Shown piece after piece: positions 1 through 64,000 of a stretch of 64,000 nt of DNA. The stretch is from Bacteroidota bacterium (GTDB lineage: Bacteria; Bacteroidota; Ignavibacteria; OLB7): NCBI GenBank assembly GCA_018266795.1, contig JAFDZV010000033.1, forward strand, positions 62,001-126,000, written 5' to 3'. The notes below the pieces were generated by a model. It was given only the letters and a program-made list of their open reading frames with translations, was not told the DNA's origin and made no database searches. The first letter of the stretch is position 1, and every line of letters starts with the position of its first letter. A program made the position numbers and the translations under genes.

Positions 1-214
1 GATACCAGGCGGCATCGCTCGACGGATGAACGCCCGCGTGCGCGGCCCAGATGATCCATCCGATGCGAAACGCAAAAGCCGTGGCCATGACAAGCGGCAC
101 GAATCCGCGCCACATCAGGGCTCGCACTGCCGGTGAACGATTGCCCGGAGCCTGCCCGGCCGGTTCACCACCGTTCTCGCCGCACGAAGCGGCCGGCAAC
201 GGTTCGGCGCGCAT
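1..214 (-). CDS. Membrane glycosyltransferase-like protein, N-terminal fragment
   Basis: The frame opens with ATG at 214, three bases after the stop of the upstream ATPase gene, and stays open to the window edge (71 codons). The first ~30 residues are polar and rich in Pro and Gly. A hydrophobic stretch follows (LVMATAFAFRIGWIIWA), then HPSSDAAWY. A first transmembrane helix followed by an SDxxWY/SDExxY motif is typical of GT-C fold (family 39, dolichyl-phosphate-mannose type) membrane glycosyltransferases. That assignment is an inference from a short piece. The tight spacing suggests co-transcription with the transporter ATPase. Confidence 0.55.
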   Translation of the reverse strand, partial: MRAEPLPAASCGENGGEPAGQAPGNRSPAVRALMWRGFVPLVMATAFAFRIGWIIWAAHAGVHPSSDAAWY

Positions 215-217
215 CCC

Positions 218-1213
218 CTACATCCGTGTGGGCTGCGGGTAGAGATGGCAGCGCACAAAGTGGCCGGGTTCCATCTCCACCAACTCCGGCTCAACGGCGA
301 AGCAGATCTCCATTGCCCGGTTGCACCGTGAATTGAACTTGCAGGCGGCCGGCATCTGAAGAATGTTCGGCACCATGCCCGGGATGGCTCTCAGCCGGTG
401 AAGCCGTTCGCCGCGCTTCGGGCGCGGAATGGAATCCAGCAGGCCCTGTGTGTATGGATGCAGTGCGTTGTTGAAGATCTGCCGTACCGATCCGATCTCC
501 TGAACCTTTCCGCCGTACATCACCACGATGCGCTGGCACATCTCGGCAACCACCGCAAGGTCGTGCGTGATCAGCACGATCGCCGAGTCCTTCCGCTCCT
601 CCTTCAGGTTGATCATCAACTCCAGAATCTGCGCCTGGATCGTGACGTCGAGTGCGGTGGTGGGTTCGTCCGCGATGAGAAGCGAGGGATTGCAGGCCAG
701 CGCCATCGCGATCATCACACGCTGCCGCATGCCGCCGGAGAACTGATGCGGATAGTCGTTCATCCGCCTGCGTGCGTCCGGGATGCCCACCAGATCGAGC
801 ATCTCCACGGCACGATCGAACGCTTCGTTCTTGGAGACCGCCTTGTGCTGCAGCACCGTTTCCATCACCTGCGTGCCGATCCTGTAGACCGGGTTCAGCG
901 ATGTCATCGGCTCCTGGAAGATCATGCCGATGTCGTGGCCGCGAAGCTTTCGCATCTCGGGAAGCGGGAGCTTCAGCAGATCGACACCGTTCATCGTGAT
1001 GCTCCCTCCCACGATCTCGCCCGGCGGATTCGGGATCAGTCGCATGATGGAGAGGGCCGTCACCGACTTGCCGGAGCCTGACTCGCCCACCACGCCAAGC
1101 ACTTCGCCCTTGTTGATATCGAACGAGACGCCGTCCACCGCCTTGGCGATGCCGCCCTCGGTGTTGAAGTAGGTGCGGAGATCACGAATCTCGAGTAGTG
1201 TATCGTTCGTCAC
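218..1213 (-). CDS. oppD: Oligopeptide/dipeptide ABC transporter ATP-binding protein (OppD/DppD type)
   Basis: This cytoplasmic ATPase should power uptake of peptides through the two permeases encoded upstream. It has a Walker A motif (GESGSGKS), a Q-loop region ([12 protein letters not shown]), the signature FSGGMRQR, a Walker B with catalytic Glu ([12 protein letters not shown]) and an H-loop (LITHD). The C-terminal oligopeptide-transport extension contains Cys residues ([19 protein letters not shown]), as in OppD/OppF proteins. I chose the GTG at 1213 ([12 protein letters not shown]) because it fits the family N-terminus; the frame could extend to a TTG at 1255. Length is 331 aa, normal for the family. 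No second ATPase (OppF) lies beside it, so it may act as a homodimer or pair with a distant partner. It lies third after the permeases and runs straight into a membrane protein gene. Confidence 0.9.
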
Positions 1214-1457
1214 GATGCTGATTCCGGTCGTTGGAGATATAAGGGGTCCTACCAAAAGGCCGATCGCGTTATCAGCGGCCTTTCATAACCAGGCATCTGG
1301 TTCATTGTACGCTCGCCTGCGGCTTGCCGAGAGTTCTTGGTCAGTTGCAGAAACAGGCCAGGCGAACGGGCGCAACCGGCATGGGAAGCACGGCTTCCGC
1401 GGCCGCCACGGTTGCCGGTCCGCCTGCAGGCCATGCTGCACACGGCCTTGAACGCCG

Positions 1458-2585
1458 TCAGCGCAGGCGCGAGAAGACGCGCGGATCGAATGCTTCGCGA
1501 ACGGCCTCGCCGATGAACGTGATCAGCAGAAGCGTTACGAACATTGCCCCGAGCGGCGTGGCAATCAGCCATGTCTTGTCGATATTCTTCAGTCCCACCT
1601 CCAGCATCTGGCCCCAGCTTGGCGTTGGAGCCGGAAGCCCGAAGCCGAGGAAGTCCAGCGCAACAAGGCTCTGGATATTGCCGACGATGGTGAACGGGAG
1701 GAAGGCGATCAGCGGCGTGAGCGAGTTCGGCAGGATGTGCTTGAACATGATCTGCCGGTTGGTTGCGCCCAGTGCGATTGCCGCCGCCACGTAATCCTTT
1801 CCCTTCTCGCGATAGAACTCGCCGCGCATATAGTAGCTGGTTCCCACCCAGTTGAAGAGGGTGATCACGAAGATCAGCACCATGAAGTTGGGAACCAGGA
1901 TGGAGCTGACAATGATCACCGTGTAGAGAAACGGAATGGTGCTCCATACTTCCACGACTCGCTGGCCGATCAGGTCCAGTTTCCCGCCGAAGAACGCCAT
2001 CACGCCGCCGATGATCGTGCCGAGAATGTACTCCAGTACCGTAAGGAGGATTGCGAAGGAGACGGAGACGTTGAAGCCGTATGCCATGCGCGAGAAGATG
2101 TCGCGGCCGGTATCGTCGGTGCCCAGGATGTGCCGGCTGGAGGGTTCGAGCGGGAAGGAGCCGCCGTCCTCGTAGTCCACGTGGTACGGGTCCCACGGAT
2201 AGAGGGGCATGATCATCCAGTTCGGGTTGCCGGGTCTGTCGAACTCCTGGCGAAGCTTGGTGTAGTTCGCCTCAGCCTGTTCTCCCTTCTGCCCGAACGT
2301 CTCACCATTGTGGAACGCCAGCACCGGGAAGTAGAATTCGCCGTTGTAGCGAACAACCATCGGCTTGTTGTTGATCAGGATCGGGAAGGCGAACGAGATG
2401 ATGTAGAGCGCCAGCAGCAGGAGGAAGGAGTAGTAGCCGCGCTTCAGCGACTTGAACTTGCGCAGGCGCTTGCGCAGAAGTGAAACCGGCCGGTCCGTCG
2501 GCTTCCCGGCCGGGAGTTCCGCGGTGGGGCCTGCGATCGGTCCTGGGTTGCCGGAGCTGCCGGCAGCAGTAGTATCCTCAGACAT
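1458..2585 (-). CDS. Oligopeptide ABC transporter permease (OppC/YejE type)
   Basis: This inner-membrane permease has 375 aa. A Pro/Gly-rich cytoplasmic N-terminus is followed by a first helix (GYYSFLLLLALYIISFAFPIL) and a large periplasmic loop that mentions NPNWMIMPLYPWDPY. Next comes the sequence HILGTDDTGRDIFSRMAYG, a hallmark of OppC-type permeases. The EAA loop (AIALGATNRQIMFKHILPNS) contacts the ATPase. The long loop between helix 1 and the HxLGTDxxGRD motif resembles the YejE subgroup. The gene starts with ATG 90 bases after the OppB-type gene and is followed by about 240 bases before the ATPase start. Confidence 0.9.
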   Translation of the reverse strand: MSEDTTAAGSSGNPGPIAGPTAELPAGKPTDRPVSLLRKRLRKFKSLKRGYYSFLLLLALYIISFAFPILINNKPMVVRYNGEFYFPVLAFHNGETFGQKGEQAEANYTKLRQEFDRPGNPNWMIMPLYPWDPYHVDYEDGGSFPLEPSSRHILGTDDTGRDIFSRMAYGFNVSVSFAILLTVLEYILGTIIGGVMAFFGGKLDLIGQRVVEVWSTIPFLYTVIIVSSILVPNFMVLIFVITLFNWVGTSYYMRGEFYREKGKDYVAAAIALGATNRQIMFKHILPNSLTPLIAFLPFTIVGNIQSLVALDFLGFGLPAPTPSWGQMLEVGLKNIDKTWLIATPLGAMFVTLLLITFIGEAVREAFDPRVFSRLR

Positions 2586-2675
2586 CGAGATGCCAGATTG
2601 GTACGAAGATGATGCGTTGCCGCGGGGCCCTGGGCATGCGGGCTGCGGCGATGACGAACGGACGAACCGGGACGA

Positions 2676-3707
2676 TCAGTCGAAACGGATTCGAGGATCG
2701 ATCACGGCGTATGCGAAATCGCTCAGGATGTTGCCCAGCAATCGGAGCACCACCGTGAACACCAGGATACCCATCACCACGGTATAGTCGCGCTCCACAG
2801 CGGAGCGATAGCTCAGGTAGCCGAACCCATCGATATTGAACACGGTCTCGATCAGCACGGAGCCGGTAAGCACGATGCTCAGAATGCTGCCGATTCCGGT
2901 GGCGATGGGGATCAGGGAGTTGCGCATCGCGTGCCCGAAGATCACGCGCCGCTCGGTGAGCCCCTTCGCGAATGCCGTGCGCACGTAGTCCTGGCCCAGG
3001 TTTTCGAGCAGCGAGTTCTTCATCAGGATCGTGAGCGTGGCGAATCCGCCGATCATGTAGCAGATGAGCGGAAGGATACTGTGATCGAGGAGGTCCCATG
3101 CCTGCTCGCCGAACGAGAGCTGGTCCCAGTTGTCCGAGTGAAAATTGCCGAGCGGGAACCAGTGCCAGTTCGCCGCCATCGTGGAGAGGAGCAGGGCGCC
3201 GAGCGCCCATCCCGGCACGGAGTAGCCGATGAAGACAAGGGCGGAGCTGCCTATATCGAACGGTGAGCCGTGCTTGATTGCCTTGAGAATGCCGAGCGGG
3301 ATACAGACCAGGTAGGAGAGCACGAAGCCGATGAGGCCGTAATACAGTGAGATGGGGAAGCGGCTCGTGATCACCTCGAACGCCGGATCGCCGTAAACGC
3401 TGGACTGCCCGAAGTCTCCCTTCATGAGGTTTCCCAGCCACAGGATATAGCGCATCGGGATCGGCTTGTCCAGGTTGTAGTAGCGCTTCAGCTCCGCCTT
3501 GGCCTCCTCGGAGATCTCGGTGTTCCCACCGCCGATTCCCGAAGCCGTACCGCCCCCCTCACCTCCGTGGCTTTGCTGTTGCGCCTGCTGCAGGGCGCGC
3601 TCCAGCGGCCCGCCGGGGGTGAACTGAAGGATGCAGAATACCAGGAGCGTACATCCCAGGAATGTGGGGATGATCAGCAGAAACCGACGGATGAAGTAGT
3701 TGACCAT
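2676..3707 (-). CDS. Oligopeptide ABC transporter permease (OppB/YejB type)
   Basis: This inner-membrane permease has 343 aa from the ATG at 3707, which gives the family N-terminus MVNYFIRRFLLIIPTFLG. The frame is open further upstream, but that stretch has no permease character. After helix 1 there is a Gly-rich insert (HGGEGGGTASGIGGGN), then LDKPIPMRYILWLGNLMKGDFGQS, the typical first-loop motif of OppB/DppB/YejB proteins. The EAA loop reads RTAFAKGLTERRVIFGHAMRNSL. It is the first permease gene of the transporter cluster and is separated from the binding-protein gene by a terminator, so it may depend on read-through or its own promoter. Confidence 0.9.
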   Translation of the reverse strand: MVNYFIRRFLLIIPTFLGCTLLVFCILQFTPGGPLERALQQAQQQSHGGEGGGTASGIGGGNTEISEEAKAELKRYYNLDKPIPMRYILWLGNLMKGDFGQSSVYGDPAFEVITSRFPISLYYGLIGFVLSYLVCIPLGILKAIKHGSPFDIGSSALVFIGYSVPGWALGALLLSTMAANWHWFPLGNFHSDNWDQLSFGEQAWDLLDHSILPLICYMIGGFATLTILMKNSLLENLGQDYVRTAFAKGLTERRVIFGHAMRNSLIPIATGIGSILSIVLTGSVLIETVFNIDGFGYLSYRSAVERDYTVVMGILVFTVVLRLLGNILSDFAYAVIDPRIRFD

Positions 3708-4024
3708 CTGGTTCAACCGGATTGGTGCTGCGTGTTGGAAGCCGCCGCCATACCACGGCGAATCGGGAATGATAGAGAAAGATACGCACGATTGGGGATG
3801 ATGCGGCGAGCGTGCGACAATTTCCTGACCGCACCGCGGACATCCCGGCAGCAGTATGCCGATGGCGGCATGCTGCCTGATGATGTAGGCGGGCGCTCCG
3901 CCGGCGCATCCGGCATCCGGGCTGCAATGCCTGCAGGCCCGGGGTGGCAGCCGGTCCGGCATGGACCGTTGTTGGTTCCCGCGGAACTCCGGGTGCCGGG
4001 GCAGGAGCGGCGCGGCCAATCGAT

Positions 4025-4052
4025 GCGTTCACCGCAACGCGTTCACCGCAAC
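4025..4052. repeat. Two tandem copies of a 14-bp unit
   Basis: The unit GCGTTCACCGCAAC occurs twice head to tail and is followed by a partial third copy (GCGCTC). It lies between the permease gene and the terminator of the binding-protein gene. No function is evident. Confidence 0.6.
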
Positions 4053-4151
4053 GCGCTCAAGGCATCGGAATGCCGATTCCCCGTCGATGCCGTGCGTTGG
4101 TACGGTCGAGGGTTGTACACGCCCGGCACTCGCAGGAGTTACCACAAAAAG

Positions 4152-4179
4152 TGCGGCCCCGGGTTCCGCCGGGGCCGCA
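4152..4179 (-). terminator. Rho-independent terminator after the peptide-binding protein gene
   Basis: There is an 11-bp GC-only stem (TGCGGCCCCGG / CCGGGGCCGCA) with a six-base loop. Read on the minus strand it is followed by CACTTTTTG. It lies 26 bases after the stop of the binding-protein gene and before the permease genes. It probably makes the binding protein more abundant than the membrane components. Confidence 0.85.
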
Positions 4180-4205
4180 GCTCGATCGACTATCCTCAAC
4201 CGACG

Positions 4206-6251
4206 TTACTTCAGCGAGGGCTTCGAGGAGTCACCCTTCCCGCCCGCCTTCGCCGGCGCGGCCTGCGGCTGTGCGGGGGGCGGAGTCATGTGGCCATCGG
4301 GATACTTCTTGTCCCATTCCGGCCAGAACATCACGTCCGTGGCGCCAACCTCCATCGTCACCGATTTATCGGTTGCTCCCTTTTTCGCCTGTGCGGCCTT
4401 CTCCGGATCGTACCACCACTGGAAGAGCGCCTCGTCGTAGTCGCTGACGCGGCCCAGCGTGAAGTTCGGCACGCCGAACTTGTTCCAGTAGGCGATGCGG
4501 ACAAACGGCACGTGATAGGCAAGTGCGTACTGGTTGCTTGCAACGAGGATGCTGTCCAGCTCGCGGATCAGCTTCACGCGCGTGGGCTGGTCGAACGTGA
4601 CTTGCTCCTGCTCCATGATCTGGTCCGCGCGAGCGTTCTTGAAGCCGGTGATGTTGTTGGAGTTCGGGCCGGCGAGGCGCGAGTGGAAGGAACTGATCGG
4701 GTTCGGGGGCACGATGCCGCCCCACTGCTGGAACGTCATCGTGAAGTTCTTCTCCAGCGTCATCTTGAAGATGCTGGTGTTGTCCACCTGCCGGAAGTTG
4801 ACCTTGATGCCGGCCTTCTGCAGCTCCTGCTGGTACGGCGTCACGATCCGGATCTGATCGGCCGTTACCAGCATCTCCACTACCAGCGGCTGGCCGTTCT
4901 TCATCAGAATGCCCTCACCGTTGCGCGACGTATAGCCCGCCTCGGCCAGCAACTGTGCAGCCTTCGTGGGATCGTACTCCTGCTTCGGGTTGCTCGGGTT
5001 TGCGTACACCGAGTTCGGGTAGTACGAGTCCGAGAGGACGTACTCGTTGTACATCAACTTCTCCACCAGATCCTTCCGGTTGAACAGGAGCGTGAACGCC
5101 TGGCGGACCTTCTGGTCGGTGAACGGTTCGCGCTGCGTGTTGAAGGCGATGCCGCCGAAGCCGGTCGGCTTGTCGTTGTAGATCTTTCTGCGCTGGATGA
5201 TCCCGCGCTTCACCAGGTCGTTGTCCTTGAACTTCTCGATCCAGTACGAGGCGCGGTTCACGTAGTAGAAGTCGTACTCGCCCGCGAAGAACTTCTCGAG
5301 GCGCAGGTTCTCGTCGCGTACCACCACGAACTTGATCTTGTCGAAGTTGTTCCAGTACTTGTAGATCGGTTGATCCTTCGCCCACCAGTCAGCCCGGCGC
5401 GTGAGGGTAACGGAGTTCCCCTTCTTGATGTCATCATTCAGCACAACGTACGGGCCGCTTCCGGTCGGCATTTCGTACTGGTACTTCTCCAGATACTCCT
5501 TGCCGCTGAGGTTGCCGATGATATGGGCCGGCAGAATCGGGCGCCCTGCGAAGTAGAACATGTTCTTCCAGTTCTTCGTCTTCGAGCGCACCGATACGAT
5601 GTACTTGCTGATGGCGACGGGAGGATCGAACCCGTCGTAGAACGTGTTGGTGTAGGGATCGAGGATGCCGGGATCCTTGCCCAGCTTGTAGGAGGCGAGC
5701 ACGTCCTCCGTAGTGACCGGGTGGCCGTCGGAGAAGCGGGCCTCCGGGTTGATGCGGTAATAGAACGTCTGCCCGTCCGCGCCTACCTTCCAGTGCGTTG
5801 CGAGGCTCGGAAGATAGTCCAGCGTGAGAGGATTCGTGCCAAGAAGCGACTCGTAGACCAGACCGTAGATGGCGCGTGTTTCGGTAGTGTTCTCGTCCTT
5901 GCCGTATGCGCGGAAGGTAGCGGGATACTCCACCATGCTGGTGGTGACATCGCCTCCCTTCTTCGCGTTGGAGTCCGCGATCAAATTGCTCTCCTCAGGC
6001 GACAGGGTCACCGTCTGCCAGCCGCTGTCTGCGGCAACCTTCTCGAATCCCGCGCCGCCAAGGCCTGCGGGAACGCTGGGGTCGGCACCCGGTGGAACGT
6101 TGAACTGCTTCGGCAGCGTTACCGACATGTCCTTCATCTGCGCCGAACTGCCGCTCTTCGATCCTCCCGACTTGCCGCAGCCGGCGCCCACCAGGGCAAC
6201 GAGGAGAAGAACAGCAATGGCTCGTGCAGAGGTCCGGAATGATTGCTTCAT
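4206..6251 (-). CDS. Oligopeptide ABC transporter substrate-binding lipoprotein (SBP family 5)
   Basis: This is the extracytoplasmic peptide-binding component of the transporter (681 aa). I chose the ATG at 6251 because it gives a lipoprotein signal (MKQSFRTSARAIAVLLLVALVGAGC) with the lipobox Cys at residue 25 and a good ribosome binding site (GGGAGGA). Family-5 features include LATHWKVGADGQTFYYRI near residue 160, then HPVTTEDVLASYKL and the FNTQREPFTDQKVRQAFTLLFNR region near the middle. The C-terminus is low in complexity (PPPAQPQAAPAKAGGKG). It is the first gene of the minus-strand cluster and has its own terminator. The substrate may be peptides, but related proteins also bind other solutes. 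Confidence 0.93.
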   Translation of the reverse strand: MKQSFRTSARAIAVLLLVALVGAGCGKSGGSKSGSSAQMKDMSVTLPKQFNVPPGADPSVPAGLGGAGFEKVAADSGWQTVTLSPEESNLIADSNAKKGGDVTTSMVEYPATFRAYGKDENTTETRAIYGLVYESLLGTNPLTLDYLPSLATHWKVGADGQTFYYRINPEARFSDGHPVTTEDVLASYKLGKDPGILDPYTNTFYDGFDPPVAISKYIVSVRSKTKNWKNMFYFAGRPILPAHIIGNLSGKEYLEKYQYEMPTGSGPYVVLNDDIKKGNSVTLTRRADWWAKDQPIYKYWNNFDKIKFVVVRDENLRLEKFFAGEYDFYYVNRASYWIEKFKDNDLVKRGIIQRRKIYNDKPTGFGGIAFNTQREPFTDQKVRQAFTLLFNRKDLVEKLMYNEYVLSDSYYPNSVYANPSNPKQEYDPTKAAQLLAEAGYTSRNGEGILMKNGQPLVVEMLVTADQIRIVTPYQQELQKAGIKVNFRQVDNTSIFKMTLEKNFTMTFQQWGGIVPPNPISSFHSRLAGPNSNNITGFKNARADQIMEQEQVTFDQPTRVKLIRELDSILVASNQYALAYHVPFVRIAYWNKFGVPNFTLGRVSDYDEALFQWWYDPEKAAQAKKGATDKSVTMEVGATDVMFWPEWDKKYPDGHMTPPPAQPQAAPAKAGGKGDSSKPSLK

Positions 6252-6615
6252 TGGATCCTCCCTTTCTAAGTGTGAGTATCGTTGTTGAACAACTGAGTTC
6301 TGTTGGAGTCGTGCCCGGATTGTCCTGTTGAAGAAGCCGGAGCTGAGGTGACAGCGTGCCGGGCGCACCATTGTCGTAGGCCATGATAGCCGAATATAAC
6401 ACGCTCGCGCTCACACAGGCCTACTCCCTTCGGGCTTACACGCGCATATCCCCACCCGCATTACCATCGGCAGCTGCGCAGCGGCCGCGCATGGCGCTTC
6501 ACCCTCTGCATTCGGGTTGTGGGATTGCGCGCCTCGATTTGATAAATTCTCCGTTCGCAGGTTTTCTCCTGCCGGTCCAGTCTCTCGAACCGTTAGGGTC
6601 CTGGAGGATCGCACT

Positions 6616-9600
6616 ATGTTCTCTCGAGTTATCCGCGTACTGCTTGCTGGTTCATTCTGGTTGTTCGCGCTTGCGGTGATTGCCGTCGCGCAGGATATCG
6701 GCATCACCAATGGTGTACCCTATCCCGCCAGTCATACCGATACCACCATCAGTCAATATCTCCCATCGCTTCCACCGGAGCCTGCGGGATCGCACGGCTT
6801 TCTGCGCAACAACGGAGAAGGCAACTGGGAATTCGCCGACGGCACGCCTGCGAGATTTTATGGTGTGTCGATGCAGTATGCTGCGTGCTTCCCGGACAGC
6901 GAGGCCGCCATCGTCATCGCCGCCCGACTTCGGAAGCTCGGGGTGAACCTGGTGCGTTTCGAGGCGATGGATCTGGGTTACGACTGGGGAGACTATGCGC
7001 AACAGCGGTCGTTCCTGGATGCCGCGAACGGATTCCGTACGCTTCATGCAGGGCAGATGGCACGGCTGGACTGGTTCGTGTATCAGCTCCGGCAGCACGG
7101 CATCTACAGCTACTTCGTTCTGCAGTCGGCTCGCGCCGCTCGAGCTGACGACGGCCTCGGCGCCGATGCTGACTCGGCGATGTGGCTGGGACGGGAACTG
7201 CAGTTCCTCTATCCGAAGGCTCGCGCCGTGGAACACTCCATCGTGACGCAGCTCCTGGTTCACACCAACCCCTATACCGGCAACGCCTATCGCAACGAGC
7301 CCGCGCTCGCGATGGTTGAGGCGCTCGATCAGGGAAGTTTCTTCTCCATGTGCCGTCTGGGCTACACGGAGTATCGCGCCGGGCAGTCCGGCTTCAGCTA
7401 TCGCCACAGCCGGCGCGTGGACACGCTCTTCGCGCAGTGGCTGAAGCAGAAATATGGCTCCACCCCGGCGCTGGCCGCCGCATGGCATACGGCCCCGCCG
7501 AACGGAGGCTATCCGAATCTGATTACCGAGGGAAGTTTCGAGGGCGACTTCCAGACCTACTGGACCATCAACTCCTACGACGGCGTCACCGTCTCCACCA
7601 TCCTTACCCAGGGAGACAGCGTTCCCGACGGCACGCTCAGTCTGAAGCTGAGGATCAAGAATGCAAAGGGAGCCAACTCTCTCTACAGCGCATACATGCT
7701 GCAGACCGTGACCGGGCTGGAATACAACACGGTCTACCGGCTCTCGTTCAAGACGAAGTGCGCCAATGCGGACAGCATCCCGATCCTGCTTGGTGCCTAT
7801 CAGCCTGTGGATGGAGGGATGGGCGCAGGCCTCAGCGGCACGGTGTACGCCAAGCCGTACTGGCAGCAGCAGCAGATGGATTTCCTCGTGCCGATCAAGA
7901 GCACGGTTCCGGTTGCCATCGTCATGTGGTTCGGCGCGGTGAACGGCGATATCACGTTCGACGACGTGCAGCTGCGCAAGCTGGAGGTTCCCGGGCTGGT
8001 GAACGGTGAAGCGCTGGAGAACTTCAACGTGGGTCGCATTCCGATGGGATCGGTGGCGATCAGCCGGGCCGTGAGCGCGCAGCGTGTGGCCGATCAGAAT
8101 GCGTTCTACATGGACCTGGAGCGAGGCGTGTACGACGAGATGCGCAGGCTTCTTCACGATACCATCGGTGCCAGGCAGGTCTTCACCGGAGCGGGCCACT
8201 ACTGGGCGAGCGGATTCCAGGAGACGATGGTGCAGGCTTCGTCGGACTTCACGCTTTCGGCAAAGGGGTGGGATTATATCTCGGGCGGTGCGCCCGGCGC
8301 CGGATGGGAGACCCGAAACACCTCGCCCCTCCGCGTGGACTGGGGCGGCATGCCGAATACCTATGTTCAGAGCGCGCATCGCCGGCAACCGTTCGTGGCA
8401 TCGTTCCAGCAGCCCTATCCGAATCGTTATCAGGCGGAGTCCGTTCTTTCCAATGCCGTGTACTCCTCGCTCCAGGATTGGGACGGCCTTCTGTGGGATG
8501 CCTATGCGGACGACAAGCTGACGGACAACCAGGCGATAGACAGTCTGCAGTATTACATGATCGGAAAGAACCCGCTGGTGACCTCGCTGATGCCCGCGGC
8601 CTCCTTCCTCTATCGCAACAGACTTGTTTCTCCGGCGCAGACGACGATCAGTATCCAGCACAGCCAGGATCAGGCGCTGGCATTCACGCGCATGATCAAT
8701 CTGTGGGACGATTACGGCGTGCCCGGCGGGTTCAACGGCCGCGCGGCCCTGATGAACCGGATCGTGATCGATTCCGTGAACGCGAGCTACTTCACGCAGC
8801 GCGAGGATATCTCCTTCTCCGCGGAGGTGGACGGCCAGTCCGAGAGCGACACGCGCGAGATCCTCTGGGAGTACAGCCGTGGCTCGCTCACGCTCGATGC
8901 GCAGAAGGCGCAGGGGGTGAGCGGCTATCTGACCCGCTCCGGCGGGCTGGTGCTTCGCAATATGGATGTGAAGCTTCAGAGCGGGAACGAGACGGCGACC
9001 ATTCTCTGGGTGCCGCTGGACAGCGCGCAGCGCGTAGGCGATCGGGGCCGTTCGCTCCTTACCATTGCCTCGCGCATGGAGCCAACCGGCTGGCACTGGC
9101 TGGATACGATGCACGGCACAACGTGGGGAGGAAGCCCGATGCTTCTCGATCCGGTGCGGGTGCGCCTGACGATCAAGCCGAACGATAATTCCAATGTGGT
9201 CACGCTCACGCCGCTCGATCCCTCCGGGAATCCGGCCGGCGCACCGGTCACTGCCACTGCCGTGAACGGAAGGATCGATCTCAACATCGACCAGAGCACG
9301 GTGCATTCGATCTGGTTCGCCGTGGAGCTGAAGTACGATCCTGCGGCATCGGTTGCCGGCGATGCCGCGGCGGCGGTTGCGCTTGCCGCGGAGCCGAGCA
9401 TCACGAGCGATCGTTCCTATGTCACGTACTCGCTTGCGTCTCCGTCGGGCGACGTGCGGGTGGAGGCGTTCGATGCGCTGGGCCGCCTGGTGCGGACGCT
9501 GCATGCGGGGCCGGCGGATGCAGGGCGCCACAGCGAGCGATTCGATGCTGCGGCGCTGCCTGCGGGGACGTACATCATTCGTCTGCGGAACGCCGAGGGA

Positions 9601-9636
9601 ACCTCGATGACAACGAAGATTGCCGTTGTGCGGTAG
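6616..9636 (+). CDS. Secreted glycoside-hydrolase-like protein with T9SS C-terminal sorting domain
   Basis: The protein has 1006 aa. I chose the ATG at 6616 because it gives a Sec signal peptide (MFSRVIRVLLAGSFWLFALAVIAVAQ). Residues ~55-130 carry WEFADGTPARFYGVSMQ and RKLGVNLVRFEAMD, a pattern seen at the start of (beta/alpha)8-barrel glycoside hydrolases such as GH5-like cellulases. A carbohydrate-binding-like jelly-roll region follows (NLITEGSFEGDF ... YNTVYRLSFK, NGDITFDDVQLRKLEV). The C-terminal ~80 residues form a type-A sorting domain (VRVEAFDALGRLVRTL, LPAGTYIIRLRN, KIAVVR). It should therefore be exported by Sec and then secreted by the T9SS. The catalytic acids cannot be fixed by eye, and the substrate is unknown. 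The gene is divergent from the transporter cluster and followed by a terminator. Confidence 0.8.
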   Translation: MFSRVIRVLLAGSFWLFALAVIAVAQDIGITNGVPYPASHTDTTISQYLPSLPPEPAGSHGFLRNNGEGNWEFADGTPARFYGVSMQYAACFPDSEAAIVIAARLRKLGVNLVRFEAMDLGYDWGDYAQQRSFLDAANGFRTLHAGQMARLDWFVYQLRQHGIYSYFVLQSARAARADDGLGADADSAMWLGRELQFLYPKARAVEHSIVTQLLVHTNPYTGNAYRNEPALAMVEALDQGSFFSMCRLGYTEYRAGQSGFSYRHSRRVDTLFAQWLKQKYGSTPALAAAWHTAPPNGGYPNLITEGSFEGDFQTYWTINSYDGVTVSTILTQGDSVPDGTLSLKLRIKNAKGANSLYSAYMLQTVTGLEYNTVYRLSFKTKCANADSIPILLGAYQPVDGGMGAGLSGTVYAKPYWQQQQMDFLVPIKSTVPVAIVMWFGAVNGDITFDDVQLRKLEVPGLVNGEALENFNVGRIPMGSVAISRAVSAQRVADQNAFYMDLERGVYDEMRRLLHDTIGARQVFTGAGHYWASGFQETMVQASSDFTLSAKGWDYISGGAPGAGWETRNTSPLRVDWGGMPNTYVQSAHRRQPFVASFQQPYPNRYQAESVLSNAVYSSLQDWDGLLWDAYADDKLTDNQAIDSLQYYMIGKNPLVTSLMPAASFLYRNRLVSPAQTTISIQHSQDQALAFTRMINLWDDYGVPGGFNGRAALMNRIVIDSVNASYFTQREDISFSAEVDGQSESDTREILWEYSRGSLTLDAQKAQGVSGYLTRSGGLVLRNMDVKLQSGNETATILWVPLDSAQRVGDRGRSLLTIASRMEPTGWHWLDTMHGTTWGGSPMLLDPVRVRLTIKPNDNSNVVTLTPLDPSGNPAGAPVTATAVNGRIDLNIDQSTVHSIWFAVELKYDPAASVAGDAAAAVALAAEPSITSDRSYVTYSLASPSGDVRVEAFDALGRLVRTLHAGPADAGRHSERFDAAALPAGTYIIRLRNAEGTSMTTKIAVVR

Positions 9637-9787
9637 GAACTCCCGGCATTCGGCACCACAGGGCCTGCGGGCTCTGCAGTGCAATCCAGCCCTGATGGGA
9701 ACTGCAAGGCGCCGCCGTGTGATTGCGCGTGCTGTAGCACGGTAAAGCGGCTGCCCCGCAGTGCACGCCCGCGATGTACATGTCGAT

Positions 9788-9820
9788 CGGGGGATGCGGT
9801 GTTTGCAGCCGCATCCCCCG
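9788..9820 (+). terminator. Hairpin terminator after the glycoside-hydrolase-like gene
   Basis: An 11-12 bp stem (CGGGGGATGCGG / CCGCATCCCCCG) is followed by GTTTCGTT. It lies 150 bases after the stop at 9636 and before the phosphoesterase gene. Confidence 0.7.
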
Positions 9821-9888
9821 GTTTCGTTGGTTGAGGCCGCTCGGTTTGCGACGGGAACCGTAATTTCGCGGCTGCTTCATCGGCGCCC

Positions 9889-10686
9889 ATGCGTCCGTGC
9901 CGGATAGCCCGGATGCCGCGGGCCCATTCCCAATCAGTTGTGGTCTACTTCTTCTCCGACGTTCATCTCGGCCTTGGTTCGCCCGCATCGAATCGCGAGC
10001 GGGAGGCGGCGCTGGGGCGCTTTCTGGCAATGATCCGCGACCGCCGGCCGGAGGCTCTCTATATCGTTGGCGATCTGTTCGATTACTGGTTCGAGTATCG
10101 CACGGTGATCCCGCGCGGGTTCTCCCGCACGATCGGCGCGCTTGCCGCGATCGTGGATGCCGGCGTGCACGTTGAGTATCTGGTAGGGAATCATGACTTC
10201 GGGCATCGTGATTTCTTCGAGAAGGAGCTGGGGATACCGGTTCACTTCGGCGATCTGGAGCGGGTGATCGCCGGGCGCCGGTGTTATCTCTCGCACGGTG
10301 ACGGGAAGGCATTCAACGATACCGGCTATCTGATTCTCAAGAAGATTCTGCGCGCCCGCATCTCCGGCGCGCTGTTCCGCCTGATGCATCCCGATATCGG
10401 GATCGGTGTGGCGGCATGGGCATCCAGACGCAGCCGTGATTACACGGCGCAGAAGAATTACGACGGCGAGCGCCCCGGCGAGTCCGACGGGCTGTATGCA
10501 TTCGCCCAGCGGAAGATCGTAGAGGAAGGGTTCGAGCTGGTGGTGATGGGGCACAGCCATCGTCCGCGGCGCGCCGATCTTCCCGGCGGCATCTACATCA
10601 ATCTCGGAACATGGCTGCGCGACCGCTCCTATCTGGTGATGGATGAATCCACGCTCGAGCTGCTCCGGTTCGAGCCGGGGAGCTGA
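9889..10686 (+). CDS. lpxH: UDP-2,3-diacylglucosamine diphosphatase-like metallophosphoesterase (LpxH type)
   Basis: This calcineurin-like metallophosphoesterase (265 aa) carries the metal-binding blocks in order: SDVHLG near residue 25, GDLFDYWFEY near 65, GNHDFGHRDFF near 102, SHGDG near 137, and GHSHRP near 222. The FDYWFEY and GxHDF signatures are typical of LpxH and its relatives, which cleave UDP-2,3-diacylglucosamine to lipid X in lipid A synthesis at the inner membrane. Translation could start at 9889 or at the second Met (9913); neither has a strong ribosome binding site. It stands alone between a terminator and the aldehyde dehydrogenase gene. A broader family role remains possible. 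Confidence 0.82.
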   Translation: MRPCRIARMPRAHSQSVVVYFFSDVHLGLGSPASNREREAALGRFLAMIRDRRPEALYIVGDLFDYWFEYRTVIPRGFSRTIGALAAIVDAGVHVEYLVGNHDFGHRDFFEKELGIPVHFGDLERVIAGRRCYLSHGDGKAFNDTGYLILKKILRARISGALFRLMHPDIGIGVAAWASRRSRDYTAQKNYDGERPGESDGLYAFAQRKIVEEGFELVVMGHSHRPRRADLPGGIYINLGTWLRDRSYLVMDESTLELLRFEPGS

Positions 10687-10947
10687 GGAAGGAGGAAGGC
10701 CGGTCGCCGGCGTCCCATCGGCAGGGAAAGGCCGGGCCGGATGGTGAGGCATCTTCGGAGCGGCCGCGTTCGGCGAGCGAGTGCACACAGTCCCGGCCGG
10801 AATTCATGCTGCGGCGTTACCGCTGCGTGTATCACTTCGTGTTTCGTTCGCTTCCCGCGATCACATCACCGCCCATCTTGTATCTTGGGCCGCCTGACGG
10901 AACGTACCGTAGAACATCTTCCGACATTTCAACAACTGCGATAGACC

Positions 10948-12465
10948 ATGAGCGAGACCCTTGCCAACGGGATGATTGCCCAGTTGAAGCCCCAGAAGAA
11001 TCAACTCGACGAGCGGGGGCTGCTCCGCTATGGGAAAATGTTGATCGACGGTGAGTGGGTTGACGCCCTCTCCGGGAAGACCTTCGAGAGCCGGTATCCC
11101 GGCAGCGGCGAGGTGATTGCGCACGTTGCTGCGGGGGATGCTGCGGATGTGGATCGTGCAGTGAAGGCGGCCCAGCGCGCCTTCACCGATGGGGATTATC
11201 GCAAGATGAACGGCGCCGATCGCGGGAGGCTTCTCTGGAATATCGCCGACCTGATGGAACGGCACATCGAGGAGCTGGCGGAACTGGAGACGCTGGACAA
11301 CGGCAAGCCGCTGGTGGAATCGTTGAAGGTTGATCTGCCGCAATCGATCGCCTGCTTCCGCTACTATGCGGGATGGGCCGGAAAGACTACCGGCGAGACG
11401 ATCGAAACGAATGCTCGCGCCAACGCGTTCGCCTACACATTGCGCGAGCCGCTGGGTGTCTGCGGCCAGATCATCCCGTGGAACTTCCCGATCCAGATGG
11501 CCGCGTGGAAACTGGCTCCGGCGATTGCCTGCGGCAACACCGTGGTGATCAAGCCGGCCGAGCAGACCTCTGTCTCGCTGCTGCGTCTCGGCGAGCTGAT
11601 GATGGAGGCGGGGCTGCCGAAGGGTGTGGTCAACATCGTGACCGGTTTCGGTGAGACCGCGGGCGCGGCGTTGGTTGCGCATCCCGGCGTGGAGAAAATT
11701 GCGTTCACCGGCTCCGTGGAGGTTGGGAAGCTTATCATGCGCCACGCCGCCGGGACGCTGAAGAAGGTGACGCTGGAACTGGGAGGCAAGTCGCCGAACA
11801 TCGTGTTCGCCGATTCGAATCTGGAGCTGGCGGCGAAGGTGGCGTTGATGGGAATCTTCTTCAACCAGGGGCAGATGTGCACGGCCGGCAGCCGCATCCT
11901 GATTGAAAGCTCCGCACGCGAACAGTTCCTGGAGGTGCTTGCCGGCCGCGCGGCGAAGATGGCGGTTGGCGACCCGTTGGATCCGAAGACGCGGATGGGC
12001 TCGCTGGTAAGCGAGGAACAGATGAATCGCGTTCTCGGCTACGTGGAGAAGGGAAAAGCGGAGGGAGCGCAGCTTCTCTCCGGCGGCGGCCGTGTCGGCA
12101 CACAGGGATATTTCGTGACGCCGACCGTGTTCGACAACGTCTCCAACGATATGACGATTGCGCGGGAGGAGATCTTCGGTCCGGTGGCCTCCGTGATCAC
12201 GTTCAACGATGCGGAGGAGGCGCTTCGCATCGCCAACGACAGTGCGTTCGGGCTCGCGTCCGCCGTATGGACAACGGACCTGAAGAAGGCGCTCACGTTC
12301 GCGCGCGGCATCAAGGCCGGCACCGTCTGGGTGAACACCTACAACATGACGGACAACGCGCTGCCGTTCGGCGGCTACAAGGATTCCGGCTTCGGCCGCG
12401 AACTTGGATCGGCCGCGCTCGATGTCTATACGCAGACCAAGACGGTCTACATCGATCTCAACTAG
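10948..12465 (+). CDS. NAD(P)-dependent aldehyde dehydrogenase
   Basis: The length of 505 aa is normal for the ALDH superfamily. Clear motifs include GQIIPWNFPIQM (cofactor site, ~173-184), KPAEQTS, FTGSVEVGK, and the catalytic Glu277 in LELGGKSPNIVF. The catalytic Cys311 lies in FFNQGQMCTAGSR. Near the C-terminus are EEIFGPVASV and a PFGGYKDSGFGRE motif. It oxidises an aldehyde to the acid in the cytoplasm; the class is closest to retinal/betaine/general ALDHs, and the substrate cannot be told. The gene is monocistronic, with a bidirectional-looking hairpin about 300 bases downstream. The sequence TGTATCTTGGG lies 68 bases upstream of the start. Confidence 0.95.
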   Translation: MSETLANGMIAQLKPQKNQLDERGLLRYGKMLIDGEWVDALSGKTFESRYPGSGEVIAHVAAGDAADVDRAVKAAQRAFTDGDYRKMNGADRGRLLWNIADLMERHIEELAELETLDNGKPLVESLKVDLPQSIACFRYYAGWAGKTTGETIETNARANAFAYTLREPLGVCGQIIPWNFPIQMAAWKLAPAIACGNTVVIKPAEQTSVSLLRLGELMMEAGLPKGVVNIVTGFGETAGAALVAHPGVEKIAFTGSVEVGKLIMRHAAGTLKKVTLELGGKSPNIVFADSNLELAAKVALMGIFFNQGQMCTAGSRILIESSAREQFLEVLAGRAAKMAVGDPLDPKTRMGSLVSEEQMNRVLGYVEKGKAEGAQLLSGGGRVGTQGYFVTPTVFDNVSNDMTIAREEIFGPVASVITFNDAEEALRIANDSAFGLASAVWTTDLKKALTFARGIKAGTVWVNTYNMTDNALPFGGYKDSGFGRELGSAALDVYTQTKTVYIDLN

Positions 12466-12869
12466 GGATTTCTACCAGGCTCGATCACGTGGCGGCCTGG
12501 TTCCTGGGACGCCCCGCTACGCACGACTGCGATGGCGACCGGGCATTGAAGTCCCTCCGCATGGTCATCGCGGGGCCATCAACCCCGACTGCGTCAAGGT
12601 TTCCCTCGGCAATGCCCCCCGGTGGTCTGCGCGAGTCCCGACCACGATCGATGTATGTGGTTCCCACTGCCTGCTGTTCGTTAGCAGGCGAGTGCAGCAA
12701 GGCCGTGGCACCGCGAAGCCGCTTCGAAGGCTATCCGTGCAGTCGCAGCACGTCGAGTCAAGCGCTCCCATGCTCGAGCCATGGGAGCGCTTTCGTTGAT
12801 GCTTGTGCGGTGCGTGCCGCATGGTTTGGACATTCCGCATCTGCCGCGCGGCTTACCGGCTGCAGGACG
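12466..12869. other. Gene-free stretch between the aldehyde dehydrogenase and the exonuclease
   Basis: This 404-base interval lies between two converging genes. Apart from the strong hairpin at 12760-12792 I see no gene, RNA or repeat. Short open frames here lack ribosome binding sites and family character. Confidence 0.6.
12760..12792. terminator. Bidirectional hairpin terminator
   Basis: A 13-bp perfect stem (AAGCGCTCCCATG / CATGGGAGCGCTT) with a seven-base loop is followed by TCGTTG on the plus strand. It lies between converging genes and could stop transcripts from both sides. Confidence 0.75.
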
Positions 12870-13430
12870 TCATCGTGCGGAATATGCACCTCCGGCGCGC
12901 AGTACCTCCTGCCACAACGCGGCGGCGTTGCGTGCATCGTCGATGGCGCGGTGGCGATTCAGCGGTGCCGGAAGCTCCGCGATCTCCAGCGCGCGTTCCA
13001 TGTTGACCCCCCGGCCAACGAAGGCGTCGCTGAATGCCGGCTTGATGTTGATGTACTCGTCGTCGAACGGATACGGCAGGCGATGGAATGCACATGCCTG
13101 GCGCAGCAGATAGCGGTCGAAGGCGCCCCATGAACAGAGCGTGCACTGCGCCGGCTCCCTGAGCCACGCCACGAAGTTCGCGAGAGCTTCCGGGAAGGCC
13201 GGAGCGGTGTCCACGTCCTGCTGGGTAATCGATGTGAGCCGCGTACAGTACTGGCTGAGCCGTGGATAGCGTGTAGGGCGCACAAATGTCTGGAACTCGT
13301 CGAGGATGCGTCTGGTGGAGTATTCCATGCGGATGCATCCGAACTCAATGATCTCTTCGTCGCTGCGGCGATTCGCCTCCGGCCAGCAGGTGGCTTCGAA
13401 GTCGAGAACGATGTAGTACTGTTTTGCGAT
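12870..13430 (-). CDS. 3'-5' exonuclease, DEDDh family, apparent AUC start
   Basis: The protein would have 186 aa. It belongs to the DnaQ-like DEDDh fold (ERI-1/KapD-like group). ExoI is seen as LDFEATCW (Asp10, Glu12), followed by EIIEFG. ExoII surrounds WGAFDRYLL, and ExoIII is HRAIDDARNAA near the C-terminus. The reading frame for the essential ExoI block has no ATG, GTG or TTG before it: the upstream stop is at about 13443. The likely start is ATC at 13430, six bases after GGGAGAG. The first ATG in frame (13328) would remove the catalytic Asp and Glu. It may be a true AUC start, a mutation or a sequencing error. Substrate may be RNA or DNA. Confidence 0.8.
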   Translation of the reverse strand: MAKQYYIVLDFEATCWPEANRRSDEEIIEFGCIRMEYSTRRILDEFQTFVRPTRYPRLSQYCTRLTSITQQDVDTAPAFPEALANFVAWLREPAQCTLCSWGAFDRYLLRQACAFHRLPYPFDDEYINIKPAFSDAFVGRGVNMERALEIAELPAPLNRHRAIDDARNAAALWQEVLRAGGAYSAR

Positions 13431-13662
13431 AGGGCTCTCCCGATTTCAGTATGATCGGGCAAGTTAGAAAGGGCTGTCTCGCTGCGAAAGCACATTGACA
13501 TGCCGCATCGCCGAGGAAACGATGTGTCACGAGAAGCGGTGTGGGAAGGGCGGCGCGCCTGCTGCGAAGATTTCGTGGCATTTCTTCGGTGCGAGGTTTT
13601 GAAATGCAGGGGCTTTGGTAGTAGATTCTTTCAATGTTTGCAGATGAACCAGGAGGAATACG

Positions 13663-14226
13663 ATGGCAGTAACCGGCTTAGGTACAATGCGCGAAGAGCT
13701 TCAGGGCACTTCGGTGGACGCATTGTTCCAGCGTGGTGAGGCGGACCGATTACTGGCGCGCCCGAAGGCGCAGGAGGACTTGGAGAAGATTGCGAAGTCC
13801 GAACGAAGTGATCATCGCTTGCGTGTTCTTGCACACGAATTGCTCGTGATGTCCGGCAAAAACCCCGATCAGCGGATGGTTCGCATTTATTGCGAGGCCA
13901 TATCCGGCGCGTTCATGCACAACTGGTGGGCGCTGCCGGGGCATCATCTCGGCAAGTTCGGCAGCACGCTCGTGCGGTTCGGTGAAGCCGCTCTGCCATA
14001 TCTTCTGAAAGAGATGGATGATCCGGCGCTTCTCACGTATCTGGGGCCGGATGCCCCGGTCAACAGGGAATACCGGTACTGTGTGGGCGATCTCGCGCTG
14101 TATCTGGCGTCGCAGATCGGTGGGTTCGAATTCTCCGACGCCAAGGAGCCGGAAGTGCGCGAGGCGGCCCGGATGCAGTACATGAAAGACCTCTCGGAGA
14201 AACTCGCAAACGTCAAGCGCAAGTAG
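13663..14226 (+). CDS. Hypothetical protein, 187 aa
   Basis: I do not recognise this protein. It has a strong ribosome binding site (AGGAGG, seven bases before the ATG), which supports the start. The sequence is rich in Leu, Glu, Lys and Ala and appears almost wholly alpha-helical, with segments such as LRVLAHELLVMSG and GEAALPYLLKEMDDP that look like HEAT/ARM-type helical pairs. It has no signal peptide or transmembrane segment, so it should be cytoplasmic. A Lys-rich tail (LANVKRK) ends it. It is divergent from the exonuclease and followed by 490 bases without a gene. Confidence 0.75.
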   Translation: MAVTGLGTMREELQGTSVDALFQRGEADRLLARPKAQEDLEKIAKSERSDHRLRVLAHELLVMSGKNPDQRMVRIYCEAISGAFMHNWWALPGHHLGKFGSTLVRFGEAALPYLLKEMDDPALLTYLGPDAPVNREYRYCVGDLALYLASQIGGFEFSDAKEPEVREAARMQYMKDLSEKLANVKRK

Positions 14227-14716
14227 GATCGATCATCCTCGCCTCCGGGGCGATTCCTCCCACATCTCCCGCCGCAGCATTTGTGCGCCTCGCTTCCGGC
14301 GCCATCGGCAGCCCGAGCCCTGCTTCCTGATCGGCCCCGCAAACGATGTCCGGAAGACCTGCGGCGCACGTTGTCATCCGGCCCCACTCGCAGCAGAACA
14401 CTCAGAGCGTTACCAGCGGAACGCCGCGATGCCGCCATGTATATCCGGCAGCGGAGCCGCGCGTCCAATCGTTGCCGTTCGGCGGCGGGGCCATGCCGCG
14501 CGACATCCCGGCGAGGCTGCGCGCACGCCGCAATATCGCGAAGCGATAATCGGCCGATGTGTTGTGCACACCGGCTCACTTCTGTAGATTCTGAACGCAT
14601 TCGCCTGCATGAGGCCAGGGTCCAGCCTCTCCTGCTCGCAGGCCTCTCTGCCGGATATCTCCCATATCCAACGCCGAGGTCCAATCGGATCGTAGTTGCT
14701 TTATCCACGGAGATCC
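14227..14716. other. Gene-free stretch before the T9SS protein gene
   Basis: This 490-base interval shows no gene that I can support. Several frames are open on both strands, but they have no family character and no ribosome binding sites. It must contain the promoter for the gene at 14717. Confidence 0.55.
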
Positions 14717-15598
14717 ATGAAAACCGTATCTACCATTCTGTTGAAACGTGGCATGGCGCTGGCTGCAGCGTCCATCGTTGCGGCGGCGGCGCATGCGATC
14801 GCTCAGGTACCGGGAAACTCCGGCATGTACGACAACGGCGCCAACCCCTTGAACGCGCAACGGCGCAGCGCGGTTGTACAGGGAACACGAGCCGCATCGG
14901 ACGTCATCTGGGTGATGCCGTCCATCAATACCGATCCGCACAATCGTGGCATTCATCTCCCCATCACCCTTCAGAATCCCAACGGCAGAACAATCTGCGA
15001 TCCCAACTCACTCCAGATGACGGTTGCTTATGATGCGACGGTCTTCTTCATCCGTTCGGTTACGCGCGGAACGATTGTGAGCAAGACGCTGGGGCACGAC
15101 ACGGTCTACGTCACGATCTCGTTCGCCGGCGCCGCACCGGTAACCGACGGCGTGTTCACCGAGCTCGTTGGTGACGTGCTGGTTGGCAGCGAACAGTCCA
15201 CCACGCTCGATATCGTTTCGCTGACATGCGCCGGGGCACCGGTCAACGATTCACTGCAGGAGGGTCTGCTTTATCTGGGCCCGGGCTTCTGCGAGAATGG
15301 AAGCGACCGATTGCTGATCTATACCGCCGGGCTGAAGATCAACAAGATTGCCCCCAACCCCACACGCGGCGCCGTTACCGTGGATGTCACCACAATGGAA
15401 GTGGTGGAGACATGGCTCGAAGTGTATGCGATGAACGGGAACCGAATCTTCGCGACCTCCTGGACGCCTGCCAGTGAGCAGGAGAGCGATATGAAGCGGG
15501 AGATCGTATTGCCGGCCGACATTCCCAGCGGCACCTACAGAATGGTGCTACGTACGCCGGAACGGAGCGATGTACAATCTCTCATCATCTCGAAGTAA
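14717..15598 (+). CDS. Exported protein with T9SS C-terminal sorting domain
   Basis: The protein has 293 aa. I chose the ATG at 14717 because it gives a signal peptide (KTVSTILLKRG..ALAAASIVAAAAHAIAQ). The central part is beta-rich, with the segments GIHLPITLQNPNGRTICDPNS and TLDIVSLTCAGAPVND; it may be a cohesin-like or immunoglobulin-like fold, but I do not recognise the family. The C-terminal ~80 residues (INKIAPNPTRGAVTVDV, VYAMNGNRIF, PSGTYRMVLRT, SLIISK) form a T9SS type-A sorting domain. The stop lies 15 bases before the OmpA gene, so the two probably form an operon. Confidence 0.82.
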   Translation: MKTVSTILLKRGMALAAASIVAAAAHAIAQVPGNSGMYDNGANPLNAQRRSAVVQGTRAASDVIWVMPSINTDPHNRGIHLPITLQNPNGRTICDPNSLQMTVAYDATVFFIRSVTRGTIVSKTLGHDTVYVTISFAGAAPVTDGVFTELVGDVLVGSEQSTTLDIVSLTCAGAPVNDSLQEGLLYLGPGFCENGSDRLLIYTAGLKINKIAPNPTRGAVTVDVTTMEVVETWLEVYAMNGNRIFATSWTPASEQESDMKREIVLPADIPSGTYRMVLRTPERSDVQSLIISK

Positions 15599-15613
15599 CA
15601 GGGGATCGTAGCC

Positions 15614-17626
15614 ATGATGAACGTATTGCGTCGCTGCGGTCAACCCGGACTCGAGCGCTTGCGATCGGGAGCGCTTGCGATGGCGCTTGCGATGCTCGCC
15701 GCAGGTTCGCTGCGTGCGCAGGAGGCACTGGACACCACGGGGACACGTGTGGGAATTTTCGGTGCCTACCAGCTCGTGCAACAGCAGGCCACGATAATCG
15801 GCATTCCCGGTGTGCCCACGTGCTCGCCCGGGTTCTCCAGCGGCAACGGTTCCGGGTTCGCAGCGGGTGTGCTGGGGCAGTGGCGTTCCAGCAGCATGTT
15901 TGCGCTGCAGGCCCGCCTGGGGTATTCCACCGGCACTACCACGTTGCGGGTACAGGAAAACATCGGCAACGCTCTGGACAACGGAGAGGTGGTGATCGCC
16001 ACAACAGAGCACCGTCTGAAGACCACGCTCGGCCTCATCGATCTGGAACCTCGCCTGGTGGTCCGTCCGTTCTCGTTCCCGGTCTCGCTGAACCTCGGTG
16101 TTCAATTCGGGATCGTCAGCTCCTTTACCTACGATCAGGAGGAGGCGATCATCTCCCCAACCAATGTGCGATTCACCGGCGGTCTGGTTCGGAACCATTT
16201 TACCGGGAAGGTGCCGGATGCCCCCGGCGTCCAGTTCTCCGGCCTGGTGGGGTTCAGCTACGAACTGCCGCTCTCGCCGAAGGTGTCGTTCAGTCCGGAG
16301 GTGACGTACTACCGCTCCTTCTCGCAACTGGTGAGCGACTCCAACTGGTACGCTCACGGCCTTCGCGTCGGCTTCTCGATGACCTACACGCTGAACTCGG
16401 CGCATACCTTCGCCGACAGCACCGGGCCCTCGAAGATGCTCTCGGCAACGGTGGCCGCGGTAAAGCTTTCGGACGACGAGCAGTCCGGCGCGCAGATGTC
16501 CAAGATGCATGTGGAGGAGTTCGTTGCTCCGCAACTGCGGCCGCTGCTCAACTTCATGTTCTTCGACGAAGGCTCCGCCGATATTCCGTCGCGCTACGAC
16601 CGGCTGACGCCGCAGGAGGCCGCGAGCTTCGACATGAGCCGGCTGCAGAATCTGGAGGTGTTGCCAACCTACTACCAGATGCTGAACGTGATCGGCCTGC
16701 GGATGCAGAAGAATCCAGCGGCAACGCTGACGTTGATCGGATGCAATGCCGACGCCGGTGAGGAGCGGGGGAAGGTGGATCTCTCACGCAGGCGGGCCGA
16801 GTCCGTGCGCAACTATCTGCGCGATGTCTGGAAGGTCGGTGAGGACAGGCTGAAGGTGGAGGCGCGCGGCCTTCCGGAGAAGCCCTCCGGATCCACGCCG
16901 GACGGCATGGAGGAGAACCGGCGTGTGGAGATTCGTTCCAGCGCTCCGGAGATCCTGGAACCGGTGTTCGTTGTGGACACGGCATTGACCACCGATCCCG
17001 CCGCCGTGCGCTTCATCACCGAGGTTGCGTCGGAGGTGGGTGTTGAGCAGTGGAAGCTGGTTGCCTCGCAGGGCGATCACGAGCTGAAGACGTTCGCCGG
17101 CAACGGCTCCGTACCGCATACACTGGACTGGGGGCTGCAGAGCGAACGCGCCTCGATTCCGCGCGGCTCACAGAAATTGAATTATCGTCTGGAGGTAACC
17201 GATTCGGTGAAGAACCGGTTCGTGACGCCGATGGGATCCATCGGAGTTGAACAGATGACCGTGAAGAAGAAGCGCGAGGAGGGGCTGGCGGACAAGGAGA
17301 TCAACAAGTTCAGCCTGATTCTCTTCGAGTACGGCAAGTCCGAGATCAGCGACGCCAACCGCAAGATCGTGGAGTTCATCAGGCAGAAGATCGATCCGAA
17401 CGCAAAGGTGCTGGTGACCGGACATACGGACCGGGCCGGCGACGCGGCGGTGAACCAGCGGCTTTCCGAGGAGCGTGCGCGCTCAACTGCGCGGGCACTC
17501 GGCGTGCCGAATGCCGATGTGAAGGGGCTGGGCGAATCCATCCTGCTCTACAACAACGATCTTCCGGAGGGGCGCTTCTACTGCCGCGTGGTAAACGTGG
17601 TGGTGGAGACGCAGATCGGACAGTAG
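15614..17626 (+). CDS. OmpA-family outer-membrane protein with N-terminal beta-barrel-like region
   Basis: The protein has 670 aa with an N-terminal signal (LAMALAMLAAGSLRAQ). Residues ~45-260 alternate hydrophobic and aromatic residues as in an outer-membrane barrel of the PorT/OmpA type (VGIFGAYQLV, WRSSSMFALQARLGYS, GLRVGFSMTYTL). Two OmpA-like peptidoglycan-binding segments follow. The first, near 300-430, includes TLIGCNADAGEERGKVDLSRRRAESV; the second, near 550-640, includes FEYGKSEIS, VTGHTDRAGDAA and RLSEERARSTA. It probably links the outer membrane to peptidoglycan. It follows the T9SS protein gene by 15 bases and ends with a terminator. Two ATGs are adjacent at the start (15614 and 15617). 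Confidence 0.88.
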   Translation: MMNVLRRCGQPGLERLRSGALAMALAMLAAGSLRAQEALDTTGTRVGIFGAYQLVQQQATIIGIPGVPTCSPGFSSGNGSGFAAGVLGQWRSSSMFALQARLGYSTGTTTLRVQENIGNALDNGEVVIATTEHRLKTTLGLIDLEPRLVVRPFSFPVSLNLGVQFGIVSSFTYDQEEAIISPTNVRFTGGLVRNHFTGKVPDAPGVQFSGLVGFSYELPLSPKVSFSPEVTYYRSFSQLVSDSNWYAHGLRVGFSMTYTLNSAHTFADSTGPSKMLSATVAAVKLSDDEQSGAQMSKMHVEEFVAPQLRPLLNFMFFDEGSADIPSRYDRLTPQEAASFDMSRLQNLEVLPTYYQMLNVIGLRMQKNPAATLTLIGCNADAGEERGKVDLSRRRAESVRNYLRDVWKVGEDRLKVEARGLPEKPSGSTPDGMEENRRVEIRSSAPEILEPVFVVDTALTTDPAAVRFITEVASEVGVEQWKLVASQGDHELKTFAGNGSVPHTLDWGLQSERASIPRGSQKLNYRLEVTDSVKNRFVTPMGSIGVEQMTVKKKREEGLADKEINKFSLILFEYGKSEISDANRKIVEFIRQKIDPNAKVLVTGHTDRAGDAAVNQRLSEERARSTARALGVPNADVKGLGESILLYNNDLPEGRFYCRVVNVVVETQIGQ

Positions 17627-17682
17627 CCGCCCGGTTCCGTCTACCGAAGGGCAGGTGCTGCAGCGCCTCCACGAAATATGAG

Positions 17683-17716
17683 CGGGCGCCACGATGCATT
17701 GTCATCGTGGCGCCCG
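17683..17716 (+). terminator. Hairpin terminator after the OmpA gene
   Basis: A 14-bp perfect stem (CGGGCGCCACGATG / CATCGTGGCGCCCG) with a six-base loop is followed by TTTG. It lies 57 bases after the stop at 17626. Confidence 0.85.
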
Positions 17717-17821
17717 TTTGCATAACTTCAACCTTGCCCTGCTCCACGAATCCCGGCATCTTCAACATGAACAATGCACCGGTTCACTCTCTCGGTGCGT
17801 GCCCTATTTCCGGTTAACCGT

Positions 17822-19306
17822 ATGCGTACCTCTCTCAATCTCCGCTCGCTTCTGCATGCGGCGGCCGCATCAGGCCTTCTGGCCGGACTGTTCCTTTCAG
17901 GCTGCAAGAGCGATCCCACCGGGCCTCCGCCCGTTGTGATTCCCGGGCCGACGGAGACGATCATATACTCCAAGCATATCCAGCCGATCTTCAGCAACAG
18001 CTGCGGCGGCACCGGCTGCCATCTGAACAACGACAACATCAACGGTGTTCGGTTGGATTCATGGGAGCATCTGATGGCGGGTGCGGCGGATTACGGCGCG
18101 GAGATCGTTCCCTACTCCGTTGCAAAGAGCCATCTGTTCCAGCATATCAACAGCGACACTACGCTCTCGCCGGTCGTGGAGCCGATTCAACGAATGCCGC
18201 TGGCGCGCAGTCCGCTTCCTCAGGAACAGGTGGATGCAATCCGCCGTTGGATTGCCGAGGGGGCGAAGAACGACAACGGCGAGGTTGCCCTTGGTGCCGC
18301 GGACCGTCCGCGAGTCTACGTGGCGGCTCAGGCGGACGATGCGGTGACGGTGATTGATCAGGCCACGCAGCTCGTTGCGCGCTACATTCCGGTTGGAAGC
18401 ATCACCGGCGGAGCCCCGGAATCGCCGCACAACCTGGTGCTTTCCCCCGATGGAAACTATCTCTACGTCAACCTGATCGTTGCCGGGATGGTGGAGAAGT
18501 ACGATGCCCACACGTTCGCCAAGCTGGGCTCCGTGCGCGTCGGGCTCTCTCCTGCCCAGATCGCCATCACACACGATGGCTCCACGCTCTATGTTTCCAA
18601 CTTCGACCAGACGCTTGCGCAGACCTTCGTGATGCGGCTGAACGCGGCAACGCTGACGGTTACCGACACGATCTTCGATGTGGGCCTGGCTCCGCATGGC
18701 GTAACGCTGAGCCCGGACGAGAAGTTCCTCTACACGACGAACGCTCTCGGGGATGATATCAGCGAGATCGATCTCTCCACGCTGCAGGTGAAGCGCCACT
18801 TCCTTGCCACGCCGGATTCCCCGCTGCCGCCCAGCACGAAGCCGCTGCTGCAACCCTATCAGAGCGTGATATCGCACGACGGTCGCTACCTCTTCTTCTC
18901 CTGCCGTGTTCACTCGCAGGTTCGTGTGGTGGATCTCACGACGGGGCGCGTGATCGACAGTATCGCCGTCGGCACAACGCCGCTGGTGTTGAACATGACG
19001 CCGGACGGCCGCGAGATCTGGGTTCCGAACCAGGCCGCAGCCTCGCTTACCGTGATCGACGTTGCCTCGCGCAGCGTCGTGGCAACCATCACGGATCTCA
19101 AGCAGCAGCCGCATGCGGTCGCGTTCTCCGCCGACGGCAAGACGGCATTTCTGAGTTGCGAGAATCAGAACGGCAATCAGCACCATGCAACCATCGGCAG
19201 TTCGCTTGCGCCCGGGTTGGTTTATGTGATCGACGTTGCAACGCGCCGCGTGATCCGCTTCATGGAGGTTGGTTCCTTTGCCGCCGGCATAGCCGTTGCG
19301 GGATAA
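17822..19306 (+). CDS. Lipoprotein with cytochrome-like domain and YVTN beta-propeller
   Basis: The protein has 494 aa from the ATG at 17822, which places a lipobox (LAGLFLSGC) at residue ~25; the frame is open to 17774. Residues ~45-155 resemble the planctomycete-cytochrome-like domain: an HIQPIFSNSC start, then CGGTGCH (spacing CX4CH instead of CX2CH), LDSWEHLMAGA, RMPL and IRRWIAEGAKN. The rest is a beta-propeller of YVTN type, with repeats such as PRVYVAAQADDAVTVID, SPDGNYLYVNLI, THDGSTLYVSN and SPDEKFLYTTN. It is probably an envelope-anchored electron-transfer or scaffold protein. Whether heme binds is uncertain. The LVIVD T9SS protein gene follows after 110 bases and may be co-transcribed. 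Confidence 0.82.
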   Translation: MRTSLNLRSLLHAAAASGLLAGLFLSGCKSDPTGPPPVVIPGPTETIIYSKHIQPIFSNSCGGTGCHLNNDNINGVRLDSWEHLMAGAADYGAEIVPYSVAKSHLFQHINSDTTLSPVVEPIQRMPLARSPLPQEQVDAIRRWIAEGAKNDNGEVALGAADRPRVYVAAQADDAVTVIDQATQLVARYIPVGSITGGAPESPHNLVLSPDGNYLYVNLIVAGMVEKYDAHTFAKLGSVRVGLSPAQIAITHDGSTLYVSNFDQTLAQTFVMRLNAATLTVTDTIFDVGLAPHGVTLSPDEKFLYTTNALGDDISEIDLSTLQVKRHFLATPDSPLPPSTKPLLQPYQSVISHDGRYLFFSCRVHSQVRVVDLTTGRVIDSIAVGTTPLVLNMTPDGREIWVPNQAAASLTVIDVASRSVVATITDLKQQPHAVAFSADGKTAFLSCENQNGNQHHATIGSSLAPGLVYVIDVATRRVIRFMEVGSFAAGIAVAG

Positions 19307-19415
19307 CGATCGCGACGCCGGGTTGGAGTGCGATCCCGGAACATCACCCTGGAGATACCATCAATGCCCGCCGGTATCGGCTGGCGCTCTATCACGGTTT
19401 CCATCGAACTATCCG

Positions 19416-21818
19416 ATGAAGAGATTCCTTCTTGCATATATGCTGCTGCTGGCCGCAGTGGCCGCGGCATCGGCGCAGAGCAATACGTCGATGAACATGA
19501 CGCTGTTCGACAGCCTCAATCCCGTTCGAACGGATAGTCTTGGCCCGAACTCCGCGCTGTGGGGATATGTTGCGCCGGACGGACGGGAGTATGCGCTGGT
19601 AGGGACGCAGATCGGCACGTCGATCATCGACGTCACCGAGAAGCCGATCCATCAGGTGGCGTTCATTCCCGGACCGAAGAGCATCTGGCGTGAGATGAAG
19701 GTGTACAAGAACTACGCCTACATCATCACCGAATCCGCGGATCCGGGGAAGGGTCTGCAGATTGTGGATCTCTCCGCGCTGCCGGCGAGCGCAACGCTGG
19801 TGCGGACGGACTCCACGGTCTTCAATCGTGCGCACACGGTGTTCATCAACGGCCACCGTCTGTATGCGATGGGAACCCAGGCGGAGGCGGGGGCCAACGG
19901 CGGCGCGATCATCTTCGACCTCGAACCCGATCCTCTTCATCCGCAGCGCATCGGGCAGGTGAGCCCGTACTACTACCACGATGCGTTCGAGCGGAACGAT
20001 ACGCTGCTCGGCGCGGCGATCTACGGGCAGGGCTGCGACATCTACGATATCCACGACCTGGCGAATCCGAAGCACCTGGCCACGATTCAATATCCGTACA
20101 GCGGCACGCACAATGCGGAGATCACGAGCGACGGCGGCTACGTTGTTACGAGCGACGAGATCGGCAATACGCCGAAGACGATGAAGGTGTGGGACATCCA
20201 CGATCTGAACAACATCACCAAGGTGGCGGAGTACACACCGAACCCGGTGGATATCGTTCACAACGTTCACGTGCGCGGACGTTACATCATTGCCGCGTGG
20301 TACACGGCCGGAGTGCGGATCATCGACATGATCGATCCCGTGCATCCGCGCGAGGTGGGTTTCTACGACACCTACCCCGGCCCGTCCGATGGATACAACG
20401 GCGTGTGGGAGGCGTACGGCTTCTTCCCCTCCGGCAAGGTGATCGCCGGCGACCGGCAGACGGGGCTCTATGTGCTGGAGTTCAACAAGACCACGGCGGG
20501 CTCCATCTCCGGCGTTGTTCGCAACCGGGCCACGGGCGATCCGCTGCCGAACGCAACGATCGCGATTCCCGAAACCGGCGAGACGATCACGGCCGGACCG
20601 GCGGGTGAATACTATGTGGGCGGGCCGAACGGCGCGGCCCGTACGCTGCAGGTGAAGCGGTTCGGCTATGGCGATACCACGGAGGCCTTGACGCTCAACG
20701 GCGATGAGAAGCGCGACATCCAGCTGGATCCATTGCAGTTCATCTCCGCAACCGTGACGGCGCACGACCGGCAGGGGGGAGAGATACGTGACTTCGCGTA
20801 CGCAGTGGAACCGTACGTCCACTCTGCCACAGCTCCGGGAGCAGCCGGCACGCTATCGCTTCCGCACGACTCGCTCTACACGCTGGTGATCGCCAAGTGG
20901 GGATATGGCACCGAGCGCGTTCCGGTGCGCCTTACACAGAACAATCAGCAGGTGGATGTGGTACTGCGCCGGCACTATCAGGATGACGCAACGCTGGATC
21001 TGGGATGGAGCTATGCGGATCCCGGCGACAACGCGTCAACAGGTCGCTGGGTGCGGATGATCCCGTATCTGGCATTCCCCGGTTCCGACTGGATCTTCCC
21101 GAAGTCCGAGCCCACCAACGGCCCGGATGGCTACGTGTTCCAGACCGGCGCCCCGTTTCACGACGCTCCGGCCCAGGAGAGCGATGTCAACGGCGGCGTT
21201 ACCACCCTTACCTCGCCGCCGATGGACCTGCGTGGATATCCCCATCCCATCCTGGACTTCGACTACTGGTCCGTGTACTACAAGTCGGATTCCGTCCGCG
21301 ACACCTTCCTGGTGCAGGTCTCCAACGACAACGGTGCAAGCTGGAAGACCGCCTTCAAGGATGTCGAGGGGCGCGCCGGCTGGAAGCACTGGGTGTTCGG
21401 CTTTGCGGACGTTGTTCCGATTACCGATTCGATGCGCGTTCGCTTTCGTACCAGTGATATCCTCAGCAAGGCATACGTGATGGCGGGGATGGACAACTTC
21501 GAGGTGAACGGCGGCGGCGAGCTGGGCGTGCCGGCCGCGCCCGGTGATGGCGGCGGTTCCTGTTCGTTGGCGTTCGCGCCGAATCCGGTTCGCAGCACCG
21601 GAACGGTTACAGTGCGGATGGAGCAGGCGCTTCGCTCCATTCACCTGACACTGGTCGACGTGCTGGGGCGTGAGGTGGAGACGTTGCACGATGGGCCGCT
21701 CGATGCCGGCGAACATCGGTACAACATCGGCGGGGCTCTGCCGGCAGGGAGTTATTTCGTTCGCGCCATCGGCTCTGACGGCAGGGATGCCACGCTGGGC
21801 TTCGTAGTGGCTCGTTGA
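19416..21818 (+). CDS. Choice-of-anchor B (LVIVD repeat) T9SS-secreted protein
   Basis: The protein has 800 aa. The ATG at 19416 gives a signal peptide (KRFLLAYMLLLAAVAAASAQ). Residues ~30-350 form LVIVD-type propeller repeats (IGTSIIDVTEKPIHQVAFI, GLQIVDLSALPAS, GVRIIDMIDPVHPREVGFYDT). Residues ~360-430 look like a carboxypeptidase-regulatory-like domain (GVVRNRATGDPLPNATIAI). Residues ~540-700 include an immune-inhibitor-A/MAM-like module (LDFDYWSVYYKSDS, QVSNDNGASWKT). The last ~80 form a T9SS type-A sorting domain (TLVDVLGREVETLHDG, LPAGSYFVRAI, GFVVAR). It should be a cell-surface or extracellular adhesion or binding protein. The gene ends at a bidirectional terminator. Confidence 0.87.
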   Translation: MKRFLLAYMLLLAAVAAASAQSNTSMNMTLFDSLNPVRTDSLGPNSALWGYVAPDGREYALVGTQIGTSIIDVTEKPIHQVAFIPGPKSIWREMKVYKNYAYIITESADPGKGLQIVDLSALPASATLVRTDSTVFNRAHTVFINGHRLYAMGTQAEAGANGGAIIFDLEPDPLHPQRIGQVSPYYYHDAFERNDTLLGAAIYGQGCDIYDIHDLANPKHLATIQYPYSGTHNAEITSDGGYVVTSDEIGNTPKTMKVWDIHDLNNITKVAEYTPNPVDIVHNVHVRGRYIIAAWYTAGVRIIDMIDPVHPREVGFYDTYPGPSDGYNGVWEAYGFFPSGKVIAGDRQTGLYVLEFNKTTAGSISGVVRNRATGDPLPNATIAIPETGETITAGPAGEYYVGGPNGAARTLQVKRFGYGDTTEALTLNGDEKRDIQLDPLQFISATVTAHDRQGGEIRDFAYAVEPYVHSATAPGAAGTLSLPHDSLYTLVIAKWGYGTERVPVRLTQNNQQVDVVLRRHYQDDATLDLGWSYADPGDNASTGRWVRMIPYLAFPGSDWIFPKSEPTNGPDGYVFQTGAPFHDAPAQESDVNGGVTTLTSPPMDLRGYPHPILDFDYWSVYYKSDSVRDTFLVQVSNDNGASWKTAFKDVEGRAGWKHWVFGFADVVPITDSMRVRFRTSDILSKAYVMAGMDNFEVNGGGELGVPAAPGDGGGSCSLAFAPNPVRSTGTVTVRMEQALRSIHLTLVDVLGREVETLHDGPLDAGEHRYNIGGALPAGSYFVRAIGSDGRDATLGFVVAR

Positions 21819-21859
21819 GGCCGCCCGGCATAACGTACCCAGTGCACATGCATCAAACG

Positions 21860-21889
21860 AAGAAGCCGCACCAGGTTGTGCGGCTTCTT
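21860..21889. terminator. Bidirectional rho-independent terminator
   Basis: A 12-bp perfect stem (AAGAAGCCGCAC / GTGCGGCTTCTT) with a six-base loop is followed by TGCTTTC. The A/T-rich stem base serves as a U-run on both strands. It lies between the converging LVIVD and peptidylprolyl isomerase genes. Confidence 0.9.
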
Positions 21890-21924
21890 TGCTTTCGTGC
21901 CTTCGACGGCAGTTCGTTTCGCGA

Positions 21925-24102
21925 TCAGTGCTGCCCGGCGGTGCCCGAGGAATCGCCCGGAGTTGCGCCCGGGCGCAGGTCCTCCACAACGGCATAGTCG
22001 CGCGCCTTCTGCAGCATCGTGCTCAGCAGCTCGCGCCGGTATCGTTCGCGGTAGTCGGCCGCGAACGCCGTGCGGTCGCGTTCGTAGTCGCCGGCGGTTG
22101 GCGCCTTCTGCCGCTGGATCACGCGGAGGAAATAGTAGGCATGCGTTCCCCGTACCGGGCCGGAGACGCCGCCGTCCGGGGTTTTCTCCACGAGGGAGTC
22201 GAGGATGGTCGCTGCCTCGTCCGGCGGCGATTGCAGCGGCTGGTTCTGGATCATGAACGACTCGGCGTTCGGTGCGGACCAGCGTATGACGCCAACCGTC
22301 ATCTCCGGCGTAAGCGTGTCGCGCAGGTGCAACATGATCGGCTTCAGATAATCCAGTTGCTTCGCGCGGCGCACGTGCGTGTAGACAAAGTTATCGCGAA
22401 TCTTCTCGTACGGTGCAACGCCGGTTGGATAGGAGTAGAGGATCTTCGCAATCATTATGCGATCGTACGGAAGCGTGATCACCGCGATATCGCCCGTCTG
22501 TCCGTTGAACGCGAAGTTGGCGGGCGAGAGGGCGTCGCCGTACACGTTCAGGCGCCGGAGCATCGACGTGTCCGTTACGGAGCGGGGATACTTCGCCTTC
22601 AGCGCGTAGAACATCGAATCGTTTGCGGTATGGTTCTGCACCGCGCGGGCGAACGCTGCAGCATCGGAGCGCGCCTCGTTCATCGCCTCGTGCGATGCGC
22701 CAAACGGGAAACGAAGTTCGCGTATCCGATATCCCGTGGTCACCTTGTCGTTCACCCATATCAGGTGATAGCCGAAACGTGTGCGCACCGGCCCCACGAC
22801 CTGGTTCAGCGGGGCGCCGAACGCGGCACTGTCGAACTGTGCCACGGAGCCGCCGCGTCTGAAGTAGCCGAGATCTCCACCGTCCTTTGCCGTGCCGTCC
22901 TCGCTGTAGTAGTGCACTGCCTGAAGGAAGACATCCTCGCTCACGATCTTCTCCTTGAGCGCGTTCATCAGGGCGACGATGGAATGCTCCTGCGCCGTGT
23001 CCCCCTCCTGCACCTTCATCAACACGTGGCGTGCGCGGAGAATCGTATCCTTCAGCGACACGGTGTCATCGATGAAGAGCACGATGTTCTCCTGATCCAC
23101 TACATAGGGCCCGATCATCTCCCCAGGCTTTGCGTGGCGCAGGGCATCGCGCGCAATGGCCGGCACCTGCAAAAGCGAGACAGGCTGCGCGGGGAAACGG
23201 TTGGGGGGCATTCCCTTGAGGAGTGTACTCACGATCTGCGACCGCTCGCTCGCTGGGGCGTTCATCACCGTTGAGCGAACATCGGCGATCTTCTGCTTCA
23301 ACTCCGCGCTGTCCTTCGCCAGCGGAACCACGGGAAGAATGATTGCAGCAACCTGGCGCGCGCTTGCGAAGCGGTAATCCTCCTGATGGGAATCGTACCA
23401 CTCGCGCGCCTCCGGCTCGGCGACATGAACCAGCGAGTCCGGCACGGTGGAATGCAGTACGCGAATGAAGGAGCCGGTGAACCGGGTGTTCTCCGCGAAG
23501 TAGCGAGCCCTGATCATTGCCTCGGTGAGCGGCTTCTCCTTCAGAAGCACATCCATCAACCGGCTGCGTAGCATCTGCGCCTGGGTATAATCGATCACCT
23601 TGCTGAGATCGGACTTCCACTGCGCCACCATTGCATCGCGCGGCATCGTGGGGTTGACGAGCTGGGCGATCCTCTCCGGATGAACTACCACTTCCCGGTA
23701 GACATCCTCATGAAATGTTCCGGAGCCGTCAACGAACGGAGCCTTGATGAAGTCCGGCGGATCGTTCAGAAGGCTGCGGCGGGCATCTTCGCGCGATACG
23801 TTGATGTTGCGCCGCGCCCCCTCCTGCCGGACCAGTTCATCGTCGATGAGCTGCAGGACCAGTGAGTCCTCGGTGGCCTGGTTCATCACGGTATCCATCC
23901 CGAGGCGACGCTGGTAACTGAGCTGATCGTGATACCAGTTGGCATACAGGTACCAGGGGACGCCGTGGCCGTTCACGGTTACAACGGCGCGTTCGTTCTC
24001 CGGCGGTTTCCCCTTGGGTGCGTGCCCCTTCTGTCCCCAGGCGGGGAGGGCAACCGTGAACATGATGAGGAGCGCGAGAACGATGGAGGAACGTCGATTC
24101 AT
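21925..24102 (-). CDS. Periplasmic peptidylprolyl isomerase / SurA-like chaperone
   Basis: The protein has 725 aa with a signal peptide (RRSSIVLALLIMFTVALPAWGQ). A helical N-terminal SurA-like region contains DELVRQEGARRNINVS. A parvulin (PpiC) domain spans roughly residues 330-450, with ARHVLMKVQEG, YYSEDGTAKDGGDLGYFRRG and FGAPLNQVVGPVRTRFGYHLIWV. A second, degenerate parvulin-like region follows. It should help fold outer-membrane and secreted proteins in the periplasm, which fits the many exported proteins nearby. It is longer than E. coli SurA (428 aa). The start ATG is clear. The transglycosylase gene lies upstream on the same strand, 294 bases away. Confidence 0.9.
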   Translation of the reverse strand: MNRRSSIVLALLIMFTVALPAWGQKGHAPKGKPPENERAVVTVNGHGVPWYLYANWYHDQLSYQRRLGMDTVMNQATEDSLVLQLIDDELVRQEGARRNINVSREDARRSLLNDPPDFIKAPFVDGSGTFHEDVYREVVVHPERIAQLVNPTMPRDAMVAQWKSDLSKVIDYTQAQMLRSRLMDVLLKEKPLTEAMIRARYFAENTRFTGSFIRVLHSTVPDSLVHVAEPEAREWYDSHQEDYRFASARQVAAIILPVVPLAKDSAELKQKIADVRSTVMNAPASERSQIVSTLLKGMPPNRFPAQPVSLLQVPAIARDALRHAKPGEMIGPYVVDQENIVLFIDDTVSLKDTILRARHVLMKVQEGDTAQEHSIVALMNALKEKIVSEDVFLQAVHYYSEDGTAKDGGDLGYFRRGGSVAQFDSAAFGAPLNQVVGPVRTRFGYHLIWVNDKVTTGYRIRELRFPFGASHEAMNEARSDAAAFARAVQNHTANDSMFYALKAKYPRSVTDTSMLRRLNVYGDALSPANFAFNGQTGDIAVITLPYDRIMIAKILYSYPTGVAPYEKIRDNFVYTHVRRAKQLDYLKPIMLHLRDTLTPEMTVGVIRWSAPNAESFMIQNQPLQSPPDEAATILDSLVEKTPDGGVSGPVRGTHAYYFLRVIQRQKAPTAGDYERDRTAFAADYRERYRRELLSTMLQKARDYAVVEDLRPGATPGDSSGTAGQH

Positions 24103-24396
24103 AGAGCGTAGTCCGATTCCGGAATATGGCCGGAGTGCGGGCGATTGTCGGCATCGGGCCGTGACACGGCACGGTATGCGTTACCACAAAGAGCGGAAAC
24201 ATACCTCCGGTGAATGTCTCGGGGAAAGGGAAAAACAGGGCCGTAAACGGAACGGCTGGCGCGCCGCACCGGAATGGGTGCACGCGGCCAGCTCGTGTGA
24301 GTGGGAGCCGGATTCGGCGGCCCGCCAGAAGTTCCTGCCAAATCCCGGTGGCAACAACCTGCTGGCCGGCCTTGCGGCGACTATGGATAGGTACTC

Positions 24397-25584
24397 TTAC
24401 AGATTCGGGCGAACCAGTTTTGCTACCGGCGCAAACGTGCCTGCGGCCTTTTCCTTGTAGCGCGCAATGATCCGGCGAACGTAGTCGCGCGTTTCAGCAA
24501 ACGGCGGAATGCCGCGATACTTCTCCACGTTGCCGGGGCCGGCGTTGTATCCGGCCAGCGCGAACTCCACATTCCCCTTGAACCGGCTCAGGAGCATCTT
24601 GAGATAGCGCACGCCCCCTTCGATTGCCTGATGCGGATCGTTCGGGTTGGTGACGCCAAGCATCTCTGCCGTTCCCGGAATCATCTGCGCAAGCCCCATT
24701 GCGCTATCCACCGACATGGCATTGGGATCGAAGTTGGATTCCTGCTGAAGCAGCGCCGCCACCAGATGCGGATCGATCTGGTACTTCATGCTGACCCGCT
24801 GGATCAGATCGCGGAACGGAACCTTCCAGGTCATCTCCACCACGGCATCCGGTCCCTCCGCGATCAGCTCGCCGCGCGGCCGGAACGCACGCTCCTGAAC
24901 TTCAACACTGGTCTTGCTCAGCAGGCTGCTCTTCCTGCTGCCACGCTTTCCCTCGACGGTTGTCGAAGGAGTCCAGATCATCACCGTCACCAGCGCATTG
25001 CCAACCTGCTTCACGGCGCGTGCCACCGTCAGGGTCGCCCCCGGGTTCTCACTCAGGACAGTCCGATGCACCTTGAAGTCGAAGCCGTATTCGCGCCGGT
25101 ACCACTCCACGAGCGATGCAACGGAGGAATCCGAGCGATAGAGCCGCGACAGCGTTGCCGAGGGAACGCCCGGCATTGTTCCCGAGCCTGCTTCCGCACG
25201 GGTCTTCAAGTGAAAGGGGGGCGCAATGATGGCAGGACGGTTGGGAGTGGAGAGTATGCGCAGATATTCCGTCTGCGGGTAGAAGTCGAGGTAGGCGTCG
25301 GCTACCTGGCCCATCGTGCCGCGCTCCTGTGTCAGCGCGCTGTTGTACCGCCGCATCTCGGAGAGTGCGCTGTAGGCAACCTTCGAAGCGTGCTCCACCG
25401 AGCCGCGCGAGAGTGACGAATACTCGGCCGCGCTTTTCTCGCTGAAGAGGGGGGCTTCATCCATACACGGAACCGACACGCCAGGCGTCTGGGCGATCGC
25501 ATTCCGCGCAAGCAGAACCGCCGCTGCCAGGGCGATTCCCAGTTGGAGATAATGTTTCGTAGTACGTGTCAAGGCATTCAACAT
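24397..25584 (-). CDS. Lytic murein transglycosylase (SLT domain)
   Basis: The protein has 395 aa from the ATG at 25584, which gives an N-terminal signal (YLQLGIALAAAVLLARNAIAQ). The frame is open to 25785. The C-terminal SLT domain (residues ~265-385) shows QQESNFDPNAMS with the catalytic Glu, then GLAQMIPGTAEMLG, DPHQAIEGGVRYL and LAGYNAGPGNVEKY. It cleaves the glycan strand of peptidoglycan to 1,6-anhydro products in the periplasm. The ~240-residue N-terminal part carries a segment with VPSATLSRLYRSDSSVASLVEWYRREYGF and may be a targeting or regulatory domain. Confidence 0.92.
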   Translation of the reverse strand: MLNALTRTTKHYLQLGIALAAAVLLARNAIAQTPGVSVPCMDEAPLFSEKSAAEYSSLSRGSVEHASKVAYSALSEMRRYNSALTQERGTMGQVADAYLDFYPQTEYLRILSTPNRPAIIAPPFHLKTRAEAGSGTMPGVPSATLSRLYRSDSSVASLVEWYRREYGFDFKVHRTVLSENPGATLTVARAVKQVGNALVTVMIWTPSTTVEGKRGSRKSSLLSKTSVEVQERAFRPRGELIAEGPDAVVEMTWKVPFRDLIQRVSMKYQIDPHLVAALLQQESNFDPNAMSVDSAMGLAQMIPGTAEMLGVTNPNDPHQAIEGGVRYLKMLLSRFKGNVEFALAGYNAGPGNVEKYRGIPPFAETRDYVRRIIARYKEKAAGTFAPVAKLVRPNL

Positions 25585-25918
25585 TGGTCGCGACAGAGCA
25601 GACCCCGGGGTCAGGGCCGGCCATGGAACATCGAGATTACGAAGGGGCGGACTTCCGTCAAAGGACAAAACGGTCAAGGTTCGTTCATACTGCCCGATCG
25701 GATCCGGGCGTTGGATGAACAATACCACCGAATCCCTGAGATGGTTACAACGCTTCGACGTTTGATACGGTTCGCTGACGTTCACTCATCCGAGGGCAGG
25801 CTCTGTATCTTCAGGTCTGCGGCTCCCTGCGAAGCGGGGCGTTGTCTCTTCGCGAAAATGCCGCTCGGGGTTCGCCGGCCGCTGTATCTTGGCATCAACT
25901 TCATATTATGGTGTTTCC
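25585..25918. other. Divergent intergenic region, 334 bases
   Basis: This lies between the lytic transglycosylase (minus) and the small gene at 25919 (plus), so it should hold both promoters. The sequence CTGTATCTT appears twice, at about 25802 and at 25882, the second as TGTATCTTGG 36 bases before the start at 25919. The same TGTATCTTGG lies upstream of the aldehyde dehydrogenase gene. It differs by one base from the Bacteroidetes -7 element TANNTTTG. Confidence 0.4.
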
Positions 25919-26224
25919 ATGAACACTTCCGACTGGATTGACCTCCTGAGAGACGATGAATCCCTGACCGCGGAGCTGCCCGACGACGTGGCTGCCCGCA
26001 TTCTGGCCTGGGGCGAACGGCGACTTGCGGCCTGCGCGAACGAGGAGGCTGCTAGTGTTGTCTTTGCGGAGATTCGTGCGGTTGCACGTGCTGCCGGTCG
26101 GGGGGAGGCAGTTGATGGCCTGATCGCCGGCCGTGACCCGGATCACGGAGGCTCCGCGGAGGAACCCGGGAAGCGCGCCGGGGGATCCGCGCACTCCGAT
26201 TCAACCGAAGGTGAGAAGGAATGA
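25919..26224 (+). CDS. Small hypothetical protein translationally coupled to a PLD-like lipoprotein
   Basis: I do not recognise this 101-aa protein. The first ~65 residues are acidic and helical (NTSDWIDLLRDDESLTAELPDDVAARILAWGE), and the last ~35 are low-complexity and charged (PDHGGSAEEPGKRAGGSAHSD). It has no signal peptide. Its stop overlaps the start of the next gene (ATGA), so the two are translationally coupled. The codon bias looks native. Confidence 0.7.
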   Translation: MNTSDWIDLLRDDESLTAELPDDVAARILAWGERRLAACANEEAASVVFAEIRAVARAAGRGEAVDGLIAGRDPDHGGSAEEPGKRAGGSAHSDSTEGEKE

Positions 26225-27444
26225 ACCACGAATTGTCGGAACGCTCGAACGGCCAACCACCTCCGCTCTCCACGGCCCGGCGAGCCGGGGCGCTGATCGT
26301 GATGCTGACGATTGCAGCCTCCCTTTCATGCTGCCAATCGGAGAAACCGCCCCGCGAGAACGGGCGCACCGGACGAAAGGAGGGACGCGAGGCGCCGGGA
26401 TCCGGCTCAGCAGCGGACACGGTGCCGGCTGCCGGCGCCGCGAACGGGGACATCTCCGTGTTCTTCAGCAATGCGTACGCCAACAACCCGAAGGTTGGGG
26501 AGAACGATCCGAACAACATCGATCGTCACCTTGCGGATGTTATCTCCCACGCGCACCGCACGGTGGATTGTGCCTTCTTCGAGTTGAAGTGCGAGCGGAT
26601 TGCTGCGGCTCTGATCGCAGCCAAGGAGCGAGGGGTGCGTGTTCGCCTGGTGGCCGATTCCGATTTCCGGGACGATGCCGAGATGCAGGAGGTGCTGGCC
26701 GCACGGATTCCGGTTGTGTTCGACGAGCGAAGCGCGTTCATGCACGACAAGTTCGTCATCGCCGACGCAGCACTTGTCTGGACAGGTTCCTACAATGCCA
26801 CGGACAATTGTTCCTACCGGAACAACAACAACGCATTGCTTCTCCGTTCCGCGGAGCTTGCCGAAAACTACACTGCGGAGTTCGAGGAGATGTTCAACGA
26901 CGGCAAGTTCGGCCCGCGATCGCCGTCGGCCACGCCGCATTCGTTCGTGAAGCTCGGCGACGCCGATATCTACAACTATTTCGGGCCGGAGGATGAGCCG
27001 CAGCCCAAGATCCTCCGCTTTCTGAAGGCGGCGAAGAAGAGCGTACACTTCCTTGCCTTCAGTTTCACCGATCAGGAGATCGGCTCCGTGCTGGTGGACC
27101 GGCATCAGAACGGCGTTCAGGTTGAGGGGGTGGTGGAGCGGCGAAACGCCGATGCGCGCGGCGCGCAGATGGGACCGCTCATGGCCGCGGGCATCCCGGT
27201 TCTGCAGGACGGCAACACCTACGTGATGCATCACAAGGTGTTCGTGATCGACGGCATGTGGACCATCACCGGGAGCTACAACTTCACATCCTCCGGTGCG
27301 AACCAGAACGACGAGAATGTTCTGGTGATTCGTAGTCCCGCCGTGGCGCGTGCATTCGAGGGGGAGTACCAGCGCATCAAGCGCATGGCGCAGCAAAGTC
27401 CTGCGGTGCATGTGAATGCGCAGGCGGGTGCAACCAATCAGTAG
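26221..27444 (+). CDS. Phospholipase D-like lipoprotein with two HKD motifs
   Basis: The protein has 407 aa. A lipoprotein signal ends at SLSCC (residues ~35-38), followed by a charged linker. Two PLD half-domains each carry the HxKx4D motif: HDKFVIAD (H175, K177, D182) with GSYNATDN, and HHKVFVID (H337, K339, D344) with GSYNFTSSGANQNDEN. This is the layout of the PLDc_2 / DUF1669-like group, which includes the Nuc-type endonucleases and cardiolipin synthases. It should act in the periplasm or at the outer membrane on DNA or phospholipid; motifs cannot separate the two. It is coupled to the small gene before it, and CrtA-like follows after 16 bases. Confidence 0.87.
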   Translation: MNHELSERSNGQPPPLSTARRAGALIVMLTIAASLSCCQSEKPPRENGRTGRKEGREAPGSGSAADTVPAAGAANGDISVFFSNAYANNPKVGENDPNNIDRHLADVISHAHRTVDCAFFELKCERIAAALIAAKERGVRVRLVADSDFRDDAEMQEVLAARIPVVFDERSAFMHDKFVIADAALVWTGSYNATDNCSYRNNNNALLLRSAELAENYTAEFEEMFNDGKFGPRSPSATPHSFVKLGDADIYNYFGPEDEPQPKILRFLKAAKKSVHFLAFSFTDQEIGSVLVDRHQNGVQVEGVVERRNADARGAQMGPLMAAGIPVLQDGNTYVMHHKVFVIDGMWTITGSYNFTSSGANQNDENVLVIRSPAVARAFEGEYQRIKRMAQQSPAVHVNAQAGATNQ

Positions 27445-27460
27445 TGCTGCCGTTTGCCAC

Positions 27461-28150
27461 ATGATTCGTTCGGTACCAGGTCCGGTTACGACGTTGACGG
27501 TGTTCTCGTTCGCACCGCGCATGAGAGCGTGGGCGTTTGCACAGATGGGGCTGGCCCGCCCGCTGCTGCGGAGCGTGCCCGGCATGCGCTTTCACAAGCT
27601 TCTCGGCACCGGCCGGGGAATCGGGTTTACGCTTCGTCCGGACTGGGGCCGGTATGCGCTGCTCGGTGTGTGGGATTCCGAGGAGGATGCCCGTGCATTC
27701 CTGCGCTCGTCGCGATTCATGGAGCGCTACCGTCGCTGCGCCATGCGTGAATGGACAACGATTCTCGAAACTATCTCGGCGCACGGTGCATGGGATGGAG
27801 TCAACCCCTTCCTGCCTTCGGGAAGATCCGACGCCGACGGCCGTGTTGGCGTGCTTACGCGGGCAACCATTCGTCCTGGCCGTCTGCGACCGTTCTGGAA
27901 GATGGTTGCGCCGATCAGCGAGGCGCTGGGCCGTGCGGAGGGGCTCGAGTACTCGATCGGGATCGGCGAGGTTCCGTTTATCAGGCAGGCCACGCTCTCC
28001 ATCTGGAGCGATCACGCCGCCATGAAGCGATTCGCGTACGCCGATCCGATACATCGCGGCGTCGTGCAGCGAACGCGCGCAGAGTCCTGGTATGCCGAGG
28101 AACTCTTCGCCCGCTTTGCCGTGGTTCACGTCGGCGGACAATTGCAATAG
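27461..28150 (+). CDS. crtA: Spheroidene monooxygenase-like protein (CrtA family)
   Basis: The protein has 229 aa from the ATG at 27461; the frame is open to 27416, but the family N-terminus (TLTVFSFAPRMRAWAFAQMGL) fits this start. Other family blocks are FHKLLGTGRGIGFTLRPDWGRYALLGVW, the region around WDGVNPF, then TRATIRP with FWKMVAPISEAL. The C-terminal part reads QATLSIWSDHAAMKRFAYADP. CrtA oxygenates acyclic carotenoids (spheroidene to spheroidenone) in phototrophs, but homologues occur in non-phototrophic Bacteroidota, where the substrate may differ. The gene starts 16 bases after the PLD-like gene and so may belong to the same operon. Confidence 0.83.
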   Translation: MIRSVPGPVTTLTVFSFAPRMRAWAFAQMGLARPLLRSVPGMRFHKLLGTGRGIGFTLRPDWGRYALLGVWDSEEDARAFLRSSRFMERYRRCAMREWTTILETISAHGAWDGVNPFLPSGRSDADGRVGVLTRATIRPGRLRPFWKMVAPISEALGRAEGLEYSIGIGEVPFIRQATLSIWSDHAAMKRFAYADPIHRGVVQRTRAESWYAEELFARFAVVHVGGQLQ

Positions 28151-28234
28151 TGGCGTAGAGCCTCTCTTCCTTCCCATGGCTTCGGCGCGCGGCCGTGCCG
28201 GGCGATTGTCCCATCCTTCTTCGTTCACTGACCG

Positions 28235-29947
28235 ATGCACGATCGACCCTTGATTTCCGCTGCTGCCACGCATGATCTGGGAACGCTGCTGGAGTTCAGC
28301 CGCATTCTCAACGAGTGCGATTCGCGCGAGGTGATCTTCAGCAACGTTCTTCTTTCGTTGATGGGGAAGCTGGGCCTCGGGCGCGCCGGTGTTGCGGTTC
28401 CAGTGGGCGACGGTGCGTTCGTTGTGGAGCACGTGAAGGGAGGGGCTGCGGATCTGATGGGGCTGCAGGTGTCGTGGGACCCTGCGCGATGCCATGGCAT
28501 CTACCCGGTCAACGATGCGTTTGCCCTGCAGGAGGAGCGCGGGCGTGCCGCAGCCGCCAGGGTGGCACAGGTGATGCCGGTGACATCCGGCGAAACCATG
28601 TATGCCCTTCTGCTTCTGGGCTCGCCGCTGGTGCGTACGATATCGGAGGCTGAGGCGCTAAGCTATACGCTGTTGATAGGTGCAATTGCGGCGATGGCGT
28701 TGGAGGGTTGCGAGACACGCAGTTCGCTCTTCGAAGCCAACCGCCGGCTGGAGCGGCGCATCCACCGTCTGCGCTCGCTCTTCGAGGCGGTGCGCGAGTT
28801 CAGCGCCCTTCTGGATCAGGGTGCCATTCTCCGGCTGCTTGGATTCACGTTGATGGGGGAGATGGCGATCTCGCGCTTCTGCGTTGCGTTGAGTGCCGGA
28901 GAAGGCTACCGTGAGGTGGTGAATCATCGGTTCAGCGCTGTCTTCCCGCCCGAGGTATTGGCGATCGTTGCCGGGTGGGGAATGCGGGTATTCAACGAGC
29001 GCCGTGGATTGAGCGATCAGGAAGCGACACTTTTCGATCTCGGCGTACGCGCCGCGGTGCCGATGGAAGCGCAGGGAAGTCTCCGCGGGCTGCTGCTGGT
29101 TGGCGAGCGCCTGCAGTACGATTTCGATGAGGAGGATGTGGAGTATCTGGCTTCGCTGGCGAACCTGGCGATCGGAGCGCTGGAGAACGCCCGGCTGCTG
29201 GAGGAGATGATCGTAAAGGAGCGCATGGAGGAGGACCTCCGGATTGCCGCCGATATCCAGCAGGCCCTGCTTCCGCGGGCGCTCCCCACGGTAGCCGGGT
29301 ATGAACTGGCGGCGCAAACAACACCCACGCAGCAGGTTGGCGGCGACTGCTACGATGCAATCGAACTGCACGATGGGCGCGTGCTGATTACGATAGCCGA
29401 TGTCTCCGGCAAGGGTACGCCCGCTTCGCTTCTGATGGCAAGCGTTCAGGCGGCCGTGCGTGCGCTTGCGCAGCTTAGCCTGCCGCTGGATGATTTCGTT
29501 GCCCGGGTCAACGATGTGATCTACAACAACACGGCGCCGGACAAGTTCATCACAGCCTTCTTCGGTGTGATCGATCCGGTTGCTCATACGTTCACCTACG
29601 TCAATGCCGGGCACAACCCGCCATTCCTTTTCTCGGCCGACGGTATCTCCAAACTCGAATGTGGCGGCGTGATTCTGGGGATCATGCCGTCGCTGATTCC
29701 ATATATGGTAGGGACGATCGTGCTGCAGCCGGGAGATCTGTTGTTGCTGTACACCGACGGTGTGAACGAAGCGTTCGACACGCATCAACAGGAGTACGGC
29801 GAAGCGCGGATGCAGGCGCTGTTTGCGAACAGCCACACGTGTTCCGCCATGGAGGCGGTGGAGCGGCTGCGCGCCGACGTGCGGCGGTTCATTGGAGCCG
29901 CCCCGCAGTCCGACGATATCACGATCGTGACGCTGCGCCGGGTTTGA
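28235..29947 (+). CDS. GAF-domain PP2C-type serine phosphatase (RsbU/SpoIIE family)
   Basis: The protein has 570 aa with no transmembrane segment. The N-terminal ~310 residues hold sensory GAF-like regions (LLEFSRILNECDSREVIFSNVL and a second near 180-300 with LRGLLLVGERLQYDFDEEDVEYL). The coiled linker MEEDLRIAADIQQALLP leads into the PP2C/SpoIIE domain (~340-570). Its metal-binding motifs are GGDCYDA, ADVSGKGTPASLLMA, FGVIDP, NAGHNPP, YTDGVNEAF and SDDITIVTL. It dephosphorylates anti-sigma antagonists (RsbV-like) in partner-switching stress pathways. No RsbV/RsbW gene lies in this window. It is likely part of the plus-strand run before rodZ. Confidence 0.93.
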   Translation: MHDRPLISAAATHDLGTLLEFSRILNECDSREVIFSNVLLSLMGKLGLGRAGVAVPVGDGAFVVEHVKGGAADLMGLQVSWDPARCHGIYPVNDAFALQEERGRAAAARVAQVMPVTSGETMYALLLLGSPLVRTISEAEALSYTLLIGAIAAMALEGCETRSSLFEANRRLERRIHRLRSLFEAVREFSALLDQGAILRLLGFTLMGEMAISRFCVALSAGEGYREVVNHRFSAVFPPEVLAIVAGWGMRVFNERRGLSDQEATLFDLGVRAAVPMEAQGSLRGLLLVGERLQYDFDEEDVEYLASLANLAIGALENARLLEEMIVKERMEEDLRIAADIQQALLPRALPTVAGYELAAQTTPTQQVGGDCYDAIELHDGRVLITIADVSGKGTPASLLMASVQAAVRALAQLSLPLDDFVARVNDVIYNNTAPDKFITAFFGVIDPVAHTFTYVNAGHNPPFLFSADGISKLECGGVILGIMPSLIPYMVGTIVLQPGDLLLLYTDGVNEAFDTHQQEYGEARMQALFANSHTCSAMEAVERLRADVRRFIGAAPQSDDITIVTLRRV

Positions 29948-30125
29948 ACATCCGCAACCGGCCCATGGACTCGGGTATTCCCGCCGCTCGCGGGCGGCTG
30001 CGAGCGATTATGCCGCATATTATTTTACGAGAGCGCTCGCGCCGCTTGATAATAAGTTCGGTGCCGTTGTAGCTTCACATTCCGATCCGGTTCTGCATTT
30101 ACCCTTCACTGGACTGCTTCCCTTC

Positions 30126-31181
30126 ATGACTGTTGGGCAACGACTGCACGCAGCGCGCGAGGCGAATGGAATGTCGATCGGCGACGTTGCACGACGAACC
30201 TACATTCAGCCAAAATTCATCCAGGCGATCGAAGAGGACAATCTCGCGGTTATTCCAGAGTCGCATCGCAGATTGTTTGTTCGAGAGTTTGCGAAGAGCG
30301 TTGGCGAACGCCCCGACGAGTTGCTTGCTCTGCTACCGGAACAGGCGCCGCCGCCGCTTCCCATCGCCGTACAGGCGATTCCGGAAACCGTGCGCCCGAT
30401 AGTCAGTACGCCGCCATCGCAGGTGCCGCCCGTTCCGGATGAGGAGAGAAAAGTCTACAGCGACTTTCTCAAGCGGCTTTCGAATGAAGGGGGAATCAAA
30501 CTCGGCAACAGCAAGCTCTCCATCTGGTTGATCGGGAGCGCCGTTCTGCTGCTTCTGCTTGTGGCGATTTACTATCTGTTCCTCCGCCCCGAGCATTCGA
30601 CAACCGCAGGACGAAAGTCGAAGGTGGACTCCGCAGGTTCGCCGACTCAGGTGCTCTCTCGAGGACCGGCCGACACCAACGCCGAGGCAGGCGATGCGCC
30701 GCCTGCTGCTGCCACGCCGGCCGCCGGCGACAGCCTTACGCTGGAAGGAAAGGCCACGTCCAAGATCTGGTTTGCGATCGTGATGGACGGGAAGCGCAGC
30801 GAGACCGGCACGCTGGACAGCGGCTCGGTGAAGGTGTGGCGGGCAACGCAGCACTTCAAACTCTCGCTCGGCAATGCCGGGGGGCTCCAGCTATCGCTCA
30901 ACGACAAATCGATCGGCACTCTGGGACCGGCTCGAACCAGCGTTCGCAATCAGATTATCGATGCATCCGGCGTGCGCCGCCTTACAGCGCCGCACAGGCC
31001 TGCCGCTCCCGAAAGCGCCGCCGTACCGAACGGTGCACATCCGGCAACGCCTCGTTCGTCTGCGCCGCATTCGGGAACATCTCGATCCGGAGCCGGCCAC
31101 CATCCCACCCGCCAGCACGGCGGCGCACTACCGCGCATCATTACGCCAACCGAACTGCGAACCACGCCGCCGCAGCGCTGA
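30126..31181 (+). CDS. rodZ: RodZ-like cytoskeletal anchor protein
   Basis: The protein has 351 aa. The N-terminal HTH_25 domain (residues ~1-75) contains LHAAREANGMSIGDVARRTYIQPKFIQAIEE and FVREFAKSVG. A Pro-rich linker and a cytoplasmic region lead to a transmembrane helix (LSIWLIGSAVLLLLLVAIYYLFL, ~137-160). The periplasmic C-terminus holds a DUF4115 domain (SLTLEGKATSKIWFAIVMDGK ... KVWRATQHFKLSLGNAGGL). RodZ links MreB to the elongation machinery and helps set rod shape. The C-terminal ~60 residues are rich in Pro, His and Thr. It ends before a strong hairpin. Confidence 0.9.
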   Translation: MTVGQRLHAAREANGMSIGDVARRTYIQPKFIQAIEEDNLAVIPESHRRLFVREFAKSVGERPDELLALLPEQAPPPLPIAVQAIPETVRPIVSTPPSQVPPVPDEERKVYSDFLKRLSNEGGIKLGNSKLSIWLIGSAVLLLLLVAIYYLFLRPEHSTTAGRKSKVDSAGSPTQVLSRGPADTNAEAGDAPPAAATPAAGDSLTLEGKATSKIWFAIVMDGKRSETGTLDSGSVKVWRATQHFKLSLGNAGGLQLSLNDKSIGTLGPARTSVRNQIIDASGVRRLTAPHRPAAPESAAVPNGAHPATPRSSAPHSGTSRSGAGHHPTRQHGGALPRIITPTELRTTPPQR

Positions 31182-31236
31182 CGTTGCGCGGCGATCCGGG
31201 CGCGCAACTCCGTGCGAGAAGTCATCGGCAATTCAA

Positions 31237-31271
31237 CAACGGCGCGCGAAGCAATGCTTCGCGCGCCGTTG
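31237..31271. terminator. Long perfect hairpin between converging rodZ and phytoene synthase genes
   Basis: A 16-bp perfect stem (CAACGGCGCGCGAAGC / GCTTCGCGCGCCGTTG) with a three-base loop (AAT) lies here. It is not followed by a U-run, so it may be a bidirectional transcription stop or a stable 3' end. Confidence 0.65.
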
Positions 31272-31369
31272 CAGCATCAGGAGAGATCGTTCTACGATTC
31301 AACCACGCACCCTACAGTGCAGAGTAGCGATCCCTTCGTACGGCTCTGCGATGGTGGCTGCCGGAATGT

Positions 31370-32251
31370 TCATCGCGTTGCATACCAGAGAGTCGGCACC
31401 GTCAGCAACTTTCGATGAAGCGGCACGGCCGCCCGCGAGGAGAACACGTCGTAATCGTTCCGTTCTATCACGCCAAGAATACGCCGGTAGTTGTGGCTCA
31501 TCAGTGTCACGGTGAGGCGGCTGTCCCGCTCCAGCATGGCGATGCCACGGTCCGCACTGTTGTAGTACTCATGCGTCCGCGCAATCTGAAAGCGCATCAT
31601 CGCACGAAAGCCCGGGCCCACGTCCTGTGCCGCCAATGTCTGCTCGCCGACTCCGAAGTTCCGCAGTTCATCGAGCGGGAGATAGACCCGGCCGTTCAGA
31701 TAGTCTTCGTTGATATCCCGGAGGATATTGGTGAGCTGCATGGCGATGCCGAGATCGATTGCATGGCCAAGCGCTGCGCGATCCGAATAGCCGAATATCT
31801 CGGTGGTCATCAGTCCAACAACGGAGGCTACCTTGTAGCAATAATCGCGGAGCTGATCGAACGAAGCGAATCGTACCGTCGGACGAAGATCCGACAGCAC
31901 GCCGTCAATCAATTGGTCCGGAAGCGAGCGTTCGATGTTGAAGGTCTGAAGCGTATGTGCCCAGGCAGCCATGATCGGCCCATCGGCCGGGCGGCCGGCG
32001 TAGATGCAATCCAGTTCCGCACGCAACGCCTCCATGACACACCCAACGGCCTCACGTTCGGATGCGCCGGCGGAGAAAAGCACGCGGTCCACAAGATCGT
32101 CCACATGACGGCAGAATGCGTAGACGGCGTAGCACGCGGCCCGCTTCGGCTCCGGAAGGAACAGCGAGGCGAAGTAGAATGTCTTTGCATGCTTCAGTGT
32201 GACACGGCGGCAATGGGCGTATGCGTCACGTATTGTGCGGTCCATGCTCAT
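31370..32251 (-). CDS. crtB: Phytoene/squalene synthase
   Basis: The protein has 293 aa, typical of trans-isoprenyl diphosphate synthases that join two prenyl diphosphates head to head. The first Asp-rich motif is FCRHVDDLVDRV (D51-D55) and the second is NILRDINEDYLNGRVYLP (D179, D183). CRRVTLKHAKTFYFASLFLP at the N-terminus favours phytoene synthase (CrtB), but squalene synthase or HpnD cannot be excluded. CrtA-like lies 3.2 kb away on the opposite strand; no desaturase or cyclase gene lies in the window. It is divergent from radA. Confidence 0.88.
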   Translation of the reverse strand: MSMDRTIRDAYAHCRRVTLKHAKTFYFASLFLPEPKRAACYAVYAFCRHVDDLVDRVLFSAGASEREAVGCVMEALRAELDCIYAGRPADGPIMAAWAHTLQTFNIERSLPDQLIDGVLSDLRPTVRFASFDQLRDYCYKVASVVGLMTTEIFGYSDRAALGHAIDLGIAMQLTNILRDINEDYLNGRVYLPLDELRNFGVGEQTLAAQDVGPGFRAMMRFQIARTHEYYNSADRGIAMLERDSRLTVTLMSHNYRRILGVIERNDYDVFSSRAAVPLHRKLLTVPTLWYATR

Positions 32252-32515
32252 GTTCAGACTCGCCGGATATGGAACGTGTGGGGCGTGCGCGTGTGCCGAT
32301 CGGGCGGTAATCTATCAGATCGCCTGGTGAGATGAAACAACCGGTGGTTGCGCAATCCGAACGCCGGATACGCCCGCACCGTCCGGCATCTTCCGATCGC
32401 AGTCGATATCTTTCCGCTGCACTCCATCTCTCCAGATGTGCTCCACGGGAATTCCAGGCCGGCATCCGAAAGGGGTGGGCGGCCCGTTGTACCTGCCAGC
32501 TTCGATATAATCTTC

Positions 32516-33877
32516 ATGGCAAAGACACGAGTTCGTTTTGTATGCCAGTCATGCGGCGCCAGTTCGGCGCGCTGGCTGGGGAAGTGCCCATCGTGCGGAG
32601 CATGGGAAACGTATGTTGAGGAAACCGTCTCCGCGCCTGAACCGGCGCGGGCCACAGGGCCACGCTCCTCCTCCTCCGGCGGACAGGTGATGGCACTGAG
32701 CGCCGTCTCCGTGGAAACCGAACCGCGCATCAGCACGGGGATCGGGGAGTTGGACCGTGTGCTGGGAGGCGGCATCATGGCCGGCTCCATCATACTGGTT
32801 GGCGGCGACCCCGGAGTCGGGAAGTCCACGCTGATGGCACAGATGTGCCAGGGGCTTGCAGGGCGATCGGTTCTTTACGTCTCCGGCGAGGAGTCGCCGC
32901 TGCAGATCAAGCTGCGAAGCGATCGCCTGGGCGTGACCAATCCCGGCATTCATATCCTTGCCGAGACCAATCTGGAGTTGATCCTCGGTGCCATCAGGAC
33001 GATGAATCCGGAGATCGCAATCATCGATTCGATTCAGACCACCTATCATCCCCAGGTGGAGTCCGCGCCGGGTTCGGTCGCCCAGGTGCGCGAGTGCACC
33101 GGTGTGTTGATGCAGACTGCAAAGGCGGGGGGCACGGCCATTTTCGTTATCGGCCATGTTACCAAGGAGGGAACGATCGCCGGACCGAAAGTGCTGGAGC
33201 ACATGGTTGATACGGTGCTGCAGTTCGAGGGCGAGCGTACACACCTGTACCGCATACTGCGCGCTGCCAAGAATCGCTACGGCTCCACCAACGAGATCGG
33301 TGTGTTCGAGATGGGGGATCGGGGCCTGGAGGAGGTAGGCAATCCAAGCTCTGTCTTTCTATCAGAACGAACATTCGGCTCCAGCGGATGTGTGATCACT
33401 GCAACGCTGGAGGGAACGCGTCCAATTCTGGTCGAGACGCAGGCGCTGGTAACTCCCTCCAGTTACGGCGTGCCCCAGCGGGCTGCCACGGGATTCGACT
33501 ACAAACGGCTCCAGATGCTTCTTGCTGTCCTGGAGAAGAGGCTTGGGCTCGGGCTTGGGCAGTACGATGTGTTCGTGAACATAGCCGGTGGCGTTCGCGT
33601 GGACGATCCCGCAGTGGACCTGGCCGTTGCCGCGGCCATCGTTTCCAGCTATCGCGATGTGCCGGCAGATTCCGGCACGGTGGTTGTTGGCGAGGTAGGC
33701 TTGGGAGGAGAGATACGAACCGTGGCGCAGGTTGAGCAGCGAATTGCCGAGGCGGCGAAGCTAGGCTTTCAGGGAGTGATTACGCCCGCCTCCAATCTGA
33801 AGCGCATCGCGCAGCGCGGCGGACTGAGGATACAGGGTGTCTCCACCGTGTTGGAGGCGATCGATGCGGTAGTGTGA
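32516..33877 (+). CDS. radA: DNA repair protein RadA (Sms)
   Basis: The protein has 453 aa from the ATG at 32516, which gives the family start MAKTRVRFVCQSCG. A C4 zinc finger (CQSCG ... CPSCGAW) is at residues ~10-32. The RecA-like ATPase core has Walker A (GGDPGVGKST) near 100, and the KNRFG motif appears as KNRYG. The C-terminal Lon-protease-like domain holds the segment QYDVFVNIAGGVRVDDPAVDLAVA. RadA processes branched recombination intermediates. The frame is open upstream to 32348. A short hairpin follows the gene, then lexA. Confidence 0.96.
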   Translation: MAKTRVRFVCQSCGASSARWLGKCPSCGAWETYVEETVSAPEPARATGPRSSSSGGQVMALSAVSVETEPRISTGIGELDRVLGGGIMAGSIILVGGDPGVGKSTLMAQMCQGLAGRSVLYVSGEESPLQIKLRSDRLGVTNPGIHILAETNLELILGAIRTMNPEIAIIDSIQTTYHPQVESAPGSVAQVRECTGVLMQTAKAGGTAIFVIGHVTKEGTIAGPKVLEHMVDTVLQFEGERTHLYRILRAAKNRYGSTNEIGVFEMGDRGLEEVGNPSSVFLSERTFGSSGCVITATLEGTRPILVETQALVTPSSYGVPQRAATGFDYKRLQMLLAVLEKRLGLGLGQYDVFVNIAGGVRVDDPAVDLAVAAAIVSSYRDVPADSGTVVVGEVGLGGEIRTVAQVEQRIAEAAKLGFQGVITPASNLKRIAQRGGLRIQGVSTVLEAIDAVV

Positions 33878-33904
33878 CGCGATCAACCAGGCGGGAGATC
33901 GTGG

Positions 33905-33933
33905 CGCCCGGAATCCGTTGTGGACTCCGGGCG
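33905..33933 (+). terminator. Hairpin after radA
   Basis: The stem CGCCCGGAATCC / GGACTCCGGGCG has one mismatch and a five-base loop. TTGCTGTTT follows. It lies 28 bases after the radA stop. Confidence 0.65.
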
Positions 33934-34025
33934 TTGCTGTTTCCGGCTCGATTCCGCAATTCGCGGCCCATACGAGGGAGTGGGACCCCTGAAGAAAAAA
34001 AATGCAAAGATGTTCTTTTGAATAC

Positions 34026-34067
34026 CCAGTATTATCTGGCTATGTCGATCCGGGTTTCGTATATTTG
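34026..34067 (+). promoter_or_regulatory. Candidate lexA promoter and operator
   Basis: TATATTTG (34060-34067) matches the Bacteroidetes -7 consensus TANNTTTG. The dyad CCAG-N6-CTGG (34026-34029 and 34036-34039) lies just upstream and could be a LexA operator by analogy with the dyads of other phyla. The leader to the lexA start would be long (about 205 bases), so other promoters may lie closer. No TTG -33 box is obvious. Confidence 0.3.
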
Positions 34068-34281
34068 CACACGTTAATGGACGAGGCGCTGCTATCACGA
34101 GACGAGCGGCCGCTCAGCAGAAAGATTGGAATATCGGCAGATTCCTTGAAAATTTGGTGCTATGGAGCATGAGACAACGAGCAATCGGGATCGGCCTGCG
34201 GTAGGCGTAGAAAACTTGCGCCGGCAGCAATTAACCCTTGCGTCGATACCCTGAACTCACTATGTTCGTGCCCGAAAAGTT

Positions 34282-34953
34282 ATGGCTATCAACAACCCGC
34301 TGACGCAACTTACTCCGCGGCAACGCGAGATTCTGGAGTACATCGTAAGCTTCCAGAAGCGCGTAGGTCGTACTCCGACAGGTCCGGAGATTGCCACGCA
34401 TTTCCGGTTCAAGGATCCTTCTCCCGCATATCAGCATCTGAGCCTGATGGAGAAGAAGGGGTTCATTGAGCTGTCGCGCGCGGGGCAGGGAAAGCCGATG
34501 GGAATCAAGTTGACGGATCGAGCTCAAAATCTGTTTTCGACATCTTGGGCGGTGTTGGGAACGATTCCGGCTGGTCCCCTTTCGGAAGTCCTGGCCGAAG
34601 AAACGACGCAGAGGATCGATCGTATCGACGACCTTATCCCCGATCTGCAGCCGGGAGATTTCTTTCTCTCGGTGAGCGGGGACTCGATGATCGAGGCAGG
34701 GTTGGTTCCAGGACAGTATGTGATTGTTCGGCCGGGTCTTGTTCCAAAGAGCGGGGATATTTGTGCGGTTTGGGTGGAAGGCCAGGGGAGCACGTTGAAG
34801 CAGGTTTTCTTCGAGGACGGTGTTGTGCGTTTACAGCCCGCCAATAGTATGTACAAGGCCCAGGTCTATCCGGCTGAGATTGTCCGGGTTCAAGGGGTTC
34901 TTGTGGCTGCGTTGTCTATCGAGAAGTTCAGACGCAGTTCCGGCCGTACCTGA
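34282..34953 (+). CDS. lexA: LexA repressor
   Basis: The protein has 223 aa. The N-terminal winged helix-turn-helix (residues ~8-78, with LTPRQREILEYIV and GPEIATHF) is the DNA-binding domain. The autocleavage site is Ala97-Gly98 in IPAGPL. The catalytic serine is S135 (SGDSM) and the lysine is K173 (STLKQV), as in the S24 self-cleaving family. It represses the SOS regulon and is cleaved on RecA activation. It follows radA after 404 bases and ends with a hairpin. Confidence 0.95.
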   Translation: MAINNPLTQLTPRQREILEYIVSFQKRVGRTPTGPEIATHFRFKDPSPAYQHLSLMEKKGFIELSRAGQGKPMGIKLTDRAQNLFSTSWAVLGTIPAGPLSEVLAEETTQRIDRIDDLIPDLQPGDFFLSVSGDSMIEAGLVPGQYVIVRPGLVPKSGDICAVWVEGQGSTLKQVFFEDGVVRLQPANSMYKAQVYPAEIVRVQGVLVAALSIEKFRRSSGRT

Positions 34954-35171
34954 TGTGCGGCCATAGAGATCGATTTGCATGACAACCCGTACCCTGCTGC
35001 ACTCCGTTCGCCACACGGAGCCCGCGCTGGCCGGTATGTAGCCCACCGAGCGTGGCGCGGCATGCGTTGGCAGCCTTGCACATGACGTGTCTCCTCGACA
35101 CCGGAGGAGAGGGCGCCACCAACGCAGGGTTGGATTGTCCGAGATTTCACCATCACACCTGAAAGGAGCCA

Positions 35172-35206
35172 AGGCGGGGGTAGGGACGATGTTCCTATCC
35201 CCGCCT
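35172..35206. terminator. Hairpin between lexA and the converging cyclase gene
   Basis: A 13-bp stem with one G-T pair (AGGCGGGGGTAGG / CCTATCCCCGCCT) and a nine-base loop. GCCGTTGTAGCC follows on the plus strand. Confidence 0.65.
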
Positions 35207-35249
35207 GCCGTTGTAGCCTTATTCTGCAGACTGCCGGATATGAACTCTT

Positions 35250-35918
35250 TCAGTTGTGAATGACACCGTAGGCGCGTACGGGAAAGGTGCCGAAGTTGCG
35301 AACCTTCGCCGGCACAGCATGGAAGCGAAATCCGTTGTCTGGTAGAGCCGAGAGATTGGCAAGGTGCTCCACGATCGGTACCCCTGCGCCCAGAAGGATC
35401 GTGTGCGCCGGACGGCTCATATCCTCGGTGTCGTCGATGTTCAATGAATCGATGCCCACCAGCGCAACGCCGGCATCGCGCAGATACCCGGCCGCCGCGC
35501 TCGTGAGGAATGGGTGTCCCTCGAAGTAGGCGTCGGTGCGCCAGTGCCGGTCCCATCCGGTCTGGATCAGCACGGCTCGACCCGCGGGGTCGATTCCCGA
35601 AAAGTGTTCGGGACCGATTGCCCGCCCGTGCTGTTCGGCCGACACGCGAACCACAACGCCATCCAGATCCGCAAGCGAGTCGAGCGGCAATCCGGCAAGG
35701 TCCGCGCCGTCGGCATATCGATGGAACGGCGAATCCACATACGTGCCGGTGTTCGCAACCATCTCGATCTTCCCGATATGAAACTCCGTCCCCTCGTCGT
35801 AGATCGCCCGCGATGCCTTGCGGCTCAGATAGTCGCAAATGATCGGCCCCGGCAGTCCCTTGTAGGTTATCATCTCCGCCTCGATCGTGTGGCTTACATC
35901 GATCAGCTGCTGGCCCAT
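35250..35918 (-). CDS. Cyclase family protein (kynurenine formamidase-like)
   Basis: The protein has 222 aa from the ATG at 35918, with GGGAGAT just before it. It belongs to the cyclase/arylformamidase fold (Pfam Cyclase): LIDVSHTIEAEM at the start, then NTGTYVDSPFHRYADG (~51-66) in place of the common HxGTHxDxPxH, and IQTGWDRHW, IDSLNIDD and HTILLGAGVPIVEHL. The replacement of the first and second His of the metal motif by Asn and Tyr is known in a sub-group but changes the metal site. Substrate could be N-formylkynurenine or an unrelated ester/amide. It is 54 bases downstream of the DUF1835 gene on the same strand. Confidence 0.83.
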   Translation of the reverse strand: MGQQLIDVSHTIEAEMITYKGLPGPIICDYLSRKASRAIYDEGTEFHIGKIEMVANTGTYVDSPFHRYADGADLAGLPLDSLADLDGVVVRVSAEQHGRAIGPEHFSGIDPAGRAVLIQTGWDRHWRTDAYFEGHPFLTSAAAGYLRDAGVALVGIDSLNIDDTEDMSRPAHTILLGAGVPIVEHLANLSALPDNGFRFHAVPAKVRNFGTFPVRAYGVIHN

Positions 35919-35972
35919 ATCTCCCTGGTGTTTGAATGATCGGCGTGCGTTCTGGCTGCGGCGCACTCCGCT

Positions 35973-36965
35973 TCAGTGAACATTGACAAGATGTCGACCC
36001 GTGCGATCCCAACGCCAGTCCGTCGCCGTGCCGTCCAGCCAGACGCCGCCGAGCCAGCGACGAATGCCGTTCAGCTTCACTGCATCGGCCTCTCCCAGCA
36101 GCACCGCGGTGCCGGCCTCGGTTCGCGACAGGATTGCGCTGGAGAACGTGCCACGGGCGATTGCCGTTCCTGGATCACCCACGCCGGCAAGCTCCACCAG
36201 CGGATGCGGTCCGGATGCAAGGAACAGCAGATCGTGCCAGAGCTGGCAGTCCCCGTAGCCGAAGCTGATCCCGGAATCGCAGATGCGACGAAACACCGTG
36301 GAGAACGTTGCCGGCTCGTTGAGGTCGGTTATCACCAGGGTCTCGATGTGATTGATGCCGTTATGCGTGGAGGGATAGCGGAGCATGTGCGCGAACATCG
36401 CATGCTGCGCCCGCGCGGGTGTTGGTGACGGCATATGGAATGCCCCATCCAGTGCGGTTGGGTCCGCCGAACCATATGCGCGCCAGTGCCTAGCTCCCTC
36501 GGCGATCAGTTCCGCCGGTACCTCCGTGCGCAATGCGAAGATCTCCTCCGGTGAACGTCCCATGGTTCCTCCCGGCGGATCGTCTGTCAGCGGATGCGAG
36601 ATGCGCCCTGCATTGCTCACCGTCGTACGCTCGTACCGCATCGACTCTATCCGGTTCAACAGATACCAGAGGATGGTCTGGCAGAAGAGGTCGTCATCGA
36701 ACCAGAGCACGAGCTCATCGAACGCGGGGCTAGCATCCAGCATCTCCTCCAGCGCGATCATTTCCTCGGAGCAATGTTGCATGTCCGCTCCGTACGCGTT
36801 GCTGAGATGCTGGGCGCGAATTGCAATCCATTCGGCACGATCCAGCCCGGCGGATGCCCGTCCCGTTACCAGCGACTCCCGCCATGGAACGTGGTCGCCA
36901 GGTATCCCCGCGCTGCGTGCTGCGTTCGCAGAGACGTCGCCGTTGTGAATGTTGAGAATGTTCAT
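35973..36965 (-). CDS. DUF1835 domain-containing protein
   Basis: The protein has 330 aa, of no known biochemical function. The start NILNIHNGDVSANAARSAGIPGDHVPWRESL matches DUF1835. LVLWFDDDLFCQTILWYLL near residue 80 and PEEIFALRTEV near 145 also fit. I chose the ATG at 36965; a GTG at 36971 is two codons upstream. No signal or transmembrane segment is seen, so it should be cytoplasmic. The cyclase gene follows closely and is probably co-transcribed. DapD is divergent. Confidence 0.8.
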   Translation of the reverse strand: MNILNIHNGDVSANAARSAGIPGDHVPWRESLVTGRASAGLDRAEWIAIRAQHLSNAYGADMQHCSEEMIALEEMLDASPAFDELVLWFDDDLFCQTILWYLLNRIESMRYERTTVSNAGRISHPLTDDPPGGTMGRSPEEIFALRTEVPAELIAEGARHWRAYGSADPTALDGAFHMPSPTPARAQHAMFAHMLRYPSTHNGINHIETLVITDLNEPATFSTVFRRICDSGISFGYGDCQLWHDLLFLASGPHPLVELAGVGDPGTAIARGTFSSAILSRTEAGTAVLLGEADAVKLNGIRRWLGGVWLDGTATDWRWDRTGRHLVNVH

Positions 36966-37247
36966 GGGCACAACTTAGCGAGAGCATCCCTTTGAACCTT
37001 CGGTTCCGAAACGGTCCGGCGGGAGCAGTCTGGATGTGGGTACCGGGATGTTCGCTCCCCGGCGCTGCTTCCAGCACCGTGCGCATCGATGGGCCGAGCC
37101 GAACAATCCCTGCGATGAAACAGATTGTGCGGACTGCCATGGTTCGGCTGCTGCTCCCGATCTTTGCAGTCCGACAGATAATCCCCGTTTACGCCTGCCG
37201 GCGGACCGGCTCCGCACCGGCGACGTCACAACCTGCATTTCATACCG

Positions 37248-38084
37248 ATGACCCAACTGGAACAATGGATCGAACGGCTTTTTGCGATTCCTGCGGCCGA
37301 GTTGCCGCGCGATGAGGCAAACGATGCGTTTCGAGAATTGAAGGATGCGTTGAACAGCGGAACCATTCGTTCCGCGGAGCCTGATGGTGCCGGCGGATGG
37401 AAGGTGAATGCATGGGTCAAGCGTGGCATACTGCTCGGGTTCCGGGCCGGCGTTCTCAGCGATGTCTCAACCGGCGGCTTCTCCTTCTTCGACAAGGAGA
37501 ATCTCCCGATGCGCAGACTTTCCGTTGAAGCGAACGTGCGTGTGGTTCCGGGCGGGTCCGCCATTCGCGACGGCGCCTACGTTGCGGCAGGAGTGATCTG
37601 CATGCCGCCGATGTATATCAACATTGGGGCGTATGTGGATGAAGGGAGCATGATCGATTCGCATGCGTTGGTGGGCACGTGCGCGCAGATTGGCCGGCGT
37701 GTACATGTAAGCGCCGCCGCGCAGATCGGCGGCGTGCTGGAACCGGTGGGCGCCAACCCGGTGATTGTGGAGGACGACGTTCTGGTTGGAGGGAACTGCG
37801 GCGTGTACGAGGGAACGATTGTTCGCAGTCGTGCGGTGCTGGCGGCCGGCGTTGTGCTTACCGCATCGGTTCGGGTGTACGATGTCGTGAACGGTCGTGT
37901 TCTCTCGGCAACTCCAACGTCGCCGCTGGAGATACCCGCCGGTGCCGTCGTGGTGAACGGTTCGCGCCGCATGGCCGGAACATTTGCCGAGGAGCATGGG
38001 CTCTCGATTGCCACGCCCATCATCATCAAGTATCGGGACAACCGAACCGATGCACGCACCGCTCTGGAGGATGCGCTTCGGTAG
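37248..38084 (+). CDS. dapD: 2,3,4,5-tetrahydropyridine-2,6-dicarboxylate N-succinyltransferase (DapD)
   Basis: The protein has 278 aa. The N-terminal part reads [18 protein letters not shown], followed by [11 protein letters not shown]. The left-handed beta-helix of hexapeptide repeats runs from ~100 to 240 ([64 protein letters not shown]). It succinylates tetrahydrodipicolinate with succinyl-CoA in the lysine/diaminopimelate pathway, supplying peptidoglycan. It is divergent from the DUF1835-cyclase pair. No other dap gene is near. Confidence 0.96.
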
Positions 38085-38522
38085 GCGCGGCAGGTTTCGT
38101 CCGCGCTTCCGTGGGCATCGTGGCATGCCGGGTAACGGCGCCGTGCGGCCAACGTGTACCCCAGGAAGGTTTGCCGTGTCGCGAGTGATTCGCGAAGTTT
38201 GAGGCTTGGAGTTCCTATCCAGGTCGCGGCAAGGCCGATAGGTGGCTATTGCCACCCGGTTCAGTGGGAACTCTTACGACGTCGGGCATCGCCGGGCTCG
38301 AGTGCGGAGCGGTGGCTCCCGGTCTGTTTCTCATGAACCGCTGTTTCGCCGCGGGGCAGGCTTGGGGGCCGTGCCGGCGCTGCGGCTCCGAGCCCACGTG
38401 AATGCATCCACCGGCCCCTTCAATCCCGGCGCTTCCAATACCGTGCACCATATGGCATTCGTGCTGGGTGCTCCCGTTCCGGTTTCGGCAGGAACTTCAA
38501 TTCTCGTTCCCGGTTGTTTGCA
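38085..38522. other. Gene-free stretch before the penicillin-binding protein gene
   Basis: This 438-base region contains a hairpin at 38179-38195 (TCGCGA / TCGCGA, five-base loop), a three-stem structure at 38208-38273, and the promoter for the gene at 38523. No open frame looks like a gene. Confidence 0.6.
38208..38273 (+). ncRNA. Candidate structured RNA or leader element (three-way junction)
   Basis: The outer stem GAGTTCC (38209-38215) pairs with GGAACTC (38267-38273). Inside it, TATC-CA-GGTC pairs with GGCC-GATA (38216-38240), and GGTGGC / GCCACC closes a TATT loop (38241-38256). A ten-base single-stranded linker (CGGTTCAGTG) follows. CCAC of the last stem can pair alternatively with GTGG at 38264-38267. 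I match it to no known riboswitch; it may be a small RNA or cis-regulator. Confidence 0.35.
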
Positions 38523-40835
38523 ATGAGCAGTATGAACAATAGTGCACAGGAAAGCGGACCCGATCGATCTCAGGCTGAAGGCCCGCGCAAGGGAATATCG
38601 CGGCCGCACCTCCGTTCGGCGATGGGCATCGGTGTGATCGTTGTTGGATTCGCTCTCCTTGCCCTCGGCATCTACCTCGTTGAAATCGTCAACGGACTGC
38701 CGTCGCTCGAGGAGTTGGAGAATCCGCATCCGGATCTCTCCACGCGAATCTTCAGCTCCGATGGTCAGCCGCTGGACATGTTCTACGTGCACAACCGCAG
38801 CTATATCCGGTTCGACTCCATTCCTCCCGCGTTCGTCGACGCATTGATCGCCACGGAGGACCAGAAGTTCTACGATCACTGGGGCGTCAACCTGGAGCGG
38901 ATCATCAAGGCGCTGGTGAAGAATGTGCTCTCGATGAACCTTGCGAAGGAAGGAGCCAGCACGATCACGCAGCAGCTTGCCCGCAATCTCTATCTCTCAC
39001 AGGAGGTGACGATCAGCCGAAAGCTGCGCGAGCAGTTCACGGCCGTTCAGATCGAGCGCACCTACACGAAGCACGAGATCATAGAGATGTATGCCAACAC
39101 CGTCTACTTCGGCCATGGCGCGTACGGCATACAGGTTGCGTCGGAGATCTACTTCGGCAAGCGGCCGATGGATCTTACCGTTGATGAGTGCGCATACCTG
39201 GTCGGGGTATTGAAGGCTCCTGAGAATTACGATGCCGATCAGCACTACGATCGTGCGATCGAGCGACGGAATACCGTGCTTGGGCTGATGACGGAGATGG
39301 GATATGTGGATGGCGGGAAGTGCGATCAGTACTGCAAGAAGCCGATCGTATTCGCGCAGCACAAGCGTGAACCCGGCATCGCATCGCATTTCGTGGAGGC
39401 CGTGCGTCTCAGTCTGGCCAAGGATCCGAAGCTGCAGGGGTACAATCTCTATCGCGATGGTCTGGTGATCTACACCACACTGGACAGCCGCATGCAGAAG
39501 TATGCCAACGAAGCGGTGCGCGAGCATCTGGAGGAATTCCAGAAGACCTTCAATCACACTTGGTCATGGCGCGGCCGTGAAGGGCTGTTGAAATCGATCG
39601 TGAGCAGGGCCGTGCACGAGAGCGATCGCTACAAGGCGGCGCTCAACGACAACGAGCGGCAGAAGATTCTCACGGAGCTTACCAGCAATGCCGCGTTCAT
39701 CGACTCGGTGAAACGTGAGGCCATGCAGATCGAGGCCGGCTTCGTTGTTGTGGAGCCGAAGACCGGGTTCGTTCGTGCGATGGTTGGCGGCAACGACATC
39801 ACATCCGGCCGCGGGCTCAATCACGTTACGCAGATTCGTCGACAGCCCGGCTCCTCGTTCAAGCCGTTCGTGTATGCGTCCGCGCTGGACGAGGGAATGA
39901 ATCCGGGATCCGCAATCTCTGCCGGGCCGGTGGTGTACCGAATGCCCGGGGGTGAGATCTGGAAGCCGAAGGGGGGGGGCGGCGGAATGGTGACCCTGCG
40001 CAGCGCGCTGAAGTTCTCCATCAATACCGTGGCCGCGCGTTTGATCCTCGAGAAGACCACGCCGGCGAAGGTTGTGAAGCTGGCCAAGTCCATGGGGATC
40101 AAGTCACCGATTCCGGAGCTCCCATCCATTGCACTCGGAAGCGCCGAGGTTACGCCGTACGAACTGACGGCCGCCTACGGCGCCTTCCCGAACGACGGCA
40201 TCTACGTGGAGCCGACGATGATCCTCAAGATCGAGGATCGCTGGGGACATGTGATCTATCAGGCGAAGCCGGAGATGCACGAGGTGCTGTCGCCGCGCGT
40301 GGCCAGCCAGATGGTGTCGATGATGCGCGGCGTGGTGGATGGCGGCACCGCAACGTCCATCCGTCATTGGTTCAACTATCCGGCAGCCGGCAAGACCGGC
40401 ACCACACAGGACTTCGCCGATGCGTGGTTCGTCGGCTATACGCCGGAACTTGTGGCCGGCGTGTGGGTTGGCTTCGATGATCATCGCATCAAGTTTACCG
40501 GTTGGTACGGGCAGGGCGGAAAGGCGGCCGCGCCGGTCTGGGGGCGCTTCATGGCGAAGGTGTATCAGGACGATCGCCTGCCGTACGACGTTCGGGAATT
40601 CAATGGCGAGCCGGCGCGATCGTACGATCGCCTGCCATACAACTACGACCGCGAGCCGCTGGAGAACAGCGAGGTGCCTGAAGACGTGATCGGCAATTCC
40701 GGTGACGGCGGCGACAACGGCGGCTCGGAGGGGAACGACAAGCCGAACGAACCGCCCACCGCCACCGACGACAAGTCGGGAGCGCTGGACGGCGGCAGTC
40801 CGAACAAGAACATGGGGCAGGGGAAGAATCCGTAG
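38523..40835 (+). CDS. Bifunctional penicillin-binding protein 1A-type (GT51 + transpeptidase)
   Basis: The protein has 770 aa from the ATG at 38523. A cytoplasmic tail leads to a transmembrane helix (IGVIVVGFALLALGIYLVEIV). The GT51 glycosyltransferase domain has the catalytic EDQKFYDHWG, then STITQQLARNLYL and EIYFGK. The transpeptidase domain has SSFKP (SxxK motif), SINTV (SxN) and GKTGTTQDFADAWFVG (KTG). The C-terminal ~55 residues are Gly/Asn/Asp-rich low-complexity sequence. It polymerises and cross-links peptidoglycan. A TTG at 38514 in the same frame is less likely as start. A possible structured leader lies 250 bases upstream. Confidence 0.94.
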   Translation: MSSMNNSAQESGPDRSQAEGPRKGISRPHLRSAMGIGVIVVGFALLALGIYLVEIVNGLPSLEELENPHPDLSTRIFSSDGQPLDMFYVHNRSYIRFDSIPPAFVDALIATEDQKFYDHWGVNLERIIKALVKNVLSMNLAKEGASTITQQLARNLYLSQEVTISRKLREQFTAVQIERTYTKHEIIEMYANTVYFGHGAYGIQVASEIYFGKRPMDLTVDECAYLVGVLKAPENYDADQHYDRAIERRNTVLGLMTEMGYVDGGKCDQYCKKPIVFAQHKREPGIASHFVEAVRLSLAKDPKLQGYNLYRDGLVIYTTLDSRMQKYANEAVREHLEEFQKTFNHTWSWRGREGLLKSIVSRAVHESDRYKAALNDNERQKILTELTSNAAFIDSVKREAMQIEAGFVVVEPKTGFVRAMVGGNDITSGRGLNHVTQIRRQPGSSFKPFVYASALDEGMNPGSAISAGPVVYRMPGGEIWKPKGGGGGMVTLRSALKFSINTVAARLILEKTTPAKVVKLAKSMGIKSPIPELPSIALGSAEVTPYELTAAYGAFPNDGIYVEPTMILKIEDRWGHVIYQAKPEMHEVLSPRVASQMVSMMRGVVDGGTATSIRHWFNYPAAGKTGTTQDFADAWFVGYTPELVAGVWVGFDDHRIKFTGWYGQGGKAAAPVWGRFMAKVYQDDRLPYDVREFNGEPARSYDRLPYNYDREPLENSEVPEDVIGNSGDGGDNGGSEGNDKPNEPPTATDDKSGALDGGSPNKNMGQGKNP

Positions 40836-40843
40836 CCCGGCTC

Positions 40844-40866
40844 GAGCCCTTGTTCTGCAAGGGTTC
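40844..40866. terminator. Weak bidirectional hairpin between the PBP and helicase genes
   Basis: The stem GAGCCCTTG / CAAGGGTTC, with a G-T pair and a five-base loop, lies between converging genes nine bases after the PBP stop. It lacks a long U-run. Confidence 0.5.
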
Positions 40867-40949
40867 CGCGGCGGCGCTTCTCTTCTCGAACTGCCGGAAT
40901 CATCTGTCGGCACGCATGGCGTATCGATTGCGTGCGTGCCGAACGCATC

Positions 40950-43900
40950 TCATCCCACTGCGGCCCGCTTCATAACGCATTCTCCCTGAACGAAGTATGC
41001 GCATGCCGGGCAGTGCGGCGTTGCAAGCGGCAGATCGCGCCGGCCCGAATAGGTCAACGCCCGGATGCTCTCGATGCCCGAGGTGATCTCCTCGCCGATG
41101 CGCAGTTGCTCGAACGATGAGAAGGTGAATGTTTGCGGAATGTCCGGGTGTTCCGTGAAGAGTATCGTGCACGTAACCGCCGTGCGCTTCGGTTCCAACG
41201 CGGCAAGCAGGTAGGCATACACGCGCAGTTGCGGAAGGTAGGCCTCCGCTGCCGTCGGCACCTCGTTGCGTTTCAGACGCCGCGTCTTGTATTGTACCGC
41301 GCTCAGTGCGCCGTCGCTGCTCCTGATCACGCGATCCATCACTCCCATCAGATACTCACGGCCAACTGGCATCGTCAGCTCGTAATTCGCGGCGGTGGCA
41401 CCGTTCGGTGCGGTGATGACGGAGCGCGCCTCGGGGCTTGCGAGCAATCGTTCCAGCGTCCCGGTAAGCCGCACGCGCATCGCCTCCCGCTCCGCCGGCA
41501 TCATCGGCTCCAGCGCCAGCGCATCGGCAACGAGACGGGCCAGCGCGCTCGATTCGGCGCCAGGCTCCTCGCGCAGCAACAGACCGGTCTCGGGGTCCAT
41601 CGCCCGATCGATATTCATCGCGGCGGTACGGAATGCGCGTGCGAAGAGGGCCCCGTCGTCTGTATCGGCAACACCGTCGCGGCTCTCCGCATGGTGGGTC
41701 ATCTCGATGCGGTAGGCATCCCCCATCTCTTCCGGAATGCCGAGGCGATACTTCAGATAGTACTTCGTGGGGCACTGGCTGTAGATCATGAGCTGTGTGG
41801 CGGAGTAGATCTCCCCCTCGGCGCGCGCCGGAATCTCGCCGATTCGAACCGCCTCGGCGCGGAACGGCATCTCATCTCTCTCGACTGCCTCCTCGGGAGG
41901 CGGCTGTGGAACCGTGCGATGCACCCGTACGCTCTGCTCCCATTCGTCCGTGCGCACCCCCTCGCCATCCGCCTCGAGGAATGAGAGTGCGGAGGCAACG
42001 AGCCGTACGTCGCCGTTCCCATCGGGGAGCATCGGCAGGGGGGCGATCGCCCACGCGAGCATCGTGCCAGACGGCGGCCGGTTCTCGCTGTATTCGCCGG
42101 AGAGGATCAGAAGATCGCGCGCGCGCGTGGCCGCAACGTAGAACAGCCGCGCCTCCTCCGCCGCTTCGCGCTCCGAGGCCCGAAGGCCCATCAGGGCCGT
42201 GATTGCAGGGCGGTGTTCCTGGTGATTGAATCGCCAGTTCCATCCGAAGCCCAGGTCCTTGTCGAAGAACGGCTCCGTGGAGGCACGCGTTGGCGCGTGC
42301 AGCGACGGAAGCACCACCACCGGATACTCCAGCCCCTTTGCCGCGTGCATCGTCATCAGCCGTACGGCATCGCGGCCGGTGTTCAGCGGCGCCTCACCCT
42401 CCATCTCCGCGAACTCCACCATCTCGGCGATTCGTTCAACGAAGTCGAAGAGGTTCGTGAACCCTCGAAGCTCGAACTCGCGTGCCATCTCGAGGAGCTT
42501 GTCCACATTGGCGAGATTCTGTTCGCCGCGCTCCGCGCCGATAACGGCTCCGCGCCAGCCCGTTCGCTCCAGCGCGCGCCGCAGCAGAAGGGACGCCGGT
42601 ACTCGTCCGGCCATCGCGCGGTCATCCTCGATCATCGCCACCGCACGCGCAAGCGCCGGCTGTACGTTCCCCGTGGCCACGTGTTCCAGCGAACGCGACC
42701 AGAGATCGCGTCCGATCCTTCCGGACGCACGCGTGATGCGATAGATCTCCGCATCGGAAACGCCGAAGAAGGAGGAACGCAGAACGCCCAGCAGCGAGAT
42801 GTCGTCGCGAGGGTTGAGGAGTGCGCGCAGGTAGTTCAGCATGTCGAAGATCTCCTGCGTCCTGTAGAAGCCGGAGCCTCCGTGTGTTGCGAACGGAATG
42901 CCGTAGAGTCGGAATGCCGATTCGATGGCAGCGAACTGCGAACGCTTGCGGCAGAGAATTGCGATGTCGCTGAAGCGTGCGCCGCGCGGCTGTTCGGTGC
43001 CGGTGCCGTCGGTATCCCACACAACCCGTTCGGCGCTCCGCACCAGATTGAGCAGGCGGCGTGCTATCATCTCGGCCTCGGGGCATGCCACATCCTCCAT
43101 CGGGCCGGCGTCCTGCAACTCCATTGCGGTGCCGGCGCCGGCTGCCTCCGCTGTTTCGGTGTCGGAGCCCGCTTCAGATGGAGCAAGGATCAGTTCAACC
43201 GCGCCGCGACCCTCGGTGCGCCGCGCCGACACGAGCGGCTCGTAGTCCACACCGAACTGTGCGCCTTCGCGGCGTCTGAGCACGAGCGAGCAGGCCGCGT
43301 TGACATAGGCACAGATGGAGGGGAGCAGTCGAAACGAGGCCGCCAGCTTGATTGCTCCGCGCCGCTCCTCATCGTTCGCCGGGTCGATCAGCTCGTCGCG
43401 AAAGTGAAGCGGTGTGCCGCTGCGGCCGAGCGAGTCATTGGCTGCGCCGATCTGCCGCTCCGCCAGCGAGAACACCTCCACGTCCGCATTGCGAAAGCCA
43501 TAGATCGATTGCTTCGTGTCGCCAACGATACAGAGCCTGCCATGTTCCAGATCGTTGAACATCTGTCTGGCCAGCGTGTACTGCAGCTCGTTGGTGTCCT
43601 GGAACTCGTCGATCATGATATGATCGAACCGTTCGTGTACCAGCGTGCGGAACGTCGGCGATTGCAGCGCCGTTGCCAGATGCAGCTGCAGATCCTCGAA
43701 GTCCAGAACGTTGAGCCGCTCCTTCCGATCGTTGTAGCGAGCCAGGGCTTTGTCGTATATCGCAAGCAGCGTTGTCGTGTCGTCGTGAAGCTCGGCGTGC
43801 AGCGCCGGGTCACCGCTGGTCTCGAGGAATTGCGTCACGCTCCTGAACACGGCGGCAGCGGCCTCGGCCGGCACATCGGCAATTGCGGCGTCATCTCCCT

Positions 43901-44744
43901 TCAGTGCAAGGAGCTTCTTCCGCGCCGTTCCCTTCTCCGTGAGGATCAATGTCCGGAGCAGAATTGCCCGCGCGATCATCTCATCGGCCGTACGGGCGGC
44001 GCGAAGGTCCGCGAACGCCTGCAGCGCTTCGGAGGCGGCCTCCGGCTTCATCATCGTAGCGAGATCGGTGACCGCGCTTTCGAGCCGGGCGCCATGCAGC
44101 CTCGTGCGAAGCGTGCGTTCCACGGCGTCGACCCAGCGGCGCACAGCGGCGTCGCGATCGAGCGCCAGCACGCCATGCCTCCGGCTGAAGTAGATCATCT
44201 CCCGTCTATCCAGCATCATGCGGAGAATGGACTCCATGTTCTCTCGTCCGACCTTGCGTGCGAGGTTGTACACCAGATCGAACTCTTCGTTCCCATCCTC
44301 GCTCAGCGCGGCCTCGATCGTATCCATCAACGCCTCCTCCAGCAGGCGCCGGCGCTCGTAGCCGCTCGTGACGCCGAAGTTCGGCGCCACTCCGGTCTCG
44401 ATGGGATATTCCCGCAACAGTCGCGAACAGAAACCGTGAATGGTGGAAACGATGGCGGATGGAAATCGCTCGCGTGCAACCTTCAGAACCCGCCACGATG
44501 CCCGGTGTTCCTCGCTCGTCAGGCGGCGCTCCAGCTCTCCTGCGATTTTGCCGCGCAGCTCGGCCGCGGCTTTCTCCGTGAAGGTGATCGCGGCGATCTT
44601 CTCCGGCGTGGTGCCGAATCGTTCAACCAGATCGCAGTACCGGCTTACCAGAACGCGCGTCTTCCCCGATCCCGCGTTTGCGGTAATCGACATATGGCGC
44701 AGCGGGTCGTGCGCCTTCTTCTGGTCCAGCGTGAATTGTGGCAC
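40950..44744 (-). CDS. AddA/RecB-like UvrD-family helicase with C-terminal PD-(D/E)xK-type domain
   Basis: The protein has 1264 aa from the GTG at 44744, which gives the family start VPQFTLDQKKA; the frame extends 28 codons further. Helicase motifs are ANAGSGKT (Walker A), AITFTEKAAAELR, DEFQDTNELQ (Walker B region), GDTKQSIYGFR and MTMHAAKGLEYPVVVLP. The C-terminal nuclease-like domain contains YSATQLMIYSQCPTKYYLKYRLG and GVMDRV, but AVQYKTRR stands where DYK is expected. It ends in CPACAYFVQGEC, so with the Cys in SQCPTKYY there are four Cys that could bind an iron-sulfur cluster. It is probably a double-strand-break end-processing enzyme. No AddB partner is in the window. Confidence 0.9.
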   Translation of the reverse strand: MPQFTLDQKKAHDPLRHMSITANAGSGKTRVLVSRYCDLVERFGTTPEKIAAITFTEKAAAELRGKIAGELERRLTSEEHRASWRVLKVARERFPSAIVSTIHGFCSRLLREYPIETGVAPNFGVTSGYERRRLLEEALMDTIEAALSEDGNEEFDLVYNLARKVGRENMESILRMMLDRREMIYFSRRHGVLALDRDAAVRRWVDAVERTLRTRLHGARLESAVTDLATMMKPEAASEALQAFADLRAARTADEMIARAILLRTLILTEKGTARKKLLALKGDDAAIADVPAEAAAAVFRSVTQFLETSGDPALHAELHDDTTTLLAIYDKALARYNDRKERLNVLDFEDLQLHLATALQSPTFRTLVHERFDHIMIDEFQDTNELQYTLARQMFNDLEHGRLCIVGDTKQSIYGFRNADVEVFSLAERQIGAANDSLGRSGTPLHFRDELIDPANDEERRGAIKLAASFRLLPSICAYVNAACSLVLRRREGAQFGVDYEPLVSARRTEGRGAVELILAPSEAGSDTETAEAAGAGTAMELQDAGPMEDVACPEAEMIARRLLNLVRSAERVVWDTDGTGTEQPRGARFSDIAILCRKRSQFAAIESAFRLYGIPFATHGGSGFYRTQEIFDMLNYLRALLNPRDDISLLGVLRSSFFGVSDAEIYRITRASGRIGRDLWSRSLEHVATGNVQPALARAVAMIEDDRAMAGRVPASLLLRRALERTGWRGAVIGAERGEQNLANVDKLLEMAREFELRGFTNLFDFVERIAEMVEFAEMEGEAPLNTGRDAVRLMTMHAAKGLEYPVVVLPSLHAPTRASTEPFFDKDLGFGWNWRFNHQEHRPAITALMGLRASEREAAEEARLFYVAATRARDLLILSGEYSENRPPSGTMLAWAIAPLPMLPDGNGDVRLVASALSFLEADGEGVRTDEWEQSVRVHRTVPQPPPEEAVERDEMPFRAEAVRIGEIPARAEGEIYSATQLMIYSQCPTKYYLKYRLGIPEEMGDAYRIEMTHHAESRDGVADTDDGALFARAFRTAAMNIDRAMDPETGLLLREEPGAESSALARLVADALALEPMMPAEREAMRVRLTGTLERLLASPEARSVITAPNGATAANYELTMPVGREYLMGVMDRVIRSSDGALSAVQYKTRRLKRNEVPTAAEAYLPQLRVYAYLLAALEPKRTAVTCTILFTEHPDIPQTFTFSSFEQLRIGEEITSGIESIRALTYSGRRDLPLATPHCPACAYFVQGECVMKRAAVG

Positions 44745-44967
44745 CCGAAAAGATAGGAAGAGGAAGTCGTATCGGTGAAGTACATGCGGACATTCGCACG
44801 GTAATCCGCACGCCGGTGCAGCGTTCACCGGGGAGTCGGATGGATGCTGCCCTGCGTGCAGGCTGCTTCATGGAGACCGTCCCGTGCAGGCTGCCGTGCC
44901 GGGATTCGTGGGCGATCAGCAGCGGCGCGGCGGAACGAACGGGGATCCGGCCGCTGCACAAAATGCA

Positions 44968-44993
44968 GAGGCCGCCCATGGTGGAGCGGCCTC
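44968..44993 (-). terminator. Terminator after the tandem-repeat T9SS protein gene
   Basis: The stem GAGGCCGC / GCGGCCTC has a ten-base loop. On the minus strand TGCATTTTG follows. It lies 41 bases after the stop at 45035. Confidence 0.75.
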
Positions 44994-45034
44994 ATGCCGG
45001 AATCATCGCGTCCATCCCTCTGGATGGGCCGTCA

Positions 45035-46606
45035 TCAATGAACCACTGTCACCCTGCCGTTGATTCGCGCCGTGCCAACCAGCAGTTGGTACAGATAGGT
45101 ACCCGAGGGGAGCGATGTGGTTGAGAGCGTTATCTCCTGTTCCCCCGCTTCACGATATCCTGCGGACACCGTCATGGCAGCCGCTCCCTTCTGATCATTT
45201 ACGGTCAACATCGCCGTGCCGGGAAGTGCCTGTATCCATCGCACGGTTGCGGAGCCGGATGCCGGGTTGGGGAAGCAGCCGAGTAGCCGGAGCGTTTGTG
45301 CGGAGCTCGGAACCTCCGGTGCAACGCCCGAGGCGTTCTTCGGAACGATCGAGAAGTTGGCATCCGTGGTATCGCTCAGCGTGTTCTTCTTCCAATCGAT
45401 CCGCAGCCGAGCCTGGCTTCCGATGAAGTTCGGCACCGTCCACATCATCGAGTCCACGCCCGCTTTTGCAGTAGCGGAATCCACTGGCGCCCAGGCCGTT
45501 CCTCCGTCGTTGCTGAAGAACACCATGAAGCTTCCGGTGACATTGGCGGACTGCCAGCGGATGTAGATGACGGAATCCACCTTCAACTGCTCGCCGCCGT
45601 TGGGATAGAGCAGCTTGACCGCCGGAACCGCCGGCGCCTTGCCGTTGATCGTGAAGACGTTGTCCGACGTGTCGCGGGCCGCCGCGGATCCCACACGCAC
45701 CAATGCCGTGGTGGACGAATCATTCGGAACCTTCCAGTTCAACGAGTCCGGTCCGGTACGTGCCGTGCGGTTGCCGATCGGCTTCCACGTCTTGCCGTTA
45801 TCCACCGAATATTCGACTGTCAACTGGCCGGATATATCCTGAGCCGTCCACATGATGCGGGTCATGGAGTCCGCAAGGAACACTTCGCCGCCGTTCGGAT
45901 AGAGGAGTTTGATCGACGGCTTCACCGATGCGCGTATGGAGAAGACACGATTGGAGGCGTCCTGCGCGCTGCTGTCGGTCATGCGAACGCGTACGAACGC
46001 CTTGGAGCTCGAATCGTGCGGCACGGTCCAGGTTAGCGAGTCCAGGCCGTCGTGCGCAGTGACTGTGGAGATCGGTTTCCAAACCTTTCCGCTGTCCACG
46101 GAATACTGCACGTCCAGTTGACCGGAAACGTTGGTGGCGTTCCAACGGATCTTGACCGTTGAGTCGTACTGAAGAATCTCGCCTCCGTTCGGGTAGAGAA
46201 CCTGGATAACGGGAACCGGATGCGAGACGATATTGAAGACGCGTGCGGACCGGCTGACCTTCGTGCCGCTGGTGAGCCGCATGAGCGCGCGATGCGTGGT
46301 GTCGGAGGGGACGGTCCAGGCCAGCGAATCCAGTCCGTTGTGTGCGGTGACGGAGTCCACGCGCGTCCACGTGGCGCCGCTGTCCGCGGAGAACTCCACG
46401 AGGATGCCGCTGGTCAGCCCATTGGCAAGCCAGCGGATCTGCGTCTGCGTGTTGATAACCAGATTTTCTCCGCCATTCGGACTGAAGATGCGAACGGTCT
46501 GTGCTTGAATACTGAGCGTGAGGGTGATGATACAGAGAACCGGCAGCAGAATTCGAACCGTCCACTCCAGTCCGCTTCGGCGTATGAGGTGTCGGGATTG
46601 ATCCAC
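45035..46606 (-). CDS. Secreted protein with four tandem NGGE repeats and T9SS sorting domain
   Basis: The protein has 523 aa. I chose the GTG at 46606: it has a strong ribosome binding site (GAGGAGG, six bases upstream), and a signal peptide follows (VRILLPVLCIITLTLSIQAQ). Four repeats of ~95 residues follow, each starting (F/Y)PNGGE and containing IRW, then a VEYSVDNGKTWKPI-type segment, DSL.WTVP and VFSI. They look like immunoglobulin-like or Ser/Thr-rich adhesin modules. The C-terminus is a T9SS type-A domain (LLGCFPNPASGSATVRW, LPSGTYLYQLLVG, VTVVH). It should be an extracellular or surface adhesin-like protein, of unknown partner. It is divergent from the MetH-like gene. Confidence 0.85.
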   Translation of the reverse strand: MDQSRHLIRRSGLEWTVRILLPVLCIITLTLSIQAQTVRIFSPNGGENLVINTQTQIRWLANGLTSGILVEFSADSGATWTRVDSVTAHNGLDSLAWTVPSDTTHRALMRLTSGTKVSRSARVFNIVSHPVPVIQVLYPNGGEILQYDSTVKIRWNATNVSGQLDVQYSVDSGKVWKPISTVTAHDGLDSLTWTVPHDSSSKAFVRVRMTDSSAQDASNRVFSIRASVKPSIKLLYPNGGEVFLADSMTRIMWTAQDISGQLTVEYSVDNGKTWKPIGNRTARTGPDSLNWKVPNDSSTTALVRVGSAAARDTSDNVFTINGKAPAVPAVKLLYPNGGEQLKVDSVIYIRWQSANVTGSFMVFFSNDGGTAWAPVDSATAKAGVDSMMWTVPNFIGSQARLRIDWKKNTLSDTTDANFSIVPKNASGVAPEVPSSAQTLRLLGCFPNPASGSATVRWIQALPGTAMLTVNDQKGAAAMTVSAGYREAGEQEITLSTTSLPSGTYLYQLLVGTARINGRVTVVH

Positions 46607-46776
46607 GAGTTGCCTCCTCGGGAATAGGTTGAGAAATTCCCATGGCGTGCAGGAACGGCAGGGCCATGGGGGTACGTCACGGGAGTGGAGACGCGAACTT
46701 ACGTCCGTTACATCTTGGATCAATCGTCTCCGGTCCGGTCCGATGAAATTTTTTTTCGCTGGCATGGTGCCTCCGT

Positions 46777-46864
46777 GCTGCCGGAGCGGCCAGGCCGGCC
46801 GCTCCGGCAGCGGCCGGGTGCGAGACCCGGCCGGTGAGTTCGGCAGCCTGCGGGGCCATGCAGG
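46777..46864 (+). promoter_or_regulatory. Three tandem stem-loops in the leader of the MetH-like gene
   Basis: Stem 1 (46777-46811) has 15 perfect base pairs (GCTGCCGGAGCGGCC / its complement) and a five-base loop. Stem 2 (46812-46832) is GGCCGGGT / ACCCGGCC with a GCGAG loop. Stem 3 (46847-46864) is CCTGC / GCAGG. A run of eight T lies just before (46749-46756). TATTTTTG (46888-46895, a TANNTTTG match) lies seven bases before the start codon. No B12 box is seen, so a cobalamin riboswitch is unlikely. On the minus strand the same stems lie in the upstream region of the gene starting at 46606. Confidence 0.4.
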
Positions 46865-46901
46865 ATCAGCGCGAGCTGCGCATTGCGTATTTTTGCCCAC
46901 C

Positions 46902-49235
46902 ATGGCTGAACGCAAATGTGTATACGACCCGCTCTCCGAGTTGATGGCCTACTATGCGGACAAGAAGAGCGTCCGCACGGTGGTCGATACGGCGAGTCTC
47001 TCGGTGGAGGAACGCCTGAAGCATCGCATCATCGATGGCGATCAGATCGGGCTGGATGATGATCTGGCGGATGCGCTGAAGGAGTACGATCCCCTCACCA
47101 TTATCAACACCATCCTGCTGGATGGCATGAAGGTTGTCGGCGAGCTTTTCGGTTCCGGGCAGATGCAGCTTCCCTTCGTGCTGCAGTCCGCCGAGACCAT
47201 GAAGCGGGCCGTGGCCTATCTGGAGCCGTTCATGGAACGCTCGGAAGGCTCCGCCAAGGGAACGATGGTGCTTGCCACAGTGAAGGGGGATGTTCATGAT
47301 ATCGGCAAGAACCTCGTGGACATCATCCTCACGAACAACGGCTATCGCGTTGTGAACCTGGGGATCAAGGTTCCTGTGGAGACCATGCTGGAGGCGGCTC
47401 GCGAGCATCACGCCGATGCGATCGGCATGAGCGGCCTGCTGGTGAAGAGCACGTTGGTGATGAAGGAGAACCTTCAACTCATGCGCGGGCGTGAGATAGA
47501 TATTCCGGTGGTGCTGGGTGGTGCTGCGTTGACCCGGCGTTACGTGGAGCAGGATCTGCGCGAGATCTATGGGCCGAACGTGGCCTACGCCGGCGATGCC
47601 TTCGACGGGCTGCACTACATGGAGCAGCTTGCCGGCGGGCTTGGGCTTGCCCGGCAGAGCGCCGTAACCGCCGCGGCCGTTCCGGACGACGAGGTCTCCG
47701 TTGAGCAGAGAGCGTCCAGCGATGCCTATGCAAATGCACAGCCGGCGCGGCGTGCGTCCGAGCGCGGCGCAGTGAGGATCCGTGCGGCCATGCAGGACGA
47801 TCTGGAAATGCTTGCGGAACTGATGGGCGTTGTCCGCGAGGATCTGGAAGCAGCGGACATCGCGGAATTGATGGTGGCGGAGTTGAACGAGGATGTTGTT
47901 GGCGGCGGCCGCATCATGCCGATGGGGGATGGGGTGGTCGAGCTTACGAACATCTCCATGCGGCCGGAACAGTGGAAGGCCGGCAGCGGCTACGATCTGG
48001 TGAGGGCGATGCGCAGAACCGCGCGCGCGGGAAGGCCCGGCATGGAAGTGTACGTGACGTGCGATCCGGACGATCCGGAACTGCCGCGATTCTACCGGAC
48101 GCTCGGTTTCGATCAGGTGCCGGTTGACGACCCGCGTGCCGCGATCGCCAACGACAAGATCGATTACTGCATCGATGCGTACGGCCGCACGCCGGCGCTC
48201 TTCATCTCGAAGCCCGCTTCGATGCTGGGGGAGGGAGGCGGCTCCTCGTTCGCGGTCTCCATCCAGCTGCAGGAGGAACAGAGCCGCGATGCGGACTTCA
48301 CCGTTGCCGCGCAGGACTACGAGACCGATGCCGGCGTGCACCGCCTTCGCGTTGTCTCCGATGTCGATCGCACCATCGCGGTGCCGCAGGCTCCGTTCTT
48401 CGGCTCGCGCGTAGTGGACAACGTTCATCTGGAAAAGGTGTTCGAGTACATCAACGACGTTGCGCTGATCCGGGGTCAGTGGCAGGTGAAGCGCGGCACG
48501 CGGAGCGCCGAGGAGTACCGTCGTGAGCTGGATGACGTTGTATACCCGAAGCTGGAAGAGATGAAGCTGCGCGCAAAGCGGGAGCGGTTGCTCGAGCCGA
48601 AGGTGATCTACGGATATTTCCCGTGCCGCGCGGATTACAACGAGCTGGTGATCTACAGGCCGAAGGGGTTTGGTGCCGGGGAGAGCATAAGCGAATGGGG
48701 CCCGATCAGTCTGGAGGAAGGCGCTCTCGAGGAGTGGATGCGCTACGAGTTCCCACGCCAGTCGCACGGGCGGCATCTCTGCATTACGGACTTCTTCAGG
48801 CCTGCAAGCGAACCGGTCTTCGATGTCGTAGCGTTCCAGATCGTGACGATGGGGCGGCGAGCGAGCGAGTATGCAGGGGAGCTGTTCTCATCCAACAACT
48901 ACGCGGACTATCTCTACTTCCACGGTCTTTCCGTGGAGAGCGCGGAGGCGCTTGCTGAATACTGGCACAAGTCCGTGCGTGTGGAACTGGGCATTGCCGG
49001 GGAGGATGCAGCGGATATCCGTCGTCTCTTCTCGCAGGGCTATCGCGGCAGCCGCTACTCCTTCGGGTATCCTGCATGTCCCAATCTTGAGGATCAGGCG
49101 AAGCTCTTCGAGATGCTGCGGCCGGAACGGATCGGCGTGAACCTCTCGGAGGAGTTCATGCTCGATCCCGAACAGTCCACCAGCGCCATCGTTGTACACC
49201 ATCCCGCGGCGAAGTACTTCAACGTGCGGGAGTGA
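46902..49235 (+). CDS. MetH C-terminal half: B12-binding and AdoMet-activation domains with inserted GNAT-like domain
   Basis: The protein has 777 aa. Residues ~10-115 are the cobalamin cap domain (LLDGMKVVGELFGSGQMQLP). Residues ~120-250 form the B12 domain with DVHDIG: D130, His132 (lower cobalt ligand) and G135. Residues ~288-410 look like a GNAT acetyltransferase: VRIRAAMQDDLEML, then AELNEDVVGGGRI, MRPEQWKAGSGYDLVRAM (acetyl-CoA motif A) and RFYRTLGF (motif B). Residues ~485-777 are the AdoMet reactivation domain (APFFGSRVVDNV, RADYNELVIYRP, RYSFGYPACPNLEDQ). The homocysteine and methyltetrahydrofolate domains are missing, so a partner must supply them. I chose the ATG at 46902. The GNAT insert is unusual and its role is unknown. 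Confidence 0.9.
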   Translation: MAERKCVYDPLSELMAYYADKKSVRTVVDTASLSVEERLKHRIIDGDQIGLDDDLADALKEYDPLTIINTILLDGMKVVGELFGSGQMQLPFVLQSAETMKRAVAYLEPFMERSEGSAKGTMVLATVKGDVHDIGKNLVDIILTNNGYRVVNLGIKVPVETMLEAAREHHADAIGMSGLLVKSTLVMKENLQLMRGREIDIPVVLGGAALTRRYVEQDLREIYGPNVAYAGDAFDGLHYMEQLAGGLGLARQSAVTAAAVPDDEVSVEQRASSDAYANAQPARRASERGAVRIRAAMQDDLEMLAELMGVVREDLEAADIAELMVAELNEDVVGGGRIMPMGDGVVELTNISMRPEQWKAGSGYDLVRAMRRTARAGRPGMEVYVTCDPDDPELPRFYRTLGFDQVPVDDPRAAIANDKIDYCIDAYGRTPALFISKPASMLGEGGGSSFAVSIQLQEEQSRDADFTVAAQDYETDAGVHRLRVVSDVDRTIAVPQAPFFGSRVVDNVHLEKVFEYINDVALIRGQWQVKRGTRSAEEYRRELDDVVYPKLEEMKLRAKRERLLEPKVIYGYFPCRADYNELVIYRPKGFGAGESISEWGPISLEEGALEEWMRYEFPRQSHGRHLCITDFFRPASEPVFDVVAFQIVTMGRRASEYAGELFSSNNYADYLYFHGLSVESAEALAEYWHKSVRVELGIAGEDAADIRRLFSQGYRGSRYSFGYPACPNLEDQAKLFEMLRPERIGVNLSEEFMLDPEQSTSAIVVHHPAAKYFNVRE

Positions 49236-49473
49236 TGGTTGCATGAGATGCGGGATCTCCGCATCGTCGGTAGTGGCATGCCAGCATGCGTCCTCGGTGC
49301 GAGAGTGTATATGAACGCAACCGATATGGAAGTGACATGTCATCATGCTCTTCGGGCCGTTGACTCTGCACAGAGCGGGCCGGAATTGAACACCCTGGAT
49401 TCTTCCCATCGACAAGGTTTCATACAGGCAGCAACGACGACAATCGACCATTGTCCGCACAGATGAGGCGCCT

Positions 49474-50649
49474 ATGCACAGTATGCGGTTGACAAACATC
49501 GGTCCAATTAAGGATGCCAACCTTCGTTTTGGCGATCTGACCGTGCTGGTTGGGCCACAGGCGAGCGGTAAGAGCATTGCGCTTCAGTTGTTGAAACTGC
49601 TCGGTGATACCGGCAAGATTCAGCAGGACCTTCAGAACTACGGTCTGGATTGGGATCATAGGGTTGATCCCTTCTTTGATCTGTATTTCGGTGAGGGGAT
49701 GCGCTCATTGTGGGAAGATGGCGCAAGCGGTATTGCGTGGGACGGAAAGATTGTGGAGATCGATCGGCGGGTTGGCCGAATGCAGAAGTCCAAGGTGGAA
49801 ACCATGTTCCTTATTCCGGCACAGCGCGTGCTCGTGCTGCGAGATGGATGGCCGCGCCCCTTTGGCGATTATGCGTCCGGTGATCCGTACGTTGTGCGTG
49901 CCTTCAGTGAAGGGCTACGCATGTTGATGGAGAAGGAAATTGACACCACGCAGGTAATCTTTCCGAAGTCGAACCAATTGAAGGCAGGGTATCGAAACGC
50001 GTTGCAGAGAACGATGTTCGGCAGTTTCGAACTTGGTGTGGATCGCGCTCGATCGCAGAAGCGTCTGGTGCTCCGCGGTAAAGAGCAGGATGCGCTGCCG
50101 TATATGGTATGGTCAGCAGGACAGCGGGAGTTCGTTCCGTTGCTGTTGGGCATGTATCGTTTGATGCCTCCCAGCAAGGTGTCCCGACGGGACAAGCTGC
50201 AATGGGTGATCATCGAGGAACCCGAAATGGGATTGCATCCTCGTGCGATCTCCACGGTGCTGCTGCTTGTGCTCGAGTTGCTGCAACGTGACTACAGGGT
50301 ATGCCTTTCTACACACTCCCCACAAGTGCTCGAGCTGGTATGGGCACTCCGAATGCTCGGGGGGAACGGCGGGAATGTCAAGGATCTGTTGGGTGTCTTC
50401 GGAGTTGAGCGTTCAGACGTCCAACTTCGAAAGGTGGCAGCAGCGGCACTCACAAAGGAAACATGCGTGTACTATTTCGATGAGAATGGCCACACTCATG
50501 ATATTTCCCTGCTCGATTCCTGGGGCTCCGATGATGCAATGGCAAGCTGGGGAGGAATGCTGGAATTCAGCAGCAGGGTCAATGAAACGGTAGCCCGTGT
50601 GGTCGCCAACAATAATGTGCCGGCTGCATCCGAGCGGGGGCAATCATGA
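49474..50649 (+). CDS. AAA-family ATPase of a two-gene module (ABC/RecF-like type)
   Basis: The protein has 391 aa. Walker A is GPQASGKS (27-34). The region around residue 212 reads WSAGQREFVPLLLG, which is the ABC-type signature. Walker B with catalytic Glu is WVIIEEPEMGLHP (244-256). The H-loop is STHSPQVLE (279-287). This is the overlay of RecF/SMC/OLD-like ATPases without a coiled coil and without a TOPRIM nuclease. ATG at 49483 (MRLTNIGPIKDA) is an alternative start. The stop overlaps the next gene by ATGA. Base composition is lower in GC than the flanking genes, which suggests transfer. Defence or toxin-antitoxin roles are possible, but no function is shown. Confidence 0.87.
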   Translation: MHSMRLTNIGPIKDANLRFGDLTVLVGPQASGKSIALQLLKLLGDTGKIQQDLQNYGLDWDHRVDPFFDLYFGEGMRSLWEDGASGIAWDGKIVEIDRRVGRMQKSKVETMFLIPAQRVLVLRDGWPRPFGDYASGDPYVVRAFSEGLRMLMEKEIDTTQVIFPKSNQLKAGYRNALQRTMFGSFELGVDRARSQKRLVLRGKEQDALPYMVWSAGQREFVPLLLGMYRLMPPSKVSRRDKLQWVIIEEPEMGLHPRAISTVLLLVLELLQRDYRVCLSTHSPQVLELVWALRMLGGNGGNVKDLLGVFGVERSDVQLRKVAAAALTKETCVYYFDENGHTHDISLLDSWGSDDAMASWGGMLEFSSRVNETVARVVANNNVPAASERGQS

Positions 50650-51113
50650 GTTTCAAAGACGATGTTGCTGACACACCCGGATTGCACGACGCATATCACA
50701 AGGGGTTACAGGCTCTTGGCGCAAATGCTACCAAGGTTGGCATTGCGAATCCTCGTACGCTGGCAGGCAGTGTCGACATCGATGGATCGCTCAGAGGGCA
50801 TCATCCTGATGCTCCGCGATGGGACTATGTGGTTGGTGTCGCCAACGGCAGGGTAACAAAGCTCTATTGGATTGAAGTGCACGAAGCCAATAGCGGTCGT
50901 TCGAGCTATGAGGTGGAGCGAAAGTTCCGATGGTTGGAGGAGTGGTTGTCCAACGATGGTTCAAGGTTGCAGGGCTACGCTCGTGAGTTTCATTGGATTG
51001 GAACGGGTACGATTACGTTCAGGCGCGGATCATTGCAGGAACGTAGGCTGACTTCATTGGGAATTAAGTTTGCCGGCAAGCACCTGCAGATTCAGTCGCA
51101 GGGGGGATCGTGA
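50646..51113 (+). CDS. Small protein coupled to the AAA ATPase; EVH motif, possible nuclease-like effector
   Basis: I do not recognise this 155-aa protein. Its ATG overlaps the ATPase stop (ATGA), so the two are translationally coupled. It contains RWDY (Asp60) then LYWIEVHEA (Glu77, His79) and WLEEWL, a layout that recalls the D ... E-x-K core of PD-(D/E)xK nucleases but with His in place of Lys. The tail reads SLGIKFAGKHLQIQ. It has no signal or transmembrane segment and no TOPRIM or HNH motif. It is probably the partner or effector of the ATPase. A terminator follows after 120 bases. Confidence 0.75.
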   Translation: MSFKDDVADTPGLHDAYHKGLQALGANATKVGIANPRTLAGSVDIDGSLRGHHPDAPRWDYVVGVANGRVTKLYWIEVHEANSGRSSYEVERKFRWLEEWLSNDGSRLQGYAREFHWIGTGTITFRRGSLQERRLTSLGIKFAGKHLQIQSQGGS

Positions 51114-51474
51114 CCGATCGCTTCCCTGCATGATCGCGTATGCGCGTGGAATTGCACTCCGTATAGTTTCGGCGATCGCATGAGCTCGTACGATGCGATC
51201 GGCAGCGGCACAACGGAAACGTCCCGACCCGGCATGCCCCTTCATGGTCACCAGCCATGAGGGGGCATTCTGTTTTTCAACCGTCGATTCCGGCCGGGAA
51301 TCGATGCTTATCCCCAACACCATCCATTCTCCAAAATTTTTCGACGGTCTTTAAGAGGCTTTTAAGAGCAGCGAATAGCATGAATACATGTTCGATGATC
51401 GGGGGAGCGGGAGCCGGTGGCTGAGAGACGGATTCGGAACAACTCGAACAGCATGAACAGTATCAGGTGATCAG
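51114..51474. other. Intergenic region after the ATPase module
   Basis: This 361-base region holds the terminator at 51234-51277 and an AT-rich stretch at 51330-51370 (AAAATTTTTCGACGGTCTTTAA) that is a good promoter candidate for the small gene at 51475. No other gene is seen. Confidence 0.55.
51234..51277 (+). terminator. Rho-independent terminator of the ATPase module
   Basis: A 14-bp stem (ATGCCCCTTCATGG / CCATGAGGGGGCAT, one G-T pair) with a seven-base loop is followed by TCTGTTTTTC. It lies 120 bases after the stop at 51113 and closes the two-gene unit. Confidence 0.9.
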
Positions 51475-51642
51475 ATGAATACGCAAACAGACCTTCGTTC
51501 GATCGTGAAGCTTCTCGGCGGGTGCCTCTTCTGCGTGGCGCTTGCGGCGCTCGGGTTCTACCCGTTCGCTGCCGGGAAGCAGATAAGCGATCGCGCGGCT
51601 TCGGCTCCGGCCGGCTGCGACGCGAACCTGCAGATTTCATAG
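51475..51642 (+). CDS. Small 55-aa membrane or secreted peptide
   Basis: I do not recognise this peptide. A frame of 56 codons begins with ATG at 51475. A weak ribosome binding site (AGGTGA) lies upstream. Residues ~10-33 are hydrophobic (IVKLLGGCLFCVALAALGFYPFAA), giving either a signal peptide or a single transmembrane helix, followed by a short polar tail with one Cys. A strong hairpin follows 27 bases later and the large T9SS gene 250 bases later. The coding call is uncertain. Confidence 0.45.
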   Translation: MNTQTDLRSIVKLLGGCLFCVALAALGFYPFAAGKQISDRAASAPAGCDANLQIS

Positions 51643-51668
51643 GCCGACGCTCCCCCTGTGGCAACCCG

Positions 51669-51700
51669 GGTCGCCCGGGAACTCCGGCTCCCGGGCGACC
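51669..51700. terminator. Perfect 12-bp hairpin before the SdrD-like gene
   Basis: GGTCGCCCGGGA pairs with TCCCGGGCGACC across an eight-base loop (ACTCCGGC). No U-run follows, so it may be an attenuator or mRNA-stability element rather than a classical terminator. Confidence 0.55.
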
Positions 51701-51892
51701 TGCCTCCGGCAACAGCCACGATGCCAGTCCGGAGAAATCGATGAAGCAACACGAAGAACAATCATAGCGGCTCGCCGGCAGCCGCAACCATCAATCTGGA
51801 AGGTGCTAGAAATGAGAAAGGCAACGGTACAACGGAAACATCATTCTCCCTGTACGAGGGATGGAGCAACGGATTCGGTCAAGGGGATTACC

Positions 51893-54800
51893 ATGCTACG
51901 CCGCGCGATGCTCTTCATGGCATCGCTGGCGGTGCTCGTGCTGGCAATGGCGATGCCGTGCGCGAAGCTTGCCGCACAGAACGATCCCTGCAACGCGGAC
52001 ACGCTCCGACTGAACAGCGGCCTCAATCAGGTCACCAACGCGTTGGTGCCGATCGGGGCCTACAATCTTTCGTGGACGGTGATCAGCGATCCCGATCCGG
52101 GCACGAGCGAGCCGCGTCCGGCGGTTGCGATCACGAAGCATCCGGCGTGGGGTGGCCCGCTGGTGAACACCCAGTGGCTCAGCTCCTATCCCACCTCCAT
52201 CGCTCCGCTGAACGGTCCGTACGTATTCCAGACATGCTTCTGCATGAGCGAGAAGCATGGGGCGCCGAAGCTGGTGATGGACCTCATGGCCGACGACAGC
52301 GCCGCCGTGTTTCTGAACGGCAACTATGTGGGCTCCACAACCGGTGGCTACACAACGCCCACCCACATCGTGGATGTCAACCCGGCACACTTTCAGCCGG
52401 GGAAGAACTGCCTCCAGGTGAAGGTTGTGAACATCGGAAGCGTGGCGATGGGCTTCGATCTCGCGGGCTACGTCAGCGCCAACGGCGTTGGTCTGATCAA
52501 GCCGAAGTGCTGCGACTCCACCGGCGCTATCTTGGGCATGAAGTTCAACGACCTGAACTGCAACGGCAAGCAGGATCCGGGCGAGCCCGGACTGCCGAAC
52601 TGGGTGATCCATCTCTCCAACGGGATGTACGATACCACCGACGCTCTCGGTAACTACTACTTCTACGGATTGAATCCGGGCACCTATGTGGTGAACGAGG
52701 TGAATCAGAGTGGATGGACGCAGACCTATCCGGCCTCCGGAACATATACGGTGACGGTCGGCGCGGGCCAGGTGGTCTCGGCGATCGACTTCGGCAACTG
52801 CAAGGGACAGCAGAAGGATACATGCTTCCTTGTCGGGGACAGGAAGATCGACTGCATCAAGCTTCCCGGAACCACGCAGACCGCGTACTCGCTGACGGTG
52901 TGGTTGAAGAGCTACTTCGCGAACTGCCCGCAGGCATCGGGCACGGTTGTGGGTGTGCTGCCGAGCGGTGTGACGGTGACGCCTGGAACCTTCAGCGTCA
53001 GCAACGTGATGTCGCCGGTGAACTTCACTATCAGCGGTCCGGGTGCCGTTGCAGGCACCACCGTCTCGTTGATCCTCCGGGTCTGCTGCGTGGATGCGGC
53101 CGGCGCGCAGCGCTGCTGTACGGACACCGTGAAGGTTGTTCTACCAAGCTGCGGCTGCTTCGAGATCCGCGAACAGACGATCAGCTGCCAGTGGACGCCG
53201 AACGGCGTCACCTATCAGTACTGCTTCGACTTCCTGAACATGTCCGGCTTCACGGCCTACTATTTCAACATCGTTCCGCCGGCCGGGGTCTCCGTTGTGC
53301 CGCCAACGATCCTGTATCCCTCCGGTGTTCCGAACGGCACCATCTCGCCGATGCAGTGCGTAACCATCAGCGGTGCGGGTGCGGTTCCGGGATCGGTGAT
53401 CACGCTGCTGGTACGGATGTGCGACAAGGATCGCCAGCATTGCTGCACGGACTCGATTCAGATCAGGCTTCCGGATGACTGCAAGCCGAAGGATTGCTGC
53501 GCCGATTTCATGAAGCGCTTCGCGAAGCTCACCGACGCGGCCTCGAGCAATGGTGCGGCCGGTGTGAAGGGATTGCTCTGGGCACAGGGCCCGGGCGCGG
53601 CTCCAATCGTAGCGGTTTCCGCAACGCTCGTGAGTGTGACGCTGAACGGTGCTCCTGCCTGGGGCTACTTCACTGGTGGCACGATCTCCGGAATGGGCGC
53701 CGGCGCGGTGCCTCCAACGCCTGGCTATCCGTTCCCGCAGGATATCACGTGGGGTCCGATGCCGCCGGTGAACCTGCTCGGTAATCCGTTCAACCTTGCG
53801 ATGCACTTCCCGCCGATGGCCCTGCATGCGTGGAAGGATGTGCTGCACTACTGCATTCGCTTCCGCTTCACCGACAAGAACTGCGTCACGTGCGACACCG
53901 TGATCTGCTTCACGCGGGTTCGCTATCGCTTCATCATCCTGAACGATGTGAGCGTGGTGCGCGGCAGCACGCACAAGGGCGCCGCATCCACTCCGCAGAG
54001 CGGTGGCAGCGGGCTCACGTTCTCCGGATCGATCAACGACAGCAACAGCGCAACGATGCACGTCAACTTCCCGCAGGTGCCGCAGGGCGTCGGCCAGGTG
54101 AAGTACATCGGCATGAGGGTGACCCCGCTCGATTCCGGCGTGTCGATCGACGACGGTGCCACACCGCAGAGCGGTTACGATCTCTTCTTCGTGGACGGTG
54201 CGATGGTGGCGGCGTTCCAGGCCGATCCCGGAGCGAGTGCCGATATCGCGCTTACCTACAGCGGGCTTGCAGGACGTTCGTCCGTGCGCAGCCATGTGGA
54301 GTTGCAGTACACCGTCACCGACTCCGGCACGGGCGAGACCGATACGTTGACGGAGGAGGCGAACTTCACGATGCATCGTGAGGAGGCGAAGGGAGGCGAC
54401 GTGATGGAGCCGGTAGCCGTGGACTTGAAGAACGTTCGCACCTATGCGGTTCATCTGCGCAATCTCAACAAGTCCGGTTCGCCGATCACCGGCATCAGCC
54501 TGAGCGGCCCGGGTGCAGGCAGCGGGATCTCGATCATCGCCGTAGGCCCGACGCTGAATCAGGAACAGGTGCTGCTGGAGCCGGGTATGAACGGCGCGGT
54601 GCACGCCGTGAAGGACTGGGAGGATTCGAATGCGGTTGTGGCCGCAGGCGGAACGCTGGGTCCGATCTATCTCACCGTTGCCGGCACGCAGGCCAATGCA
54701 GTGACGCTCAACTTCTCGACGTACGATGCCGACGGCCAGGAACTGAGCACTGGCGAGATCACTCTCTCATCGCCGCTCTCCTCGGTGCGCGGCGGTGACG

Positions 54801-55090
54801 GCGACAACGGTTCCGCAACCGCAGCCTCCATGCTTGGCCAGAGCTTCCCCAACCCCGCGGCCTACTCGGCCACGATCAACTTCTCGCTGCCCGTCACTTC
54901 GGACGAAGTGAGCCTGGTGGTGAGCGATGCCTCCGGTGCCGTGGTCGATCACCTCATCGATGGCGAGCGCCTTGCCGCCGGTGATCATGCGGTCTTCTTC
55001 GAAACCTCGAAGCTCCCCAGCGGCACCTATTACTACACGCTTCGTGTCGGCACGCATGTGGAAACGCGCAGCATGCAGGTGGTGAAGTAA
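51893..55090 (+). CDS. Large SdrD-like T9SS-secreted protein
   Basis: The protein has 1065 aa. I chose the ATG at 51893 because it gives a signal peptide (LFMASLAVLVLAMAMPCAKLAAQ) after AAGGGGA; the frame is open to 51803. Near residue 220 an SdrD/B-type Ca-binding fold appears (GMKFNDLNCNGKQDPGEPGLP, then TYVVNEVNQSGWTQTYP). Repeated Cys-rich segments follow (RMCDKDRQHCCTDSI, RVCCVDAAGAQRCCTD), each carrying a CC motif that may form disulfides. The C-terminal ~80 residues form a T9SS type-A domain (SFPNPAAYSATINF, LPSGTYYYTLRVG, MQVVK). It should be a surface or extracellular adhesin. Confidence 0.87.
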   Translation: MLRRAMLFMASLAVLVLAMAMPCAKLAAQNDPCNADTLRLNSGLNQVTNALVPIGAYNLSWTVISDPDPGTSEPRPAVAITKHPAWGGPLVNTQWLSSYPTSIAPLNGPYVFQTCFCMSEKHGAPKLVMDLMADDSAAVFLNGNYVGSTTGGYTTPTHIVDVNPAHFQPGKNCLQVKVVNIGSVAMGFDLAGYVSANGVGLIKPKCCDSTGAILGMKFNDLNCNGKQDPGEPGLPNWVIHLSNGMYDTTDALGNYYFYGLNPGTYVVNEVNQSGWTQTYPASGTYTVTVGAGQVVSAIDFGNCKGQQKDTCFLVGDRKIDCIKLPGTTQTAYSLTVWLKSYFANCPQASGTVVGVLPSGVTVTPGTFSVSNVMSPVNFTISGPGAVAGTTVSLILRVCCVDAAGAQRCCTDTVKVVLPSCGCFEIREQTISCQWTPNGVTYQYCFDFLNMSGFTAYYFNIVPPAGVSVVPPTILYPSGVPNGTISPMQCVTISGAGAVPGSVITLLVRMCDKDRQHCCTDSIQIRLPDDCKPKDCCADFMKRFAKLTDAASSNGAAGVKGLLWAQGPGAAPIVAVSATLVSVTLNGAPAWGYFTGGTISGMGAGAVPPTPGYPFPQDITWGPMPPVNLLGNPFNLAMHFPPMALHAWKDVLHYCIRFRFTDKNCVTCDTVICFTRVRYRFIILNDVSVVRGSTHKGAASTPQSGGSGLTFSGSINDSNSATMHVNFPQVPQGVGQVKYIGMRVTPLDSGVSIDDGATPQSGYDLFFVDGAMVAAFQADPGASADIALTYSGLAGRSSVRSHVELQYTVTDSGTGETDTLTEEANFTMHREEAKGGDVMEPVAVDLKNVRTYAVHLRNLNKSGSPITGISLSGPGAGSGISIIAVGPTLNQEQVLLEPGMNGAVHAVKDWEDSNAVVAAGGTLGPIYLTVAGTQANAVTLNFSTYDADGQELSTGEITLSSPLSSVRGGDGDNGSATAASMLGQSFPNPAAYSATINFSLPVTSDEVSLVVSDASGAVVDHLIDGERLAAGDHAVFFETSKLPSGTYYYTLRVGTHVETRSMQVVK

Positions 55091-55479
55091 CCGAACCCTG
55101 CCTGCCGCAATCCGATGCGAACCTCACTGGTCTGGGGGGACACATAACGGATCGCCCGGTTGGCGGCGATGGCAGAAACGGCAAGCCCCTCTTACACATC
55201 GAGTGTGAGAGGGGCTTCTGTCATTTCTTCTTACGGATCATTCAGCAGCGCCCGCTGTTTGTATTGAAACATATCGGGTCCCCGTTCGTGCAACTGGCAC
55301 TTCAAACAATGGACGGCGCCAAAGGCAGGAACCATGGGCCTTGCAGCCTGATGGGACGTGCAGGTGAAATCTGCGGGGACTGCGCCGCCCGAACGGCATG
55401 CCAGGATGCGCAACATGATGAAGGCCGGCTGCGATTGCGGTGCGGAGCCTTCGGTGAATACATCGAGTAAGGAGAATGT
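55091..55479. other. Gene-free stretch between the SdrD-like gene and the lipoprotein gene
   Basis: This 389-base stretch contains the terminator at 55183-55217. A frame at 55309-55470 with six Cys is open (GPCSLMGRAGEICGDCAART), but it has no ribosome binding site and I cannot support it as a gene. Confidence 0.5.
55183..55217 (+). terminator. Rho-independent terminator after the SdrD-like gene
   Basis: A 15-bp stem with one G-T pair (AAGCCCCTCTTACAC / GTGTGAGAGGGGCTT) and a five-base loop is followed by CTGTCATTTCTTCTT. It lies 93 bases after the stop. Confidence 0.9.
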
Positions 55480-55950
55480 ATGCGACGTGGGATTATGACA
55501 CTTGTGAGCGGTGCGGCGCTGATGGCCGCACTGTTCGTGACTTCATGCACCGAAACCGTGACGGCACCGAGAACGGTTGTCGGTTCGGGAAACGGCACCA
55601 TGGTGAAGCTGAGCGTAAAGGATGTCACACTGACCACCGGTGCGCCGCAGCAGATCATCACGATCGAGCCGCAGGTTGATCAGAATGTGGCCTGGCGCGT
55701 GCGCGCTGTGGGCTCCAATATCATGGTGGCACCGAGCACCGGCGTCGGCAAGGGAACATTCGTTGTCCGTGTCGACAATCCCGATCTGCGCGAAGGACGG
55801 GTGCAGCTTGGCGAGCTGCAGTTCGATCTGGATGCGGCAAGTCTGGGGCATGGATCGATGGCGAAGACGAAGCCGGGAAGCGGCACGGGCGCCGTTCAGT
55901 GGGAGCTTGTGCAGGGACTGACGCTTCCGGTATGGTTCATCGGAAGCTGA
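55480..55950 (+). CDS. Putative lipoprotein, 156 aa
   Basis: A good ribosome binding site (AAGGAG) precedes the ATG at 55480. The signal reads LVSGAALMAALFVTSC, with the lipobox Cys near residue 23. The mature part is beta-rich (TMVKLSVKDVTLTTG, GKGTFVVRVDNPDLREGRVQLGELQFDLD) without a recognised domain. It should be anchored in the envelope. The function is unknown. It stands between two terminators and so is monocistronic. Confidence 0.75.
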   Translation: MRRGIMTLVSGAALMAALFVTSCTETVTAPRTVVGSGNGTMVKLSVKDVTLTTGAPQQIITIEPQVDQNVAWRVRAVGSNIMVAPSTGVGKGTFVVRVDNPDLREGRVQLGELQFDLDAASLGHGSMAKTKPGSGTGAVQWELVQGLTLPVWFIGS

Positions 55951-56060
55951 TCGGACCGCAGCCGGCGGCGGATCTTCGATGCACGCGTCGCGGCCGAAGG
56001 CCGCGCTCCTGAAACCCGCCGGATAGGCAGCCATGAAATGGTCCGGCTATCAGAATGGCG

Positions 56061-56093
56061 AAGGCCTCGTGCACTCGATGCGCACGGGGCCTT
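56061..56093. terminator. Bidirectional hairpin between the lipoprotein and the converging MBL hydrolase gene
   Basis: A 12-bp stem with one G-T pair (AAGGCCTCGTGC / GCACGGGGCCTT) and a nine-base loop lies between converging genes. Confidence 0.7.
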
Positions 56094-56108
56094 CCTGTGC
56101 GTACCGGT

Positions 56109-56747
56109 CTACTCGCCGACGAACGGATTCGAGGCACGCTCCTCACCGATCGTTGTGGCCGGCCCATGCCCGGGATAGACGCGGACGTCGTCCGGGAGAT
56201 CGAGAAGGCGTTCGCGAATCGACCGTGCCAGCGTGTTCCAATCGCCGCCCGGCAGATCGGTGCGCCCGACGGAGCCGGCGAAGAGTGTGTCGCCGGCGAA
56301 CAGCACGCCGTTCCCGCGATCGTACAGGCAGATCCCCCCCTCGGTGTGGCCCGGCGTATGAATCACGTTGAATACAATGGAGCCAAGCCTGAATGTTTCC
56401 CCGTGCGCGAGATGGCGATCGGCCTCGACCGGTTCGATGGTAAAGGGGAGCTTCCAGACCGAATGCTTCATCGGGTCCGCAAGGCGGTATTGATCGTCGT
56501 GATGAACGTAGATCAACATCTCCGGATATCGCCGCTTCAGAATGGCGGCATCGCCGGTGTGGTCCCAATGTGTATGCGTAAGGATCAGTGCGCCCGGAAC
56601 AACGCCGGCCGCATCGGCTGCCTCGATGATGCGTGCCGCTGAATCCAGCGGGGCGTCGATGATCACGGCATCGCCGGCTTCCCTGTCCATCACGAGATAG
56701 GCGAAGGTTGCTACCGGTCCCGATTCGAATGCAAGTATCTCGAGCAT
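56109..56747 (-). CDS. MBL-fold metallo-hydrolase (glyoxalase II-like)
   Basis: The protein has 212 aa. The metal-binding signature is THTHWDHTGD (~57-66), with HTPGHTEGG (~131-139), FAGDTLFAGSVGRTDL (~149-164) and YPGHGP (~196-201). These are typical of the YcbL/glyoxalase-II-like group, which hydrolyses thioesters such as S-lactoylglutathione; other MBL hydrolases cannot be excluded. The cytoplasmic protein is encoded 63 bases after the cysteine desulfurase gene on the same strand, so the two could be one operon. Confidence 0.9.
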   Translation of the reverse strand: MLEILAFESGPVATFAYLVMDREAGDAVIIDAPLDSAARIIEAADAAGVVPGALILTHTHWDHTGDAAILKRRYPEMLIYVHHDDQYRLADPMKHSVWKLPFTIEPVEADRHLAHGETFRLGSIVFNVIHTPGHTEGGICLYDRGNGVLFAGDTLFAGSVGRTDLPGGDWNTLARSIRERLLDLPDDVRVYPGHGPATTIGEERASNPFVGE

Positions 56748-56809
56748 GAAGTGAATGCCGGGTTTGGGTCTCGATGTGAGGGAGAGTTGAACAACGGAAC
56801 GGGTATGCT

Positions 56810-57985
56810 TCAGCGGCGCATGCGCCCGACTACCCGCCGCAGTGCCTCCGCACCGTTGCGTATCTCCTGCTCGGTTGTATAGCGGCTCAACGAGAATCGC
56901 ACGGCGGCCTTTGCCTGTGCCGGTGGCAGACCCATGGCGGAAAGGACATGACTGGGTTGGATGCTTCCGGACGTACAGGCCGAGCCGTTCGATACGGCAA
57001 CGCCTTCCAGATCCATCCCGACAATCAATGCCTCGCCATCCAGCGTCGCGGCATCGTTGAACGTTACGTTGAGAATGTGCGGAAGCGCTGCCTCATGCGG
57101 TGTGACGAACCGCACTCCCTCGATCTCCGCAAGCAATGTTCGCAGCAGCGCGACCAGCGATCGAACGCGTTCGGTTGTCTCCGCCTGCGTGGATGCAGCA
57201 AGCGCTGCTGCCTCGTCGAATCCCGCGATCAACTCCACCGGTTCCGTTCCGCCTCGTCTGTTCCGCTCCTGCGCGCCGCCATGCAGCAATGCCTCAAGCT
57301 CGATCTCCTTGTTCACGTAGAGTGCGCCGATTCCCTTGGGGCCATGAATCTTGTGCGCGGAGATCGTGATCATGTCGGCGCCCAGCGCATCGTGCCGAAC
57401 GTTCGTCTTGCCGAATGTCTGCACGGCGTCGGTATGGAATACCGCACCGAATTCGTGGGCTGTCTGCGCCAGTTGTGCGATCGGATTGATGGTGCCGGTC
57501 TCGTTGTTGGCATGCATCACCGAAACGATCGGATGCGGCATGCTCCCCAGTCTCCCCAGAGCGGCGCGCAGCAGGTCCGGATGCAGGCGCCCGTCGGCAT
57601 CGACGTCCAGATAAACTACCTGCACACCCAGACGTGCCAGAAACTCCGCGGGATGCAGAACGGCATGATGCTCTGCGCGAGTGGTGAGCAGTACGGGCCA
57701 GATTCCGCGCTCGGAGTATTCCTTCAACGCATATCCCTTCAGCGCATAGTTGTCTGCTTCCGTGCCGCCGCTGGTGAAGATGATCTCCTTCGGCTCGGCG
57801 CCCAGAAGCATGGCGATGCGCTCGCGCGATTCCTCGACTTCAACGCGGGCACGCTGCCCGCCGCGATGCGCGGAGCTTGCGTTTGCGAATCCTGCACCCA
57901 TGGAGGCCTCGTCGCGCCAGCGATTCATGCGCCGGGCAACCTCCGGTGCAAGCGGCGTGGTTGCGCTGTTGTCGAGATAGATCAT
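56810..57985 (-). CDS. Cysteine desulfurase (NifS/IscS family)
   Basis: The protein has 391 aa. The start IYLDNSATTPLAPEV is typical of the family. SGGTEADNYALKGY binds PLP phosphate, His107 (TRAEHHAVL) stacks on PLP, and Lys212 in SAHKIHGPKG forms the Schiff base. The sulfur-accepting Cys338 lies in SNGSACTSG. It supplies persulfide sulfur for Fe-S clusters or thiolated tRNA. No IscU or MnmA gene is seen nearby. The gene lies upstream of the MBL hydrolase on the same strand. Confidence 0.95.
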   Translation of the reverse strand: MIYLDNSATTPLAPEVARRMNRWRDEASMGAGFANASSAHRGGQRARVEVEESRERIAMLLGAEPKEIIFTSGGTEADNYALKGYALKEYSERGIWPVLLTTRAEHHAVLHPAEFLARLGVQVVYLDVDADGRLHPDLLRAALGRLGSMPHPIVSVMHANNETGTINPIAQLAQTAHEFGAVFHTDAVQTFGKTNVRHDALGADMITISAHKIHGPKGIGALYVNKEIELEALLHGGAQERNRRGGTEPVELIAGFDEAAALAASTQAETTERVRSLVALLRTLLAEIEGVRFVTPHEAALPHILNVTFNDAATLDGEALIVGMDLEGVAVSNGSACTSGSIQPSHVLSAMGLPPAQAKAAVRFSLSRYTTEQEIRNGAEALRRVVGRMRR

Positions 57986-58325
57986 GGAGTGAGGTGCAGG
58001 TTCCGATGTCTGGTATTCCGGAGGCCGGCATTCATCGCCGGCCTGCCTTGGCTAATGGGCAATTGTCAGTCATGAGAAGCCATCTCATACATGCGTGATC
58101 TTCACGCTGATGCTGATACCGAGGCTGAGCGCAGCGGAGGCGGAGGACCGCCGAAGGCAGCCGCGAAGCGTATCCTGCACCCTCGGTTCCCAGTACCAGG
58201 CTCCTTCGCCTGCGGTTCAGGATGACAGGCCGGGCGTTCACGAGACAACTTCCAGTCAGCTGATTTGCCATGCAGTTCATGGCAATTGGGATGGCGCCGG
58301 CTGACTGACAACAGGCCACCAGCTC
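57986..58325. other. Gene-free stretch before the cysteine desulfurase gene
   Basis: This 340-base interval lies between the DUF2203 gene and the desulfurase gene (both minus). It holds a hairpin at 58265-58285 (TTGCCATG / CATGGCAA, five-base loop) and nothing else I can assign. It must hold the desulfurase promoter. No open frame looks like a gene. Confidence 0.5.
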
Positions 58326-58718
58326 TTACAGCGTGCTGATATCCTTGCGGCCCGGGTACCCATCGGCGAGTGTGTGCCAGTAGCCGATGCGCTCCTCACC
58401 CAGCATGAAGCAGAGCAGCACCTCCTCGCCGTTGCTCCGGATGCAGGGGAAGTCGATCAACCCTCGGTCGATGTCCTTCAGAAGTACGCCGCTGTTGTTC
58501 AGATTCTGGTATGCCTGTATCAGTTCCTCCATCTGATCAGGAAAGGCTTTCAGCCCATTGGCTCCCACGCCGTTGAAGTGCCGGTGCATGCGGATGTCGT
58601 AGCCCTTTGCATCCAGTTGTCGCTTCAGGTCGCGAATGCGCTCGATGCGCTTCACAACGCCGGGAAGCATCGTCTGCGCCTCCTCGAGCGTGAAATGAAT
58701 CGGATAGACGTATGGCAT
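58326..58718 (-). CDS. DUF2203 family protein
   Basis: The protein has 130 aa and matches DUF2203, whose function is unknown. It starts with YPIHFTLEEAQTMLPGVVKRI, and the C-terminal half carries the family blocks VLLKDIDRGLIDFP, VLLCFMLGEERIGYWHTLADGYPGR. It should be cytoplasmic. It lies between the pdxJ and desulfurase genes on the same strand, 67 bases after pdxJ. Confidence 0.9.
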   Translation of the reverse strand: MPYVYPIHFTLEEAQTMLPGVVKRIERIRDLKRQLDAKGYDIRMHRHFNGVGANGLKAFPDQMEELIQAYQNLNNSGVLLKDIDRGLIDFPCIRSNGEEVLLCFMLGEERIGYWHTLADGYPGRKDISTL

Positions 58719-58785
58719 CGGTTCAATAGTCCTGGCAATCGTGTCGGGTTCGTTTCCTCCAACTTACGCCGGTTGGCTCCGTGGT

Positions 58786-59541
58786 TCAAAGTGCGGAGGA
58801 GCCCGGAGCCGTGCCCAATGCGATCGCGGCGAGATAGCGTTCAACGGTGCCGGCGACTCCGAACTCCAGCGCGTCGGCAATCAGTGCGTGGCCGATCGAG
58901 ACCTCCAGGACGTTCGGTACCGTTGCAAGAAAGCTGGGAAGGTTCTCGCGATTGAGATCGTGTCCCGCATTTACACCGAGGCCCAGTCTGCCGGCTGCGG
59001 CAGCCGTTGCAGCAAATGCTGCGGCAGCATCCGGATCGCTGCGCGCAAACCGGGCGGCATAGGGCTCGGTGTAGAGCTCGATCCGGTCCGCTCCGATCGT
59101 GCGGGCAAGTTCCAGATGGGGTGTGTCTGCGTCCATGAAGAGGCTGACGCGGCAGCCGAGATCCTTCAGTTCCGTGACGATGGGACGAAGCCGTTCCCCG
59201 TCCCGGACCAGGTTCCATCCCTGATTGCTCGTGGCCGCATCCGGCTCATCCGGCACCAGCGTGCATTGTGCCGGCCGGAGTTCGCGCGCGTAGCCCAGGT
59301 AAACGTGAAACGGATTCCCTTCGATGTTGAACTCCGCGTCGGGGAACGAGCCCAGCAATTCGGCGATCTGGTAGACATCGTGCGGCCTGATGTGCCGCCC
59401 GTCCGGGCGCGGATGTATCGTGATGCCGTGTGCACCGGCTTCGAGGCTCAACCGGGCGATGTGCGTAACGCTCGGGATCTCGAGATGACGCGTGTTCCGC
59501 AGAGTTGCGACCTTGTTGACGTTGACGCTCAGATTTGTCAT
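58786..59541 (-). CDS. pdxJ: Pyridoxine 5'-phosphate synthase (PdxJ)
   Basis: The protein has 251 aa from the ATG at 59541, which gives the family start LSVNVNKVATLRNTR. TIHPRPDGRHI, FNIEGNP, TLVPDEPDAATSNQGWN and GADRIELYTEPYA are typical PdxJ blocks, followed by LGVNAGHDLNRENL and VSIGHALIADAL. It condenses 1-deoxy-D-xylulose 5-phosphate and 3-amino-2-oxopropyl phosphate to pyridoxine phosphate. It precedes DUF2203 on the same strand. Cysteine desulfurase, two genes on, uses the PLP cofactor made from its product. Confidence 0.95.
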   Translation of the reverse strand: MTNLSVNVNKVATLRNTRHLEIPSVTHIARLSLEAGAHGITIHPRPDGRHIRPHDVYQIAELLGSFPDAEFNIEGNPFHVYLGYARELRPAQCTLVPDEPDAATSNQGWNLVRDGERLRPIVTELKDLGCRVSLFMDADTPHLELARTIGADRIELYTEPYAARFARSDPDAAAAFAATAAAAGRLGLGVNAGHDLNRENLPSFLATVPNVLEVSIGHALIADALEFGVAGTVERYLAAIALGTAPGSSAL

Positions 59542-59715
59542 CGGGGAGTCTCGATGGAAATGATTGCGGAGGAGGAATGCCGTGGAGGCCACAAGCACTT
59601 TCGGAGAATGACAATATAAAGGCTCGCGGGGTCAGTAGAGCGTACAGGTTGGAAGCGGGTTGGGGGAGAGGTACATGCTGGCCCCTGCGGACAGGCAGCG
59701 GCCGGTAAACAACGA

Positions 59716-59743
59716 GGGGGCGGTCCGGCAACGGATCGCCCCC
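59716..59743 (-). terminator. Terminator after the choice-of-anchor-D protein gene
   Basis: A 12-bp stem with one G-T pair (GGGGGCGGTCCG / CGGATCGCCCCC) closes a GCAA tetraloop. On the minus strand TCGTTGTTTACC follows. It lies 35 bases after the stop. Confidence 0.8.
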
Positions 59744-59778
59744 TTCGAGTTTGAATGCTCCGATCGGAGTTGCGCGGA

Positions 59779-62700
59779 CTACCGCACCACAACCATGGAG
59801 CGCGTCAGCATCACGCCGTTGGCGTTGAGACGATAGTGGTACTGGCCGCTCGGAAGAGCGCTCACGTCCACCGTCACCGTCCGCTCGCCTGCCTCACGAT
59901 GGCCCTGATCCACAATGCGGACCAGCGCACCGTTGGCATCGTACAGCTCGAGCGTTGCGTCGCCGCGCTGCGGCAGCACATAGCTGATCTGTACCTGATC
60001 GCGTCCCGGGTTCGGGATGCTCTGGCGAAGCGTGATGCCGTTCACCGTGCTCTCGCCGGCAACGTCGGCCACCAGGAGTTCCGCCTGGCTGGCGATATCG
60101 GCATCGTGCAAGCCGCCGCCGGTGATCGCCTGCGACGGGTCACCACCGCCCGCAAGCGATGTGCGTGCCGAGCCGTTCAGCGTGATGATAACCGGACCGG
60201 TGCTGGCATCGCTCGGGATCGTGATCGAGGCCGAGGATGTGGAGCCGGAGGTGGTCGGCTGGAACGTCACCTCCAGATACTCCGTCTGTCCCGGTGCAAG
60301 CACCAGGCGCGGGAGCGATCCGAGCGTGAAGTCCGCTGCGTTTGCACCGCTCAGTGCAGGTGTGCCGAGCGTCAGCGGCAGGGTGCCGATGTTGACGATC
60401 TTCACGTTCTTGCGCTGAAGCTTGCCGGCGCTCACCGCGAACGCAAGCGTTCCCGGGTTGGCCGATACGTCACGCGTTCCGGCAACGCCGTGCAGCGTGG
60501 CATTGATCGTGATACCGTCCGTTGTCGTGAACGTGGCAACGGCATTGCGATCGCCCGGCGTGCTGCCGGCGGTCGGTGCAAAGCGTACCGCGATGTCCGT
60601 GGAGTTGGTCGGCATCAGCGTGAACGACGTCGGGAACGAGCCGCTCACCGGCCCGAAGTCCGCAGCATCCGGACCGCTGAGCGCCACAGAGGCGATCGTG
60701 ACCGGAGCCGATGTGAGATTCACCAGGTGAATCGATGCGTCGGCATGATCGGCAGTCGTGGCGCTGATCACCACGTTGCCGAAGTCCAGCGAGTTGGCGT
60801 AGACGCCGTTCGAACCGTTTCCGTAGAAGTCCAGATAGTACGAGCCACGCTCTGTGATGCCGGGCACCACGATGGAGGAGTCGCTTGTCTGGAGACGCAT
60901 CGTGGCACGGCGCGATCCGATCTGCGAAGGATGGAAGCGTGCGGTCACGCTGGCGAACTGTCCCGGCGCAAGTACCAGGTCGTTCGTGGTCGGGTCGATC
61001 ACGTTCGCCGGTGCGCTCGGCATGGAGATCACCTTGAACTCGTCGGCGTCGTCACCGGTGAAGGTGAAGGAGTTCATGCCGATACGCAGGTCGCACGTTC
61101 CGGTATTGAAGAGTGTGACCGTTGCATCAGAGCTGTCGCCAACGCCGGTTGCCGGCAGCAGCACGCTCTTCGGCAGACCGCCGTTCGGGTTGTCCGAAAG
61201 CTGCCCGCCGGTACCGCGACCGTAGAGAGCAAAGCTCAACAGGCCCTGCGTCGGCTCGCCGTTCGGATCGTTGTCCATCAACACTTCGCTGTTGGTATGG
61301 ATGAACGCGCGTGCGAAGCGCTTGCCCGGCTCCTGGCTGATGAACGTGAGATAGAAGGTCTTCGTCGTGCCAACGTCAACCGTCAGCGGCAGATGCGTCT
61401 GCGCGGAGGTGATCGGGATTACCGGCGGCTGCTCGGTGATCACGTAGTCGTTGGAGCGAACCGGGTTCTCCTGCGAATCCCAGCGCAGCGGATACGACGG
61501 CTGGCCCTGGGTATACGTGGTGTCGGTCAGGAAGAAGTCCACACCCGTGATGTCGAACGGGAAGGTGCCGATGTTCTTCACATCGAGACGCAGCGTTATC
61601 GGACCGACGCCCGAGCAGCTGTACTGGTTCACGAAGAGCTGCGACTGATTGGTCACAACCTCGTTGTTGATCGAGAGCGTTGCGTCCGTGCCGTCGCTGA
61701 CGGCGGTGAGTGCGAAGACGCGGGTCTCACCATCTGCCGTGACAACCAGCGAGTCCAGAATCGTGCCGATGTAACGCGGCGAGAACGTGATCGTCGGCGT
61801 TATGGTACCACCCGCACTAACGGCGTCGTTGCTGGGGTTGATCGTGTACTGGCCGCCGCTGATGCCCCTGATCGAGTAGGTGACCTGGGCCGGAGGAGCT
61901 TCCTCCTGGTTCTCGGAGATGTTCATCAGCGAAAGCGGGGTGAAGTCTCCCGACTCGCCGTGACGAACGTGAATGTTTCCCATCAGCGCATCGCGATTCG
62001 CCATCGTGGGCGTGCCGCCCTGATCGATGTTTCCAATCCATTCGATACGCGGTATGCTGGTGGCCGCGAGGTTGAACGTACGCGAGTTGCCGCGATCATC
62101 GGCGATTGTCAACTGCGCCCGGCGAACGCCGATTCCGGTTGGATGGAAGATGATCGACGGAGTTGTCGGGAATTCGCTCGAGACCGTGCCGTTATCCGGA
62201 TCGATGGAGTAGTCGTTCGCATTCAGTCCGGTGATCGTGGCAGTGTAGTTACGGTCGGAGCAGACCGACTCCAGGCCCATGCTGAACGGCAGCCACGTCG
62301 TGGTGGAGAAGTTCTCCGCCTGCTTGTCCGAGAGAAGCACATCGCCATCCAGCATGCCGACGGTTCCACCCTGGCTGAGGTCGCCGGTGAACTCGATCTG
62401 GCACGGAACGAACTCGTATACCGTGCCGCCCGGGATCTGCGGGCCGCTCGGGTAGAAGTAATCGTTGACTTCGGTGGTGCTCGTGGAGGCTCCCTCCCAG
62501 TCCGGCGACACGCTCAGGAAGTTCGTAGAGCTTGTAGCCATCCCGATCGATGCACCGTTGTTGTTGTAGTTCGGGTTGAGGTAATCGTAGTAGAACTCGA
62601 TTCGGTTCGTCCCTTCATACAGGCGCACCTGGAAGCTGCTGTAGTTGAAATCGAAGTAGTCCGTCTCGATGTTCCGATAGCTGATCACCAGGATGCGGTT

Positions 62701-63156
62701 CGGTGCATCACCGATCACGCCGTAGTCGATAACCCCGTCGAATCCATCGTTGACCACGTCCGGAACGCGCATGTCGTCCCAGTATGCAGCGATGTGCGGC
62801 GTGTTGGCAAGAGTGTAGTTGAAACCGCCGCTCCCATCGCAGTCGCCGGACATCGTGGTAAGCTGATTGAGCCAGCAGGGTGAAACAGGAAGCGGGCCGA
62901 ACCCGATCAACCCGTTTGAACTTGCCGTGAACTGGGTGTAGGCCTGGCCATCGAACACGAACGAGAATCCGATGCTCTTGGGATCCGAGGTCTCATCATC
63001 GGCACCCGCCGTGAGAAGCGGAGAGGTGAACGGTGGCTCCATCCACTCGCTCTGGCTAACCTGGAAGCCATAATCGGCGAGGCTCGCTCGCATCTCCGAT
63101 GTTGCCATCATCAGCGCTATCATAGCGCCGACGATCAAGAAATAACGCTTTCGCAT
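59779..63156 (-). CDS. Choice-of-anchor D T9SS-secreted protein
   Basis: The protein has 1125 aa. I chose the ATG at 63156: it has TAGGAG nine bases upstream and gives a signal peptide (KRYFLIVGAMIALMMATSEMRASL). Residues ~60-260 are a nidogen-like/adhesin N-terminal region (GFSFVFDGQAYTQFTASSNGLIGF). The rest consists of repeated ASH/choice-of-anchor D immunoglobulin-like domains (VNIGTLPLTLGTPALSGANAADFTL, LAPGQTEYLEVTFQPTTSG). The C-terminus is a T9SS type-A domain (IPNPGRDQVQISYVLP, LPSGQYHYRLNANG, MVVVR). It should be a cell-surface or matrix protein. Confidence 0.9.
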   Translation of the reverse strand: MRKRYFLIVGAMIALMMATSEMRASLADYGFQVSQSEWMEPPFTSPLLTAGADDETSDPKSIGFSFVFDGQAYTQFTASSNGLIGFGPLPVSPCWLNQLTTMSGDCDGSGGFNYTLANTPHIAAYWDDMRVPDVVNDGFDGVIDYGVIGDAPNRILVISYRNIETDYFDFNYSSFQVRLYEGTNRIEFYYDYLNPNYNNNGASIGMATSSTNFLSVSPDWEGASTSTTEVNDYFYPSGPQIPGGTVYEFVPCQIEFTGDLSQGGTVGMLDGDVLLSDKQAENFSTTTWLPFSMGLESVCSDRNYTATITGLNANDYSIDPDNGTVSSEFPTTPSIIFHPTGIGVRRAQLTIADDRGNSRTFNLAATSIPRIEWIGNIDQGGTPTMANRDALMGNIHVRHGESGDFTPLSLMNISENQEEAPPAQVTYSIRGISGGQYTINPSNDAVSAGGTITPTITFSPRYIGTILDSLVVTADGETRVFALTAVSDGTDATLSINNEVVTNQSQLFVNQYSCSGVGPITLRLDVKNIGTFPFDITGVDFFLTDTTYTQGQPSYPLRWDSQENPVRSNDYVITEQPPVIPITSAQTHLPLTVDVGTTKTFYLTFISQEPGKRFARAFIHTNSEVLMDNDPNGEPTQGLLSFALYGRGTGGQLSDNPNGGLPKSVLLPATGVGDSSDATVTLFNTGTCDLRIGMNSFTFTGDDADEFKVISMPSAPANVIDPTTNDLVLAPGQFASVTARFHPSQIGSRRATMRLQTSDSSIVVPGITERGSYYLDFYGNGSNGVYANSLDFGNVVISATTADHADASIHLVNLTSAPVTIASVALSGPDAADFGPVSGSFPTSFTLMPTNSTDIAVRFAPTAGSTPGDRNAVATFTTTDGITINATLHGVAGTRDVSANPGTLAFAVSAGKLQRKNVKIVNIGTLPLTLGTPALSGANAADFTLGSLPRLVLAPGQTEYLEVTFQPTTSGSTSSASITIPSDASTGPVIITLNGSARTSLAGGGDPSQAITGGGLHDADIASQAELLVADVAGESTVNGITLRQSIPNPGRDQVQISYVLPQRGDATLELYDANGALVRIVDQGHREAGERTVTVDVSALPSGQYHYRLNANGVMLTRSMVVVR

Positions 63157-63755
63157 AATGCACGTGCTCCTAATGGGATGGGATGACGGCCGAAACCGTT
63201 GTGCCACCGGTTCCGACATTTCTTTTCGAAGCATAGCAGTCCCCATCGTGGGGGATGCCACAATGCCTGTCCAGCCGGGTTATCGACAAGGATGCTCGCC
63301 GTAGGCGCGGCGTTCACGCAGTGGATACATTTCGCATGCTGGACACAGGCGAAAAGAACTTGTCGCGTAGCTCGGGGTGTTAGTTTTTCAACTGAGCAAT
63401 CGCTTCAAAAACGATCTTACGTAGTTCGTTCCGATTATGAAAGGCCATTATCCACAGATAATGCCCTGTCGGGGAGGACTATGTGAAGAGCCACAACCGT
63501 TGGAACGGCAGCGGCGGGAAGAATTACGAGCGGCCGTGTGTGTGATCAAGCTGGCCACTATCAGATCGTTGGATCCGTTCCGCGCGGGGTGGGGCGCCGG
63601 AACGCAACACACTGACAAATGGGGGGTAATTACATGACCCGATTTCAACGTGAAACATCACATTGAAGACCGGTCGTTTGCAAAAAAGCTTTCAAATATC
63701 GAAATGGAGGAACTCCTGTGCAAGATTCTTCTCATAAGGACTGGGGTAAATCCTC
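63157..63755. other. Gene-free stretch between mutS and the choice-of-anchor-D gene
   Basis: This 599-base region lies downstream of mutS and upstream of the T9SS gene, both minus. It is visibly AT-richer than its neighbours (runs such as GTTAGTTTTTCAACTG and CAAAAAAGCTTTCAAATATCG). It should hold the T9SS gene promoter. A GTG frame at 63718 with a GGAGG box reads into the mutS tail in antisense; I do not call it a gene. Confidence 0.5.
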
Positions 63756-64000
63756 TCAGCGAGCAGCCATGTTCCTCAGTCGTTCGAGTTCGCTCAGGGC
63801 CTGCATTGGAGTAAGGTTGTCCAGGTCGATCGCCTCTATATGAGTACGCAGTTGCTCCAGCATCGGATCGGCGGCGATCTCGAAGAGTGATATCTGCGGC
63901 GTGCGCTCCTCCGGGTGCGAGCGGCGGAGCGAACGGGTCCGGTCGCGAGCGATCCTTCCGCGCGCGGCCGCCTCCGCCAGTCCCTCCTCCGTACCGCCGA
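63756..64000 (-). CDS. mutS: DNA mismatch repair protein MutS, C-terminal fragment
   Basis: The frame is open from the window edge and ends with TGA at 63758-63756 (80 codons plus the stop). The last residues QISLFEIAADPMLEQLR and IDLDNLTPMQALSELERL match the conserved MutS C-terminus: a Q-x-S-L-F block, then D-x-D-x-L-T-P-x-x-A-L. The segment upstream (GLAEAAARGRIARDRTRSLRRS) fits the variable linker that precedes it. The catalytic core lies outside the window. Confidence 0.9.
   Translation of the reverse strand, partial: GGTEEGLAEAAARGRIARDRTRSLRRSHPEERTPQISLFEIAADPMLEQLRTHIEAIDLDNLTPMQALSELERLRNMAAR

Follow-up and report, generated by a model that had tools for sequence, protein, structure and literature searches.

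The exonuclease gene and its start region

The window analysed here, a single stretch of DNA 64,000 nucleotides in length, carries on its minus strand an open reading frame (12870–13430) of 186 amino acids, counted from an AUC codon and closed by a TGA stop, which encodes a 3'–5' exonuclease of the DEDDh (ERI1/KapD-type) family. DEDDh enzymes are recognised by the motifs DxE, D and HxxxxD, and alignment places all three in this protein (as DFE, the D of SWGAFD, and HRAIDD), with DxE kept in all eight aligned sequences, the window's included. Together with a score of 84.9 bits against the RNase_T model (PF00929, cut-off 24), this upholds the initial annotation of the gene as a DEDDh exonuclease. 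Sequence similarity to ERI1 (PDB 1w0h) spans residues 4–180 (E = 2.5e-20), and the best NCBIfam model is that of KapD (PRK07748), against which the protein scores 95.9 bits, below the equivalog cut-off of 169 and thus outside that equivalog. KapD of B. subtilis is described as a 3'-exoribonuclease (PMC11736430), and RNA is therefore the likely substrate of the window enzyme, which shares with KapD and ERI1 the family and the DEDDh 3'–5' exonuclease type; it differs in its score below the KapD cut-off, in having no known sporulation context and in its start codon.

Read on the minus strand, the beginning of the frame runs TGA (13448–13446) AAT CGG GAG AGC CCT ATC (13430–13428) GCA AAA CAG TAC TAC ATC (13412–13410) GTT CTC GAC TTC GAA, so that five codons separate the in-frame TGA from the proposed AUC start. 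The first in-frame ATG (13326–13328) lies 3' of catalytic motif I, and a protein begun there would have 152 amino acids and lack that motif. The initial annotation had stated that the catalytic block LDFEATCW (13406–13383) is in frame only upstream of this ATG, and that ATG, GTG and TTG are missing between the upstream stop and the block; reading of the frame bears out both statements and adds CTG, ATT and ATA to the codons absent from that interval. The only near-cognate starts before LDFEATCW in this frame are ATC 13430 and a second ATC at codon 7 (13410–13412). A possible Shine-Dalgarno sequence, GGGAGAG (13435–13441), precedes the first of these. It had been placed six bases from the ATC; the ATC is indeed there but four bases (CCCT) intervene, and it is the GGAG core of the motif that ends six bases before it.

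Upstream lies a divergent gene on the plus strand (13663–14226, 187 amino acids) with no Pfam match at E 0.001, and on the other side an aldehyde dehydrogenase gene (10948–12465). No promoter-like site was found on the minus strand in 13380–13700, where there was one on the plus strand; no Rfam family reached its gathering score in 13300–13800, and no tRNA was found in the 64-kb window.

Conservation of the AUC codon and the N-terminal segment

We compared the gene across a sample of five genomes of the family, the window's own (G000) included, in which the genus is represented by two, G000 and Chlorobiota bacterium RYN_334 (G001; contig JAQBOZ010000007, exonuclease locus L022). All five carry the exonuclease gene, and they account for five of the seven matches found when 391 genomes of the class were searched at E 1e-15. 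The G000 and RYN_334 proteins are 69% identical, and the same two genes, aldehyde dehydrogenase and the 13663–14226 gene, flank the exonuclease in the same arrangement in RYN_334. The product of the 13663–14226 gene also adjoins the exonuclease in G002, G003 and G004, with 56–73% identity across the four relatives.

At the codon corresponding to 13430, RYN_334 also reads ATC, so that the AUC is conserved in the one other sampled genome of the genus but in none of the three other family genomes (0/3). These three have a standard start one aligned residue upstream of the AUC column, ATG in G002 and G004 and GTG in G003. In G004 and G003 no other standard codon occurs from the upstream stop to the start of the conserved protein; G002 has more in-frame ATG and TTG codons upstream, and its start was placed by alignment. 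An in-frame ATG likewise lies shortly before the conserved block in the more distant G056, in G341 and in all five cyanobacterial loci (L023–L027). The proposed start gives four residues before the YY column, within the range of 3–8 seen in the eight aligned sequences. From the two genomes of the genus, the AUC seems to have replaced a standard start at the level of the genus. ATC is the commonest isoleucine codon in the sample taken from the window's genome (982/1258), and the identity of the codon in RYN_334 is therefore weaker evidence than its position.

The codons that follow evolve as coding sequence. Between G000 and RYN_334, codons 1–35 show 7 differences at first, 3 at second and 20 at third positions, and codons 2–35 give pN 0.16 and pS 0.80, compared to pN 0.21 and pS 0.71 for codons 36–150 (simple Nei-Gojobori proportions, uncorrected, with synonymous sites near saturation). 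The segment between the AUC and the first ATG is thus kept as protein, under purifying selection, in both lineages. Upstream of the ATC the protein match extends for at most four residues, none of them identical (RESP vs QQPA), and the DNA of the two genomes aligns only with many gaps. Taken with the shared codon in RYN_334 and the family starts one residue upstream, the constraint on the N-terminal segment favours initiation at the AUC, as the initial annotation had proposed, and on this comparative evidence the AUC start is probably a real and kept feature of the gene.

Upstream sequence and competing starts

The Shine-Dalgarno evidence is less helpful. The 16S rRNA of RYN_334 ends in GGCTGGATCACCTCCTTTC, an intact anti-Shine-Dalgarno sequence, and the G000 copy is interrupted by a contig end. 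Duplexes between the exonuclease leader and the anti-Shine-Dalgarno sequence reach –7.4 kcal/mol in G000, against a median of –2.8 in 34 G000 genes, but only –0.1 kcal/mol in RYN_334, where the GGGAGAG motif is not conserved; in G000 the GGG of the motif is predicted to pair in a small hairpin. Among the 34 pairs of G000 and RYN_334 genes with an aligned standard start that made up the sample, leaders reaching –5 kcal/mol numbered 5/34 and 7/34 respectively, compared to 13.7% of mononucleotide-shuffled G000 leaders. Use of Shine-Dalgarno sequences is thus weak in the sampled genes and barely above the shuffled background. GGGAGAG had been read as marking the expected position of a start; because the motif is absent from RYN_334 and such signals are weak in these genomes, it lends poor support to the AUC.

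There is no standard start before the conserved protein in G000. In RYN_334 the frame before the ATC is open for 65 codons and contains no in-frame ATG, but does contain a single standard codon. This is a GTG, 16 codons upstream of the ATC, and a GGAGG that ends 13 nt before it would form a duplex of –10.0 kcal/mol. The 171 bases before the RYN_334 ATC match at least 50 places in that genome, itself included, from a search in which 40 of 219 first-look candidates were scored. Among the 49 other matches listed, 44 end at or before query base 150, that is, at least 21 bases before the ATC; five extend past base 150, and one reaches base 169. A core resembling CAAGCCCCGGAGGGGCGCAAT...GTGCGCGGGGCATCGCCCCGCGCAC is common to the copies; a search of 400 kb of RYN_334 for the 13-base core CCCCGGAGGGGCG gave 16 occurrences. 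In the exonuclease copy the GTG opens the 5' arm of the hairpin, and a GTG stands at the same position of the repeat in 10 of the 14 other copies displayed, which lie in both orientations along the contig. We infer from these matches that the GTG/GGAGG region is an inserted intergenic repeat rather than a ribosome-binding site, and the GTG is an unlikely start because it lies inside the dispersed hairpin repeat. Neither the 13-base core nor, by blastn, any match to the RYN_334 leader turned up in 186 kb of G000, and the two genomes may differ in this repeat.

Two further observations concern the repeat itself. The exonuclease copy occupies L022:2830–3000 (C36:442317–442487 of RYN_334), with the core AGCCCCGGAGGGGCG ... 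GTGCGCGGGGCATCGCCCCGCGCAC. Of the matches listed, the one that reaches query base 169 is a copy lying some 2 kb downstream of the exonuclease gene (C36:444682–444752, minus strand), which shares most of the 14-base leader stretch AATCCAACAGCCTG adjoining the ATC.

Initiation further upstream would have to use the GTG in RYN_334 and, in G000, a frameshift or stop readthrough from another frame. The GTG with its GGAGG, together with the out-of-frame ATG reading frames (from 13501 and 13581) that overlap the region in G000, offers some basis for this. It has to be set against the position of the GTG and GGAGG within a repeat found in at least 50 places and the absence of the repeat's core from the G000 sequence searched; in addition, the upstream regions of the two genomes have no common reading frame and the G000 TGA stands just five codons before the ATC. 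Such an upstream start is therefore improbable. Initiation at ATG 13328 would yield a truncated protein lacking catalytic motif I; this is the first standard codon, its methionine is conserved in RYN_334, and it would be the choice of a gene finder restricted to ATG, GTG and TTG. However, codons 2–35 are as constrained as the remainder of the gene, DFE or DLE is kept within them, and the DxE motif is present in 8/8 aligned sequences, and we regard a start at this ATG as highly improbable.

The second in-frame AUC (13412) is likewise ATC in both genomes and could in principle initiate in place of the first. It lies 18 nt further from the Shine-Dalgarno-like motif than AUC 13430, inside YYIVLDFE and adjoining motif I; its use would omit AKQYY, a segment in which RYN_334 keeps A, K, Y and Y, and would start the protein later than in any of the seven aligned relatives. 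A start there is highly improbable. The ATC might also be an ATG corrupted by sequencing or assembly, the window belonging to an assembly of 71 contigs. In RYN_334, however, this codon is also ATC, even with differences at 20 of the first 35 third positions; because of this agreement, the start positions in the family and the purifying selection on the segment, an error in the window alone is very unlikely.

Non-canonical starts, proposed in this lineage and known elsewhere

How often such starts arise was surveyed by comparing stop-to-stop reading frames of G000 (C26 and C6, 288 kb) with those of RYN_334 (C36 and C19:1–140000, 633 kb). The 98 pairs retained were reciprocal with at least 45% identity, pairs below 45% being left out, and were flagged if at least five identical columns preceded the first standard start in one genome. 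Seven of the 98 pairs were flagged, and two were judged real on reading the alignments, infC, the classical example of such a start, and the exonuclease. The other five were dropped, their matches merely running past a shared start codon. The infC pair was flagged through RYN_334 only, G000 infC having standard codons further upstream, and the exonuclease through G000 only, owing to the RYN_334 GTG. An earlier survey of part of these sequences (186 kb vs 400 kb) yielded 66 pairs, 51 of which reached at least 45% identity; five were flagged and one, the exonuclease, was judged real. The survey provides a lower bound, as it misses genes in which both genomes have a standard codon upstream that goes unused. 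As only two of 98 pairs were judged real, the AUC is more than a chance observation.

The infC gene, which encodes IF3, is present in one copy in each of the five family genomes (L030–L034). Its apparent start is ATA in G000, RYN_334, G003 and G004 and ATT in G002. The frame holds no standard codon ahead of it in RYN_334 and G002; G000, G003 and G004 have a TTG or GTG further upstream, and there the start was placed by comparison. The G000 infC frame is open far upstream, to 327 amino acids in all. Because infC apparently starts at AUA or AUU in all five genomes, starts of this non-G class are plausible in the lineage. The exonuclease resembles infC in having an AUN start other than AUG; infC differs in autoregulating, since its product is IF3, a direct loop that the exonuclease does not have.

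Starts of this kind are known elsewhere. In the sources consulted, AUC appears in a list of non-canonical bacterial starts on which IF3 acts (PMC4611024), and another source, citing a further paper, puts it in the group of seven codons that initiate most strongly in E. coli (PMC12350097, which also mentions the E. coli frame CDS177 with a putative AUC start); infC is given as starting with ATT in E. coli and with ATC in Streptomyces, and the limitation of start prediction confined to ATG, GTG and TTG is noted (PMC5472188). In vitro, more IF3 is described as lowering AUC use when the initiator anticodon is mismatched (AUC/UAU, AUC/AAU; PMC10158994). The Streptomyces sigR gene has a GTC start repressed by IF3 (PMC5472188), and is thus like the exonuclease in its non-canonical start; it differs in its codon, its extensive ribosome-binding site and its product, a sigma factor rather than a nuclease, and its start was shown experimentally, that of the exonuclease being proposed from sequence. 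The Staphylococcus starts of ccpN (AUA) and cvfC1 (AUU) are likewise conserved, yielding in poor medium about 10% of the output of AUG and, for ccpN, up to 30% in rich medium (PMC13009471), but have an extended Shine-Dalgarno sequence, whereas the similar motif of the exonuclease is not conserved. An ATC start was also inferred by alignment with relatives for the L12ae gene of Staphylothermus marinus (PMC2678158); this is a ribosomal protein gene of an archaeon, and the passage concerned describes no conservation of the codon. Further instances are a possibly broken Neisseria gene with an ATC start (PMC10210955) and an artificial AUC mutant of B. subtilis rny.

In the open-licence literature searched, reports on ATC start codons mostly concern mitochondrial genes and those on AUC start codons mostly eukaryotes, and few natural AUC starts outside infC were found, namely the archaeal gene and the putative E. 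coli frame. Among the matches listed, none described an exonuclease with a conserved AUC start. Non-canonical starts are known, AUC included (Streptomyces infC), and the exonuclease would be a new member of a small AUC-start class.

The locus very probably encodes an intact ERI1/KapD-type DEDDh 3'–5' exoribonuclease that is initiated at AUC (13430–13428) by the ordinary initiator tRNA, with a low output that probably rises when IF3 is scarce. The initiator tRNA would read the AUC as a start and insert fMet as the first residue of an enzyme presumed to act on RNA. The codon would be a weak start, with its third-base mismatch and its membership of a class that IF3 discriminates against; because it is weak, little exonuclease would be made, and IF3 sensitivity would probably let the level rise as the factor becomes limiting.

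A more speculative possibility, which we put forward tentatively, is that the AUC is a genus-specific regulatory device, in which an ancestral AUG or GUG was replaced and the replacement kept, and synthesis of the exoribonuclease rises as IF3 falls. RNA decay would then be coupled through IF3 to the state of translation initiation. The device would operate with no conserved Shine-Dalgarno sequence and, infC apart, only very few genes of G000 and RYN_334, the exonuclease among them, would be controlled by IF3. Poly(A) polymerase acts at RNA 3' ends, and its E. coli gene, pcnB, reportedly has an AUU start that holds expression low (Binns and Masters, 2002). The likeness, an RNA 3'-end enzyme kept low by a non-G start, would be an independent parallel; pcnB encodes another enzyme of opposite chemistry and uses AUU rather than AUC, in unrelated bacteria.

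Start prediction limited to ATG, GTG and TTG would cut the exonuclease at an internal methionine, with the loss of catalytic motif I. Should the start prove regulatory, this genus would represent another lineage that throttles an RNA 3'-end enzyme by means of a codon against which IF3 discriminates.
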